From Norana najaformis (taxonomy: Eukaryota; Annelida; Clitellata; Crassiclitellata; Hormogastridae): DNA of 64,000 bases. Of the stretch, positions 1 through 64,000 are shown in pieces. The position numbers and the translations under genes were made by a program. Each line of letters starts with the position of its first letter. The first letter of the stretch is position 1. The stretch is taken from the NCBI GenBank assembly GCA_964023275.1, contig OZ029913.1, positions 39,310,757 through 39,374,756 of the forward strand, in the 5' to 3' direction. The notes under the pieces are model-generated. The model made no database searches and was not told where the DNA came from. It saw only the letters and a list, made by a program, of their open reading frames with translations.

Positions 1-281
1 AAAGGCATTGAAACTAGCATATGTGTGTGTGTCTGTATCATTATATATATATAAGTAACATTATGTATATATATATAATATATATATATGATACATGCAC
101 ACATAGGCTAGCTGGAGTGAAGTAAATGAGGAAAGTGCGTCCCAGTGAGGATGCAATTCTGAACCAGCAAAGGGAGGGACCTTGCCTCCTCTTCTCACGA
201 ATGGTTCCCTGTTAACTGCGTTTTGATTGACCGCAGCCTTCGGATGACAAGAAGCCACTCGATCGTGACGTCATTATGCAG
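1..281. other. Intronic sequence upstream of the first visible HPS1 exon
   Basis: No exon is visible here. Positions 40-90 carry a TA-rich run. The stretch ends in a splice acceptor (TTATGCAG) at 281. The exon(s) encoding the N-terminus of HPS1 must lie to the left of the window, because the first visible exon already corresponds to residues roughly 50-60 of the human protein and has no suitable start. Confidence 0.6.
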
Positions 282-305
282 ATCTTCTCACCGTTCATGA
301 CGTCA
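266..305. promoter_or_regulatory. Two perfect TGACGTCA palindromes around an HPS1 acceptor
   Basis: TGACGTCA occurs at 266-273 and 298-305, 32 bp apart. The first is in the intron and the second within the coding exon. This is the consensus CREB/ATF site. More half sites (TGACGT, ATGACGTT) lie at about 635-680. They could mark an internal promoter or enhancer, but the second site is also ordinary coding sequence (Met-Thr-Ser), so chance is possible. Confidence 0.2.
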
Positions 306-3300
306 CAGCGTTTCCTAAACGGCGTTCTCACGACTGCCTACCATTCGATACAGACGGAAAACGGACACTTGTTCGTTTTCATGCAGGTTGTAGTTGTGTC
401 GTTGTTATCATCGGCGTTGTCAACATCATGATTATCGTCTAATGTTGTCTTCGTCTCCGTTGTAAATATTGTTGTCGCATCACAATCATTGTTGTCGTCA
501 TCATCCTCGTTATTGCTATCATTATTATCATCTTTAGTATTGTTTATTTACTGTAATAATTTTCGTAGTACCAACACGTTTTTGGTCGGTCATAGGCACT
601 ATAATGCAACGCTTCAGAGTGGCACACCACAGACGATGATGACGTGAATTGACGTGCTTGTGGAATTCATGACGTTACGAATATTAAAAAGTCATTAATG
701 TTAATTCAAATTAATATTAATATTCATGATGTAGCCATGTAGCTCTATTCTGAATAAAGGTGTGATTTTAGCAAAAGAAATTATGTTGATAAGAAAGCGT
801 TTTTTACTTATCAAGTGGAACGAACAGATCTACATCGCAATTAGCAGTGATGAGACCGAAACGGAAATGTTCCTGACAAGAAAACTGTCCGTGCTTAACC
901 GAATCATTCGATTCCTTCTCGGTCCACTGCTCGATGAGTAAGCCCTATATAAATGTACATACTGTTAGATGTGCATTCAAACATTCAGTGTGCATAAAAT
1001 ACATTCAGCGCCTCTGAATAAGTTGGTCCCCATGGCGTGGCTTTTGTTGGGCGCTGTAGGAATCTCGGGACTACGATTACGAATCACAACGAACACATGA
1101 GCGGTTATAATAAGGCGCTATATAAATGTCTACAGGCCTATCTGTAGGCCTACACGCAAACATGCAGTTTAATATTTTTAGTGCTTAATAATACGTAGTG
1201 CTTAATAATACATACACATATGAACCTATTAAATGTTAAGGTATACATGGTTTTATATAGCGACCGTATGGCCTCAACCCTGCTCATTTTGTAATGAATT
1301 TCTTAGGGGAGATCTTTCACCGCTGCAGCGTTTGAATGGGTGCCACCCCATTTAAGTTACCCGTGCTAGCCCGAGATTCGAATCTCAAGTCACAATCGGC
1401 ATACGAGCCGGCATCCTCACGCACAGAGGTACCTTGACGTACGCTTTAACCAATGTAGCTACCTGGCCAGTTACGAGGGTTCTTAAAATTTCTGCGTTGT
1501 TGAGGCAAATGGAAGATGCACGACGTAGCTGGACAGTTTAAGTGGCTTTGGAAAATCGTTGGACTTTCAGGTTGAAACCGGAAAGTCTGGTCAGGCGCTC
1601 AGAGCTTTGGACCTTCACTGGTCAGTTGCTGTCCACCTGGTGTCGACTTCGCGATTCGGAAGAAGCGTTTCTTGTCGAGGTAGGTCATTTGGGGCTAGTA
1701 TTGACTGACTGACCGATTGGATTGAATGATTGACTAATGATAATAATGATGATGATGACTGATGATAATGATAATTAATTTACGTTATATTGCATTTTAT
1801 GATGAGGATGGTGATGGTTATGGCGATGATAGATTATGATTGATGCCTTGTGAGTTACAACAGTTGTTGTGAAGTAGCATCTAGATTAGATTAGAGTAGG
1901 TCAGAGTAGATTAAACGATGATGATGTTGTTGATGATTTTGACAATGACGATGATTATAATTTGTAACTATACTTACTATAACCTGTGCTCTTTGCATAT
2001 ATTTCTTTCCTGATAATTTTCCAGCTGCTGAAGGATGCTGCTATTCATATCTATGTGCTATGACAGAGGACATTAAGGCGCATTAGGAGCTGCATTACTA
2101 TGAGGTTGGGTAAGGTACTGAGTAATGATAGTTTGGCAGAGATCAGTCGTTGGTCGCCAGAACTAGTCATCGATATCCGACACCAGCAAGATAAGGACCT
2201 ACCCGAAGGCAGCGAGGGTAGAGCCGAGAAGTCCGACGATCAGCCAAAAGATAAGGCGCGATTTCAAAGGGCGCCGACATCGGTAATTGATGGAGTTGGA
2301 CGATCACACGACGAGGGGATGGAATCAAGCGCAGGGAAGCATACCAGCAGACCTGGTATAGAGGCAGATAGCAGGACAGAGTCCATGATAACACCAGTGC
2401 AACAACCTTAGTCGTAGTGAGTAGAGTTGTTGCTGGGGATTACTAATAAGGGTGACAAGTAGTGCAAATGAATTTACATAGGGATGAGCAGAAGTAGCCC
2501 AGGGAGGAATGGTTGTTGTACACGTCATAGCCCAGTGCTAGGAGGGCCCACCCTCGCAATGGGCCGGGAAGACAACGGCCGGAAGATCCGCCCTAAGCAA
2601 CTGATATTTCCTAAAAAGGAGATTTTAAGGGATAATGGGCAGAAATGCGTAAGCCAAGGCTCTTCCAAATTAGCAGACAGGCTAAGGATAGAAAATTATA
2701 TAAGCGTCGAGGAAGGTAATTTGCGCAGTCTTGTCAGAGCTAAGCTTTCTGAGTGAGGTTCGGATAAGACCCGACAGAATACGGACATTGACGACGGTGG
2801 ACACACTTTGTTCCTTTCATTGTGAGTATTCTGTTTTTGATATTAAATCTCGCAGCAAGCAGTGCTCTATCCTTTCTTATTAGTTCCCCCGGCTAGACCA
2901 TAGTACCATACTTGGCACAGTTACCATACCTGCCTCGTTTGCCATATCTGCATGACGAATTTTGTTTTGACTGGGCCAAATCACCAGTAATTATACCATA
3001 CCTGAATAAGCTGATCCCCATGACTTAAACTTTTTGGGTGCCATGCAAATTCGGAGATTATGATTACGATTGTCTGTTCCTTTCAAAGGCTTCGGAAAGA
3101 CTGCACATCAATCCGGAACTGAACGGCAAATGTGTCGGATTCTTAGAATGGGCGTTTAATGCGATCAAGTCGAAGGAAGAAGGAGCAGTTCATTCACTGC
3201 TTCTCATCAATAACAAAATCCTCTCGTTGTTTTCTGAGTAAGAATTTTATTATTGTGTAACTCTGACCAGCGTAAGATAACCGTGTATGTAATTAAGATG

Positions 3301-3530
3301 TTTTTAATTAAGTCAAATAGTAGTACGCTGTAATTGTGATGTTTTTAAGTTATGCACCTATGTGCGTAACTGTGACCGTCTTAAAGGCATACTATCAAGC
3401 AGACGGGCAGATAATGAGTTGTTTGCGGGTGGCGGATTGTAGGCTAGGGAGGTGAAGGACTTGGAAGATTGACCAGAGATATGCGGAAAGAGGATGAGAG
3501 AGAGAGATAGAGTGAGAGAGAGATAGAGTG

Positions 3531-3577
<47 letters not shown>

Positions 3578-6500
3578 TAGATAGATACAGACAGATAGAC
3601 AGACAGAGACAGACAGAGAGAGAGGCTCTGGATGTAGAAGGTGTACAGTCAACTTTGGAAGGGTCTCCGTTGGTTGTGTTTCACATGTATGCGAGAACCA
3701 ACCAGTCGAAGCCCATCATGTGACTTTTCCAGTTCCATGTATCTGAGCATCATTTGCTTGAGGATGAACTTGAAGTTATTATGAACTTAAAAGCCGCCTA
3801 ATTAGGCGCACAAGCCCTGGGCTTTTGGTAAGTACTTGGACGATGCTATATTTAGTATCTAGATATATACGTACAAAACCTAAAGTCCAAAACCCCAAAC
3901 ACCATCATGTTAATCTTGTTGTCCAATCACTTCACTGACTTAAAATACCTGAACGAATAGATTCCAAAGTTCTATCTCTTACTTACAACACAATTCAGTC
4001 CTCTCAAGCCTCCTATCTTCCTACCTATTACGAATATGAATGTTATGCTCCAATGCGTTTAACCATGAAATTCTGAAATTAATTAGTGCACAACCGTGAG
4101 CATCTTAAGGTAACGCCATGCGTAGTGCAAAACATCCTGTAAATTGGTTATAAGATCTCTTGTTTTTCAGTGCACGTGCGCCGGCAGTTGATGCTTCGGA
4201 CCTGATGATGATAATCATTTTAGTCCAGAGTCTCTTCCCCAGCTCTTCATCGAAAGAATCTACCCGTCCTTCTCCACCGTCAAGGACGTCGCAGTGTAGT
4301 ATTCATCCGGAACAGGTTCTTCGAGAGAAGAGTCCAGTGGACCAAACACAGCCTGATCTGGTCTCTGAGGGTCCTATCTTCAAGACCATTTCTGATGAAG
4401 GTGAGGTCGTTGGAAATGATAGTGACATGTTCTCTTCCGTGGACGAATCGTCTTTGGGTTTGGAGAAACACCTTCCGCCATCGGAGAAGCGAATAGTGTT
4501 CCTCCGACGTGGTTCCACCTACAACGTTCCGCATCTGTTGCACTGTGTTCCAGTGACAGTGGACATCACTCTTGTCTTTGTCTGTCAGGTAATGTAATCG
4601 AATCTAATGCAGCATAATGTAATATAACCTAATCTGACCTGACCTAATCTAATTGTAAATGTAATCGCAAACTTATATGGCGCCAATTAAAGAGAAATTC
4701 TTCAGAGACGCTCCTGACTTGATAACATAAAGCCACAATCGAATAGAATGGTTTTCAAGCGCTTGTGGAAAAGAGCAAAGAAAGGCCAAGAAGCTGATGT
4801 TGCAGGTAGTAATGCAGATTTTCCCCCTTGATACTGGATATATGCCCAAACCAATGCAGCTTTTTTCCTAAAGATGCGCAGACAACTGCGAAACTTCATT
4901 GATGGGCTGTGGAAGTTCTGATTGGTGGGACAACCAGGTCACCTTGTGCAGCAGAGCTAAGAAATCTGTGGCCAGGGATGGAAGAGACTGGGACGCATAG
5001 GTCCCTAAGATAAGATGGAGCACAGTCTGAAAGACGATAATGACGCATTCATGAGCATTAATATCTTAAATTGAAATGCGTTTTCACATAGGTAACCCGT
5101 GCAGTTCCTCCAACTTGACCCTGGATATATGCCCAAACCTATATGTATATGTAGCACCTAACAGCTCAGCCGCAGGCATCCTTAGATGTCTGAAACATTT
5201 TCTGTGGTAGGGAGATAGTCAGTCTCTACAGCTCGGTCACTGACATATGCCTGAATGTCATCAGCGTACAGATGAGCCGCAACCCCCAAAGAAGAAAGGA
5301 CTACCGGTAGTTTAAATCAGTGGTGTAGAGGATATAGAGTAGGGGCCTTAGGATGGAACTCTGTGGAAGACCTAAGTGAGACCATGGACCAGGCAGACCG
5401 TGTGGAACCAACAGTCACTGCCTCAGTGTGCCCAGAGAGGAATGAAAGCAACCACAACAGAGGGCGACCCACGAACCGAACGACCTTTCAAGGCCCTCCA
5501 AAACAATACACTGGCCAACAGTGTCGAAGGCTACACTAATAACAAGGGCGAGGGCAGTTACCAAAGGAACTGCCCCTAAGATGTTCACAATCTAATCTTG
5601 TCTGTCTTGTCTCATCTCACTCATCTCATCTTATCCTATTCTGTACTATCCCAGATTTGATTGGATTGAACTAAATGAGATTAGATTAGATTAGATGAGA
5701 TTATGTTAGTGGTCAGGAGGCCTTTATGTGAGTTTGGGATGTGGGATCATGCCTGGAGTGACCGCCTGATCCACCATTTATCTAATATAATTTGTTCTAA
5801 TCTAATTTAATTCGGTGTTATTTAATTCAGCCAATCTAATTTGTCAAATCTGAAGACATTAATTAGCAATGTGCAAAGCATCAGCTGATGATCACTTCAA
5901 AGTGGAGAAGTCCATTTATTTATTTATTTATTATTTATTTATTTATTTATTGAAAGCACTTATAACGCATACAAGGTCAGTAATTCTGAATCTGAGGTGC
6001 GGAAACACAACAGGTTTAAGTTTTATCGTTTCTCATCATTCTCCGACTCAGTCTCTTGGTTATGTTTATGCACAGGTCTCCCGTGTGGAAGATTCCATGG
6101 CCTTGATCAGACTCCTCGAAGTCCTCCACCGTGTCCTGCACGTTTCCTGGAGAGACAGCATCGGTTCAGCTACAGTGGCTGTCAAAGTTCTCGATTCATC
6201 CATTAAAGCAATTCTGAATATAGCCCAGCATTATGGCGTTAGTAGGCTTTAGTTATATTTAACTCTATATTTAACTCTATGTTTAATTCTTTGTTTAAAT
6301 AAAGGTGGTAGCATTTAACTCTATATTTAACTCTATATTTAAGTGAAGGTGGTAACATAATTGTTATATGTTGTGTGAAAAAAATGTTCATGTCTGGTGT
6401 TTGTTTGGATGCAATTGCAAGAACTTAGAGATGCTGAGTGGTACAGTCAAGACGTTGGCAGATAGATGGAAAGCGGTCAACACTTCATCATTTCTTGTCC

Positions 6501-6591
6501 ACTTGGAAGAGGCGGAAACCAGTGGATCTCTCGATCAAAGGTAATCGTTACTTTACAGTCTGATCGTGTTCTTTGAAACTCCACCTGCTTG

Positions 6592-6625
<34 letters not shown>

Positions 6626-9600
6626 TGAGAGAGAGAGATATCTGTGTGTCTGTCAGTCTTTCCGTCTGTCCGGTTAACTATCTGGTTGGTTGCTGTCTGA
6701 TTGTATCTGTCTGGCTGTGTCTGGCTGACTCTGTCTGACTGTCAGTCTTTTCTCTATGCTTGTCCTGTCTGAAGAGTTATTATTACAATAATATATTATT
6801 CTTATTCTTCTTCTTCATCATCTTCTTCTTCATCTTCTTCCTTCTCCTCTTCCTCCCCTCCTCTTCCTCTTCCTCCCCTCCTCCTCCCCTCCTCCTCTGC
6901 CTTCTCCTCCTGTTCCTTCTCATCATCATCATCGTCGTCATCATCCTGCTCCTCCTCCTCCTCCTCCTTCTCCTCTTCTCCTCCTCCTCCTCCTCCTCCT
7001 CATCATCATGACTACACACACACACACGCACCCACACACCTACACACACAAACACGCACACTGTTAGTTTGTGGTTTTTTTGGCCAGGGTTCGATTTGAT
7101 GTGCAACAGATGTACAGTCAGGCTCTGAGTCTGTTCTATCATTTGTTTTTCGTGCCTCGTACGCTGACCACTGAGGAGGAAGGAAGCCAGGCCGAGCAGC
7201 TCCGGGAGATCCAGCGTCGCCTAAGGGCATCTCTCAGCGACTACGTCAAATTTCTTCATGCCAAGTCGCTCAACAACCTGACTCTAACATCATATCCTTC
7301 CACGTTTAGCTGCTTGATCGATTGAATGGGCGACTGTTTATCTGTTTGACTGACTGACTGACTGACTGACTGATTGACTGACTGACTGACTGACTGAGTG
7401 ACTGAATGACTGACGGACTGACTGTTTGATTGACCCCTACTGTTCTACATGACCGATTGTTTGATTGACTGACTGATTTACTGATTAAGTGAGCAATTCT
7501 TTTACATGGCCAGAGTTGTTTTTGCTTACAAAGAAATTACTGGGTGTATAATGAAATGTAATGTATTGTGTCATCATGTGATCTAGTTTCAGTGTCACCC
7601 TGTTGTTTCATCCTTGACACCTTTTTCTACGCTGTATCCAGGGATGATTCATTTTCTTTATGTTGATCGAACAGCCAATCAGATGACGGGAACTTCGTTT
7701 GCAGCTGGCAGCGACCAGGAATCTAACAAAGTTCAACGATTGTTGATTAAGAAAAATGTAGGATTAAGTTGCTTTTTAAAAATACGTGCTTTAAATTGCT
7801 TTAAAAAAGAAATCTGTTTGCCTTCAGTTGTTTTGTAAAGAAAAATGTGGCCTTTAATTTTGTTTTTGTAAGAAAAATTTAGGAAAATTTGTTTTTTAAG
7901 AAAAAAAATGGGTTTATTTATCTTTTAAAAAGAAAAATGCAGGCTTTAATTTGTTTTTTAAAAGAAAAGCGTGGACTTAAATTTAGTTTTATAAGCACTG
8001 ACAATCTTTTCGAGTTGTCAATGATCTGGCTTCAAACTGTTGACTCGCCCGTTTCGTAGCTTAGCATTAATTCGAGTAAAGATGTTATAGGGCTAAATTT
8101 TAATCAGACCAACAGTTCAATAACACTAGTACTTGAATCTTCACAGTTACTAAATGCGCGAATCTATCCACGACATTTGTGATTCAAACTTTCAACTTAG
8201 CACATGCCAGACCTCTGCTACAAATCTTCATGCTCTCTGCAACAAAATTTTTGCAATCCCTAAACAATGTATTTGAGTCCGCTTTTATAAGTCCTTTCCG
8301 TCAAAACAGCAGACCAGTACAAACTGGTTTAAACCGGCCTTCCGATATTGTGTAATTGTCGGTTTTAAAAACTCGCTGACTCATGCCAGCGCCCATGTGA
8401 TAAAATACGCGTCAGCAATAATTACTGCTGATGTCAACCCGCCTTCCCGGAGGCATTTCCAGCCAATCACGCCACCCTCCACCGCGCGTCTGAAGCGAGG
8501 CAACCGTAAGCACGTGATCAGTGAGTGCAAAAACAAACCAATAACCCGATGACTCTTGGAAATTTCGTGTGCAAATGTGCACTCAAAACTTGCTGACTAA
8601 GCAACACAATATTACATTCAAAACAATAAAAATGTTTGCTATACTGTGTTTTTATAAATGTGTGCTTTGATTTGCTTTTTTGAAGAAAACATGGACTTTA
8701 TTTTGATTTCTTAAAAGAAAAATGTGGACTTCAATTTGTTTTGTAAAAGAAAATATGGACTTTATTTTCAGTTTTAATAGAGGTGGGCATTGATTAAAAA
8801 TTGTAATCGAAATAATCACGTGATTAAAGTTCCTCATCCTTTGATTAATTATATAAAACATGGAAGAATTAAATTTGATCAGAAATTTGTAATGTGCTGT
8901 ACAGCTGATGCGCATTTGTTGAGTATATGGCCACTTACTATTCCTTTACCCCAAGAATACTTAAAGTGCACATTCAAAATATTAATTGCAATAAAAAATT
9001 GTGTTTAAAAGTTTAATTGCATTCATAAAGATAGTAACACATCAAATACCCAGTTAGTATTTGTACGAAAAACGTAAAGTTTAAGGTAGCTTTTAAAAAG
9101 AAAACTGTTGACTTTAATTTGTTTTTTAAATGAAATATGTGGCCTTCAGTTCGTTTTAAAATATGAGCTCTAATTTATTTTAAATAAAATTGTGGGTTTT
9201 ATTTGTTTTGTTTTAAGAAACTACATTACATTACAGTATGTTTGTTAGATGTGGATGTTGATCGAACTGATGCACCAGAATTTGCTTCAGGGCTGCACAT
9301 CCACCCTGATCAGAAGGAGTGATTACTACTACATATACAGTCTTTGGTTTGAAGATGCCACGGTGGGTATCGATGAGCCATGTTGCCATGACTCCTGCAT
9401 GTTTGCAATGATATTACTATGGCAGTTGTAAGACTTTATCTTCCTTACCTTGCCTTTCTTATCTTACCTTACCTTTCATTACCTTAGTACTTGAAAACCA
9501 TTCTGTTTAATCAGTTTTGTGTAATCAGGTTGGAAATGCCTATGAAGAGTTTCTCTAGAGGTGTCACTCCAAAAACTAGTGATTACAATTACCTTACCTT

Positions 9601-10927
9601 CTTTGCCTTACCTTCCTTAGCTTATCTGATTTAACCTTATTATCTTATGCTACCATCCATCCTTCCTTGCCTCCACTTCAGTCTGGGTTCAGAAAATATC
9701 ATTCGACTGAATCACTTATGACTTGCCTTTTTTGCTGACGTATTTGGGACTATTGATTGCGGGTGGGTCCAATTTAAGATCCTCACTCTTATGCGCAGGT
9801 ATGTTGCTGACTCTGCTCCCCTTTACCTCATTGACTTCTGCACTTTGGTCTCCTCGTTGCCGGGCCGTAGCACCCTCCGCTCGGACACTCAGGATCTCCT
9901 GTTTGTCCCTTGCATGCGAACCGCTGCGGCCCAGTCCAAAAGCTTTGCCTACTTTGGTCCCGCTTGCTGGAATCGTCTCTCTCCAGAATTTCGACTTGAG
10001 CTCCTTTCTCTCCCCTCTCAATGTTCCGCAGGCGCCTGAAGACTGTACTGTTTAACAGTGATTCTACTTGCTCGGGTCGGGAGCGCCTCTGTTGAGTTTA
10101 TCCTCTAAGAGGCGCTTTATAAATCTAAAATAACAATTACAATTACCTTATCCTCTTTAACTTACCTTAATGTCCATGCATTAGTTTTTCTTCCTTACCT
10201 CACCTTGCCTTCCAAAACTTACCTTTACCTTTTTTTTTACCTCATCTTAACTTAACTTACTTTACCTACCTTACCACGCCTTGCCTTCAACTTTTGAAAC
10301 ATGGCTAAGGCTGTTGTAACAAAGGTTTGTTTGTGATTTTAGGGCAAGCCGCTAACAGTCAAAGTTCCGTTCAAAGCAACTCAAGGGTTTCTGCTTCCAG
10401 GAATCATTTTTCAAAATTTCTACAAGTTTGTACATATTTTCAGTTTTATCATTATTGTTTACATTCAAACAAACAAGGCTGAGACATTGTACATGCTTTC
10501 TTGATTGGTAGTTGGCACTTACTTAACTTAGTAACCTACCTACTTGCCTACCTTACAGTGTTGCTACCTACCTACCTAGCTACCTAATTTTCTACCTGAC
10601 TAGCTATTTACAAACTAACTTGCCTGCGTGCTTACTTAAACCCATCTTCTTGCTTACCTATACTTGCCTAATTATTTACCTACCTACTTATTTACCTACT
10701 TGCTTACTTACTTACCTACTTACCTATTCTTTTTGTGATGCTGTTGTTGTAGAAAGCTTGTGAGCCGCAGTTTTCCAAAGACCACACATCCGATCAACTG
10801 TTACGAACTGATAACTGTGCATACAGCTAGCATGCCAAAGTCACTGATGCATGACCAGCGTCAGAAACTGATAGGCTGCCTTGTCCAGGAATCCGCCGTT
10901 TCCAACTCTCCTCTTCCACTATTTTGA
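282..10927 (+). CDS. HPS1: HPS1, BLOC-3 subunit (5' end outside window), 12 exons
   Basis: HPS1 pairs with HPS4 to form BLOC-3, the guanine-nucleotide exchange factor for Rab32/Rab38 on lysosome-related organelles. Exons: 282-386, 816-937, 1571-1679, 3089-3237, 4171-4588, 6076-6237, 6422-6540, 7088-7291, 7631-7757, 9249-9362, 10343-10425 and 10753-10927. All junction phases agree and the sum is 1887 nt: 628 residues plus TGA. Vertebrate HPS1 is about 700 residues, so only about 50-70 N-terminal residues are missing. Matches to remembered human HPS1 run throughout: TENGHLFVF; a Leu-rich stretch before RLRDSEEAF; AVHSLLLINNKILSLF; DLMMIIILVQSLFPS; FLHAKS..NLTLTS followed by YPGMIHFLYVDRT; YSLWFED; and the C-terminal NCYELITVH block. 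These fit the longin-type folds of the HPS1/HPS4 family, without transmembrane segments. Every intron is GT-AG except 7292-7630 (AT-AC). The least certain junction is the exon-6 donor at 6238 (GGC/GTTAGT). Confidence 0.93.
1003..1088 (+). repeat. Dispersed 3'-tail repeat ending in GATTACGATTACG-like tail
   Basis: A stretch of about 85 bp contains CTGAATAAGTTGGTCCCC, then GGGCGCTGTAGGAATCTCGG and ACTACGATTACGAA. Recognisable copies occur at 2995-3072 (+), 13138-13325 (-), 16425-16475 (+) and 61975-62140 (-). A GCGCT, AAATT, GATTACGATTACG end fits the 3' terminus of a LINE or LINE-mobilised SINE. A related short tail (GGCGCTATATAAATG) lies at 1112-1130. Confidence 0.55.
1265..1475 (-). repeat. 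tRNA-derived SINE (family B), minus strand
   Basis: Read on the minus strand the segment starts with a tRNA-like head carrying an A-box-like TGGTTAAAGCG and a B-box AGATTCGAATCTC. It continues with CACCCATTCAAACG..., GAAAGATCTC and AATGAGCAGGGTTGAGG. The body (CCATTCAA.TGGGCAGCG, ..AATGAGCAGGGTCAAGGTCATAC) is repeated on the plus strand at 41285-41420. Lies in an HPS1 intron. Confidence 0.55.
1680..3088. other. HPS1 intron with unassigned open frames
   Basis: The first 300 bp are ATG/TGA microsatellite-like. Between 2100 and 2756 there are two adjoining plus-strand open frames (103 and 90 codons) rich in charged residues (Glu, Asp, Lys, Arg) that match nothing I recognise. No splice sites of matching phase flank them and HPS1 coding phase is complete without them. 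They are probably remnants of a mobile element. Another copy of the GATTACG tail repeat sits at 2995-3072, just upstream of the acceptor at 3088. Confidence 0.4.
3490..3630. repeat. GA/GATA/GACA microsatellite
   Basis: Alternating (GAGA)n, (GATA)n and (GACA)n runs in an HPS1 intron. The rest of this intron (3640-4170) shows no coding or repeat structure that I can recognise. Confidence 0.85.
4690..5390 (-). mobile_element. L2/CR1-like LINE fragment, minus strand
   Basis: Read on the minus strand, the frame near 5245-5300 gives AAHLYADDIQAYV, the YADD catalytic motif of reverse transcriptase in the form typical of L2/CR1-type LINEs. Further along the same strand (about 4700-4800) the frame gives FHKRLKTILFDCGF, resembling the usual C-terminal K-x-LKT-x-LF ending of these ORFs. 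Frames are interrupted by stops and shifts, so this is a dead fragment. It lies in the HPS1 intron 4589-6075; the rest of that intron is GATTA-rich sequence and a TTAT run (5915-5955). Confidence 0.6.
6596..7056. repeat. Microsatellite-rich HPS1 intron (GT, GA, TCC/TCT, CA)
   Basis: (GT)n and (GA)n at 6596-6645; a long polypyrimidine tract of TCT, TCC and CATCAT units at 6785-7010; (CA)n at 7015-7056. The tract ends just before the acceptor at 7087 and produces long spurious Ser/Leu- and Glu/Arg-rich open frames on both strands. Confidence 0.9.
7292..7630 (+). other. HPS1: U12-type AT-AC intron in HPS1
   Basis: The intron starts with ATATCCTTCC, an exact match to the U12 AT-AC donor consensus ATATCCTT. 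It contains TCCTTGAC at 7611-7618, matching the U12 branch-site consensus TCCTTRAC. It ends in ...TTTTTCTAC at 7630, 13 nt after the presumed branch A. With these borders, TC at the end of exon 8 joins G from exon 9 to give Ser, and the frame continues into LYPGMIHFLYVDR. The only nearby GT donor (7304) would break the frame. The intron also holds a GACT microsatellite (about 7345-7440). From memory, human HPS1 also has a rare AT-AC intron. Confidence 0.9.
7840..9225. repeat. Interrupted AT-rich minisatellite in HPS1 intron
   Basis: A degenerate unit of about 35-40 bp, roughly AAGAAAAATGTGGACTTT followed by AATTTGTTTTTTA, is repeated at 7840-7995, again at 8655-8775 and again at 9075-9220. 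Two stretches without the unit separate the blocks: about 7996-8645 and about 8776-9070. The second begins AGAGGTGGGCATTGATTAAA, which resembles the start of some hAT elements. The arrangement looks like one array split by two insertions. Confidence 0.55.
9680..10140 (+). mobile_element. L2-like LINE fragment (ORF2 C-terminus and 3' tail)
   Basis: The plus strand reads QSGFRKYHSTESL near 9685-9715, then after a deletion a frame from 9769 containing LRSDTQDLL and FAYFGPACWNRLSPEF, the usual end of L2/CR1-type ORF2 proteins. It ends in GAGGCGCTTTATAAATCTAA followed by an ACAATTACAATTACC tail. Lies within the HPS1 intron 9363-10342; internal deletions make it dead. Confidence 0.65.
10500..10735. 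repeat. CTAC/CTTAC simple repeat before the last HPS1 exon
   Basis: Loose repeats of TTACC, CTACC and CTTACTTACC fill most of intron 10426-10752, close to the acceptor at 10752. Similar TTACC-rich DNA occurs at 9430-9640 and 10140-10280. Confidence 0.7.
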
Positions 10928-11552
10928 GTGTTCCTGATTCCAGTTTCCGATTTTTGACGCTGCTTGTGTTTGTCGTCTAAAGACGACTGGTGCTCTTGTA
11001 TGCAGAAGTTTCTTTTACGCATAGTCAGATAGTGACCCTACATAAATGTAGACTTTCTATTATTTTTATTACATGCCTTATTACTATTATTTTTTACTGA
11101 GGTAAGTGTAGTCCCTCAGGAGATAAAAAAATTGTCTGGAGACTGTTAAAGACATTATTATTATTATTATTTTAAAAATTTCTATATTATTATTATTTTA
11201 AGTTAAAGGTTATTATTATTATTTGTCATGGATTTTTAAAGAAAATTTGCAACAAAAAATTGTCATGACTTCTGCTTAGCAGCAACCATTGACTGCACAC
11301 TATTTGAGCATTTTCACAATAGTGCTTTGGAAATTATTTGATTTTTATTATTGTAATTGTTATTCTTATATATATAGACGTTCTTGATATCTTTGTTAGC
11401 AAGATTGTTATTGGCTTAATGCATGCATTATTTGCATTACAAATAATAATAATAATGCGTTAGTTTTCATGAACTAATTAAGTACTGCATTGATCATAAT
11501 TAGTTTCCTATAAATTAGGTTAATTTTATGTATTTGGTGATGGTGATGAGGA
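10928..11552. other. HPS1 3' UTR and flank
   Basis: AT-rich sequence with runs of TTATTATT. No canonical AATAAA is apparent close to the stop codon, so the polyadenylation site is not assigned. No coding structure seen. Confidence 0.4.
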
Positions 11553-11814
11553 GGAGCAGTCCCTCATCCTAAACCCAGGCGGCAGATATGGGTATGAAGT
11601 TGTAGCTATTTAGCCTCAGCATATGAAGGTGGATGGCCAGTCCTGCCCGGCACGATCCGATCTTCCCACCAAAACATATACAGTCAGTGTATCGTTGAAT
11701 AGCTGAGGTCGCCAGGAGGCGCCAGTGGATCAAATGTCTTGGAGCATCTTTCTGCGCTGGCGGGAATTTAAACCCCTACTTTTGGGTTGACAATCCGTTG
11801 TGGAGTCGTTGGAT
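11553..11814 (-). repeat. tRNA-derived SINE (family A), minus strand
   Basis: On the minus strand the head reads GGATTGTCAACCC...GGGGTTTAAATTCC (anticodon-arm and B-box-like). It is followed by a body with AATGATACACTGACTG..., GGCAGGACTGGCC, TCAGCATATG-type and GAGGCTAAATAGCTACAACTT segments and a terminal GGGTTTAGGATGAGGGACTG. The same body recurs at 28097-28262, 37962-38225, 43818-43930, 48501-48772 and 59192-59475. Confidence 0.6.
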
Positions 11815-12344
11815 TATATTGTATCTAAAAACCATATAAATGTAAAGATATTTAATATGCTACCTTTAAGCATGTTTGAAGACTTTAAATTTTGTTATTA
11901 GCTGATGTGTTTCAGTCTGAAATTTTAAGTAATAATTAGGTGCAGTTTATGGGTGACGAAAATGGGAAGTGAAGATCTCGGTGCTGGACCGAAATATATA
12001 TATATGGGGAATATACAATACAACTATAACACAATAATGCTGTCTGTGCAAAGTTCAGAAGTGCACACTGCAGCCGGAGACCAGGTAACACTAAACAGAC
12101 TGAAAAAGTTTGTTAATATATCCTTAATATGAGAGTCAGAAGCAGTGACTGGAAATCTGAGGGACCGGACACAAGACTTGCCTACAGATAGGATTTATAA
12201 ATAATAATTTATTTCACTGATATTTGAATTATTTATTTAAGCTGCTCGGTCCGTTTTAGTTAATATTTCGACGATTTATGCTTTAATTCAATTTAATAAT
12301 TAAATCCTTATTTCTTTGCAACCTCTTCTTATTGTCCAATAATT

Positions 12345-12830
12345 GCAGACGATCGATAAAAGCGGCGCCTTAGCATTTAGGGGTTCCCTGCGACCGAACC
12401 ATCGTCGGCCCAGGTCTTTCGCAGGATAGTAATTCGATAACAATTAACTAGTGCGGCAGAAGCAAAGCTTCGTCCGAACCGCAAAATGAGACGTAGGCAT
12501 GGTAAGAGCCGTTAAATAGGCTAATGCTGCCGGACTGTGAGCCGTTTGAGAAACAAGTCCGTCTAAACGATGGGAAAGATATACTGGACGGTGCGCTCCC
12601 GGGCAAGTCACAAGCGAAGCGCTCGCTGTCCGGTTCAGATACCGGTCAAATGATCCCATTTCAGGGTACGGGCCCACCCTGTTGCGAGGTCGCGAGACGG
12701 TCTGATTACCGATAGCGAGAAGACAAGAGGTTGTACAAATTTCGGGGTAGGACACATTATTCAGGTCTGGGCGAACCGAATGGGTAACAACTAACATTAC
12801 TAAAGCTTACCCCATCAGTGTCGTTCGAGA
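12345..12830. promoter_or_regulatory. CpG-rich patch between HPS1 and the CRADD-like gene
   Basis: About 480 bp that is clearly richer in G+C and CpG than the flanks, with many CG dinucleotides (for example at 12355-12400 and 12590-12720). Open frames on both strands here have no family resemblance. It lies 1.9 kb upstream of the first recognised exon of the CRADD-like gene and may hold its promoter and a non-coding exon. A GC-rich mobile element is the alternative. Confidence 0.25.
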
Positions 12831-12889
12831 AACTGGTTAGTATGCTTCCCAGTAAGTCATATCCGAAATACCAACTGCATGATTCAGAT

Positions 12890-13130
12890 CAGTGGCGAAT
12901 CTAGCTATAGGCGCGTGGGCGATTCGCCCTCCCCGCGAACCCTCTTGGTTACATGATTGAAATAAAGTTACAGCGGAGTATAGCTGCTACATGCTAACTT
13001 TTAATTTTTTTATGAAATGACACAACCACCTATTTACGGTTCAGCAGAGTTCGATAATTAATAAGCTGGCATAAAAGTAGTTTCATAACAATAATTGCGC
13101 AGTGTTTGCAATGCAGTAAGACCCCGTTTT
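12890..13130. repeat. Possible hAT-type terminus
   Basis: The segment starts CAGTGGCGAATCTAGCTATA, resembling terminal inverted repeats of hAT elements (CAGTGGCG...). A partner terminus is not recognised. A similar GC-rich start (GATTTAGCTTTAGGAGTGGG) occurs at about 23190. Confidence 0.3.
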
Positions 13131-13137
13131 CAAATGT

Positions 13138-13330
13138 TAATTACATATTCCGTAATCGTAATCCCGAAATTTCTACAGCGCCCAACGAAAGTCACGTCAC
13201 GGGGAACAAGTTATTCACAGGTGCTCAGCCAAAACAAAATCGATAGGCAAAAGTGTTCGGTTCCAGGTCAAGATCCAAGAGTCAGGCAGAGAGACAGCGT
13301 GGCAGCTACGGTGGGTGATGTTTAGGATTG
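13138..13330 (-). repeat. GATTACG-tail repeat, minus-strand copy
   Basis: The segment runs TTCCGTAATCGTAATCCCG, then TTCTACAGCGCCCAACG, GGGGAACAAGTTATTCACAG and TCGGTTCCAGGTCAAGATCC. It is the reverse complement of the repeat at 1003-1088 plus about 100 bp more, and is shared with 61975-62140. DNA at 13330-13960 resembles that at 34440-34730 and 63680-63960 (ATTCCAGAGTGTTGG-type motifs) and is probably another dispersed repeat. Confidence 0.5.
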
Positions 13331-13959
13331 GAGCGGAAAGAGGGATAAAGGGAAAAAGGGAAGTCAGAATAGGATCTGTAAAAGAGGAATGTTTTCAGTT
13401 TTGAGTGAAAGGCCAATGCAGAAATTGCAAGCGGTGGAGCACAGGGTAGTTTGTATGATAGCTCATATAATTGTCGCAGTTCTGGGGAGTTTTTCCAGAG
13501 TGTTGGAGCAGTTATGGCTATGAAGGGATTGCCAAGTTTAATGGATGAAGTGACGCACGGGCGAAGTTCTAAGTGTTAGGGCAGAAGAGCAGCGGATTGA
13601 GCAGTCACAGCGGAGGGGTTGGATTGTAAATAATTGACGAAGGGAGGATTGAAATATGTTGTAGGTAAGTGATAGGACTTTGTACTCGATTCGTTCAGGT
13701 ATTTTAAGCCAGTGATTTAAGAATCTATATGATGGTGTTTGGGGGTTTTGGTGACAGCACGAGCAAGAGCATTCTGAATGACTTGAAAGGCGGTTTATTT
13801 GGGTGGAGTTTATTCCGTACGCTAGGTTTGTGTATTAGACCCTCAAAGCGAGTTACACAACGAGGATTTGGAAGTGATATATCTTAGGTTTTTTGGAGGA
13901 TCTTTGCCTTACAGTGTTCAATTTTATCTATGATTATTGAAGGCAGAGACTATATGAAT

Positions 13960-14730
13960 ATTAATATCCATGATGTCTATGGATTTGCCTGGAGTCGCGA
14001 AAACTGTGCGCTATTAATAGCACAGGAATTTTTCAAGCGTCATTCGAAGCGTCCTGTTCTTGTTTAGGAGAGGTTTTTATTTTAAATTAACTTTTAACGA
14101 AGCTTTTCAAATCTTTATGAAAAGTAACTAGGAAAATCTTGAAAGCGCAAACGTCCTTAAGTTTATCAAACGCGAAGCAGAGTTAGATTGAGTGAGAGAG
14201 GGGCAAACATATTCAGGTTTGATCAAACTCAAAGCAGCATTAGATCGAGTTAGAAAGGGGGAGGCAAGGACACTGGTAAAAGTGACAATCGTCTGATTTT
14301 TTTTGCAGACGTAATGACAGACTGTTTATAGTGGCTTCTCCTGTTAAACGTTTTGACCGCGCACTTTTTCTGATAACACGCGTATCTAGGTATTTTACGA
14401 TTACCACTTTGGCCTTACTATTTTACCATATTCGCAACTACTATCTGCTTACGATCACTACATTACTGCATTACGTATTTTTACTTTTTCCAAAAGAAAT
14501 TCCACCTTGATATATATTTATACCAACAAATTTCCTATCGAGGTCGTATGCCTTATGTACAACTTTGTTGTTTTGTTGCAGTTTATTTTACATAATATTC
14601 AGTAAGTATGCATGTGTGTATGTATGCATGTACCTGAACATTTATATTGCACCTCTTAGGGACCTCTTAAAAACACTACTTTGAGTTGCATAACAGAATG
14701 ATACACTATGCCTAAATTATGTTTTTGTAG
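13960..14730. other. Intergenic/5' intronic DNA before the CARD exon
   Basis: Short AT-rich sequence with no recognised exon. Positions 14636-14680 carry another widespread tail motif (ACATTTATATTGCACCTC...). The stretch ends in the acceptor TTATGTTTTTGTAG at 14730, so a non-coding upstream exon is expected. Confidence 0.4.
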
Positions 14731-14743
14731 TACTGTCACCAAG

Positions 14744-15934
14744 ATGTCAGCAAAACATCTGCGGCACAGTGACATTTTGCGGAAGAGTGTACCATTTCTT
14801 ATGGAAAACATCTATGATGTTCATGAGATTCTGGACTATCTCCTGGCATCAGAAGTCATCTCATGGGATGAGAAAGACGATATCTCATGCCAGGCAACAC
14901 GTCGTAGGCGCATTGAGATGCTGCTCAACTTTCTGAGAGATAAAGATCGGCACACGTTTGACGTATTCTGTGAGGCATTGACGTATAGCAGAAATGGCTT
15001 TGTCTGTGAGGAGTTGGAACGCGTTGCAGCACAGTTTGAGGAAGAAGAGACGTCGTCAGAAATAGTCTCTGCTCAAGCAGCGGACACTAGGGAAGGTAGT
15101 TTTATTAATTTCAATGACAAAATAACTGACTCTACAGTGGATGCCCGTTGAGCAAAGAGTCACGTTTAGAATGTATCATAATAGTTCGCAAAGTGTGACA
15201 TATATATCAGCTTACCTATCTCTTAGGATAGTGGTAGATGGGATTAGATTAAAGATCAGATTAGATCTAAATAGTTGCTTTTGAGGCTGTTCTTTAATAG
15301 TGTGCATTATAAATACAGTAACTGTTTAATAATAATAAGATTCAGTTTGAATACGTAATTTGCACTTGTCTCCATTCGATCATCAGTCAAAGACAGTCTT
15401 GATGCAAGAATGTAAGAATGCTAAGGCATGGCGCTAAAATGGTCAACTTTATAAATGGCACTATGTAACTAAATTAATTTAAATTTCAAGCTCGTTTTTC
15501 CTTGAATCTGATGGTTTTCATTTACAGGAGACAACGGGTTTACAAATCTGAGCCAGGAGTGGAGACTTCGTCCACCGACGACGGAGGCAATTTCCTTACT
15601 GTCACGCCGACTCTCGCCTTACTGCTTCTTCCATGTCGGACAGCTGTTGGGATTTACCAAGAGCCGCCTGGAGCAGTACCAGGCCTCTGATCCGTACTCT
15701 GTTCCAACTCAATTCCTCAAAATGCTTTGCGACTGGCGTGCAAAGGACAGTGACAAGGCCACCCTTGACAGACTGGTCCTTGTCCTTCAAAGTTGCGGCA
15801 TAGAAGATGCAGATTATAGGGACATACTAGAACAGCACCCTGCATCTGCTAGTTGTCCCTCTCAGATATTTAGTAGCAGTAGTGTGTCATCAACATTGGT
15901 ATCATCTACACAGCAAATGCCTCAGTGGGTCTAG
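14744..15934 (+). CDS. CARD-Death domain adaptor, CRADD/RAIDD-like
   Basis: Two coding exons, 14744-15095 and 15528-15934, encode 252 residues. An acceptor at 14730 places ATG 14744 (AAG ATG) as the first start in the exon. The donor AAG/GTAGTT and acceptor TTTACAG join in phase 1: G plus GA gives Gly. Residues about 8-95 form a CARD (LRKSVPFLMENI, then EILDYLLASEVIS, then RRRRIEMLLNFLRDKDRHTFDVFCEAL), with the pattern of the RAIDD CARD. Residues about 138-218 form a Death domain (LSRRLSPYCFFHVGQLLGF, then FLKMLCDWRAKDSDKATLDRLVLVL). This order is that of CRADD/RAIDD (199 residues in human), which bridges PIDD1 and caspase-2 in the PIDDosome. The protein has an extra Ser/Gln-rich tail of about 30 residues and an unusually short linker. 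An invertebrate CARD-Death protein of separate origin cannot be excluded, so no symbol is given. Confidence 0.88.
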
Positions 15935-15959
15935 GCTTTACAGCCTTACAAACGTTGTC

Positions 15960-16090
15960 TTACAGTATTGCACACTTGCACCAGAACTGTGGCTACTCTA
16001 TGAGCATGCTACCAGCCCACCAGCCTTGCTTCTGTTGCAATTTCATTCAAAATTGAAAACAATACTTCTCAAACACTCCTAACCTGATTC
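15960..16090 (+). mobile_element. L2-like ORF2 C-terminal fragment
   Basis: Just after the CRADD-like stop codon the plus strand reads LAPELWLLYEHATSPPALLL then FHSKLKTILLK. This is the Pro-x-Leu-Trp ... K-Leu-Lys-Thr ending of L2-type ORF2 proteins. It places LINE sequence in or next to the 3' UTR. From 16090 to 16424 nothing else is recognised. Confidence 0.5.
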
Positions 16091-16424
16091 CTCCTCTTCT
16101 TATCTTTCTCGCTGCTCCAATTCCAAACACAATCCACCATAGCCAGCTACCTTTCTTGCCTTTGAATCTGGAAACTTATTTCTTTACTACAATCTTAAAC
16201 AGTCTTATGAAATTACAGTCATACGAATTCCCACTAAAGCTACAGCAACTATCTAATCCATTCTATTAACTTGCCAACTCTGCTGTCTTGCAATTTCTGC
16301 ACAGGCCTTTCATTCGAAACCAAAAACAGTTCTTAAAACTCCTATCCTTGTCGCCCTTTCTCACTGCTTTCTTTTTTGACTGCATGTCTGTGAGTAACCT
16401 AATACCCACGAGTGAGCTATATTT

Positions 16425-16475
16425 GAGCGCTGAAGAAATTTGGAGATTACAATTACGAAGTCGGGTGCTGATTCA
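16425..16475 (+). repeat. GATTACG-tail repeat copy
   Basis: GAGCGCTGAAGAAATTTGGA followed by GATTACAATTACGA, the same tail as at 1003-1088. Confidence 0.45.
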
Positions 16476-16549
16476 TGACTTAGTCAGTGGAGGAAATTAA
16501 TTAGAAATTGTTTGGGAAAATAACACATTTGAAATGATAATCATGGATC

Positions 16550-17820
16550 TAGTGGGGTAGCTAAGGAAGGGCGAGTGGTGCTGCCGTCCCGGGCGGCATT
16601 GTCCAAGGGGTGGCAGATTGAAATTTTTAAAGACATTTTTATCACCTGCTTCCAAAATTTCAATGGTGATCACACAAAACAAAGAGCCTATGTCTCAAAA
16701 CCAAAAGATGGTGCAGATGAAAAACTGTACAGTGTGCCTACTGAGTTTCATCTCTAAAGTTGAACTGACCCAGTGTCTCACTCTTTCTCTGAAAGCTTCC
16801 ACACCCAGTATTATATATTTAAGTTTATCAGTCACCACTATCAAAGTAGCCCTTTGTCTCCTCTCTACCACTCTCCCCATTTATCTTCCCGATCTGTCTT
16901 GAGGGATGAAATATTGCATATGTCAGATCAAAACTTCATCTCTCTCTGGATTATAAAGAGGAAATACATGGCGAACTACCCATATCAATGAACAGATTTA
17001 TGCCTGCTATAGTTTTCAGGCTCAAAGCATCACATTCTAGTACATGGCATGAGGCCCCAGGTAGTTGCCTCACTGACCTTTCCCTAGGAGAAGTTGAGTG
17101 AGGTGATAGCGTATGCAGTGGCACTGAGTCATAAACTTGTGGAATATTTGTAAGGTGTAATATACAGTTCTAGTGCGTTTTGTTCGTGACTTTGTGCGTA
17201 TAGTTTGTCTTTATCAAAATGTAACAACAGAAACAAATCTTTGATGAATCAGCTGGATCCTCAGAATTGCGAACAGCATGTCGAACCCCTAAAAACTAAA
17301 TGTATCAATCTTGCATGGCATCACTCAGAAATATTTGAATGGATCGGAACCGCACAAGGTCTATACAGATGTGATAGCTTCCATCAGAACAGCAGATGAA
17401 ATGGAGCAAGTTTTGATTATTCTTCAACTGGACTGCGCTAGTACATTTTATCAATGGGATCAGAGGCATGCAAGACTTTGACCAAAGTTCTTCAGATTCT
17501 TTTAACATTGTCAGTCTCAGTAGCCTCTTGTGAACGTTCTTTCAGCAAAATGGAACTTATTATATTTATGGTCTAAATTGTCACTAGACAATGAAGTTGC
17601 TTCTATTAATTTTGGTGAAGTTCTGAAAGACTTTGCAGTTATCAAGGCTAGAAAAGTTTAGTTTTGAGTTTTTTTATGTCATAATATTATGTCATCAATT
17701 AATGTTCAACACATGACATTTCTCTAAAAGGCTGGTTTTTATTAAAATTTAAAATTTCTAATGCGTTGGGACGATTGCCAACGCTTGTTCCGGGTGCCAA
17801 CATACCTAGCTATGCCACTG
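16550..17820 (+). mobile_element. Decayed hAT-superfamily DNA transposon
   Basis: The ends are imperfect inverted repeats: the left end reads TAGTGGGGTAGCTAAGGAAG, and the reverse complement of the right end reads CAGTGGCATAGCTAGGTATG. Inside, about 17507-17560 (+) encodes LTLSVSVASCERSFSKMEL, the hallmark of the hAT C-terminal dimerisation region, followed after a frameshift by SLDNEVASINFGEVLKDFAV and KARKV. A further piece of frame lies at 17205-17399. Stops and shifts rule out an active transposase. The flanking 8-mers do not match, so no target-site duplication survives. Confidence 0.75.
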
Positions 17821-18069
17821 CTTTATAACCCTTGCTGTGTTGTTAGCAAGTCATCTTCTAATTTGTAAATGACTATGTATGTGCTGTAGTTCAATTGCAG
17901 CAAAATGTTTAAAAAAATTCCGGTATTGAATTTTGTCCCTTTAATGACTGTTGTGTAACACTTGATTTTTAATTACAATCCTAAGAGAATGAAATCATTT
18001 TATTATTTTTATTTTGTTCAAGGTTTCTTAAGTTGCATCGCTGTAGGTCTGTTGCTAGATTACACTAGA

Positions 18070-19370
18070 CTTCTTTCAGCCAACAAATCTTGAGGAGGTT
18101 CACAGACTCATCTTCTCCTCACCTAACAAATGTTCTCTACTTGATGCCACTCCTACACCTCGTCTGAAAGAGTACTTTGATATCCTAGGTCCTACCATTA
18201 CATCAATTATGAGTTTCTCACTGCTTGAGGGATCCTTCCCATCTGCTTTTGCTCATGCTGTAGTTGATCCTCTGTTGAAGAAAACCCTCTGTTGAAGAAT
18301 CCTGACCATGGCAACATGTCTAATTGCAGACCCATCTCAACTTTTAATTTTTTTATCTAAAGTTCTTGAATGGGTTGTTACGAATCATGTGGAAACTCAC
18401 CTATCTTCTAATTTATTAATATCCCCATTGATTCTGCATACCGTAAGTTACTCGGCAGAATCTGCTCTTACTGTTCTTAATAACATCATGTGTTCCATGA
18501 ATAAAAGTAGGGTGACAGCACTTGTTCTTCTTGATTTGTCTGCTGCTGTCTATACTGTGGCCCTTTCTCTTCTTCTGTATCATCTTCAGGACTGGTTTGG
18601 TGTTTTGAGTCCTGCCCTGCTTCGGTTTGCTACTTGCATGTATCTTATCCCATGCATTCATATGGTATATTTAAATGGACATTATGCAAGGTGAATGCTT
18701 TGTTGACATGTGGTGTTCCTCAGCGTTCAGTGCTTGATCCTCTTGTTTGCATTATGGACAACGCTAGGTACATTACTTAGCAATCATTCATTTGCATATA
18801 TTTATATGCAAATGATACTCTACTCATATTTACATTTCATTTGACAGTTTGTCTTGTCACTCATCTGTGCAGCTGTTGTCCAATACCTTTGAGGAAGTGC
18901 AGTCTTGGATGGTGGCGAATAAACTCGTCCTTAACCCATCAAAAACTGAATTTCTACTACTGGGCATTCCACAGCAACTTAAGAAGTTTGAACGGTTTAA
19001 ATTCTTAAAACTGGGTGACTTGCTTGTTGAGTTGGCTGATGCTGCTCATAACTTGGACATTGCTTTTGATTCGACAATGTCTCTCACCGACTGTATGTAT
19101 GGTATTTGTAAGATGAGCATTCATGACATACACAGAATCAGGCATTATGTCCCCACGTCTTCAAGGATATCTCTGGCAAATGCATTGATCTCCAACTGCC
19201 TTGACTACTGTAACTCGCTTCTTGTCAGTGTAACAAAGTCAAAATTTCGGAAATTCCAAAGCCATAACTAATATGTCAAAATATTCAAAATATGATCATA
19301 AAACCCCTATGTCTTTGCACTGGCTTCCTATTCAGCAAAAGATTTTGTTTCAAATTAGGCTTTGAGTTGG
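18070..19370 (+). mobile_element. L2-like LINE, broken ORF2
   Basis: Plus-strand frames in order: about 18070-18300 (upstream RT region); 18308-18694 containing LSKVLEWVVTNHVETHLSSN and ALVLLDLSAA (RT fingers/palm); 18849-19271 containing VQSWMVANKLVLNPSKTEFL and NLDIAFDSTMSLTD (RT thumb region), with LDYCNSLL near the end. These are standard L2/CR1 ORF2 landmarks. Several frameshifts and a damaged catalytic region (around 18800-18830) make it inactive. Confidence 0.75.
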
Positions 19371-19604
19371 CCACATTCCCCAGACTTATCATTACTCAAT
19401 CTTTCTCAGTAGCTGGACCTAAATTTTGATTGGAACTCTCTCTCTCTCTGAGTCCCTTCGTTTTTAGTTGCTTGTGTAATTTCATTTTCAGCTTCATCAG
19501 ACTTGCATTTTTCCACCATAGCCTGCCTTGTTGTCTTTGTGGACTGACCTAGATATTGACATGATTGGGGTTTGGTTTTGATGTGCCATTGGTTGATGCG
19601 TAGT

Positions 19605-19870
19605 GCATTAGACACCAGCGCTATAGAAGTTAATAACTAATAAAAAATAATAATTAGATCTAACATTAGTTAGATTGGATGAAATTGTGTTACTTTAAGT
19701 GACATCTCTAGATCTGATGTTAGATTAGATTTGGTTAGACAAATTTTTAGATTGTGTTACGGTAAATCACATCTATTTGATTAGATTAGACTGTTAAGGG
19801 TTGGTTTTTGGATGATTCGTGTCGAGAACAGAAGCCACAAATTCCGATCTGTCTGCTCGAGAAACTATTG
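19605..19870. repeat. LINE/SINE tail and GATTAGATT-rich DNA
   Basis: CCAGCGCTATAGAAGTTAAT followed by an AATAATAAT tail at 19610-19665, the end-plus-tail of a LINE-mobilised repeat. The same CAGCGCTATAGAAGT string recurs at 49840. The rest to 19870 is a loose TTAGATT repeat. Confidence 0.5.
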
Positions 19871-19879
19871 ATAATCTAT

Positions 19880-20290
19880 TATAATATTACGATCATTTGT
19901 GTTGAGGCGTATGCGTGGACTTGCATCCCCGAACAAACACACTGGCCTCTGCCTGGCAGCGGGCTGGTTATTGGGTAAGGACGAGCGGTGGATAGCCAGC
20001 CAGACGACCGCCGCGGCCTGTTGCACCGCTCACCATAGACCTGTCTTGTGTGGAACCATCGGGTGCGATGATGATTTAGTAACAGGTGTTTTGCGTGGTT
20101 TAACTCGAGAGTTAAATGTTCGGGTGTTCCGGGAACATGTTCGGCATAGAAACAATCGCAGAAGGTCAATTTGTTGTCGCGTGGAGGTAAGGTGTTGAGG
20201 GATCGCTCTGTCGGTTTTGTCTCGTTTGATCAGACTGATATGATGTCTCGTTCTGTTGTGGACCACTTGACTCGGACCATATGTCGGTTT
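19880..20290 (+). promoter_or_regulatory. CpG-rich promoter candidate for the MCFD2-like gene
   Basis: This interval is much richer in CpG than its surroundings. It ends around a strong donor (GTGGAG/GTAAGG, GT at 20187-20188) that fits in phase with the next MCFD2-like exon. No TATA box is obvious. Its position and the donor suggest the first exon and promoter. Confidence 0.35.
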
Positions 20291-23200
20291 TCTAGGTGGA
20301 GGATCGCAAAATTGTCTCCGCAGTTTTAGGATCGGTGTTGCACAGCTTCCCAGTTTTCATGACCTTTCTACTGTACAAGTTTGAGACCTAATGTGCCAGA
20401 CCGGCCACAAGGCTGGAATGTAGGATTTATTCACATTGAATAGAAGGCACAGAGTCGGATCCTAAGATTGCTTTACAGTGTTGCCTCTCGCGTAAGGAAG
20501 GGGTCCAAACCGAAAGTTCCTTGGAGACAGCAGACACTGGGCAGGGATGGTATATGGAACGGCCATTTTACGTTGAGAATAGAAAGGAAATGATGTGGGT
20601 GGCTCCGGGTGTAGCTCTGGCTTAGAGTCACCCTAGTCCCGCGAAGTCATGCACAGACGGCAACGGGGACACGAACCCCAATCATTCCTGCAATTTAGCA
20701 GGATTACCCCTTTCCTCTGAATCAGCACTTGGTGTTGCGAACATTTGCTCTTAAATTGACCTACCAATTATATTTTAAGGTATACTAGTCTTGCCTATGA
20801 AATTTCAGTTGCTCTTCGATTACTGAAAAAAGTAACTCTAATGGAAGATAGTATTGTAAGTAAGTAAGTACCTGTAGTCAAAAGTCATAAACCGCTGGAG
20901 AAACCCGGTCGATATCAGAGGTGGGAACCAGTGGAGGGAAAGACCAGTGGACAGAAGCGAAATATGTGAAGAAAATGTGTCTTCAATGGGAGATAGACAG
21001 AACCAGTTGGGGGAAGTGTCCCTCTGCAAACTACACCCTGCTTATCTGTCTCGTTTTCAATTTTTGTTCACTTGTTTGTATTCATTGTGGTTTTCTTTTG
21101 TTTCAGTTTCTCAAAAGCATTGACCTTTGCACTGGTGACTCTGCTGTTGGCAGGTGACGGTGCTGAAGCACACGTTCATGAAAGGTCAACCGATGGTCAA
21201 GGATTTCATGACAGCAAGGTTGTCAGAGACCCCGAGTGAGTTACACTGATCTTGAATCACACTACTTGTCCATTTGTCCCTGGTTAGATCTGGTCTTTTT
21301 TGCCAGGGTTGGGCCACGTGCACTCCTGAGTAGGTATCTTGAAGAGATGCTCTATAAATTTGCAAAATGAATGAATGAACAAGTGAGGGAATGAGTGAAC
21401 GAGTGAGAGAGTGGACAAATGAGTGGATGGATAGGTGGGTATGTGGTTGTATGGGTGGCTGTACGTATGCATGGATGGGTGGATGGATGGATGGATGAAT
21501 GAGTGTATGAAAACACACAAGAATCATACAACAATGCAACTACCGTCAGGTGAAAGAAACTCTTGCCAGAGTTGCGCTAGTGACAAGAGCTTTTGTGAGG
21601 CACCTAAAAGGTGCTATGTAAATGCTCAGATATATACAACAATGCATGTTATAAGGAGGCTTCAGTTTTCTATTCCGGGTAGTAGTAACAATGGGGATGA
21701 TGAACATCATGTTTATACTCTGCTTGCAGACACATCAATGAACATCTACAGGGCCAAGCAGCAATCAACGTGAGTCAAATGGGTGCAGAAGAATTGGAGT
21801 TCTACTACTTCAAGTAAGCCTCTCAACATAGTAAAATTCCCAGTAAAGTAATACATGCATAATTCTGAGATTTACATGCATGCAGTATATATATATATAT
21901 GTGTGTGTATGTGTGTGTGTGTACCTGGACAGAGGGTGTACTTTGATATCGATGAAGATGATTGGCTTTTCTGTCACCTGAATAACCAAATCAGTGTTTC
22001 ACAGTGCAATAATTATAAGACTGTGTGAGCTAATTGTTTTGTTACATTTGATTACATTGCATAAAGATTGTTCATTTTTGAAAGGCTGATGTCATGTTTG
22101 TGCTTCAGCCAAAAGATCTAAAAGATACAGAATATACGTTTAGAGGGTTAATATGGCTGATGATGGCAGGTGACTCATTGACGAGCAAGAACCACTATAG
22201 AAGAATAGTTTAAAGGCAGGGAATAAGTCAGCACTCCTATGTACAAGAGCCATCTATAGGGAGCCATACTAATGTTTTTATTATGTTACTGTTGCATTCT
22301 GTATTTCTGCAGGTAATAAGCAATCGCTGCAGTGACAGCGTACAAATATTTGGTTATGTTCATGTAAGATATTGTTATATTAGGCTACTATTACATTTGT
22401 TACAGAACTATTTTGTTATAGCAATAATACATTTTGTTACACTACTGTCCCATACTTTGCTTTACATTTGTGTAGCAATCAACTAAGCACTGCTCCTAGA
22501 GTCTCTTCTTGGGAGGCTAAAGATGCCAAACATCGCTTACTTATGTTACGTTTGTGCAGATTACACGACACGGACAACAATACGAAGCTGGATGGTCTCG
22601 AGATTTACAAAGCGATGGTTCACATGTTGCCGTTCGATGAAATTGAAAATATCGTAAATAAGAAAGTCGATGCGAGAGGAAAGACGCCCGAACAGATAAA
22701 GAAAGAGCGAAAAGAACAAGAAATCAAATATTACACCGGTAACTCCTGTAATTGTTGTCATGGCAACATACCTTAATTTTGTGTAATGTATGATTTATGC
22801 AAAACAACAGGAAGTCAAATACATCTTTAAACGGTGAAAGACTGATATTTTGTTGAAATTTAAAATATGCTCATGATTAATAAATGGTCGCCTATAAAGG
22901 ACACCCGCAAAGGGTTAAAGGAGGTCATCCAAATGCGGGCAAACGTTGACAAGAGAAGAGGGGCTTTGCTGAATGCAGACGCCCGCATTTAAATTTGGTA
23001 CAGTTTCTGGATGAGGTAGTGTCAAAATACCCCACACCGTGGCACCTCGCAAGATCGACAGGATAGCATAATTTAGGCCTTGGTACTCAGAATGCTGACG
23101 TTCGCAAAGGGGTGGGGTAGGTAATATCGACTGCGGGGAAGAAATCTGGAGAAGGGGAGACATCCTTTGTGGACGACCTCTAAGCAGTGCAAGATTTAGC

Positions 23201-23654
23201 TTTAGGAGTGGGGGCGGTTCACCCGCCGCGCCCCTATTGGTTATATGCTGGCGCCCTCAGACCAGACCCGTGCATGTTGGACTGCCAGAATGTGGTGCCC
23301 CTCTGGAACTGTTCTTGCCCCGCGTGCAAGCAGTCCTGGAGCCGCAACTGCCGCTAACCTGTTTTACGATCTCACGATGGAAACATTCAATGTGCTACCA
23401 GGGCAGTTAGATATCCAGGCTGACATAACATGATAACGTCAGCAGTGACTGTGGCTGAGGTCTACAATGCTGATGTTCCAAGATAATATCTTTGCATGAA
23501 TTTGATGTTTTTTCCAGATATTGTTGATAATGTGATGAAGGCTGATGACATCGATGATGATGGATATCTCACTTATCCCGAGTATATCATCGCCAGACGA
23601 AGGGAGGAAGCCTACGAAGAAACAGACCAGCCTTCGAAGCGAAACACCCACTAG
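20137..23654 (+). CDS. MCFD2: MCFD2-like EF-hand cargo-receptor subunit
   Basis: MCFD2 is a luminal Ca-binding partner of LMAN1/ERGIC-53 in ER-to-Golgi cargo export. Exons: 20137-20186 (tentative), 21107-21235, 21730-21813, 22560-22738 and 23518-23654. Phases agree throughout, for 192 residues (human about 146). Exon 2 encodes a hydrophobic signal segment (FSKALTFALVTLLLAG) ending in Ala-Glu-Ala. Exon 3 gives EHINEHLQG then ELEFYYFK, close to remembered MCFD2 (EHIMEHLEG, ELQLHYFK). Exon 4 carries EF-hand 1 (DTDNNTKLDGLE). Exon 5 carries EF-hand 2 (DIDDDGYLTYPE) and a charged tail ending Asn-Thr-His-stop. A Lys/Glu-rich spacer between the EF hands is longer and more charged than expected. Exon 1 supplies an ATG (AACATG) in correct phase, but its 17 residues make an odd N-region for a signal peptide, so the true start may differ. 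AATAAA at 23703 and 23747 are likely polyadenylation signals. Confidence 0.85.
20600..20740 (-). repeat. Possible tRNA-derived SINE head, minus strand
   Basis: The minus strand contains a B-box-like GGGGTTCGTGTCCCC and an upstream CCTGC..GCAGG stem that could be an anticodon arm. No intact tRNA cloverleaf can be built, so this looks like a SINE head. Confidence 0.35.
21335..21515. repeat. Repeat tail with GAAT/GGAT microsatellite in MCFD2-like intron
   Basis: GAGATGCTCTATAAATTTGC at about 21343 is followed by (GAAT)n, (GAGT)n and (GGAT)n runs to 21510. The ATAAAT-plus-simple-repeat structure is that of a LINE/SINE 3' end. The reverse strand gives spurious Ile/His/Ser-rich frames. Confidence 0.6.
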
Positions 23655-23702
23655 AGCAGAACAGCACATAGTTAAATAACTCAGATTGTTTTATCCAAGG
23701 TT

Positions 23703-23752
23703 AATAAAATTCTGGTAAAATAAGTTATTATAATATATGGAGTTTGAATAAA
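23703..23752 (+). other. Polyadenylation signals of the MCFD2-like gene
   Basis: AATAAA hexamers at 23703-23708 and 23747-23752, about 50 and 95 nt past the stop codon. Confidence 0.5.
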
Positions 23753-23754
23753 TG

Positions 23755-24889
23755 ATTGTAGGTGCCTATTTGTGTAAACTGCTAAATAAAAGCAGATTTA
23801 AAATTATAATTCATGATCAACTTGCTATATTAGAAAATCACTGGTGACAGGTACTATAGTAATAGAGTCTAACGTTTTGTGGCTGCCAGGGCAGTTGACG
23901 TTGGCTACCAGTTGCCTTTTCTTGCACTCTGTGCTAACTGTTAAAAATTATCTGTGTTTTCAGTTATTATTTTTCCAGAAATCAAAAGAACTCAAAAATA
24001 AGGAATGAAGGGTTGTGAAGTAAGATCTGCTCGTCCCGACTGTGGGAAGTTTCCATCTCCAGGCATTTTTGTTTCAGTGCTTAAAGTTCGGGCAGTAAGG
24101 ATTTCTACCAGTATCTGTACATTTAATCTCTGTGACCCTTCAACTTGTGTTATTTTCGATTCCGGCCAGAATGAATTGAGAACATCCATCGTCACGTTGA
24201 CGTGTAACACATTAGTAGTTTATTAAGATTTCTATTCGCATTCGCTTTAATTTTATAAAAATATTGATCGTGAAAGCTCCTAGATTTTTGACTAGAAGTC
24301 TCCACAGCACTGATATAAAACCACAAATAATAAATTTTGCTCCTTGCCTACTAACTAAAGGCGGCAGGAGATGAAGCGTGCAGCTGAAAGCGTCGCGCCT
24401 ATTGACGTAATTAACGGCGACATCAAGGACGGTCATCATCGGTTTATTATATCTATGGTCGTCATCTGGTGTTCAGGCAAACAAACAAATAACACTTGGT
24501 GGTGTAAGATGAAGCTGCCTGCAAGTATCACAGATACGAACACAAACTGTAATTCTGTTGGGTGTATTTCTAGTCTCAAGTCTAGATGGTGATTTATTAT
24601 AATAATACATAGTACCATTATGCATAAAGAAAACTAGTACAAATACGCGGCGGATAAACCAGATGAGCATCGTTAAACATCAATGACTTGCCGGTGGCAT
24701 TGTAATTGCGATTGAATTTGTTTATTAACTGTTTCCAAGAATATCATTAAGGCAAATTTAGGAAGTTCTATACCTTTAAGAGTAATAAGAAACGAACACT
24801 AAGGTACTATACTACTAGACAGCAAATCACAGTCATGGCAACACCAATGTATGTGACAGACTGTGATTGTAATTGCTAAATATTTTGGT
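23755..24889. other. Intergenic DNA downstream of the MCFD2-like gene
   Basis: AT-rich sequence with scattered short open frames and no recognisable domain, splice-phase consistency or repeat. An ATG at 24371 opens 73 codons but has no visible partner exon. Confidence 0.35.
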
Positions 24890-25520
24890 GACCAATAAAA
24901 ATATCTCTCAGTCATTTTTGACGGCGATTCCTCGTCTAGCTCTACCCGGTGCGATTGTCCATTCCCTTTGGTCGTCGGCCCGCCCTCTTACATAGCAAGA
25001 TTCCAACCAATGAAGTAGTGACGTCGACTATTGCAGATTGAATTTTTTACAAGTATTTTTAAAGAAAATTATAATATGACGCTTTTAAACGATTTAATAT
25101 TATGTGTATTGATTGGACAGCTTTTATAAAATGCTAGACAACAATGTACCAGTTCAGTTTAAGCCCTGTAGTCTAAGACTCTAAGATCTTTGCTGTAGCT
25201 TGTTTTTGCGAAAAATGGTATTTATTCAATTCCTAGATGGCGGAATGAATAAAATGACGTCATTAAATAGATTTTGCATCTAATATATCATCTGTGGTTA
25301 TGGTTTTCACTTGATGGTGGAGGCGTGTGAGGGTTTTGCGGTTTTGCCGAGCGAGAATTTCGCCTCGATTGATCGAAAACTGATATAAATGGCCAAATGG
25401 TGTCATTCGAGAGGCGCAAAAGCTGTCTGCGGGGGTTGATGGTGTGAAACTCGAGGCCTCTGCCATCCTGAAAGGTCGCTTTGGTGCCAAGGACTCGAAG
25501 TCGCATACATCGGACTCGCT
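24890..25520 (+). promoter_or_regulatory. Promoter-like patch with CCAAT, CRE and YY1-type motifs
   Basis: CpG content rises over this interval. It holds ACCAATG at about 25007, GTGACGTCGA at 25018-25027, ATGGCGG at 25237-25243 (YY1-like) and a perfect CRE TGACGTCA at 25255-25262. It ends with GCTGA/GTAAGT, a near-ideal splice donor, at about 25513. This is what a first non-coding exon and promoter of a plus-strand gene would look like. The next recognised host gene on that strand is the TRIM-NHL gene at 54.4 kb, which needs an upstream exon. The link is speculative. Confidence 0.3.
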
Positions 25521-25839
25521 GAGTAAGTGTCGACAAACTACTGGGGCATAATATATCGTAAAATAAATAATCTCGTATATGTTTATTGCACGTTATTTCC
25601 TATTTCTTGTGTTAATGGTCTTTCAATAATTGATTGAAAAGCTTCATGTAGTACCACGATCGTGCGTTTGATGGGTGAGCAAAGGCGATACAGCGCAGCT
25701 GTAAGGTTTTGTCACTTGAAACTCTTCATAATTGTCGTCAGTTAGCTCAAAACTTATATGGACCTTTGACAGGTGATGTGTGCGAGAAGTTCCTATCTTA
25801 AATACGATGTGTAAGCTGAGTTGACTAGTGACGTATTTA

Positions 25840-25960
25840 GCCTGTCAGTTTTCTTGTTCTTCAGGTCCAAACTCAAGACTCGTCTTTTCCATTGCTTCTT
25901 GGTGGCAACCTGCCTTCTAGTCTCTCCGACTTGTCTTATTTTGGCAGATTATGTTTGCAT
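25840..25960 (+). mobile_element. L2-like ORF2 C-terminal scrap
   Basis: The plus strand reads FRSKLKTRLFHCFL, the usual C-terminal ending of L2-type ORF2 proteins, followed by ATTATGGGATTATGG-like tail sequence to about 26060. Confidence 0.5.
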
Positions 25961-26327
25961 ATTGCAGACTATGATTATGGGATTATGGGAAATTATGATT
26001 ATGGCAAAAGATTATTATGGAGATTGTGACTATGACCTATTATGATTATGGGCAAATTATAAATGATGTGTTATTTTGATGTCGCACTGAAAGTTTCCAC
26101 ATCAGATTAGATGATTGACTTTTATTTTACAGTTTTTGTGCCAACCCAGGCATTGCCCCCAAATTGAATTGCCCTCGCCTAGATTCACCCTTGCCTCAGC
26201 TATCGCCAGCCTAACAAAAGCATGATAGTACAGTTCTGAAGTTATTATGACCTTTCTGTACCATGTCTGGAACTTCTTACTGACTCTAATGTGCTGGACT
26301 AAATCTAGTCAGACTTTTCCTTGATGT

Positions 26328-26470
26328 AGTGAATATGACCTTTCATTGGTTGCATTGATGTGACCTTTCATTGGTTGCATTGATGTGACCTTTCATTGGT
26401 GTAGTTAATGTGACCTTTCAGTAGTGTAACTGATGTGACTTTTTTCATTGTTGTAGTTAATATGATGTGA
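26328..26470. repeat. 26-bp minisatellite
   Basis: About five copies of a unit close to TGTGACCTTTCATTGGT plus TGCATTGA. The first three copies are nearly identical and the last two diverged. Confidence 0.85.
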
Positions 26471-26604
26471 TGTTTGTTATGCAATGTCATTAATGCGATG
26501 ATATGATGAGAAATTTGAATAGTTTACATATAATCTTAAAGGACTTATAATCTTGAAGAAACTCATATGATTCCTCTGTTATGGCTATGTTAAATTATTT
26601 CTTA

Positions 26605-26905
26605 TAGGCAGAGAGAGTGAAACAGACAGAGGAGAGAGAAAAGAGGAGGGGAGAGGAATATAGGATACACAGAGAGACAGAGACAGAGATACAGAGAAAT
26701 AGACAGAGAGAAGGGAGAGGAGAGAAAAAGAGGGAAAAGGCAGGCAGATACAGACAGACTGACTGACTGACTGCCTGACTGAAAGAGATGGTGGGAGAGA
26801 GGAAGGAAGGGTGACAGATATACAAAGAGAGACTGAGAGAAGATAGAGAGAGAGGAGCAAGTGACAGACAAAGAGAGGCAGAGGCAGACAGACAGAGAGA
26901 GAAAA
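26605..26905. repeat. Purine-rich GA/GACA simple sequence
   Basis: About 300 bp of GAGA, GACAGA and GGAGAG on the plus strand. The minus strand gives Ser/Leu-rich frames in several phases, a sign of simple sequence and not of coding. Confidence 0.85.
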
Positions 26906-26971
26906 TCGTTACATCTAGTCACCAATGCTCAGCGTTGCTCGTTACATCTAGTCACCAATGCTCAGCGTTGC
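26906..26971. repeat. Perfect 33-bp tandem duplication
   Basis: A 33-bp unit beginning TCGTTACATCTAGTCACC occupies 26906-26938 and is repeated without change at 26939-26971. The perfect identity implies a recent duplication. Just downstream an ATG (about 26993) opens a 13-codon frame that runs into a GTAAGC donor (about 27032); its significance is unknown. Confidence 0.8.
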
Positions 26972-27190
26972 CTCCAACCAGCCATCAGCCACAATGTTTA
27001 ACCTGTTGATGTTGATGATCGAAGCCGAACTGGTAAGCGGTTTCTGGTAAGGTCATTACACATGTAAGGCCAACAGTCATCAGTCACCATCCAATTACAA
27101 CCAAGCCCGCTAACAGCAGCCCACTATCACACTATACGTTAGGTTCTTAAAAGTAATAGTCTGGCAACAGCTGATACTAAGGATGGAACA

Positions 27191-27265
27191 TGGCACAGTG
27201 GCCAAGCAGCTAACTTGTTGGATTTTCACCTTTGCCACCTGGGTTTGATTCCAGGGCTATTCATG
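27191..27265 (+). repeat. tRNA-like SINE head
   Basis: GTGGCCAAGCAG (A-box-like) and GGGTTTGATTCC (B-box-like) at tRNA-like spacing. The downstream body is not recognised. Confidence 0.45.
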
Positions 27266-27299
27266 TGAAATTGACAGAGATTGCATTTCAGTTAAGTTT

Positions 27300-28095
27300 T
27301 TTTAGTTTATTTGGAGCAGAATAGCAGTTTAAAATACACAGTGTCATTATTGAAACAGTATACAAAAAGTTTCTCATAAGCACTGAATTAATGTCTGGTA
27401 ATAAAACACAGTCACTGGGGCCCACAGTAAGCCACTGTCCAAGGCCCGCAGCTGGAGTGCTGAGGCCACGCCCTGAGCTGGTAGAGGATGTTTGGTCACA
27501 TGGCCTGGGATATGATGAGGCCTTGGCATGTAACTGGCCTTTGGTAACCTAGCGTCATCTACAGATAAGCTGGCTGCTAAGGACTGCAGGTTGTTCTATC
27601 CATACATCGGATGAACCATCCAGGCCTCTTCACCTGGCTCACTTAAACTGTGCATTAATTAGCTGTCAGGTGTGCTGATAGATGAGGTACAAAACAGAAT
27701 ACAGATCAGATACAAATAGTTAATTGTCATCAGTACTTTTCAATTCAAAGCCATTCGTTGAGTCACCAACAGAGTACAACTGCTTAGTAACATAATATTC
27801 ATTGTTGGTATTATCATCATCATGTCATCGTTGTCATCATCATCATCATCATCATCATCAGTTGTCTTCTTTTAACATCAGTCATTGTCAGTTATCATCA
27901 TTGATCATAATCATCAGCAGCACCACTAAAAATTCTTAAAAGGTGCAGTATAAATACCTTGAACCTCATATAAGATCAAAACAGTCCATTTCTTTTAATA
28001 CGCTAGTCTGAAGGAGGAAAGGTAAGATAAAATAAGGTAAGGTAAGGTAATCATTTGTTTATTAACCACTTATATCAAAATTAGTCAGACTTAAC
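27300..28095. other. Intergenic DNA with an ATC microsatellite
   Basis: Unassigned sequence. (ATC)n at 27826-27862, a short repeat tail GGTGCAGTATAAATACC at about 27941, and a GGTAA run near 28021-28050. No coding structure seen. Confidence 0.4.
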
Positions 28096-28096
28096 T

Positions 28097-28262
28097 ATAA
28101 AATGAATACAGTGACCATGCACTGTCGGTGGGAAGACCAGATAGCGAGGGAGAGGACTGGTCACCTGTCCTGACATGCCAAGGCTAAGAAAATTAAGTTG
28201 CTACACTGCATACCTATGGCTGCTTCTTGAGGTTAACTTAAGAGACTGCTTTTCTTCTTCAG
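28097..28262 (+). repeat. SINE family A body, plus strand
   Basis: Contains ACTGTCGGTGGGAAGACCAG, GAGAGGACTGGTCACCTG, CCAAGGCTAAGAAAATTAAG, then TTGCTAC...CATACCTATGGCTGC. The tRNA head is not evident, so the copy may be 5'-truncated. Confidence 0.55.
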
Positions 28263-29060
28263 AAGGCAACAGAAAGCAGGTCAATGCCTGGTGTGCAGAC
28301 CACTTGTGTTTTAATAGGGTTGTGATCTGGTTTGAAATTGGTCCTTAGTTGATCGCCTCCTTTCAAACATCTAAAGATAGGACTGTCGGAAAGTGGTTAG
28401 TTTATATGCCTGGAGAATGTGTGTGTGTGTGTGTGAGAGAGAGTGTGTACGTATCTGGACGATTTTAAGAGCTTCTTGAAGATGATGGTATGTGTGTTTG
28501 TGTTGCCGTATGTCTCCAAAGCCTGTATGTGGGATTGTGTAAGCCAGCCACATATTACCCGGTTCTTTACATTCCATTATGTTATGGCACTTGGCAGATC
28601 TGGAGTTTACAAAAAGGGGAAAGTAAGCAAGGTCATGTTTCCATGATGTACCCTGCTGGGGGTTTAATAAGCAGAGAATTTTTGTCTTGTTTGACTTACT
28701 TTTAGTCATCAGGATTTTGATGACCTATTTTATTTTTATTATCAACCTTTTTTAGTTGATGACCAGTTATTTTAGTCTCCAGTTTTATCAATATCTTTTT
28801 GTACTTTACGAGTTTTGTAGGCATTGGTCAGTTTGTGCTAATCAGTTTGGGGCTGACTCAATAGCATGCCCTTAAATCAGATGGAGATGCATGGTCTGAT
28901 TGGCCCCTGGATCTGCCTTTGTTTCATTACATCTTGATTTGGAACTTGAACTTCAGAGAAATGCATCGCTGTGATGCATTACTTGCTGATTCGAAACCTA
29001 TCACTGTGAACAGTATGACATATGGCCCCTTGACAATCCACAGTGGACAATCCGTTGCTG
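28263..29060. other. Intergenic DNA
   Basis: Unassigned apart from a short GT repeat at 28418-28445. Frames on either strand resemble nothing known. Confidence 0.35.
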
Positions 29061-29064
29061 ACAG

Positions 29065-30165
29065 TTGCTGATTTTGCACAGTGGAATTTATCAAACTGTT
29101 TCTACACAATTACTGGATGTACTTACTCGAAAACTATATGGCACAATAATGGCATGCATTCGATTAGAAGGAGAAGAAACGGAATGGTTCAAGATAGAAA
29201 CAGGTTTCCGACAGGGGTGCATCCTGTCACCAATCTTGTTTAATATGGTATTGGACTATATCATGAGACGTCTGGAAAGAACTCATAATTTGGGAGCACA
29301 ATCTCAACCAAGAAATGCAGAGGATGTCGAATATGCAGATGATGCATGTATGATTGCAGAATGCCTAACAAGAGTAATGGAGTTGTTGGAGGCATTAGCA
29401 GAGGAAAGTGGAAAACTTGGACTGAAAATTAACTATAACAAAACTAAAATAATGCCAATAACAAAAAAGGAATACAACGGGCCAATAGTTAAGCTTAAGG
29501 GACAGGAAATTGAGGTAATAAATAAGTTTGTCTATCTGGGAAGTGAAATGAAAGCAGGGGGAGGATCAGAAACAGAAATCAAAAGGAGAATAGCGCTTGC
29601 AGGGTCAACCTTTAACAGGTTACAAAAGGTCTTCAAACGACATGATATAAAACTGGCGATAAAGCTAAAAATCCTCAACACATGCGTGATCCCAGTACTA
29701 ATCTATGGATGTGAGTCATGGAGTATTACAAGAGCAATGGAGAAGAAACTGAATGCAGCAGAAAACAAATGGCTCAGAAGAATACTAAGAGTTAGCTATA
29801 AGGACCATGTAACGAATGAAAGTATTAGACAACGAACACAGCAACCATTGATAAGTAATGTGATCAAGAAAAGAAGGATGAAGTGGGCAGGACATGTCCT
29901 GAGGATGGAGGAGAACCGCAATCCAAAGAAAATCTTTAAATACAAACCGGACGGAAAGAGAGCAGTGGGAAGACCGAAAAGAAGATGGATAGATTGCCTT
30001 GAAGAGGATCTGAAAGGTGCCGGAGTTACTATCTATGGGAAAACGGAGGGCAGACGGAGAATGACCCTTGAGGAGATGGCCGGGAAACGAGATTTGTGGA
30101 GGGGTGTCATAGAGAAATCAACGACTGGATCCAGTCCAGAGATGATTACATGACATGACTTACTC
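29065..30165 (+). mobile_element. 5'-truncated non-LTR retrotransposon, RTE-like, open ORF
   Basis: One open frame (29065-30153, 362 codons) covers the C-terminal half of a LINE reverse transcriptase. Visible in order: the GFRQGCILSP motif (residues about 48-57), the catalytic YADD (about 29332-29343), the NKFVYLGSEM thumb motif, VLIYGCESW, WLRRILRV, WAGHVLRM and GRPKRRWIDCLEED. The last blocks resemble RTE/BovB-type C-termini, though other LINE clades share them. The finger region and any endonuclease are missing, so the copy is 5'-truncated. The absence of stops over 1.1 kb, against badly broken LINEs elsewhere in the window, suggests a young insertion. The end ATGATTACATGACATGAC may be the 3' tail. 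Confidence 0.85.
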
Positions 30166-30169
30166 GAAT

Positions 30170-30950
30170 GCATTTGAAAACAGTACATTGAGGCATAACT
30201 AGGTTTACCTGGATTTTTTTGGAGTTGACCGGTTGTAACTGTTGATTGTTTCTTGGTTTTGGTACAGCATTGGTCTGATTGGACTCCCTGTTTTTTGAAT
30301 TGATTAACCATCCTATGCAAATGTTACAAAGAGGTTATATGCGTAAGTTTGTATTACTGATGTTTTGTGCCAAGGTGGTGGTACCCAACAATAGTCCTGC
30401 AGGTGAAGGAGTTAAGATTTTCCATGCTTTCAGATGAGTTCCATAGCAGCCAGTGGGACACACTCTATCATTCATTCATTCAGAACATTTAAGTATTTAC
30501 TCAGAGGCACTCCCAGCAAGGGGAAAGAAAAGAGTTTGCAAGTATGTATAAAAGGTGCATGTAGCATACCTGGCCAGTAAGACCTGCAGACAGAGGGAGG
30601 CATTCCAGGTAGAGTGGTTGGGCTATCTACTCTTGCCTTCCTACCAGCAGTGAAATCTACATTGTTTTTTATGGAGAAAATGAGGGAGGTGGATTTTGGA
30701 ATGGCCTATCAGCGGAAACAGGAAATGGAAGATAGGAGGAAGCAGCTGCATTGTAAGATTAGAAGAAAATAAGAGATGCCTGACTGGATGGGAAAACATG
30801 GAGTGAAGAAAAATTAAGAGAATTCCGGAAACCAGGAGAAATGAGGTAATTTAATTAATGGATAGTACAGGAATTCTGGCTGTTTTGAAGAATTATGGTT
30901 AATGCTTCAAGGTGGCCCTTATGCCACATTGGATCAGTGTTAACATTAAC
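30170..30950. other. Intergenic DNA between two LINEs
   Basis: No gene or repeat structure recognised. Short open frames only. Confidence 0.35.
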
Positions 30951-30954
30951 ATTC

Positions 30955-32150
30955 TTTTATTGATCAAAAAAAAAATATATAACAGCGATAAGCACAATAT
31001 TCAAAATTGTTTTTAGGATACAAAAGGGAAACCCGGAAGGGACCAAAGTCCCGCTTATTAGGGTCCCCCTTGTACCAAAAGCTATTGCTAAATGACGAAT
31101 GATTAACAGCATCATTAACTGGAAAGAAACATAGTCAGAATCTGAACGATTTGGAATACAAAAAAAGAATGAACCAAACAAGAATAAACCTTAACTAGTG
31201 AAAAACCAAAAACAAACAAATTTTTTATTTATTTAGATCATTAAGGTACGCGCACATTGCTTTCTTGAACAATATCAAATTAGGTTCAGAACGAATATCG
31301 TGCGATATATTATTCCAAACAGAAGGACCAGCACATTTGATAGAAAACAGTCGAGTATTGGTACGTGCAAAACTTGCACGGAAATCACCCCGAGATCTAG
31401 TAAGATGTGCATAGAGCTCAGATATACTGGAGAAGTAACCAATGAAAGCAGAGGGAAGTAGGTTGTGAGCAAAACGATACATAAATTCACTAATTTGCAG
31501 TTTATTAATCTGCTCAATTTGTAAAATATTGTAGTCGTAAAAGAGTTTATTAGAAGAAGAATATGATGGGTTTCCCGTGATGATGCAAATAGCTCTGTTT
31601 TGAAGTACAATTAATCTCCTAAGCCGGGAATGATAAGTTGATGCCCAAACAATATTACAGTATGCCAGGTATGGGTAAATAAATGAATAATATAGATTAA
31701 TAAGAATATAACGAGGTAATAAGTAACTAATACGAGACAATATTCCTATATTTTTAGCAATTTTAGTAGATATGTTCTTAATATGTTCTTTCCAGGTCAA
31801 GTGCTCATCAATATAAACACCAAGAAATTTAGAAGTTTTAACTTGCGAAAGTGTTATGTTATCGATAGAGACTACTATATTCTGCTTGAGAATTAATTTT
31901 TTATGAGAACGAAACAGGATATAGTTAGTTTTCGACAAATTAAGCGATAATTTATTAGCCTTAAACCAGTCAGCAACAGCTATAAGTTCGGTATTCACAT
32001 GCTCTAACAATGAATCCAAGGATTTATGAGATAAAAAAAAACATTCATATCGTCAGCAAATAAAATGAAGTGCAGTGAAGATGATGAATTTGGAAGGTCA
32101 TTGATGTAAAGTAAGAACACCAAGGGTCCCAGATTGAAACCCTATGAAAT
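30955..32150 (-). mobile_element. CR1-like LINE, minus strand, 5'-truncated, one frameshift
   Basis: The minus-strand frame 32019-31225 (264 codons) holds WFKANKLSLNLSKTNYILF, KFLGVYIDEHLTWKEHI, LAYCNIVWAST and RLIVLQNRAI, the thumb and C-terminal landmarks of CR1-type ORF2. Upstream on the same strand (32150-32045) another frame reads LGPLVFLLYINDLPN and FADDMNV, including the catalytic FADD. The two are out of phase because of a run of nine T (plus-strand A at 32033-32041). The 3' UTR side (30960-31190) contains GGTACAAGGGGGACCC and GGGACTTTGGTCCC, a pattern seen in CR1-group 3' UTRs. Confidence 0.8.
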
Positions 32151-34439
32151 GTGTCCTATGAAATAGCACGGTAGAAACTTTCAGCAACATATACTTGTGT
32201 ATGTAAACACTGCCAATGATAAGTTAAATTTAATTCTTTCTACATGCATATAGTAAAGAAAAGTAAGCAAAGCTCCTGTCTCCTATAGAGGGACTTTGGG
32301 AGACCCTTCAGCCAGCAGTAGACAAATCCTAAGGTCATGGACATAGACTGCTGCATTGTAGAACTTGCCGGTTTCCGAGCTCATGCTGGTAAGAAATTCT
32401 GCTGCTTGGCGACAGACGTGCGTTAGTGTAAACAACTTGCCCAGGGTTGTTACATGGAACCCTCTGAGCAGTCGTTCAATTACAGACCCATCGTACTAAG
32501 TGAATGTGTCACATTACGCTGTCACTGTGTCACGTTACATGTATTCAGCCCAAACTGAATAGAGCACTCCGTCATACCAAACTTTGTAAAACATAAGTAT
32601 ATAATGTAATTGTTTTTAAAAATCATCCTTCTAGAAAAATGTGGAGAATGCCAGAAATATAGACCATAGAAATCTATTATTGCAGCTAACTAGAGGCATT
32701 AGACTGAAGACATAGAATAGGATATCTTTCTATAGCTTTTTGTTAAATGGTAAAGCTGCTAAGAAATTACGTTGGTAATTTTCATATCAGCATCCCAAAT
32801 TATTTCATCAGTTACCTGTAGCTCTTTGATGGCCCAAATTAATACATGCTCTTGCAGAATATGCTGACGAACGAGCTCCTCAAATGTAACTGCTCATTGA
32901 TAGGGAACTTCTACTAAAAAATCCTCCACCTTTTATGGTCAGTCTTACCAAGACTGTGGCATACATGGACATTTTTTGTATACTTTCGATGGAACTATTT
33001 TGATGCAATGAAAATGATGTAATGAGTTTCAGATGCTAAAACGGTGTAGGTAAATTGCATATTTCATCTGGGACCAAGGAAATTGAAAGTTAAAGTTCCA
33101 AAATGCCCTTACTTTAACCAGTTTCAAATGTAGACTTGAATTTGAAAAATCCAGCCAGTCGCATGCATTGGATACAGACAGAAAATGACTGATTACAGCA
33201 GATATGCATTTCCTGTAGTACATCATATGTTCAACCTATAAAGCAACGAGTGTGCATTAGGTGCTTTGGCTAAGATATAATCGGCTCCCAAAGTGAAGCC
33301 ATCTAGTAATATTTAATATAAACATTTCCTAGTAAATATCCCTCTAGAGGTGCAATTGCATCCAAGATACTGAAACATTGATGACCCATTTTCTGACTAC
33401 AATTTATGCCTCTTGCAAAACTTATAAATCTACAGTAGTGTTGCATTAAAAGTCCAAACTCAGTGTTGCACATGTTTTCCTAATTTAATGTTGCACAGAA
33501 ATATCTGCATTTTGTTGCAAAGATATCCACATTAGTGTAGGGAATTCAGTTCAGTAATAGATGTAGACAAACTGGTCAAGACTGTTTCTCACACAGAGTA
33601 GACAAAGAGCATCAGATTGCCTTTTACTTCTGTGTGTCCGAGGTTTGAACCCTGGGTGCATCCTGGTGGGAAATTGATGATTCATAGCCGAGCCATGTAA
33701 CCTGTAAAGAAAGGTTGTCCTGTTGTGAACTGTTGTTGTCTTGCTTACCCTTCTACCGAAACATCCTTCAACGCAGGACCATATGCTTGGAGGACTTTAG
33801 CAGGAAGAGGTTTGCAATAAGTGATTGCCTTACCTCACCGTGTCTTGCCTTTTGCTGTACCTTACCTTAACTTTTATATTGTTTTCAGTTTACAGTTTGT
33901 TGTTGTTGTCAGTTATTTTACCATATGTAACCTTACCCTGCCATGTAAGGTAATTTCTCATTACTACCTGTCTCTTTTACTAATAGTCCTCAGGTGCGTA
34001 TTCCAGTGTACCCAAGTTTTGTGCCCCTATGTTATAGAAGTATTGTTGTGGGATCACTACACCTGTTCGTAATTACACCTGTTCACCATGCAGGTATTTT
34101 TACTGTTTACTCCTGTGTAGTGTGTTTGTTGATTTTAATTATGCCCTGGCCCTGAATTATCACTTTGTGTGTCCAACTGCCCTTCAGAGCAATGTGCATG
34201 CTTGAGCTCATCATTCTTTCTCCTGTGTTGGGCTATGGAGCAGTTTTCCACTGATTATAGGTACATTTTCATTTCACTTTGCCCAGGGTACCTTTTTGAA
34301 ACTATCTCTCTGAAACTATCTTATTTAGATCAGTCTGAAAGCCATACAGCAGCAGTAGTGTGTATGTATACATGAATGCATACATACTTACGCATGTGCA
34401 CAAACAAAATAATAATGAGCAGCTTATATAATGCCGGTG
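32151..34439. other. Long stretch without recognised genes
   Basis: No coding exon recognised. A tRNA-like SINE head (CGAGGTTTGAACCCTGG) is at about 33605-33670 (+), with TTACC-rich sequence at 33830-33960. Other open frames are short and unlike known families. Confidence 0.4.
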
Positions 34440-34730
34440 TATAATGCACAAAGCTTCTACCAATGGCACATGAAAACCAAGCTCTAATCAGGTCACTACC
34501 AGAAAGTCAGTCCACTGAGACACAGAGGCAGCCTGTGGTGGATAAGTCAGCTGAAAGCGGTAAGTCTTAAGACCAAAATGACAAAAGAGAATGAGCTGAA
34601 CAAACAGGCACAGGGGTGAGAGTTCCAGAATCTAGGTCCTGCAACCAAGTTTACCAACAACAGTTCTAGTGTTTAGTATAACCACAGAAAGCAATCATGT
34701 GACCTAGCAGAATAGTGATTAGTCTTGGGA
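34440..34730 (+). repeat. Dispersed repeat resembling 13330-13960 and 63680-63960
   Basis: Contains AGCTGAAAGCGGTAAGTCTT and AGAGTTCCAGAATCTAGGTC ...CAACCAAGTTTACC. Similar phrasing (GAGTCTTGACAAGCG, GTTCTAGCAACAAACCAG) occurs at 63740-63880. The element type is not identified. Confidence 0.35.
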
Positions 34731-34774
34731 AAAAATATACATTCATACAATGTTTCATACTTTGTACAATGCAC

Positions 34775-37035
34775 ACTTTTTGTACATTTTGGCAGGAAAG
34801 TCGACCTTATGAAAGGTGTTATGTTGAAGTTTGACTTGGACTTGATTTTGTTTTGGTCTTGCATGACTGTTTTGCTTATCAGTTTCTTTTGTCTAGTCAT
34901 GTTTAAGTCTCCCTGCCTTTCTGTGTTTACAACATTTTATTTTCCGAATGGAAAAGCCCGGATGTGTTTCATGTGAAGTTGTGAACCTGATGAAACGGTA
35001 TGAGCCCAGAGATAGAGATATTTTTGGACCTGTGGTTGAGGAAATTGATATCGCAGAAGCTGTTTGCACTTGCCATTTGGATTCAGTTAATACTGATGAA
35101 CTGTTGCAGTTTTAGCATATTTATTAATGAGGTTTATAGCAAAGTGCCAGGGAAAATGAATGTGATTTCAAATCACATTGACCTTGCACATAGATTGTGA
35201 CTGGTGCACCGAACGACTTATCAGTTACGTACTTCCTGGGAAACTTGTGAAAGTGAATCAGGAAATGGATAAACTTCTAAAGTCTGGAATAATTGAAGAA
35301 TTGGAAAGTCCTTCAGATAAACCCATAATGGTTGTCCCCTAACAGGATGGGTCAGATCGACTGTGCTCTGACTTCCGGAAACTAAATGCTGTCACCCTTC
35401 CAGAACCGTTTCCCATGCCTAGAGTCAAAAGTTTGATTAATACATTTGGGAAGGCAAACTTTCTCACCAAGCTGGACACAACTAAGGGATATTGGCAAAT
35501 TCCGTTAGATAAGGTGTTGATTCCACTTACTGGATTTTTTAGACCCCACAGACATTTCCAGTGGAAGAACATGCCTTTTGGACTCAGGAATGATCACGCA
35601 ACTTTCTGTCATGTGGTCTGAAAGTTGTTTCGTGGTTTTGATGCTATCTGTGAATCATATCTAGATGACTTGATCATTTTTAGTGTTTCTTGGTCAGAAC
35701 ATGTGCCTCATTTGAAACGAGCATTATCAAGAATTGCTAATGCCAAGTTAACACTTAAATTGAAGAAATGTGTTTTTGCTAATGCAGAAATTGATTTTTT
35801 TTGGTCATAATATTGGCTTGAATACCATTCAACCAAGGATTCAGAAGGTTCACGTCCTGTTGAACTTTCCTTGGCCACAAAATAAAAAGCAAGTGCATTC
35901 ATTCTTGGGATTTGCTGGGTACTATTGCAGGTATTTACCCCATTATTCAGAGATTACCTTGGCTTTGACGGGATTGTTGAAAAAAGGTAAACCATTCTGT
36001 TGATCAGCTGAGGCTGAAAAAGCTTTTGTTAATTTAATGTAGGATGTGGCATCATGCCCTATTTGGTGACTGCTCAACTTTGACAAACCAGTTTGTATGC
36101 TGTTGACTTAGTTCGGTTTTGTGTTGGAGCTTGTCTTTTTCTAGTAATCAACAAGATTGAATATCCTGTGTATTTTCTCAGTCGCAAATTGAAGACCCAC
36201 AAAACATGTTATTCCTGAACATCGCAGTACGTGCTTTCAGTGTACGCTTTGAATCTGCACCTGTTGCATTTGTACATAGATCGGTCCTCTACATTTCGCA
36301 AACAAGCTGGTCAGTGCTAACCAAAAACTGTTTGCCTGGAGTTTGGAACTGTAACAATAGTCCTTGGACTTTAGACATCACCCTGGACAATTTAACATCC
36401 CTCTGGAATTCTTATTTGACCATCGACTACAGCACTGTGATTGGATGCTGTCTGATCAAATCTATGCTTGTTATATTCCCTAAGTATTCCTTGTATATTG
36501 GTTTGGATTTTATTGCAGTTGGACATTTTCTAATCATGTCTGTGACTAGTAGTTAGATTCTGTCGCAATTTTCGGTTACCTTACAGGTTCTGTCACCTTC
36601 TGGTATAGCGGTATGTATGCTACATGTTGCATATAGGATAGTACTGGGTAGGATTTAGTTGTAAGTTGTATGCCTTCAGTAAATTTTGGCAGGAAAGCCG
36701 ACCTTATAAAAGATGTTGTGTTAAAGTTTGGCACAGACTGATTTTGATTTTGGTCTTGTTTGACTGTTTTGCTTATCGGTCTCTTTCAGTTACTCATGTT
36801 TAAGTTTCTCTGCACACATGAAGTGTTTGGTTCTTCTGAGTGGTTTTGCTGCTTTGGTTCTTTTTGAGCCGTTTTTCATCACTGTCTGTTGGTGAACTTT
36901 GTATATCTCTTCTTGAGAGGCTGTTTGCTGGTTTTGTCAGTTTTGTCACCACCTGAGGTCAATGTCTTGTTTCTGTGTGAATCATGTTACTCTTGTGAAT
37001 AGCTTAGGAGATAAAACATTTACGCTAATGCTGAT
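34775..37035 (+). mobile_element. Decayed Ty3/gypsy LTR retrotransposon
   Basis: About 150 bp at 34775-34925 (TTTTGGCAGGAAAGTCGACC through GACTGTTTTGCTTATCAG) is repeated with divergence at 36680-36825. These are remnants of the two LTRs; the 3' LTR probably runs 36614-37035 and has a homologous solo LTR at 44988. Between them lies a pol pseudogene at about 35215-36560: SGIIEELESPSDKP, DGSDRLCSDFRKLNAVTLPE, LTKLDTTKGYWQIPL, catalytic YLDDLIIFS (35659-35685), FLGFAGYYCRYLPHYSEI (RT connection), then a broken RNase H (FLSRKLKTHKTCYS). In-frame stops (about 35340, 35622, 36001) and a frameshift in a T run near 35800 disable it. Gag, protease and integrase are not recognised. Confidence 0.82.
36614..37035 (+). 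repeat. 3' LTR of the gypsy element (approximate)
   Basis: Starts TGTATGCTACATGTTGCATA. It shares with the solo LTR the segments GGTTCTTTTTGAGCCGTTTT, CTGTCTGTTGG and AATAGCTTAGGAGATAAA (polyadenylation-like). The right edge is uncertain because the sequences diverge after ATAAAA. Confidence 0.6.
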
Positions 37036-37059
37036 ATATTATTCCATATCCCTAAACAA

Positions 37060-37126
37060 CATGTAACAACTTGTGCACACACCCACACGCACACACACAC
37101 ACACACGCACACACACACGCACGCAC
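37060..37126. repeat. CA microsatellite
   Basis: (CA)n with CG interruptions. On the minus strand it forms the GTGCGTGCGTGTG that follows the exon-like frame at 37127-37473. Confidence 0.85.
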
Positions 37127-37473
37127 TTTAGATGAGCAGTTGAAGGCTGAGGTCGTTCGTTGACGGTGCCATCTTTTATGAATGAAGCGGAGCATTGATT
37201 TTCCGTGAGCTCCAGAGTCGGTCGTAAATATCCGACAGACAGCGGGCGACATGCAGCTCTAGAGTCATCTGGGTGAACTAATGAAATGGCTTGTGGTCCG
37301 TTTCCAGTTGAGTAATGACGCACCACTTGCCGGCCTTTTTTTCGCTGAAACAGTTCGTAAATTATGTGGCCTTTATTGTCGATGATATGTAGATGATCAA
37401 ACAACGGATTAGTAGTTCCAATCAATAATCCAGATCTCGTGACTGATAGGGCTTCATATTTCAGAATGATAGT
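37127..37473 (-). CDS. Unidentified minus-strand exon-like frame, beta-propeller-like
   Basis: The minus strand has a possible acceptor (AATCAATACAG) at 37474, then 115 open codons to a possible donor (TAAA/GTGCGT) at 37127. The reading ILKYEALSVTRSGLLIGTT and then DHLHIIDNKGHIIYELF resembles a blade of an NHL or other beta-propeller (hydrophobic strand, turn, IIDNKG strand). It continues with a polar stretch rich in Arg, Ser and Thr containing one Asp-Asp pair. No partner exons are recognised on either side. It is flanked by an LTR element and a minisatellite, so it may be a captured or orphan exon, or a chance frame. I do not recognise the gene. Confidence 0.35.
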
Positions 37474-37494
37474 CTGTATTGATTTTCAAAATCG

Positions 37495-37785
37495 GTGGTC
37501 CAGATTGATATTTTGGATTGCTGTTCTTAATTGATATTTGAGATCATTATGCCAGATCGAAATTCCAGATTGATATTCTAAATCAATATCCTGGATCTTT
37601 TGAGTGATCGGGGTTTAATGTTTCAGATTGACGTCTTGATAAATAGTCTAGATCAATGTTCTGGATCGATATTCCAGATCAGCATTCCAGATCAATGATC
37701 TGGATCAATGTTCTGCATTTAATTTCTTATATGGTTTGTATTACAGATCAACACTCAGAATCGTTAATCTGGATGGATATTCTGG
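37495..37785. repeat. Degenerate CCAGATCNATATT minisatellite
   Basis: Many loosely spaced copies of CCAGATC, GATATTC, TGGATC and AGATCAAT, with units of about 15-22 bp. Several units are palindromic (CCAGATCAATGATCTGG at about 37687-37703). Confidence 0.7.
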
Positions 37786-37961
37786 CATTGATTTGTCTGT
37801 GCAATCACGAAAATGGCTTGTGATCGATTGGTATTTGATGCTTGTTTACCTGTGCATGCCTAGTGGAGTTTTTTATATGAACTAGGCAAATAGGTTTCTT
37901 TGTTTTTTTTAGCTTTATGTATATTTCATAAAACTTTGGAGGTGAACCATGATCTTTTGGT

Positions 37962-38225
37962 TTTTGTGCTGGCTTGCCAACCCAGTGGTCGGGGGCTCAA
38001 TCCCCTCTAGAACAAAAAAGGGTTATATCAAGATATTTCATAATTTCTCTCCCACTAGCATCCATAGCAAACTAGGCTATAAAACGAATATGCATTTGGT
38101 GGAAGGTCAGGCGACAAGGGAGAGGGCTTGTTTACCAAGGCTAAGAAAATAAAGTTGCTAACTCTTTATACTCGTGGCTGCCTCTTGGGTTTAGCTTAAA
38201 TGGACAGCTCTTTGTTCATTCTCTT
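37962..38225 (+). repeat. SINE family A, plus strand, tRNA head plus body
   Basis: The head reads GCTGGCTTGCCAACCCAGTGG then GGGGCTCAATCCCC (B-box-like). The body has GGTCAGGCGACAAGGGAGAG, CCAAGGCTAAGAAAATAAAG, TTGCTAACTC, GTGGCTGCCTCTTGGGTTTA, GCTTAAATGGACAGCTCTT. The same body occurs in the other family A copies. Confidence 0.6.
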
Positions 38226-38280
38226 CATAAAAATGATGAAACGGATATGAAGTGTAAGCAATTTTTTTGGCTTGGTGTAT

Positions 38281-38392
38281 GGGGGCCGATGGCCAGTGCT
38301 CTTTTTAACATCGTCTTACCTGGTGGAGATTTGATCCCCCAACACCTGGGTTGACAATCCAGCACGCTAGCCACAAGACCATCGTGCTCTAC
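38281..38392 (-). repeat. SINE family A head, minus strand
   Basis: The minus strand reads GATGGTCTTGTGGCTAGCG, then GGATTGTCAACCCAGGTGTT and GGGGGATCAAATCTCC, then GCACTGGCCATCGGCCCCC. The tRNA-like head is clear; the body is mostly missing. It lies next to the plus-strand copy at 37962-38225, in opposite orientation. Confidence 0.55.
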
Positions 38393-38810
38393 CACAACCA
38401 CACAGATGATGAGGGGAGGAAATTGGGAAACCAGTGCAACGGCTTCTGTCTCTTGGGACTATTAGTCCCAAAGAGATGGATGTTTGGTGGATAAATATTT
38501 GGAACTGGTCACCAGAGAAATCCATAAATCTTCGATTCGGAGGCGGAAGCAGCGTTTCTGTTGTCACGTGACTGATTTTCCTGCAGTGCCGTGCTGCACC
38601 ATTGTGGATTTGGATTATAAAAAGGCGTTGGTGCACCAATGATTGATCGTAATCATAACTGCATATTTATGTAACACCACTGAAGAAAAATCCTCTCTGG
38701 TAACCTGCTGTTCTTCCTCTGCAAATTAGCTTTGTATATGGGAAATGTATTTTCAGTGAGAGGTAGTGTGAACCATTGGGGAAGATCCCCTTTCACCTCT
38801 CACAAAAATG

Positions 38811-38945
38811 AACCTGGCTTAAGTCAATGAGCTTGGCTTTAGATAATGAGCCTGGCTTTAGGTAATGAGTCAGGTCTTAGGCTTTGAGCCTGACCTGAGT
38901 AAATGCACTCTGACAAAAAGTGTGGAATTAAAGTTCCACACTCAC
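38811..38945. repeat. Short tandem repeat followed by an inverted repeat
   Basis: About four copies of AATGAGCCTGGCTTTAGGT-like units (38811-38903). They are followed at 38919-38942 by GTGTGGAA / TTCCACAC arms around a short loop, a small hairpin. Comparable TTCCACAC / GTGTGGA elements lie at 42205-42290. Confidence 0.6.
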
Positions 38946-39852
38946 TGTGGAGGAAAATAATTTCACACTTGCTTGGAGCATTTATTCACAGAAGCGTGTC
39001 AATTTCCTTAACAATGAAGTGGTGCACCAGCCGCGTGCCGCAGATCAGGTAGGCTACGAACGCAACGTGGAAGACAGTTTCTGCCGTTTCTGCAGTTTCT
39101 CTCTTGTTTCAAGTTTGAAAGGTGAATACACTTCATTTAATATTGACATATGCGTTCAACATTATTGAAATTTTCATTTAATTAGGACATATACTAATTG
39201 TAGCATAGGCCTACTTAAACCATTCATTTAGAAATTACACTTAATACCCAATATGAGGATGACTAGTGTGATTAACTGTCGGGCTGTCATTTATTTATTT
39301 ATTTAGATTGAGTTGTTAAGTGCTTTGGATTTTAAAAAATGTGCAGTAACCTGATTTGGTCTCACTAAAAGCGTGTTAGAAATAAAGGGAATACAGTGGA
39401 ACCTAGGGGAGACACCCTATCATTACGTGCTTTTAGTAGAACCATGAAACGCAAACCACGAAACTGATTAGGTCCTGCTAATCATGGAGAATTTTGTAGG
39501 CCTAGCAGATGTGCGTGACATTCTGGCTTTTGTTCTAATAAATTTTTGCAAAATAATAACTAAAACTTAAAATGTGAAATGTATTTAATGCCCGATGTTG
39601 ATCCTAGTATGGAATGACTCTTCTAACTTTAACAATAGGTGAATGGAAGATTTATGTTGGCTTTGCCCCTGTTCCAGTGGACATATTATATTTTTGTCTG
39701 GTTTATAGAATTGAATGGTTTATTGCTATCTCTTATTTAAGAAATGTGACTGTCTTTGTTCATTCATGTTGATGTATCGTTGTTATTTTTGTGATGTTAA
39801 CAGTGCTTGTATACTTGTGAGATTTGGTTTGCACTTTCTAGTTCTTCAAATA

Positions 39853-40587
39853 ATGAGTCTACAGGAGACATTAGCCACCATTCTTGATGCAGCCGTTCCA
39901 AATATATGCTGCACAACTTGCAAGGTTTGTCTTCAGATGCTCGTTTACCTATCCATAGTAACATATATTTGTAACCGAAATTAAATTACTGTACTTATCT
40001 AATATTTAATTTTTGTACGGGTAGTTTTGCAACATTGTGAGAACTGTTAGCATGTGCCCAGTTGGAAAGAGATATTTAAACAGATTGGGCACTAATTTTA
40101 TTGGGCCAGCTTACCGGTACTAATATAGCCACAGTGTCATTTCTTTTCAAGATCTGTATTTTTATGCTCTTGTTGTTCCTTGAAATGTGTTTGTTCATTT
40201 GAAGGGATCATGTTGACGTCTCTGGTTTTCCTGACACAGATAGGCCTAACAGAACTCGGGTTAAAATTGAAAACAGGAGGCTTCTCCCAGAATCGATCCG
40301 TGACCAGGGTTGTGGATTGGGGAGATATTAGTAAACCCTGCTGGTCGCAGTCATGCAGACTTTAGACTGCCTTGTTTGTTGGTCTTTAAGTCTGAACAAT
40401 TTTGCTTTGCATGCTACTGTCCTGGTGTGTTTAACTGTTGAGTAGTGACTTCGTAAAGCGGTATTTGGGTATACAGGAAAATTTTTGTTTGTGACTGTAG
40501 ATTGAACAAGTGGTTATTGGTTTTGCATGTTTAGGTCCGTGAAGAATTCCGGCAGATAGTGGGTACCCAGAAGTATATGCGTGTGAG
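39853..40587 (+). pseudogene. Candidate two-exon gene remnant, Cys-containing, unidentified
   Basis: Exon-like block 1 (39853-39924) runs from ATG through SLQETLATILDAAVP and then NICCTTCK to a GTTTGT donor. Block 2 (40535-40587), after the acceptor TGCATGTTTAG, reads VREEFRQIVGTQKYMRVR to a possible GTAGCA donor in matching phase. Past that point the same frame meets TAG and then continues open for over 30 codons (KPLILDLAGSQSALESILS) to TGA at about 40692. That looks like one exon interrupted by a nonsense change. A Cys-x2-Cys followed by EEFRQ faintly recalls the end of ZAD zinc-binding domains, but this is weak. Function unknown. Confidence 0.25.
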
Positions 40588-41284
40588 GTAGCAGCAATAT
40601 AAGCCACTGATTCTGGATCTGGCAGGGTCACAGTCAGCCCTAGAAAGTATACTGTCTACCACCAGTGCTGACTTGGATGAAGGCAGACAATGACTTTCAT
40701 TTTGCTCATATGACTGGTATTAAAAAAAATTGTGTGCATAATGGCTGTGACTTTCTGAAACTAGTTCTAATTAGTTCCACTTCCAGCAACCAGGGTGAGG
40801 ATTCCTTGCTAGACAACAGGTCTCCCGAATAGGTAATTAGACTGTCAGTAATTTATTAAAAACTTTGAAACAATTAGACCAAAAATTATAAAGCAAATTT
40901 AAATATTTTAAAATAAACCGCCAATTTCAAAAGTCTGAGTCTAGCAAAATGTGGATGCAAATAATTTGCTTTTAAATTTTTGATTCTGTGTTAATTTTCC
41001 ATGGCCACTAGCCAGGATGAGGAGTCCTTGCTAGACAATCAGTCTCCCGATTAGTAAGTTAGTCTACCAGTATTTTATTTTAAATTCTAAAATTTGGACC
41101 AAAAATAAAAAGCAGATTTAATTTTTTTAAATAGACCCCAGTTTCAAAAGTTTGAGTCTATCAAACAAATGTAGGCTTCATCCTTCCATAATTGAAATCA
41201 TGAACCCTTTTTATTGGCCTTGACCATTTATATACAGCACTATATAAATTGTGTTAGTATTATTAATGCTGCTAGCATGGTCCA

Positions 41285-41420
41285 TTCACGGAGACCTTAA
41301 ATGGCATGGCGCCCATTCAAGTGGGCAGCGATGGTAAAGAATCTCACCCAATTAATTCATTAATTCATTGGGTTAATTGAAAAATGAGCAGGGTCAAGGT
41401 CATACAGTCGCTGCAGAAAA
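41285..41420 (+). repeat. SINE family B copy, plus strand
   Basis: GGCATGGCGCCCATTCAAGT, GGCAGCGATGGTAAAGAATC, TCACCC and AATGAGCAGGGTCAAGGTCA match the reverse complement of 1265-1360. Just upstream is a CAGCACTATATAAATTGTG tail at 41236. Confidence 0.55.
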
Positions 41421-41429
41421 ATGTGTACA

Positions 41430-43080
41430 AAGCGGAAAACAGTTATTTCTCTTGATAGAAGAATTTTTATTTATGACATTCATATTTTGTCCATTCTATA
41501 TAGTTTCAATTTCGTACACTGTGCATGTTGTCTTGGTGCTTATTTTATATGTATTTATTGCACCTTTTTAGGATCTAACAAATAAGGTACAAATGCAGTA
41601 AATAATTATATGATTAATTAATTTTTGTACAGTTGCAATAAATAAATAAATTCTTGCCTTTGTTTTGTTTCTTCCAGTCACTAATTTTTATAGAGTAATG
41701 TGAACTATATAATATATTATGTTGATATTTGTAATTATATTCGATATTATTATATTTACGTAGACTTGTTAAAATGTTCAAAGTACTATTTAGTGTTTTA
41801 TATGTAGCTTACTGTAATAATTTTCGTTTAAACATCACTTGAGAATTTTGTCTGAATTTCTTAATAATTTCTATCTTTAGATGGTCAAACACGTTTTCTA
41901 CAAGAATCTAATATAAATTTTTGAAAAGTTTGGGTTAATTCCCCAAAAGGAAGTCACGGAAATAAGCAACTTAAACTTTAAACATTAGAGCATTAAGTTT
42001 TTTATTGTTAATAAAAATTGCAAAATATTACCGTAGTCACATTTAGACATGTGCCATGGATAACTACTGTACAATAAATATCTACAGTAATTACGGTACT
42101 TCTTTCGACAACAGTTATACAATGTGTGTGCACATAAGATACACAACTTAGGGCGGAAGAAAACCACTTTAATGTGCCCTTTATAACTAGGAATAATGTG
42201 AGGTGAAAAGTTCCACACAACTGTGCAGAAAAACACCACACTGGTGTGCAAGGCTGACAGCTGCACACCAATGTGGAGTTAAGGGTGTAGTAAAACTCTG
42301 CACTTCCTGTGAGAGTGGACAGGTATACGTACATGCTGGTACATACGTATATGCGTACATGTACATACTTGTACATGCACAGTTGTACATACATATGTAC
42401 ACAGATATAGGCACATACACACGCACACAACCAGACAGACGAGTTTACTGCGGAATGACACACAACGCACAGCGGGGCAGCTTAAGAGCCATTGGGAGTT
42501 GGCTCTGTCTGGCTAAGGCACAATTAAAGGAACTGCAGGGAAAATAGTTGCAATGCATTCCGTGGCTGTTATTTGCTTCCTGTTGGTCTAATTCGTGGAT
42601 ATTCAGAGCAGTTTGGGGTGTCGTTTTTTGGACTGGGGTCACAAGGGTCAGAAGAAACGATGAGGTTCTTCACTTGCCAAGCGATATTAGGTGCCAGTGA
42701 TGGCAGTGACTGTGGTAAAGTAAGGGAAGGTACTGTATGGTAAGGTACAGTCAATTAAGGTAAATGCTTCTTATTAAAGGATACAATTAACCACAAAACT
42801 AGCAAAGTGCCCATCACACTCCGGTAAAGTAGGGTATGGTATTAAGGTATACAGGCATGATATAGATGGATATCATTGACAGTATTACTCTATCATGCTC
42901 TGGTAAGATAAGGTGTGGTAAGGTCAGGTAAGCTTCATGTGTTTTGCTTACCCACTATAGCCTGACCGATGTTTTATCAATGACTGTTGGTCAGTTGAAA
43001 AGATGTCTTTTGAGTATATGTACATATGCATTTATGTATGTTTGTGTCGGTATATTTGTATGTGTAATCTATATGAGTAC
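41430..43080. other. Intergenic AT-rich DNA with small hairpin repeats
   Basis: No gene recognised. 42205-42290 carries several short inverted repeats (CACACTGGTGTG, TTCCACAC, TGTGGAGTT), 42320-42430 is an ACATAC-rich simple sequence, and 42710-42930 has GGTAAGGTA repeats. Confidence 0.4.
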
Positions 43081-43084
43081 GTCT

Positions 43085-43215
43085 CCTACAAATAAAATAT
43101 TGTACGTTTGTGTATGTATATGAAAATATTGTACGTTTGTGTATGTATGTATATGATTATTTGCATATATTGTACGTTTGTGTATGTATGTATATGATTA
43201 TTTGCATACACATAC
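43085..43215. repeat. Minisatellite of about 40 bp unit
   Basis: Three copies of TTGTACGTTTGTGTATGTAT plus ATGATTATTTGCATA. The first lacks part of the unit. It is followed at 43250-43295 by a widespread tail motif (CATTTATACAGCACCTTTTA). Confidence 0.8.
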
Positions 43216-43599
43216 ATATGTATGTATGTATGTGCACTGATGTATATCTTGGCATTTATACAGCACCTTTTAAAACCTCTGAGAAGCACCAAGAGAGGTT
43301 CTTGACTGCACGCAAAACCTAGGAAAGCATGGCTTACAACTCGGCTGCCACTTGCGCGTTTGTATTTATTTTGCGCCGTTGTGGCCTCTGAGGGGGGTGT
43401 GTCTGGCTGTTAGACATGCAGATGGGAGAAAAAGTAGAGTGGGATGATAAGGCGATTCTCATGTTGCCGGAAGTTGTTTGGCTTCCTCTTGTACTCGGTT
43501 TCCGGCCAAAACGAGACTGACTGAGATTAATCGATTGGTATTTGAGTCTGTCGATTTTTGTCTTCAGTTGACGGATATGGTGTCTCTTGGCAGTGACCG

Positions 43600-43815
43600 T
43601 AAATGCAAAGCAGAAAGAAAAGAAGGAGAAGGAATAGGAGAAGAAGAGGAAGCAAAAGACAAACAAGAAAGAATCAGGAGGAAAATAAATAGAAGAAAAA
43701 GAGAAAATAAAGAAGGAAGAGGATGAAAAGGTGAAGAAGGAGGAGTCGGAGGAGAACAAGAAGAAGGAGAAGAAGAAGAAGAAAAAGGAACAGAAGAAGA
43801 ATGAGAAGGGGAGGA
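43600..43815. repeat. Purine-rich GAA/GGA tract
   Basis: AGAAGAAGGAG-type low-complexity sequence that yields a spurious Lys/Glu-rich plus frame and a Phe/Ser-rich minus frame. Confidence 0.8.
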
Positions 43816-43817
43816 GG

Positions 43818-43930
43818 AGAGCAGTTCCTTAAGCTAGCACGAGAGGTAGCCGTAGGCGTGAAGTATAGCCACTTCGTTTTCGTAGCCTCAGCATATGAGG
43901 GCAGTTGGCAATTCCTCTTCCTTACCCTTT
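43818..43930 (-). repeat. SINE family A body, minus strand
   Basis: GAGCAGTTCCTTAAGCTAGC, GTGAAGTATAGCCACTTCG, TAGCCTCAGCATATGAGGGC and TTGGCAATTCC match the 3' part of the family A body in reverse. Confidence 0.5.
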
Positions 43931-44987
43931 TGAAAGTAATAAGAATTAAAAACTGGGAAAACTCTGCGTCAGTGTTGGATACCCTGAACAGTTGGAGAGA
44001 ACTTTGTCTAATCTGATATAATGGCTTCTCTTGCTGTTATCAGATTATTAACCAATAGTCGCTTTCAAGCAAGACCATGGTTAAAATCCTAATCTGGCAG
44101 AGAAGTCCAATCAAAGTCCAATAGGTCCATCTATAAATGCATTCGAAATTTGACAGGTTCGACTTGCAGAATCACATCATGATCATGATTTAATTGAGTC
44201 TGCTTTGGCTGACGAATTGCGTACGATTTACCTTTAGCAAGGTAATCGATTTACTGGGTCCAGTAATACATACGACCGTGACTCGACAGAATATTTTGGT
44301 TGCCACGCGCAGTGGTGTTACTTTGGTGTAGAAAGTGGGGTATCCATTTCTATAGTCTGACGCAATATTGTTATTATTCGGGTAAAGCATAATAATAATA
44401 CAAATATACAATGCAAATACAAATATAAAAATAATACTAAGTAATATTAATGTCACTGATGCTATATAATTCTGGTTTCAGTCTTGATGGATCAAATGTA
44501 TCTCAGAGAAAAATGATTATAAAATATGCAACCAGAGAAGCTAATAGTAGACAAGCTGACCAAGACCAGGTCAGATGAACGTTAAATCATTCAGAGTGTG
44601 TAAATGAAAACTAGCATTTTCCCTAATTACTAATTATAATATAGAAGTTATATCGCACCTCTTGGAACCTCTCACAAGCATTCTAAATTTAATAATTACT
44701 CATTTATATCCAGTTCTTGTTACAATGAGGCAACTACTTAATCCACAGCAAAGATGCTTCTCTTTTACCTCCCCGATGAATTCCTACAGCACGAAACATC
44801 CTAGCAGAATCCTATGAGTATACTGTAATTTTATGTAATGTAATATGTACTTCATATAAGGCCTGTTCAAGACATTTATGCAAGCATGTAATGTAATGCT
44901 TTTTATGTAGCACCTTTATGTAAAGATAACTAATCAGGTGAGCAGTGTTGTGTAATATGTAATTTATTTAGTACCTATACAGGCATA
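43931..44987. other. Intergenic DNA
   Basis: No gene recognised. Widespread short tail motifs at 44645-44680 (TTATATCGCACCTCTTGG) and 44905-44935. Confidence 0.35.
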
Positions 44988-45375
44988 TGTATGTTATATA
45001 CGGCGTATAGGATGGGAAAGCCCACCATATATAAAGGTCCTGTGTTCACGTTGGGAATTTGTTTATTGGCCCTGAGTGACCGTTGTACTGCTGCCTGTCT
45101 CTTGTCCGTTGTACTGCTGCCTGTCTCTTGTCTAGTTGTGTTTAGTCTTTCTGCGTGGATGACCTTTTGGTTCTTCGGGCCGTTTTGGTTCTTTCTGAGC
45201 CGTTTTTCGTCACCTTCTGTTCGTGGACGATGTTCTTTCGCTTCATGAGGTTGTGCTGCTTTTCGCGCCGCCCGAGGCCGACTTCTTATTGCTGTGTGAG
45301 TTACGTCTCATTTGTAAATGATTCTCACTTGTTAATAGCTTAGGAAATAAAGCCATTTTAATCCGAAAACTGGTG
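44988..45375 (+). repeat. Solo LTR of the 34.8-37.0 kb gypsy family
   Basis: Begins TGTATGTTATATACGGCGTA, homologous to the start of the LTR at 36614. It shares GGTTCTTTCTGAGCCGTTTT, TCGTCACCTTCTGTTCG and AATAGCTTAGGAAATAAAGC. A TATATAAAG box lies at about 45025. It contains a perfect 26-bp tandem duplication (45080-45105 and 45106-45131). No internal coding region is adjacent, as expected after LTR-LTR recombination. Confidence 0.7.
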
Positions 45376-45411
45376 CCGTACTAGATATTGCTAAACTTCT
45401 TGCAACAGTCT

Positions 45412-45479
45412 GTGTGTGCGTGCGCGCGCGTGTGTGGATTTTTGATAGACACGGTCACAGGAATGAGAATCTGAGCTAC

Positions 45480-45512
<33 letters not shown>

Positions 45513-45540
45513 CACATATGTATATATATCTCTGTATATG
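45412..45540. repeat. GT/GC and TA microsatellites
   Basis: (GTGCGC)n at 45412-45436 and (TA)n with CATA interruptions at 45477-45535. Confidence 0.85.
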
Positions 45541-46895
45541 CTGTACACATAGTATGTGTACTTTTTACATTTTATGCTCAGTTGCAGTTAAAGCTCTTGT
45601 CCGTAACAATAAAGGCCCAATCACCCGTTGAAGTTCTTGTTGTTTTATCTCGGGCTTCATCTAGGTGGAGAATGACCTCCAAGAAGCGTTGCCCAGCCCA
45701 TCCCGTATCCGCTTCGCCGCCCCTCCCCCCTTCCGATGAACCGTTACTCTTCTATGGCCTGCTTCTGAATCCTCTGCTGTTGTGCCATGGGCGGGGCATT
45801 AGCCAGTGCAGACTGGGGGTTTGGTCAGGTCTTTTAGGTGGAAACCCTTATGCGTTGGGCCGGCTGCTCATTTCTCTGTGGTGCTTGCGGCTGATCAGAG
45901 GCGTTTAACTGAATACGTGGGCTCCCATAGCTCGCATAGTTCGACTGGGTTAGACATCTATAGACAAGCGGCATGTTTCCAGTCCCGAGGGTCTAGAGGT
46001 CATGGGCGGGGCTAAATGACGAGATTTATATGATACACAACTTATCTCATTAATATTCATAACAAATGACGGAAACGTGTTTGGAATTTTATTTAGGACC
46101 TTGTTGGTTTGAAACAGCGTGAATGATATATAAGCTTTGAGGAAAACTTGGTTTGGTAACTTTAAAAATAAATATTAGGTTTTGGGGTCTTTTTTGAAAT
46201 ACCAGCATTTCTAAATTTCATATAAATTAAGAATCATTGTTGTGAATTGCCTTAAATGAAAAACCCCTAATTCCGTCATTCTTTAATAGCAATGCTCTTA
46301 CATATTAGAATATATTAGAAAATAAAAGACATAACACAATAATAGCAATTTTGCTTATATTTGTTCAAGCCTATGCAGAATAGTAAGGGGATGCAGAGCA
46401 AATTACAAGAACATCTAGTTCGTTAAAAGTGCAACATGCTAATGTTTACAATATTTATCAATCACTGGTTTTGACATTTTGGAACGGTTGTGAGTGACCT
46501 TCCTCTTGTTAGTTTATTCAGCAGGTCAGCCATTGATGGAAAACGTCCAAACAACTCTTTGAGTCCAGCTCAATTAGCATCAGTTAAAATGCCGGTCATA
46601 TACTCTCAAATTTTGCAGTTACTTCTCTCCATGTGGCCATCACTGTGTCTTCTGCATGTGTTACTTTGATACAGGGCTTCTGATGATCTACAGATGTTTC
46701 GATGATATTGCTGAGGCTACATTCGTGATCATTTTCTCGGGTGTTTGTTGTGGCATTTAGCACAGATTCAGTGGCATTATCACCATGGAGTGACAAAATG
46801 TGTATCTTTGCAAGCATTTTCCCAATACCACCTTGCGACCATACAGCGATCATTAATTGTTATTGATTTGTGAAGCATTGAACAGATTTACTTCC
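45541..46895. other. Intergenic DNA with an unassigned minus frame
   Basis: 45600-46020 is GC-richer without recognised domains. The minus strand 46853-46596 has an 85-codon open frame with no family resemblance that I can support. It might belong to the decayed element at 47.6-47.8 kb. Confidence 0.3.
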
Positions 46896-46900
46896 ATATA

Positions 46901-46975
46901 ATATGCAACGCCACACATCGGTGTGACGTTGCTCATAATATGCAACGCAAACTGATGTGTGACGTTGTGTATTAT
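46901..46975. repeat. Tandem pair of hairpin-forming repeats
   Basis: Two direct copies of an approximately 38-bp unit starting ATATGCAACGC. The first contains a near-perfect inverted repeat (GCAACG.CACAC / GTGTG.CGTTGC, 46905-46932, loop ATCG). In the second (46943-46968) only the outer stem is kept. Confidence 0.7.
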
Positions 46976-47609
46976 TATGTGCAAACAGGGAAGTAGTCTA
47001 CTTGGTTTTAAATGTTGTTGTGTTTTGAAATAAATTATCTTTATTTTTAAACAGTTAAATTATCAACTGTACTTTGAATTTTATTAAGCTGGTTAAATAT
47101 CTGCTTTCTGCTGTCACGAGATAAATTATTAACTATTTATTTCTCGCTTTTGTTGGTTTTGTGTTGTTTTTCTTGGCTGTCTTGGCGTGGACACATACAC
47201 AGAATTATCATCCATTTTACATGTGTGTCTTACCTGCCATTTCTGTGCATCAAGTTTCCCCACTGTTCTATAATTGTTTCGGTATATCTCCACACTAATG
47301 TGGCTGGCATACTTTAGTTTTCTGTGCTCATGAGTCACCCATAAGCTGAAGATTCTGTTCTTTCCTTACTAATTTCAGGTCACGTGTCTTTATTCTTGTT
47401 GTGTGGTTCAGGTCGCTCAGATTTTGACTCCTCATAATGCATGCACCACTGAAATGGGTTATATTACTGTGGGCGGTTCTTCTTTTGAGAACTGGATTTG
47501 AGAGATGTTGCTCGGTCTTTGATTTTAGATAACCATAAAGGCAATTCCAAGATATCATGCTTTAGTTTACTTAAAACAATTTTATGCCAAGGTCGAAATG
47601 AACAGTTTT

Positions 47610-47840
47610 GTAATGTGGAGGCTGGTTATACGATTCTATCTCTGGTCTCTTCACCGAGATGTCCACCAATGACATATTTGTGAGCTACCTCCATTACTTG
47701 GATCCTTCTGTCCTTTGGTAACACCAGCTCATATATCACCTGGTGCAGCATCTAGTATCTTTGTACAATAAGCCACTGACCACATAAAATTCAGAGTCCT
47801 TCACTTTAGCAAGTTTCCACCATGTCTGCTGCATGTCACT
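47610..47840 (-). mobile_element. Gypsy-type integrase remnant, minus strand
   Basis: Minus-strand frames read DSEFYVVSGLLYKD and, after a shift, ELVLPKDRRIQVMEVAHKY and then VIGGHLGEERTRDRI. This is the pattern of the His-His-Cys-Cys zinc-binding N-terminal integrase domain in Ty3/gypsy pol (L-V-P...AH....GHLG). Two or more stops or shifts break it. Open minus-strand frames continue toward 46.6 kb without recognised motifs. Orientation is opposite to the gypsy element at 35-37 kb and the solo LTR. Confidence 0.6.
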
Positions 47841-48159
47841 GTTTTACTACATAAATATGACCTGTGAGACCCTAAAATAGGCACCTTCTAGACACGTCAG
47901 TAATTGATGAAGGAGGTGCGATACGTGTGTGATATTTCAACCGTATGAACTTTGTAGGCTTTCCTACTTGTGATAAAACTTTGAAAACCTTCATAAGTGC
48001 TAATGATTACGGCAGTCATGTACCATTGTCGAAACTATATGTAGCGCCGCTTGGAGAGGCCTTTAAGCTTGACAACACAATTAGACCATCTAACAGTATG
48101 GTCTTTGATTGACTTCAGAGATACTGTAGTTTATTTATTTAATCAGCATGTATGTATAT

Positions 48160-48345
48160 ATGCACTTAGATGCTTATATAGTGCCTTTTATATCTGAACA
48201 TTTATATAGCGCCTTTCAAGGACCTCTCAGAAGCAAGGTGAACCTTGTAAGAACTTTTAAGAGTGTAGGTCACAGTGACCGTACCTTATTACCAGACACC
48301 AGACTTGATGTCTAGCAGCATTCTAGCTAAATTAGTGTCTGCTGT
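48160..48345 (+). repeat. Tail motif plus a dispersed GAGTGTAGGTCACAGTGAC repeat
   Basis: 48192-48237 is the clearest copy of the ACATTTATATAGCGCCTTTC tail. 48262-48345 (GAGTGTAGGTCACAGTGACC, TTACCAGACACCAGAC, TGATGTC.AGCAGCATTCT) recurs at 51868-51945 and 51978-52065. Confidence 0.55.
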
Positions 48346-48500
48346 TTTTACGCAGAACTCGTAAGAACTCTTTAAGATGGGAAAAGGAGTGACCTGTTGG
48401 GTCTGCCAAGGTCCATCTATATATTGAGACCTTTGCATTGTCCCACTTGGCATCACTCCAGATAGGCATTTTGCAATTTCACAATGATTTACACTCAATG

Positions 48501-48772
48501 ATTGTCTTTTGGTTAGAGTTCTGAACTCTCAACCTAGAGAACAGGGGTTCAATTCCTTGCCTAGGCAGTGAATTTTTCAAAATTTCTGCTTCACATGTGC
48601 CCCTGGCGACCTAGCTATGAAACAAGTACCCAGACTGTCGGTAGAAAGATCTGGCAGTGAGAGAGAGGACTGGCTAACACCCTGATAGACCGAGGCTAAG
48701 AAGATGAAGTCGCTAACATTTCATACCCATGGCTGTTTCACTGAACTGCTCACAGGGACTGATTTTCTTCTA
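48501..48772 (+). repeat. SINE family A, plus strand, full-length-like
   Basis: The head reads TTTTGGTTAGAGTTCTGAAC...GGGGTTCAATTCC (A- and B-box-like). The body carries GACTGTCGGTAGAAAGATC, GAGAGAGAGGACTGGCTAAC, CCGAGGCTAAGAAGATGAAG, TCGCTAAC...CATACCCATGGCTG. The end is TCACAGGGACTGATTTTCTT. Best preserved copy in the window together with 59192-59475. Confidence 0.65.
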
Positions 48773-48779
48773 ACTTTCG

Positions 48780-51770
48780 CCCTACTGTACAAGCATATGT
48801 ACAGGTATACAGCAAACTGGATATATACAAGCAAGTGCATGGGTAAATCCCTGTTGACGTGTTCCTGTATAATTATGTTAATGGTTGGTTGTGAGCGTCT
48901 GTGGGTGAAATTGTTGGCCGAGTTTTTTTTTACCTAGTAGGCCTTTTACTGAAGGTCAGGTGGCTTAGAGACCTAGCTGTTCATTTGGTTCTGGCCTGGG
49001 CCTGGCACCGGCGGTGGATTTGCACCAGGTCAATCGTGCCTACTGTCCAGTTCTGTCAGGATGTGAAGTAGTGTAGTGCTGACTGTTGAGGATTACCAGA
49101 CCCACGCAATTAACGAAAGCATCAAAGGCGCCTGCAACAACACTGAAAAAGTCCTTACCAGGTAAGCTGTAAGTTAGGAAGAATAGAGATTATAGCAAGT
49201 CCGAGGCAAGGTGGGATTGAGACATGAGGAGGGATTATGGGAGGGGCAGGGATTGAAGCAGCCTCAAGGCAAGTGTAGCTGGCAGTGGTTCAGTAATGGA
49301 AATGTTGACCACTACTAGATAAAGGCCCACTGGTTGAGATCAGAAATAGCTCTCTGTTCGGATGTTATTCACGGAATCCATATATATACCTATATGTGGG
49401 TTCCACACATGTATGTGTATGTTTAATTGTTTTTAGTTAGATGTATGCAAGTCAACCCCACCTATAAGTTGACCCTTTAATAACCACGGTGGCAAGGGGA
49501 AAGTCTGTGACCCGTGTATAAGCCGATGACCTATATTGAACTCTCTGTCCTCTGTCAGCATTATAATTTGCATTTGGCATTACCCACTCCCTCCTGTTCA
49601 CGGCAGAGTACTAAGACCTATTGATCTTGCAAGGCAGACTGAGCCGGGTTGGTTGTTCCATATTGCCAAGTGGAGCAAAGGGACCATTTCCCATATATTA
49701 TTTAGGGTGTTCCACTGGGGGAGTGCTTTGGTACAGCCGATGACTGAAGTTGGCGTTTAAGGCACTGCTTTGCTAAAACAACTATCGGGTGGGTGTGTTG
49801 ACATCATCCCATGGATTTGTCCTGTGATCTCCTGCAGATGACAGCGCTATAGAAGTCATTAGGTTAGATTGGATGTGTCTTGCAATTATTGCTTAGCCCT
49901 CATAAGGTGACCCAAAATTTGGACTTTCAAAATTGTCCAAATTTCTTGATTTATATGCGAGTATATGCGTTAATTTGTGTATGTATTTTTGTATTTCGTT
50001 ATGTGCATACGTATGTATGCAGGCGTAACGTATTTGAATGTATGTATGTTTGTATAAATGTAACTGTATGTATATGCAGGTCCAGGTTTTTTGGCTACGT
50101 TACTGAGTTTTAAGCGGCTCGGGCTGGGCTGCAATCTCTCAACATGGCAGGTAATAACAAGCTATTTACCTTTATCTGTGAAAGCTTTTGGTGGACTTAA
50201 GTATTTAAGCAGCTTTACATTTAAAAGCACTCATTCCATCAAAGAAGTAGAGTGTAACTTTCACCTACTTATTATTAATTGCTTGAGTTTGTTTGATCTT
50301 TGCGATTATGTTAATGTAGCTGTTTTACCTCAAATTGTTAGTTAGTAAAACTGAAATGTCTGCTTTTTTAAATTCGAGATTTTTGGAAATCTGTTATCAA
50401 GAATGACTTTTATTCAGCTACTGTAATATATTTGGTTACTTAAAAATTCAATTCCAGTATCCATAATCACACTTTGCAATAATTAATATAATTCTCATGC
50501 ATTTCATTACATCACTGTATCTTCAGAATGACATTTTTTACTTTCAAAGTAATATTCTTCTCACACCCAAATATTTTTTTTATCAAATTGATGTTTTCTT
50601 TTGTCACACCCAAAATTGCTTTGGCCATCAAAGGGATATTTTCTTCACACAAATTGTATGATTCAGAATTTTAAAAATTTCCACCAGTTTCAAAATGTTT
50701 TTTTTTTTGGGAATCCTGAGTAATTTATTGTAATTGGAGATCATATAGATCTTGTCGATATCAGTAGAGACATTTGTTGGGATAATTATTTTCAATTCTT
50801 TTCTTAATTAGAATAAGGTCTGATAACTTTTGCTTTCGCATTTCATGTAGGTGCTCTTGACCTGGCTGTTAATGAGATTGTGGTGCAAATGTACAGTGAT
50901 TTCTTTTGCTTTCTGTGCTCCAGATGCATGGCTAACAGTAGAGCTCTATTAGCTTACTTTCAGTCATCAGTTTCAGTTTCTCTGCCACACTTTACATACA
51001 TACATGCATACTTGAAGACAGGCATATGGATGTACATGCATGCATAGATGGATACATGCAGACAAACATTCATGTTATGTGCGCCGGGATACATGCATGC
51101 AGACATTATTGACATTTACCTACTGTACATAGATACATATATTCATAACATCCATGCATACATACGCTACTTGTATACACACATACATACATACACACAC
51201 ATACCCATATACATAGATGCATACATACGGAACATTCAGATATATGTGCATGCATACTTACACACAGGGGATTTGTATAGTGCCTTCTAAGCCATTCTGT
51301 TTGCTTCACCAGCTATTTTCCCTTCAGGATACATTGAATAAATATTTTTTTAATTATTGCCCAAGAAAAGAAAAGAAGTTGAATTGTTTTCTCATGAAAA
51401 AGACTGTGTTTTATGCCATCTGCTTGACCGTTCTCTGCTTGATTTGTAAAGTTTTGAGTGTGCTTTTTTCACGCCTGAATCTGGACAGTCTGTGGAGGTG
51501 CACGGTGAATGAGCATTACATTTCAGTGATTTCTGTTGTGATACATTTCTGGATGTGATGTGCTTCTGTAGAAGGATTTTATTTTTATCGAGGCCTGTGT
51601 CAGTTTTATGTTATTTAAACTATTTTTTGCAGAATTCTAAATTTAGAAATGTACACGCTTGAAAGTAATGTCTGCAAAGAGCAGGCACTAGTGTGGCTAG
51701 AACGCAGACATAAACTGTGCAGTGTCAAGAAACTGTGCAGTGTCAAAGCACCTTCACTGTCACTTGCTGT
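48780..51770. other. Gene-free stretch
   Basis: No coding exon recognised. A CAGCGCTATAGAAGTCATTA tail at 49840-49860, ATACATGC-rich simple sequence at 50990-51250 and a TATAGTGCCTTCTAAG tail at about 51277. At 50090-50151 a short block (acceptor TATGCAG, ATGGCAG then GTAATA) could be a tiny exon but has no partner. Confidence 0.35.
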
Positions 51771-51772
51771 CA

Positions 51773-51862
51773 GACAGTTTTGTCTGATTATTTCAAAAGG
51801 CCCAATAATGTTTGGCTGACAGTTTTGTCTGATTATTTCAAAAGGCCCATTAATGTTTGGCT
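51773..51862. repeat. 45-bp tandem duplication
   Basis: Two copies of a 45-bp unit starting GACAGTTTTGTCTGATTATT that differ at a single base (CCAATAATG against CCATTAATG). A 17-18 bp tandem pair (AAACTGTGCAGTGTCAAG) lies just upstream at about 51712-51747. Confidence 0.85.
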
Positions 51863-51867
51863 GTAGG

Positions 51868-52065
51868 TCACAGCAACTGAGTTTGTTACTGGACAGTTGA
51901 TGTCCATGAGGGTTTTGGCTACAACAGTGTCTGCTGTTTTCATTCATTATAACTCACATTCATTCATTATAACTTACTTTGAAGAGTGTAGGCCACAGTG
52001 ACTGTGCTTATTACCAGACAGTTGATGTCCAGCAGCATTCTGGTTACTCTAATATCTGCAATTTC
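51868..52065. repeat. Two copies of the GGTCACAGTGAC dispersed repeat
   Basis: Copies at 51868-51945 (TAGGTCACAGCAACTGAG, GACAGTTGATGTCCATGAG) and 51978-52065 (TAGGCCACAGTGACTGTG, GACAGTTGATGTCCAGCAG), in tandem, matching 48262-48345. DNA at 52070-52760 is otherwise unassigned. Confidence 0.6.
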
Positions 52066-52764
52066 CAAACATTTCTTCTAGGGATGTGTTCGGTTATTTA
52101 TTTAGCATTTAAGAAACTCTTAAAGGAGCTATTGATTGCAAGGCCGACCCAGATGAAACATCACACGATGCCAGATCAATCCTGACCTTGAGATGTGGGC
52201 TATGTCAGGTCAATCCTCTCCAATGACAATCAGTGACAGACTAACAACGACCTTGAGCAAGTCAGCATGTCCTTGATCCTCAGTGTGACCATTGGGTTAC
52301 TTCACTATGCTAGATATTGCACAAACACCTCAGATTTAATTAGTTTGTGTGCACAACATGTAATGACCCCGGAGTAGGATGCCCTGGGGTCAAGTGGGCC
52401 TAGACTTCTTCGTCGGATAGTTTGTTTATGAACACCTACAATATTGCAGCATTTTGGTACGAATCTATCACTGTTTACTTGACACATCTCAGACCGGAAG
52501 TCATTTCAGTGCCCACTTTCACACATACGCTACCTGGTGGATAAATTTATGACATTTGCATGAGTAATTGAAATGAATAAGCAAATAGATCGATATATAA
52601 ATCGGTGGTGCTGGCATGCATGACCAGCTTACAATTTATGTTTGAGTAGCCATGTGGGCTTAGCACTGAGGCTGTGCATAACTTGCTTAAGGAAGTGGTG
52701 AAAGCTTGGTGCTGTGAATACCATGCCGGTTAAAGTGTGCCTTTACCAGATATTGCACTTAATT

Positions 52765-52925
52765 ATACTAATGATAATAATAATAACAATAATAATAATC
52801 ATGATGATGATGATGATAATAATAATAACAATAACAATAATAATGATGATAATAATAATAATAATTTTAAAAAATAATAATAGTAATAATAATACTACTA
52901 ATAATAATAGTAATCCGACAACTTC
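52765..52925. repeat. AAT/GAT microsatellite
   Basis: (AAT)n and (GAT)n mixture, then a TATATAGTGCCATTGC tail at 52924-52941. Confidence 0.9.
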
Positions 52926-53084
52926 TATATAGTGCCATTGCAATAATGCTCAAGGCATCAGTCAGTTTTTGCTGTTGAGCAAAATCATTTAGGAGTGTGG
53001 GGATCCATTGACCCAGTTGCTGTAGCCACCTAGTGAATATTGGTGTGGTACATCTGACATACCCCTCGCCTTGGGATTATGTTG

Positions 53085-53232
53085 TATTGTGTGGTGTATT
53101 GTACTGTGTGGTTTTGTATTGATTTTATTGTATTGTATTATGTTGTATTGTATTCTTTTGTTTCGTATTATATTGTATTTATTGGATTGTATTGTGTGGT
53201 GTTGCGTTGTATTATCCTGTACTGTATTATTG
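53085..53232. repeat. TATTG/TTGTA simple repeat
   Basis: Repeats of GTATTGT(A) units, followed by GTGCATTTACATAGCACCTT at 53238-53257. Confidence 0.85.
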
Positions 53233-53784
53233 ATGGGTGCATTTACATAGCACCTTTTCAGAACAAACTTGTCAGACTCTGCTGGCATTAAGAGACTTGT
53301 GGTGTAGGTGAGTCTGAGCACTGCCTCCATCCATCCACCTCTCTTCTGAATGTAAATCTCTTAAATTTCTCAACACCAGACAAAAGCTGTGTCAGCGAGA
53401 CCAGGTTATTCACTGATGGTTTACTTCAGATCTGCTTCATAAGAACCAGGTTCCTTGGTAATGATGTCCAACCATGGAGTTGTAAACTAGTGTCTTGATT
53501 TCTTTGGCCAAAGCCAAATTGTTTTCGATCTGAGGCGCACCCAAGCCCGTCCCGACCCTACCTGATCCCATCACCAGCGAAGGCTGGTCCTTAGGGTCGT
53601 TAAGGATTGATCCTAGGTGCATTGGTCTTTTCATTGGCTTTTCATTAACATGGACTAATCCACCATGGGACTAACTGAAGCGAGACGGGATGTTTCAAAA
53701 AACTCGTCACGCTGCCAACAACGCCGGCCAGCCTCAAAGGAGCCGTCTGCCTGTTATGATTGCTAGACCTTTGTTAGATCCAGT

Positions 53785-53960
53785 CTGGCGTGAGAGAGAC
53801 AGAGACTGAGTGACAGCCTTACAAATAGTGACAGAGAAAGACTTACAGAGAGAGACGGAGACTGAGAAAGAGACGGGACGGGATGGAGACTGAATGACGG
53901 ACAGACAGTGACAGAGGGAGAGACACAAAGACAACAGAGTAAGAAACACACAAAGGGGGA
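53785..53960. repeat. GAGAGACAGA low-complexity tract
   Basis: Purine-rich microsatellite-like DNA that yields long Ser/Leu/Val frames on the minus strand. It lies upstream of the TRIM-NHL exon. Confidence 0.8.
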
Positions 53961-54397
53961 GAGACAGAAACAGCCAATACATGCCAGAAAATAAATCAAA
54001 TTACATTATATTACTGAGTTCTCCTGTAAACTGGGAGGTTAACAAGGTGTCCTGGTGTTGGTCCTGCTGTGGTCATATTTGTGCATCAGGCAAATGATCC
54101 TTTAACCTCGGTACCGTGCTTATGAGGAGTTTCTGTAGAGGCATGTGTTACCTTTACCTTTGCAGACCACACGTTGAAGACTTTAGGGCATGCAGACACA
54201 CTTGTATTAGACACAAGTGTATTATCTTGACCTTTTTACCTTTGTCTTTTACCTTTACTTGTTTTTGAAGACATTGAATTTCTATATACAACAGAGGCAT
54301 GCAAACAACTGTTATCTTTATCTTTTCACCATTACCTTTTACCATCACCTTTCTACCTTTACCTTTTGCCTTTACTGTTTTTGCAGGCGATGCCAGA

Positions 54398-56437
54398 ATG
54401 TCGTCAACGCTTGTGGAAACGGTTTCGATAAACTATGAAGACTTCAATGACAGTTTCCTTACGTGCGGCACATGCCTCTGCATGTATAACAATGAAGAAC
54501 GTAGTCCTAAACTGCTCAGTTGCTCACACACGGTCTGCCAGAGCTGTCTTGAACACATCATCGAAGCACAGGGTCGAAACACGACGACGTTCCGCTGCCC
54601 GATCTGTCGTGAAACAATCACAATCCCTCGTGGCGGCGTGACTTCTTTTCCCCCAAGCTTCATTGTCAACCAGCTGCTTGATCTGATGGGCCGTCAGCGC
54701 CGTGATGTGATCCCGAAATGCGCTCAGCACTCGCAGACGGAACTCATGTTCTGCGAGTCATGCGATGTTGTGTTCTGCGTCGACTGCACGGGCGGATCTC
54801 ACAATGGTGGCGGAGCGAGCGCACACACAATCATCCCATTTTCGATTGCAATCAAGCGCATGTCGGAGATCCTGCTGTACAAGGCAAGCCTGTGCATGAA
54901 GAACCTTGACGGTGCCATCGACATTGTGTCGGATGAGATGAACAAGCTCGATGAGAGCGCCGAGCGATGCATCGAGACTATCGTAAAGGTGTTCCAGGAC
55001 GTTGTGAGTATTGTCGAGCAGCGCAAGCTTGAGGTAGTCCAGATGGTGAAGAAGATCCGTGATGAGAAGAAGCGCGTGCTGAAGGAACAGCTCGACATAG
55101 TTGAGTCAGAGAAGCGACGCGTCCAGGCTGACTGTCAAGGACTACAGCACCAGGTCGAAGTGCGCAATATCACCGCAAAGATTGGCGACCTCAATGAGAA
55201 GCTCGACATATCAGCTACACTCACCGAACCACGTGAAAATGCATTCATGCGATTCGAATATCGCCACAATACAGCCATGGCTGACATCTTCAATGCACTC
55301 AGTCGCTTTGGAAAGATCGCCATCAGCAAGACGTTTCCAGCACTGTGCAAAGCAAGTGAAATCAAAGCAGCTACAATTCATCTCAAGTCAGCTGTCACCG
55401 TGACGACCGTTGATTACCACGGCAATGCACGAACTACCGGAGGTGACCCTGTCGTTGCCCGGATGCACAGTGCTAATGGCTTAGATGAGATTCCCATTGA
55501 TCTGACAGACAATGACAATGGGTTGTACACTCTGACCTTCACTCCGCTGATGACTGGTCAGCATCGTCTCTCAATCTCGATCTTCGATCGGCCAATCAAG
55601 GATGGTCCGTTCATTGTTGATGTCACCGACCACATCAACCCAATCCTCAAAGTTGGAAGTCCAGGATCTGGGAGCACCAACTTCAAGCAACCAGTCAGTA
55701 TAGGTTTCCGCGACAACCGGGTTTATGTCCTTGACACTGGAAACAGTCGGGTCAAGGTCTTGGACGAGAACCTCCGACTGGAGCAGCACGTCACTGGGAT
55801 CGGCCTTGAACAGCACAGCACAACAGGCATGGCACTCACCCACAATGGGAACCTCATACTCATCAACTGGCGCACGAAACTGGTAACAGAACGGACACTC
55901 GAGGGTTCCGTTGTCAAACAGTTCACATCGCCGGAGTTTGTTGAACCGATCTCAATTGCTGTCAACAGCCACAACGAAATTGTTGTCGCAGACAACGGTG
56001 TTGGAAAGCTGTTCGTGTTCAATGAGACTGGGTTGCTGCTCCATTCAGTCGGTTCCAAGGGAAGCAGACCAGGTCAATTCAAACTGATCAGTTCGGTTTA
56101 CACCACTCCCAATGATGACATAATCGTCTGTGACCATCGACTTCAGGTGTTTTCACGTTTGGGTCAGTACCTTGGCGAACTTACAGCCAGTTCGACTGCA
56201 AAGGGCGGAACATATGGAGGAGTCTGCGTCGACAAACATGGCAGCTACCTTGCGACGAGGTCGGAGAAAGGTCGCTGCGTTGTTCAGGTTTTCACGGCAT
56301 CGCGACAGTGGTTGTTTGACATCGACAGCTACGATGATCGACTGAAACGGCCAAGTGGACTCGTGGCCAACTGCGACTGTCACGTGTACGTTGTCGATCT
56401 CGGCAATGATTGCATCAAGAAATTTCGTTACATGTAG
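54398..56437 (+). CDS. TRIM-NHL E3 ubiquitin ligase, TRIM2/TRIM3-like
   Basis: A single coding exon of 679 residues. An acceptor (CTGTTTTTGCAG, ending 54386) lies 11 nt before ATG 54398 (CCAGAATGT), so an upstream non-coding exon exists. Residues 23-70 form a C3HC4 RING (Cys23, Cys26, Cys42, His44, Cys47, Cys50, Cys67, Cys70). Residues 108-143 form a type-2 B-box (Cys108, His111, Cys119, Cys122, Cys127, Cys130, His135, His143). Residues about 150-310 are helical coiled coil rich in Lys, Glu and Val. Residues about 325-435 form a filamin-type Ig domain (DNDNGLYTLTFTPLMTGQH, ending GPFIVDV). From about 440 to the end come NHL beta-propeller blades (VYVLDTGNSRVKVLD, EIVVADNGVGKLFVF, final VYVVDLGNDCIKKFRYM). 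This is the order of TRIM2, TRIM3 and TRIM71 (TRIM2/3 about 744 residues). Substrates cannot be read from sequence. The frame is intact, and GC and CpG are higher than in flanking DNA. Confidence 0.93.
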   Translation: MSSTLVETVSINYEDFNDSFLTCGTCLCMYNNEERSPKLLSCSHTVCQSCLEHIIEAQGRNTTTFRCPICRETITIPRGGVTSFPPSFIVNQLLDLMGRQRRDVIPKCAQHSQTELMFCESCDVVFCVDCTGGSHNGGGASAHTIIPFSIAIKRMSEILLYKASLCMKNLDGAIDIVSDEMNKLDESAERCIETIVKVFQDVVSIVEQRKLEVVQMVKKIRDEKKRVLKEQLDIVESEKRRVQADCQGLQHQVEVRNITAKIGDLNEKLDISATLTEPRENAFMRFEYRHNTAMADIFNALSRFGKIAISKTFPALCKASEIKAATIHLKSAVTVTTVDYHGNARTTGGDPVVARMHSANGLDEIPIDLTDNDNGLYTLTFTPLMTGQHRLSISIFDRPIKDGPFIVDVTDHINPILKVGSPGSGSTNFKQPVSIGFRDNRVYVLDTGNSRVKVLDENLRLEQHVTGIGLEQHSTTGMALTHNGNLILINWRTKLVTERTLEGSVVKQFTSPEFVEPISIAVNSHNEIVVADNGVGKLFVFNETGLLLHSVGSKGSRPGQFKLISSVYTTPNDDIIVCDHRLQVFSRLGQYLGELTASSTAKGGTYGGVCVDKHGSYLATRSEKGRCVVQVFTASRQWLFDIDSYDDRLKRPSGLVANCDCHVYVVDLGNDCIKKFRYM

Positions 56438-57560
56438 AGGCACAACATAGATTGTCGTTGTGACCCTGATTAGGCCAAGTGTTGACATGTTTCTTTCGAC
56501 TTGTGTCATCTCTGTTGACACGATGATCTGTCCTGTGTTTACGATGTCCGATGCCTCATCATGTTTCACATCCTGTGAATTATGTCATGTTCTTTAGCAT
56601 GTCTTGATCTCTGTCATCTTGGGGAGAATGTGATCTTCTGTAATGTTATCATGTAACGAGTTCTTTCTCACGTGTTGCTTGACGACTGACGTCTCGTCAT
56701 TTTACAGTGGTGCATTGCAGCTAATGAACATGAGGGCATCCTGTAATTAAATTTAGAATGAGTTCCTACAAGATGCTGGGTTTTTGTGATGCTGAGGCTA
56801 CCGTGACATCTGGAGAGATTCCTGTGAGATGAGATTCCTGCAAATCAAAGATTCTTGCTGGATTGAGTTTTTGGCAATGCAAAGATTTCTTTGCCACCTC
56901 AAATGCCAAAATTTTGGTGATGCAGATTCCTGTGACTCAGTTCTGGATGAGGTGTGATCCATGGTTGGAAGCAGCGGGAAAATAGACCTCAGGCCAGGAG
57001 CCTAATGACTGGGGATAATGCATCCAAATGAGGAATGGTATGGACCAGTGAGGACCTGTTCCCAGCTAACACTTGCAACCTGATTCTGGCAACTTGGTGA
57101 TTCTGCTGATTCTAAAGTTCCTGTAACACAATTTTTGTGACCGAAAGAAGTTCTGCACTGGTGACTCCAGTGGCACACAGGTTCCTGCAATGTTTATTTC
57201 AGTTGGATACATGATTCTCCTGTGCAGATTCCTTTGACACGGTACATTATGGACTCCTGTGACACTACAATTCCAACAATACAAATTCCTGTTTGTGATG
57301 CAGTGATTCCAGAAGTATGGATTCCCGTGGTGCTGCAATTCCTGCAATATGGATTCCCATTGCTCTGCAAGTCTTGCAATGAGAATTCCTGTTCTGCAGC
57401 GATTCCTGCAATGCAGGTTGCTGTGATGCTGCTCTTCCTCTGGCATTCCATTACTTGCCCTGCATCATGTGCAACTGTGTTGTTATTGTTGTTGGACAGT
57501 TGTTTGCACATATACGAAATGGTTTGTGATCATCTTGTTGACTTTCTGTATGTCTAATGT
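56438..57560. repeat. TRIM 3' flank with degenerate ATTCCTG minisatellite
   Basis: From about 56820 to 57450 the motif ATTCCTGCAAT / GATTCCTGTGA recurs every 12-30 bp with many substitutions. At least a dozen ATTCC or TTCCTG cores are visible. The first 380 bp are probably TRIM 3' UTR. No polyadenylation hexamer is clearly placed. Confidence 0.6.
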
Positions 57561-59149
57561 GAAGGCACTTGATTTTGCATATCGTCGTCACGGATGTCAG
57601 AGACGATAGACTTTGATTCGGCTTTGGTCTCGGACCTAGCAATGGGTGGATTCAGAGGGCTATGATCGCCGTGATATCCTCATCTGAGTTTGTGGGCCAT
57701 ACAACGGAGTTGCCATTGGAAAACTAAAGGGAGTGTCATCAAAATTGTAGAAACGAATGAACCTGAAAGATGAGAAACTGAATAGAGGTCATCAGAATAA
57801 CTGGGCAACTAAAGAAAAGGTCATCGAGAAATATGGCCCATTGACCCTACCTGTCTCCCTCCCTTTTGTAAACTTCTGGATCCGCTGGTGAAGCATTGGT
57901 GTAAATGCAAAAGGTTGGTGGAATCTTGCACTCTCACGCATTGGACGCACTGTACAAAGATTGTTACCGTTTTTGTTTCTTTAAGATAAAAGGAGTCGTC
58001 TCATTACCTGTAGAAGTTCAAATATATTGAAGTGAGACACTTTAAAGCAAAGAACTGTTTCTAGTGGTCGCTGATTGGTTGAGCAGTCGCTGTCTCGAAA
58101 TCTGAAGGAAAGTGCTTCATGCACAGTTGTCTAGTACCACCATTGATCAAGGCTTCATCAGTAAGAATAATATTAATAATTTAAAATTAGCAGACATTTC
58201 GTACCCTTCAGCCGGATTACACAAATGGTTTTCATTGCCTACAATCAGCATCCAAGTGGCTGCTTTCGTGAACCCGGTCCAACGAACATGTGGGCACCCA
58301 TGGGCCCATAGTAATACACCAAAGTCTGAACTAGTAGGCTTATTGACTGCAATTATCCGAAAGGAATTCGGATTGTCAGTCTCCAGGCAGTCTGTTGCGA
58401 TTTTAGTTTAGAGTAATTCCAAGCTGGTGCCCAATGCTTGATTTATCAGAATTTCAGATGTAACGATCTCGCTTGTGGATGTTGATAGGAATCTATTGAA
58501 ACTGCAGCTGAGGTTGATGAACGGAGCACAAGTTCCTCCTCCTTTGTTTTCTTGGGTAGGGTGCAGTTTGGGTTAGAGATAGTGGGGAGACCAATGGGGT
58601 GAGGCGAAACGAATGGGGAAAGTGTATTTTCTATGGGTAATCTGAACTAATAGGGAAAGACCTAATCTGTGCATGACTAACTGAATGGGGAAAAGTATCT
58701 TCAGTGGGAGGTACTTGGAACGAGTTGGGTAGACCTATGCCGATTCCTTTGACACGGTACATTGTTGGGTAGACCTATAGGCAAGGGCGAAATGGAAAAG
58801 GAAATACGCTTCCCAGTGGGAGATGTAATATGAATAAGTCTGAACACGAAGGTCCCCTACAATTTGCATGCAAATTATAAGAGGTGAAGTGTCCCCTAGA
58901 AATAGCACCCTGGTTCATCACGACAGGATTTCGAAGTGGGAGGAGGACTTTTTAATGCAGTGCTTCTTGATGATTGTCGAGTCAATCTTATTGTAATCTT
59001 GCCAACACTGACCGCGTGAACGACAGCGCTTGTGTTTGTCTGTTTCGGCCGAAAGAACCCTGGATCTCCGGACCACGATTCTGCGGGGTTTCTTGTGGTG
59101 TTGAGGCGCCTGAACTAGTATGATGGCTTTACCTCTTCAATAGCGCCTA
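57561..59149. other. Gene-free DNA with a short templated insertion
   Basis: No coding exon recognised. 58500-58880 contains loosely repeated AATGGGGAAAGTGT and AGTGGGAG.. phrases that also occur near 20925-21010. At 58724-58778 a 25-bp insert copied from near 57225 is flanked by 15-bp direct repeats. Confidence 0.4.
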
Positions 59150-59191
59150 CTTGTGTAGGCCATGTATCTTCTGATACATGGCCTACACAAG
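59150..59191. repeat. Perfect 19-bp hairpin
   Basis: CTTGTGTAGGCCATGTATC at 59150-59168, loop TTCT, and its exact reverse complement at 59173-59191. It abuts the 3' end of the SINE at 59192-59475. The stem has no mismatch. Confidence 0.9.
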
Positions 59192-59475
59192 ACGAAGCAG
59201 AGCAGTCCTTTAAGCCAACCCCGAGAGGCAGATGTGGGTTTGAAGTGTTAGCGACTTCATTTGTCTCAGCCTCGGCATATGCTGAGGGCAGGTGAACATT
59301 CCTGTCCCTCACCGCCTAATCTTCGCACTGACATTGTACGGTCAGTGTACTCGGTTCGCTAGGGGCGCAACTGGAAGAGGAGAAATTTCGACATCGGAAG
59401 GCCTGGAGGGATTTTAACCCTGACCTCTGGTGTTGACAGTCTAGCAGGCTGACCACTAGACTCTTATGCCTCTAA
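59192..59475 (-). repeat. SINE family A, minus strand, full-length-like
   Basis: The minus-strand head reads GAGTCTAGTGGTCAGCCTGC, TAGACTGTCAACACC, GGTCAGGGTTAAAATCCC (A- and B-boxes). The body includes CACTGACCGTACAATGTCAG, GGTGAGGGACAGGAATG, CCTCAGCATATGCCGAGGC, GACAAATGAAGTCGCTAAC and CACATCTGCCTCTCGGGGTT. The end is GGCTTAAAGGACTGCTCTGC. Confidence 0.7.
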
Positions 59476-61974
59476 AGTACACAAGTGTTTAATAACTGAT
59501 TACTGACATTACCTTAAATCACTGATTACCTTACATTACTGGCATTATGTAGCTCTAGATTCGAGTTGTACATCAGTGTTTTATAATTCTCATAGTATTT
59601 CGGCTTTCGTTTCGATTTCTTAAACAGTGAATTTGAATCGGTATAAAATGTCTGCTTGTTGATTGACTTGTGTCTTTTGAACCGATCCCATGATCAGACC
59701 CCGCGAAAGGCGCCGTATAAATGTTTTACTTTTTTATAAACTTGCATATATAAATCTACAAGCGAAGGGTGCCATAGAAATGTATCTTTATATAAACCGA
59801 CCTTACATTGTTTTTCACTTTCAGATACTTTATCGATCACCTCTGTTGACCCATCAGCCATCTGTGTAACATGGGTCTCGAGAGTTTCTTAAAAACTGTT
59901 GTGTTGTGGACTGCGGTATTCTTTCAGAGCACATTTAAAATGTGGCGGTCGCGGTCTGCACATGACTTAGGGGAGCGGGGTTGACTCCAACTCAGTTAGA
60001 CGCTGGGAGCCGCCCACATCACTACCCTTTCTACTTTCGGTATGCTTTGGCCGTTCCGAATACATGTACCATCTTTGCCCATACTGTCTGTTCTCGCCAA
60101 GGAAGATTCCGGATGGGCCGCTTCCTTAAGAAAGGCTACGCTGTAAAGCTCGGGATCCGACTCTGCTGCTTCCGCGGTCTCTGGATGGGCAACGTCCTCT
60201 GGATGGCCTTTTCTCAGAACAGGATTCGTTCCTTTACCGGGCATGGTCGTTCCCTGTTGGTGCGCCTTCTTCACTACGGCCTTTCTCTTTACGACCATTC
60301 TACGTCTTGTAACTCTGCAATTGTTAATCTGAGCCACAAGTCGTTCTCTTAGGTCCTGGGATAGGGAGATCTTATGACAAGCCTGCGTCTTACCGCCCCA
60401 TACACGTATATCGGGAAACTCATCTTCCCACTGTCACACGTCTCGGGCTCCACTCTGTGTATAGGAACTTCCAGCCTCACACGTATATTTCTCATACAGT
60501 ACAACATTTAGGCCTACTAGGCAAGTTGTGGCACCTGGATATGTGTTGGCCGTTCTCGTCCAACATAGTTACTAAATTCTGTTTTGAAAGATACAGGAAT
60601 AGAGGCGCGAGGAAGCCCGACGTCGCGCTTCAGTCGGTTATCTAAGCTCTGAGTTCTGACAAACACATGGAATCCTTATCGTCCGTGTCGACTCTTGATT
60701 ACGTGGATAACCCGGTTCGAACTTTGACGTATCGGTTATTGTCTTCTTCGGTCTGTCTTAATCTCCCTTATCCGTTAGTTTTGGGTGAGGACTCTCGTAG
60801 TCTTCAGCTTGGAATACAAGTTACACAACCCGTCGGAATTCTGGTAAAGTATGTTGGGGCGTGTCCTTCCCCGAGATTCGAACAACCTCTTTACTCTTGC
60901 CTTCTGGAAATCAGTCCGCCCTCGGCAGTAACAGCAGCGAAAACTACGCCGTATAAATAACGCTGTGCAGCTTTTGACAACGATTGCTCTGCGAACCCTA
61001 TAACCTTAGCAACAACACAAACATATTCAACAACGCTATCTAGAATAGCTTCAGCACTATAGTAACCATAAACTACCATTACCAAAAGGCCATTTCTAAC
61101 AGAGAGAAGATAGTAGACTTCGAGAAGCGCATTTGTTAGGTTACATATATACACACTTGCATACATACCTTTTTTGTATGTTGTCTGGGAATATGTAATA
61201 GGATACCAGCTTTAGGTTATAATTTTATTTCTTCAGCTGTTTAGAAGCATAACATGACTCACGTAGAGTAACAAGACGTCGTTGGGCTACTTGTTGTTTG
61301 GGTTCAAATTCTGGAAGTTAAATTGACTATTATACACGTTTTAAAATTAGCTTAAATTTATAAACTGTTAGATATCAGGCTACTCGTTTAGCGTTTCATC
61401 AAAGTTAGTAGCGTGTTTTCGGAAGTGATTTCAGACAAGTTCTCAAACAATCCTTCGTCCGATGGCCTATCATAACCTAAATTTCCGCAAGTCGTTTGGA
61501 GGATTACATGCACTGTACTTCTGACACAATTTTATTGCTACCCATAGCCTACAGATGGATCCACATACGGGCTCCAAAGAAACGTTATGCATCGTGCACC
61601 GAAGGCAGCGAAGAAGCAGACTCTTGCCACATGAATGCTGTTCAGTTAGGTTCCCGTTGAGTTCGTATCAATCGCGCGCAAGAGGTGTTCAGACGCGAAT
61701 TAGTCGCCCAAACCAGACGACATCGACAGCTATATATGACGCCAAAGACTCGTGCAAAGAATTTTCTTTGACGTATATTGTTGTTATGCGGCTACCAGAC
61801 AAAAAGCAAAAATGGACAATGGAAAAAGCCCGGCTTGCTTGCGGACCGAAGGGTGATTTATGTTTCCACAAATTGAAACGGTCGGGACTAAAGCGGGGTC
61901 AAATGTTAGGCCACCCTGGTGTCTGGTAATTGTTGAGGCGTAGAAGGGAAACAAAACTAAGCCGTGCTAATCGT
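59476..61974. other. GC-richer DNA without a recognised gene
   Basis: Tail motifs at 59706-59722 (GGCGCCGTATAAATG) and 60945-60957. Open frames at 59981-60352 (+), 59996-60337 (-), 60667-60960 (+) and 61555-61929 (+) are longer than average but carry no domain that I recognise and no consistent splice structure. The minus-strand frame 60337-59996 is Lys/Arg-rich at its start. They could include exons of the gene whose last exon is at 63035-63246. Confidence 0.3.
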
Positions 61975-62270
61975 AATATTTGGATTTCTTTAGCGCCCAA
62001 AAAGCTAAGTTGTGGGAACAGCTTATTCACAGAGGCTTAGTCAAAAACAAAACCGGTGAGACCGGTATTGTCAGATTCGGTTCCAAGTTCAGAGTCCAAA
62101 TGTTAAGGAGGTAGACAGGCAAACGGCTACGGTCATGCACGAAATACCCATCAGGCAAACTAGGCAACTGCCTAGAGGCCCCGCAACGTCAAGGTACCCC
62201 AACCAACAGCGCCTAAAAATTGCAGGCCACTAAATTCGGTAGGGCCTATACGAATTGCATGCGGGACGCA
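61975..62270 (-). repeat. GATTACG-tail repeat and a possible DNA-transposon end
   Basis: 61975-62140 (CTAATCGTAATATTTGG, TAGCGCCCAAAAAGC, GGGAACAGCTTATTCACAG, TCGGTTCCAAGTTCAGAGTC) matches 13138-13325. 62150-62200 (GGCAAACTAGGCAACTGCC then TAGAGGCCCC) resembles a hAT-like terminus; its partner is not seen. DNA at 62270-63034 is unassigned. Confidence 0.4.
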
Positions 62271-63034
62271 AAACTGGACTCGTATAATTACAATTACCGT
62301 TAAATACATGAAAATTTAGTTATCCATCGCGGGCACATAAAACGTAATCATGGTGGCTCCAGAAAGCTCGTTTGCGTATGATTGCATGGAAAGCGTTGGA
62401 GCCTGGGGCTTCGCACGAGACCCCGCGTCTCAGACTTAAACGCCCCATCCCTATGCGTGCCTTTAGCCTTTAGGGTAGCTGCTTTTCGGCTGGGAGGAAG
62501 AGAATTTGAACGGAGGACCCGACATAACCTTGAGCCTAAGATCCCCAACAGCCTTAATTCGGGCCTGGTTATGGTGGATGCAGTTTGGAACTGGAGCGGC
62601 AACAAGGAGAAGAGGAAGAATCAGGATAGGATTTTTATTACACATTTCGATTGATTCTATGTAGAAGTAAGGCTGATAAGCAGCGTGGCTCCAGGATATA
62701 AGTTCATGAGTGACTGCGCATAAGAGGGTCAGCTTACATAGGGCTGGTTAGATATAGCATACGCGACTCTTCGTTTTCCCAGCCACTATAGGCCATACGT
62801 ATGCCAAATTATTCTTAGTATACTTTCTAGTGTTGTTACTGGCCTGGATTTAGACACTGTTGCTCTTTGTAGCGGAAACCGACACGTGTTTCAGCAGACT
62901 AGTTCAGAGGCAGAGCCTAAGGGTTGACCCCCAAATGACACCTTTTAAGAAAGAACATTCTACAGATTTTTTACAGATCACTAAATCCGAGAAACAATAG
63001 CAAACCAGTTCATTATCACCCATTGAATCTGCAG

Positions 63035-63246
63035 TCATGATTTCCGCCAACACTTTTCCCGAGGTTTGCACAGACTATGTCGGCTTTGGAGGACCTTGTG
63101 ACCACCTGGATCTCGTCTGCTTCTGTTCAAAGGGATATGAGTATGCAAAATGCTTTCGCTTAGAAACTACTTTCAACTACTACCTTGTATATCACGATAA
63201 CGACGCCTGGGTGATGAAAAAGGAGCCGGACTGGGCTACGGATTAG
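63035..63246 (+). CDS. Terminal exon of an unidentified Cys-rich protein
   Basis: The acceptor TTGAATCTGCAG ends at 63034. The following 70 codons are open to TAG (63244-63246) with sensible composition. The exon may enter in phase with two nucleotides before ATG 63037. Six Cys are grouped as C-x10-C-x6-C-x-C-x8-C (ALL in residues about 11-40 counting from the ATG, the pattern holding five of them), then an aromatic stretch (FNYYLVYHDND) and an acidic end. The Cys spacing suggests disulfides in a secreted or extracellular domain, but no signal peptide or upstream exon is recognised. A single-exon reading from ATG 63037 is also possible. AATAAA at about 63454 could serve as a polyadenylation signal. 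Confidence 0.35.
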
Positions 63247-63266
63247 CAAAGGACAGCTAGGCAGAG

Positions 63267-63576
63267 ATAGGGGCGGATTTAAGAATTTGCCGCTCCATAG
63301 GTCACATTTTGCCGCCTCTAAGCCACATTTTTTGCCGTCTCGAAAAGGCCTATTTTGGCCTATTTTTCAAAAGTTTTAACTTTTTAATTTTTTTTTAAAA
63401 CACCAGACATGATGACATCAATGAGGACACCATCACTTTAAAATGCAGCTTTAAATAAATTTCATGTTCAAATTTTAATTTTTAATATTTTAATTTTGAA
63501 GTTTTGCCGCCCTCTGGAATGCGCCGCCCTAGGTCATGGCCTAGTTTGTACCTACCTATAGCAAAACCGCTACTGC
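63267..63576. mobile_element. Non-autonomous hAT-like element (MITE)
   Basis: The left end begins ATAGGGGCGGATTTAAG and the right end, reversed, begins GCAGTAGCGGTTTTGC. Both continue into GCCGC-rich sequence (TTTGCCGCTCC..., GCGCCGCCCTAGG). The flanking 8-mers AGGCAGAG (63259-63266) and AGGCACAG (63577-63584) match at 7 of 8, consistent with a hAT target-site duplication. The interior is AT-rich and non-coding. Confidence 0.55.
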
Positions 63577-64000
63577 AGGCACAGAACAGAGAAGAGTGGC
63601 GTCGTAAGATTCACCTATTAATTAATTTAAATACTTATCTATTTATTACGCGCAAAGTCAGTAAATCTGAATTAAAGGTTCGCTGATGTTCTGGGGGGGG
63701 GGGGGCAAGATTGAGTTATGCAAATGCCAGAGTAAAAGAGTGAGTCTTGACAAGCGATTTAAATGATGAGTCGAACCTTTTGTAGTAGACGATTTCAAAT
63801 ATGAGGAGCGCAGTAACTGAAAGCATGTGATGCTACATTTGTCCCGAACCTCGGTTCTAGCAACAAACCAGTGTCAGAAGAAGATTCAACGGTTTGGGAG
63901 GGCGATATGGTGTTAGCATTTTCAGTTAAATGATGTTTACGATAAGTCGACTGAAAAGGAATATTATTGCAATTTAAAATTCTGAGTAGATGTTATACTG
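63577..64000. other. Right edge of window
   Basis: A run of G at about 63693-63705, then sequence similar to 13330-13960 and 34440-34730 (dispersed repeat of unknown type). No gene recognised. Confidence 0.35.

What the first reader, a model, noticed from the sequence alone, without database searches (positions are those of the whole stretch)
7292..7630. AT-AC U12 intron retained in an invertebrate HPS1 gene
Donor ATATCCTT, branch site TCCTTGAC and acceptor TAC are all present, the branch A is 13 nt from the acceptor, and only these borders keep the frame (Ser-Leu-Tyr-Pro-Gly). From memory human HPS1 also has a rare AT-AC intron. If the site is the same, this minor-class intron has kept its AT-AC termini since the bilaterian ancestor, and this organism must have a working U12 spliceosome.
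Basis: partly seen in the sequence, partly recalled or inferred. Interest (0 to 1): 0.8.

Follow-up and report, generated by a model that had tools for sequence, protein, structure and literature searches.

The report
Ancient AT-AC intron in HPS1 gene
A lophotrochozoan-like invertebrate's version of the human albinism gene HPS1 carries a rare minor-class intron at the same codon where human HPS1 has an intron, which fits an already known pattern of very old minor introns and hints at why one human albinism variant breaks splicing.

Summary
Confirmed. Window 7292-7630 (+) is an AT-AC intron with U12-type donor (ATATCCTT), branch site (TCCTTGAC, A 7617) and AC end, in phase 2 of a Ser codon of an HPS1 gene (12 exons read; the 5' coding end was not found). 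The protein matches human HPS1 (8zwc_A, E 3.9e-58). The Ser aligns with human Ser533, c.1597-1599. A clinical paper's variant c.1599-16T>G puts the start of human exon 17 at c.1599: same codon, same phase. The genome holds U11, U12, U4atac and U6atac and matches to PDCD7, CCDC84 and Ubiquitin_4 (33, 65, 66). Hox sequences suggest a lophotrochozoan, perhaps an annelid, so the intron most simply dates to the bilaterian ancestor. One claim is too strong: 26 border pairs keep the frame. Deep conservation of minor introns and of the AT-AC subtype is already in print: a new member of a known kind. By-product: human -16T corresponds in position to the last T of the U12 branch site here, a possible cause of that albinism variant. 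No RNA data and no human intron letters were available.

The parts
237..386 (+). HPS1 exon (first one found; 5' coding part not found)
   Evidence: the human match starts at human residue 38
816..937 (+). HPS1 exon
1571..1679 (+). HPS1 exon
3089..3237 (+). HPS1 exon
4171..4588 (+). HPS1 exon
6076..6237 (+). HPS1 exon
   Evidence: by reading frame and GT-AG borders; lies between the two stretches that match human
6422..6540 (+). HPS1 exon
   Evidence: by reading frame and GT-AG borders; lies between the two stretches that match human
7088..7291 (+). HPS1 exon upstream of the minor intron (ends in phase 2, TC of Ser)
7292..7630 (+). AT-AC U12-type intron, at the position of human HPS1 intron 16
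   Evidence: human boundary deduced from PMC11355033
7292..7299 (+). U12-type 5' splice site ATATCCTT
   Evidence: UCCUU can pair with AAGGG of U11 and AAGGA of U6atac of the same genome
7611..7618 (+). U12 branch site TCCTTGAC, branch A at 7617
   Evidence: UCCUUG can pair with UAAGGA of the genome's own U12 RNA
7629..7630 (+). AC acceptor, 13 nt from branch A
7631..7757 (+). HPS1 exon downstream of the minor intron (equivalent of human exon 17; its 3' border also matches human, phase 0 before c.1744)
9249..9362 (+). HPS1 exon
10343..10425 (+). HPS1 exon
10753..10927 (+). last HPS1 exon with TGA stop 10925-10927

Best explanation
7292-7630 is a genuine U12-dependent AT-AC intron of a functional HPS1 gene, inherited at the same codon and phase from the common ancestor with human HPS1. 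U11 and then U6atac recognise AUAUCCUU. U12 pairs with UCCUUG-(A)-C, bulging branch A 7617; the minor spliceosome then joins TC to G to make the conserved Ser codon. Shown: sequence, frame, gene identity, codon and phase match to human, and the presence of the four minor snRNAs in the same genome. Inferred: that splicing occurs as drawn, that the human intron at this very site is the AT-AC one (title seen, intron number recalled), and descent from the bilaterian ancestor.
For: Motifs and frame. HPS1 homology: 8zwc_A E 3.9e-58, Pfam longin domains 1-3. Of the 11 introns between the 12 exons that I placed, 10 have GT-AG ends and this one AT-AC. The Ser codon 7290-7291 + 7631 aligns with human Ser533, c.1597-1599, after an ungapped stretch; the next border (before V582, c.1744) also matches (36 of 102 columns identical). 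Human exon 17 starts at c.1599 and is 145 nt (408 minus 263 bp), so it ends at c.1743 (deduced from passages of PMC11355033). snRNAs: U12 121.5 bits, U4atac 79.3, U6atac 102.1 and 98.6 plus 3 weaker, U11 100.1, all over the cut-offs. GTCCTTATCAAGG of U4atac is the exact complement of CCTTGATAAGGAC of U6atac; the two strong U6atac copies have a TATA-like box and a T run, as read. Partial matches to PDCD7 (2), CCDC84 (3) and Ubiquitin_4 (1, with a stop in the matched stretch); that these mean U11-59K, CENATAC and SNRNP25 is recalled. One locus: all 12 matches of the joined protein in the genome lie here.
Against: No transcript data. Human has 3 extra codons one codon after the junction, which leaves slight doubt on the downstream side of the alignment. 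zf-SCNM1 gave no match (27-position model, and the tool says that this does not show absence). A leech, Helobdella, lost about 80% of its minor introns, mainly by conversion (PMC10639083), so retention is not automatic in annelids. An attempt to find a second conserved AT-AC intron as a control failed.
Confidence: 0.95

Rival explanations
1. The intron is spliced by the major spliceosome with other, GT-AG or GC-AG, borders, and the AT-AC signals are coincidental or relict.
For: 26 border pairs of five types keep the frame, among them 2 GT-AG and 4 GC-AG. Conversion of minor introns to major ones was the main way of loss in a leech.
Against: Both GT-AG pairs start at GTCAAATT (7245), by eye a poor donor, and remove 47 nt of coding sequence that aligns with human; the GC-AG donors (GCCAAGTC, GCTGCTTG, GCTTGATC) look poor too (judged by eye). 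Human uses the junction corresponding to 7291/7631.
Confidence: 0.03
2. An AT-AC intron gained or converted independently in this lineage at the same place.
For: Only two species could be compared, one by exon coordinates alone. One U2-to-U12 conversion is reported in Diptera, and the authors say that the one-way view of switching has to be revised in its light (PMC2831892 passages).
Against: Same codon and phase, neighbouring border also shared. No U12-type insertion was found in the eutherian and vertebrate analyses of PMC2831892 (passage), and switches from GT-AG to AT-AC had been widely regarded as not occurring (the direction is my recall).
Confidence: 0.02
3. HPS1 pseudogene in which splice signals are under no constraint.
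For: None found; the 5' coding exon was not found either, which a crude filter may explain.
Against: 643 codons over 12 exons with no stop before the terminal one, and no other locus matched in the genome.
Confidence: 0.01

Closest known systems
Mammalian HPS1 AT-AC intron (Feng et al. 1997 for mouse pale ear; human intron 16 by recall)
   Same: Same gene; intron at the same codon (Ser533 in human) and phase 2 as human intron 16; AT-AC class reported for the mouse gene (title only)
   Different: The exon after the junction is 127 nt here against 145 nt in human, 3 of the 6 missing codons close to the junction; the letters of the human and mouse introns were not seen
AT-AC U12-type introns conserved between human and Drosophila (PMC2831892)
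   Same: Deep conservation of position and subtype: of 16 fly U12-type introns with a human U12-type ortholog, 15 have the same terminal dinucleotides in mammals (passages)
   Different: The part of the fly table that I saw does not name HPS1; 'HPS' occurs 0 times in the main text
Minor introns shared by human, Saccoglossus kowalevskii and Aplysia californica (PMC10639083)
   Same: 102 minor introns shared by the three species in the aligned genes (passage), the same depth as claimed here

Membership tests
U12-type AT-AC intron | 5' splice site ATATCCTT | tested here: met
   7292-7299, 8 of 8 letters
U12-type AT-AC intron | Branch site TCCTTRAC about 10-20 nt from the acceptor | tested here: met
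   TCCTTGAC 7611-7618, A 7617 13 nt from 7630
U12-type AT-AC intron | AC 3' end | tested here: met
   7629-7630
U12-type AT-AC intron | Minor spliceosome in the organism | tested here: met
   U11, U12, U4atac, U6atac over Rfam cut-offs; 3 of 4 protein families tried matched (not 41)
U12-type AT-AC intron | Excision by the minor spliceosome at these borders | not testable with these tools
   no RNA data
HPS1 | Similarity to human HPS1 over most of its length | tested here: met
   8zwc_A E 3.9e-58, two stretches, query 4-318 and 446-629 of 643
HPS1 | Three FUZ/MON1/HPS1 longin domains | tested here: met
   PF19036, PF19037, PF19038, each above its cut-off
Ortholog of human HPS1 intron 16 | Same codon and phase | tested here: met
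   Ser533, c.1597-1599, split after base 2; human exon 17 starts at c.1599
Ortholog of human HPS1 intron 16 | Human intron has AT-AC termini at this site | not testable with these tools
   title of Feng et al. 1997 on the mouse gene in a reference list; intron number recalled

The most novel reading that the evidence does not exclude
The conserved U12 branch site explains a human disease variant: HPS1 c.1599-16T>G, which no software flagged but which skips exon 17 in a minigene, hits the last T of the UCCUU element that pairs with U12 snRNA. In the window the equivalent base (-16 from the exon) is 7615, exactly that T. The variant would then be a minor-spliceosome branch-site mutation, and splice predictors tuned to major introns would miss it for that reason.
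Probability: 0.75. Interest if true: 0.45.

Novelty: new member of a known kind. Interest (0 to 1): 0.3.

Why it matters
It adds a probable protostome data point for a very old minor intron in a disease gene and shows that the organism keeps all four minor snRNAs. It also gives a testable cause for an albinism variant in intron 16 of human HPS1 whose effect was shown by experiment without a stated mechanism in the passages read (PMC11355033).

Tried and rejected
Rfam on the window at gathering scores found 0 matches. The molluscan haemocyanin beta domain was not found in the genome (the tool warns that this does not show absence), so I had no mollusc marker. zf-SCNM1 not found (same warning). 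A second AT-AC intron was sought as a control in prohibitin 2 via Band_7: 19 matches, 12 loci given; a script for prohibitin motifs as I recall them gave one chance-like line (L038) and no prohibitin exon; dropped. The 5' coding exon was not found in the 9.9 kb upstream with a crude motif filter. The intron has no stable fold: 100 of 100 shuffles fold at least as well, z +2.82; much of it is a degenerate TGAC/TGAT repeat. A twintron was considered: no in-frame GT-AG alternative keeps the conserved residues.

Literature, all 10 searches: Hermansky-Pudlak + AT-AC, 4 papers, 3 opened for passages; HPS1 + U12 + AT-AC, 0; HPS1 + intron 16, 2, not opened; HPS1 + exon 16/17 + splice, 367 holding 3 of 4 terms, 1 used; HPS1 + c.1597 to c.1601, 27 holding 2 of 6 terms, 2 used, of which PMC4302577 concerned ITGA2B at that number; HPS1 + minor intron, 1, HPS1 only in a reference; HPS1 splice variants by number, 0 holding 3 of 6 terms; U12-type + AT-AC + animal groups, 612 holding 4 of 6 terms, 3 used; Hermansky-Pudlak + U12-type, 1, the former only in a reference about HPS3; '1599-16' + HPS1, 4, the other 3 than PMC11355033 look unrelated from the listing and were not opened. 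No paper was read whole; passages only.

Full report
What is there. The + strand from 237 to 10927 holds 12 exons of an HPS1 gene whose joined frame has 643 codons and one terminal stop (I placed the borders by eye, looking for open frame and splice signals). The protein matches human HPS1 in the PDB (8zwc_A, E 3.9e-58) over two stretches, query 4-318 and 446-629, and carries the three longin domains of FUZ, MON1 and HPS1 above Pfam cut-offs. The match starts at human residue 38, so the first coding exon is missing from the model; a crude look upstream failed. A search of the whole own genome (608 Mb, 17 contigs) with this protein gave 12 matches, all in this locus, so no second copy was seen.

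The intron. Of the 11 introns between these exons, 10 have GT-AG ends and one, 7292-7630, AT-AC. Its donor is ATATCCTT, its branch site TCCTTGAC (7611-7618, A at 7617), its end CTAC; the branch A is 13 nt from the last base. In simulations of the window's composition the strict combination occurred 8 times in 400 single 64-kb strands, the loose one in 32% of strands. The window also holds loose donor and branch-site pairs elsewhere on both strands, so it is the place in the gene that makes the case. None of the other 25 combines U12 signals at normal spacing with the conserved protein.

Comparison with human. The Ser codon at 7290-7291 + 7631 aligns with human Ser533, codon c.1597-1599, after an ungapped stretch. 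PMC11355033 (passages) describes NM_000195.5:c.1599-16T>G, skipping of exon 17, and minigene products of 408 bp with and 263 bp without exon 17. From this I deduce that human exon 17 starts at c.1599 and is 145 nt long, ending at c.1743. Both borders of that exon match the window: phase 2 in the same Ser codon, and phase 0 before V582. The window's exon is 18 nt shorter, 9 nt of this close to the junction. That mammalian HPS1 has an AT-AC intron I saw only as the title of Feng et al. 1997, on the mouse gene, in a reference list; that it is intron 16 I recall.

The machine. The own genome holds U12 (121.5 bits), U4atac (79.3), U11 (100.1) and U6atac (102.1 and 98.6, plus three weaker matches), all over the Rfam cut-offs. 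Their sequences fit the intron: UAAGGA of U12 can pair with UCCUUG of the branch site, AAGGA of U6atac and AAGGG of U11 with UCCUU of the donor. U4atac and U6atac share an exact 13-nt complement. The two strong U6atac copies have a TATA-like box upstream and a T run at the end (read); the three weak ones look like pseudogenes to me. Four protein families were tried: PDCD7 (2 partial matches), CCDC84 (3) and Ubiquitin_4 (1, with a stop in the matched stretch) were found, zf-SCNM1 was not, which the tool says does not show absence. That these stand for U11-59K, CENATAC and SNRNP25 I recall.

The organism. A search with a fly Ubx homeodomain gave 101 matches. Of the 16 loci fetched, five (L011-L014, L016) continue with a Ubd-A-like peptide and L017 with LQKLTGP, a Lox5 mark; both marks are recalled, and the review PMC5831810 holds neither 'Ubd-A' nor 'parapeptide'. 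That review says that in clitellate annelids the Hox cluster is broken into several regions with duplications, which fits the scattered copies here. I take the animal to be a lophotrochozoan, perhaps an annelid; no name was available and no tree was made.

How it works, and age. The simplest account is a minor intron excised by the U11/U12, U4atac/U6atac spliceosome and inherited from the bilaterian ancestor. This is expected rather than surprising. PMC10639083 counts 102 minor introns shared by human, the acorn worm Saccoglossus and the mollusc Aplysia in the aligned genes. PMC2831892 finds the same terminal dinucleotides in 15 of 16 fly-mammal orthologs; it also reports one U2-to-U12 conversion in Diptera, so convergence is not impossible. 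It is of mild interest that a leech has lost about 80% of its minor introns, mainly by conversion (PMC10639083), while this animal kept this one.

By-product. Counting back from the exon, position -16 in the window is 7615, the last T of TCCTT. If the human intron has the same spacing, c.1599-16T>G breaks the U12 pairing. That would explain why exon 17 is skipped although no software predicted it. Two details of that paper complicate the picture: the first RT-PCR on the patient's blood showed normal splicing, which the authors then trace to decay of the variant's transcript, and the wild-type minigene also skips exon 17 in part. The paper's main text holds 'U12' 0 times and 'branch' 0 times, and searches showed me no paper that says it; this is a search of one open-access library. 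The human intron letters are needed to decide.

Other results. The intron RNA folds less well than all 100 of its shuffles and consists in large part of a TGAC/TGAT repeat, so I see no sign of a structured element in it.

Noticed in passing
L011-L026 (G000 contigs C1, C3, C4, C6, C7): Many dispersed Hox-type homeodomains; five carry a Ubd-A-like peptide (QQIKELN and the like), one on C1 and four on C3, suggesting repeated duplication of Lox2/Lox4-type genes.
   Followed up: partly
L003-L007: Five U6atac matches: two near-identical copies with TATA-like box and T run, three diverged or truncated ones that look like pseudogenes.
   Followed up: partly
window about 14745-15098 (+): Open frame with a CARD domain (PF00619, E 6.6e-14), a caspase-recruitment protein downstream of HPS1.
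   Followed up: partly
window about 21100-23655 (+): Exons of a small EF-hand-like protein resembling MCFD2 by eye; a joined piece gave no Pfam match at 0.001.
   Followed up: partly
window about 18060-19400 (+): Decayed reverse-transcriptase-like reading (LINE relic), seen by eye only.
   Followed up: no
window about 7346-7440: Degenerate TGAC/TGAT tetranucleotide repeat fills much of the minor intron without touching its signals.
   Followed up: yes
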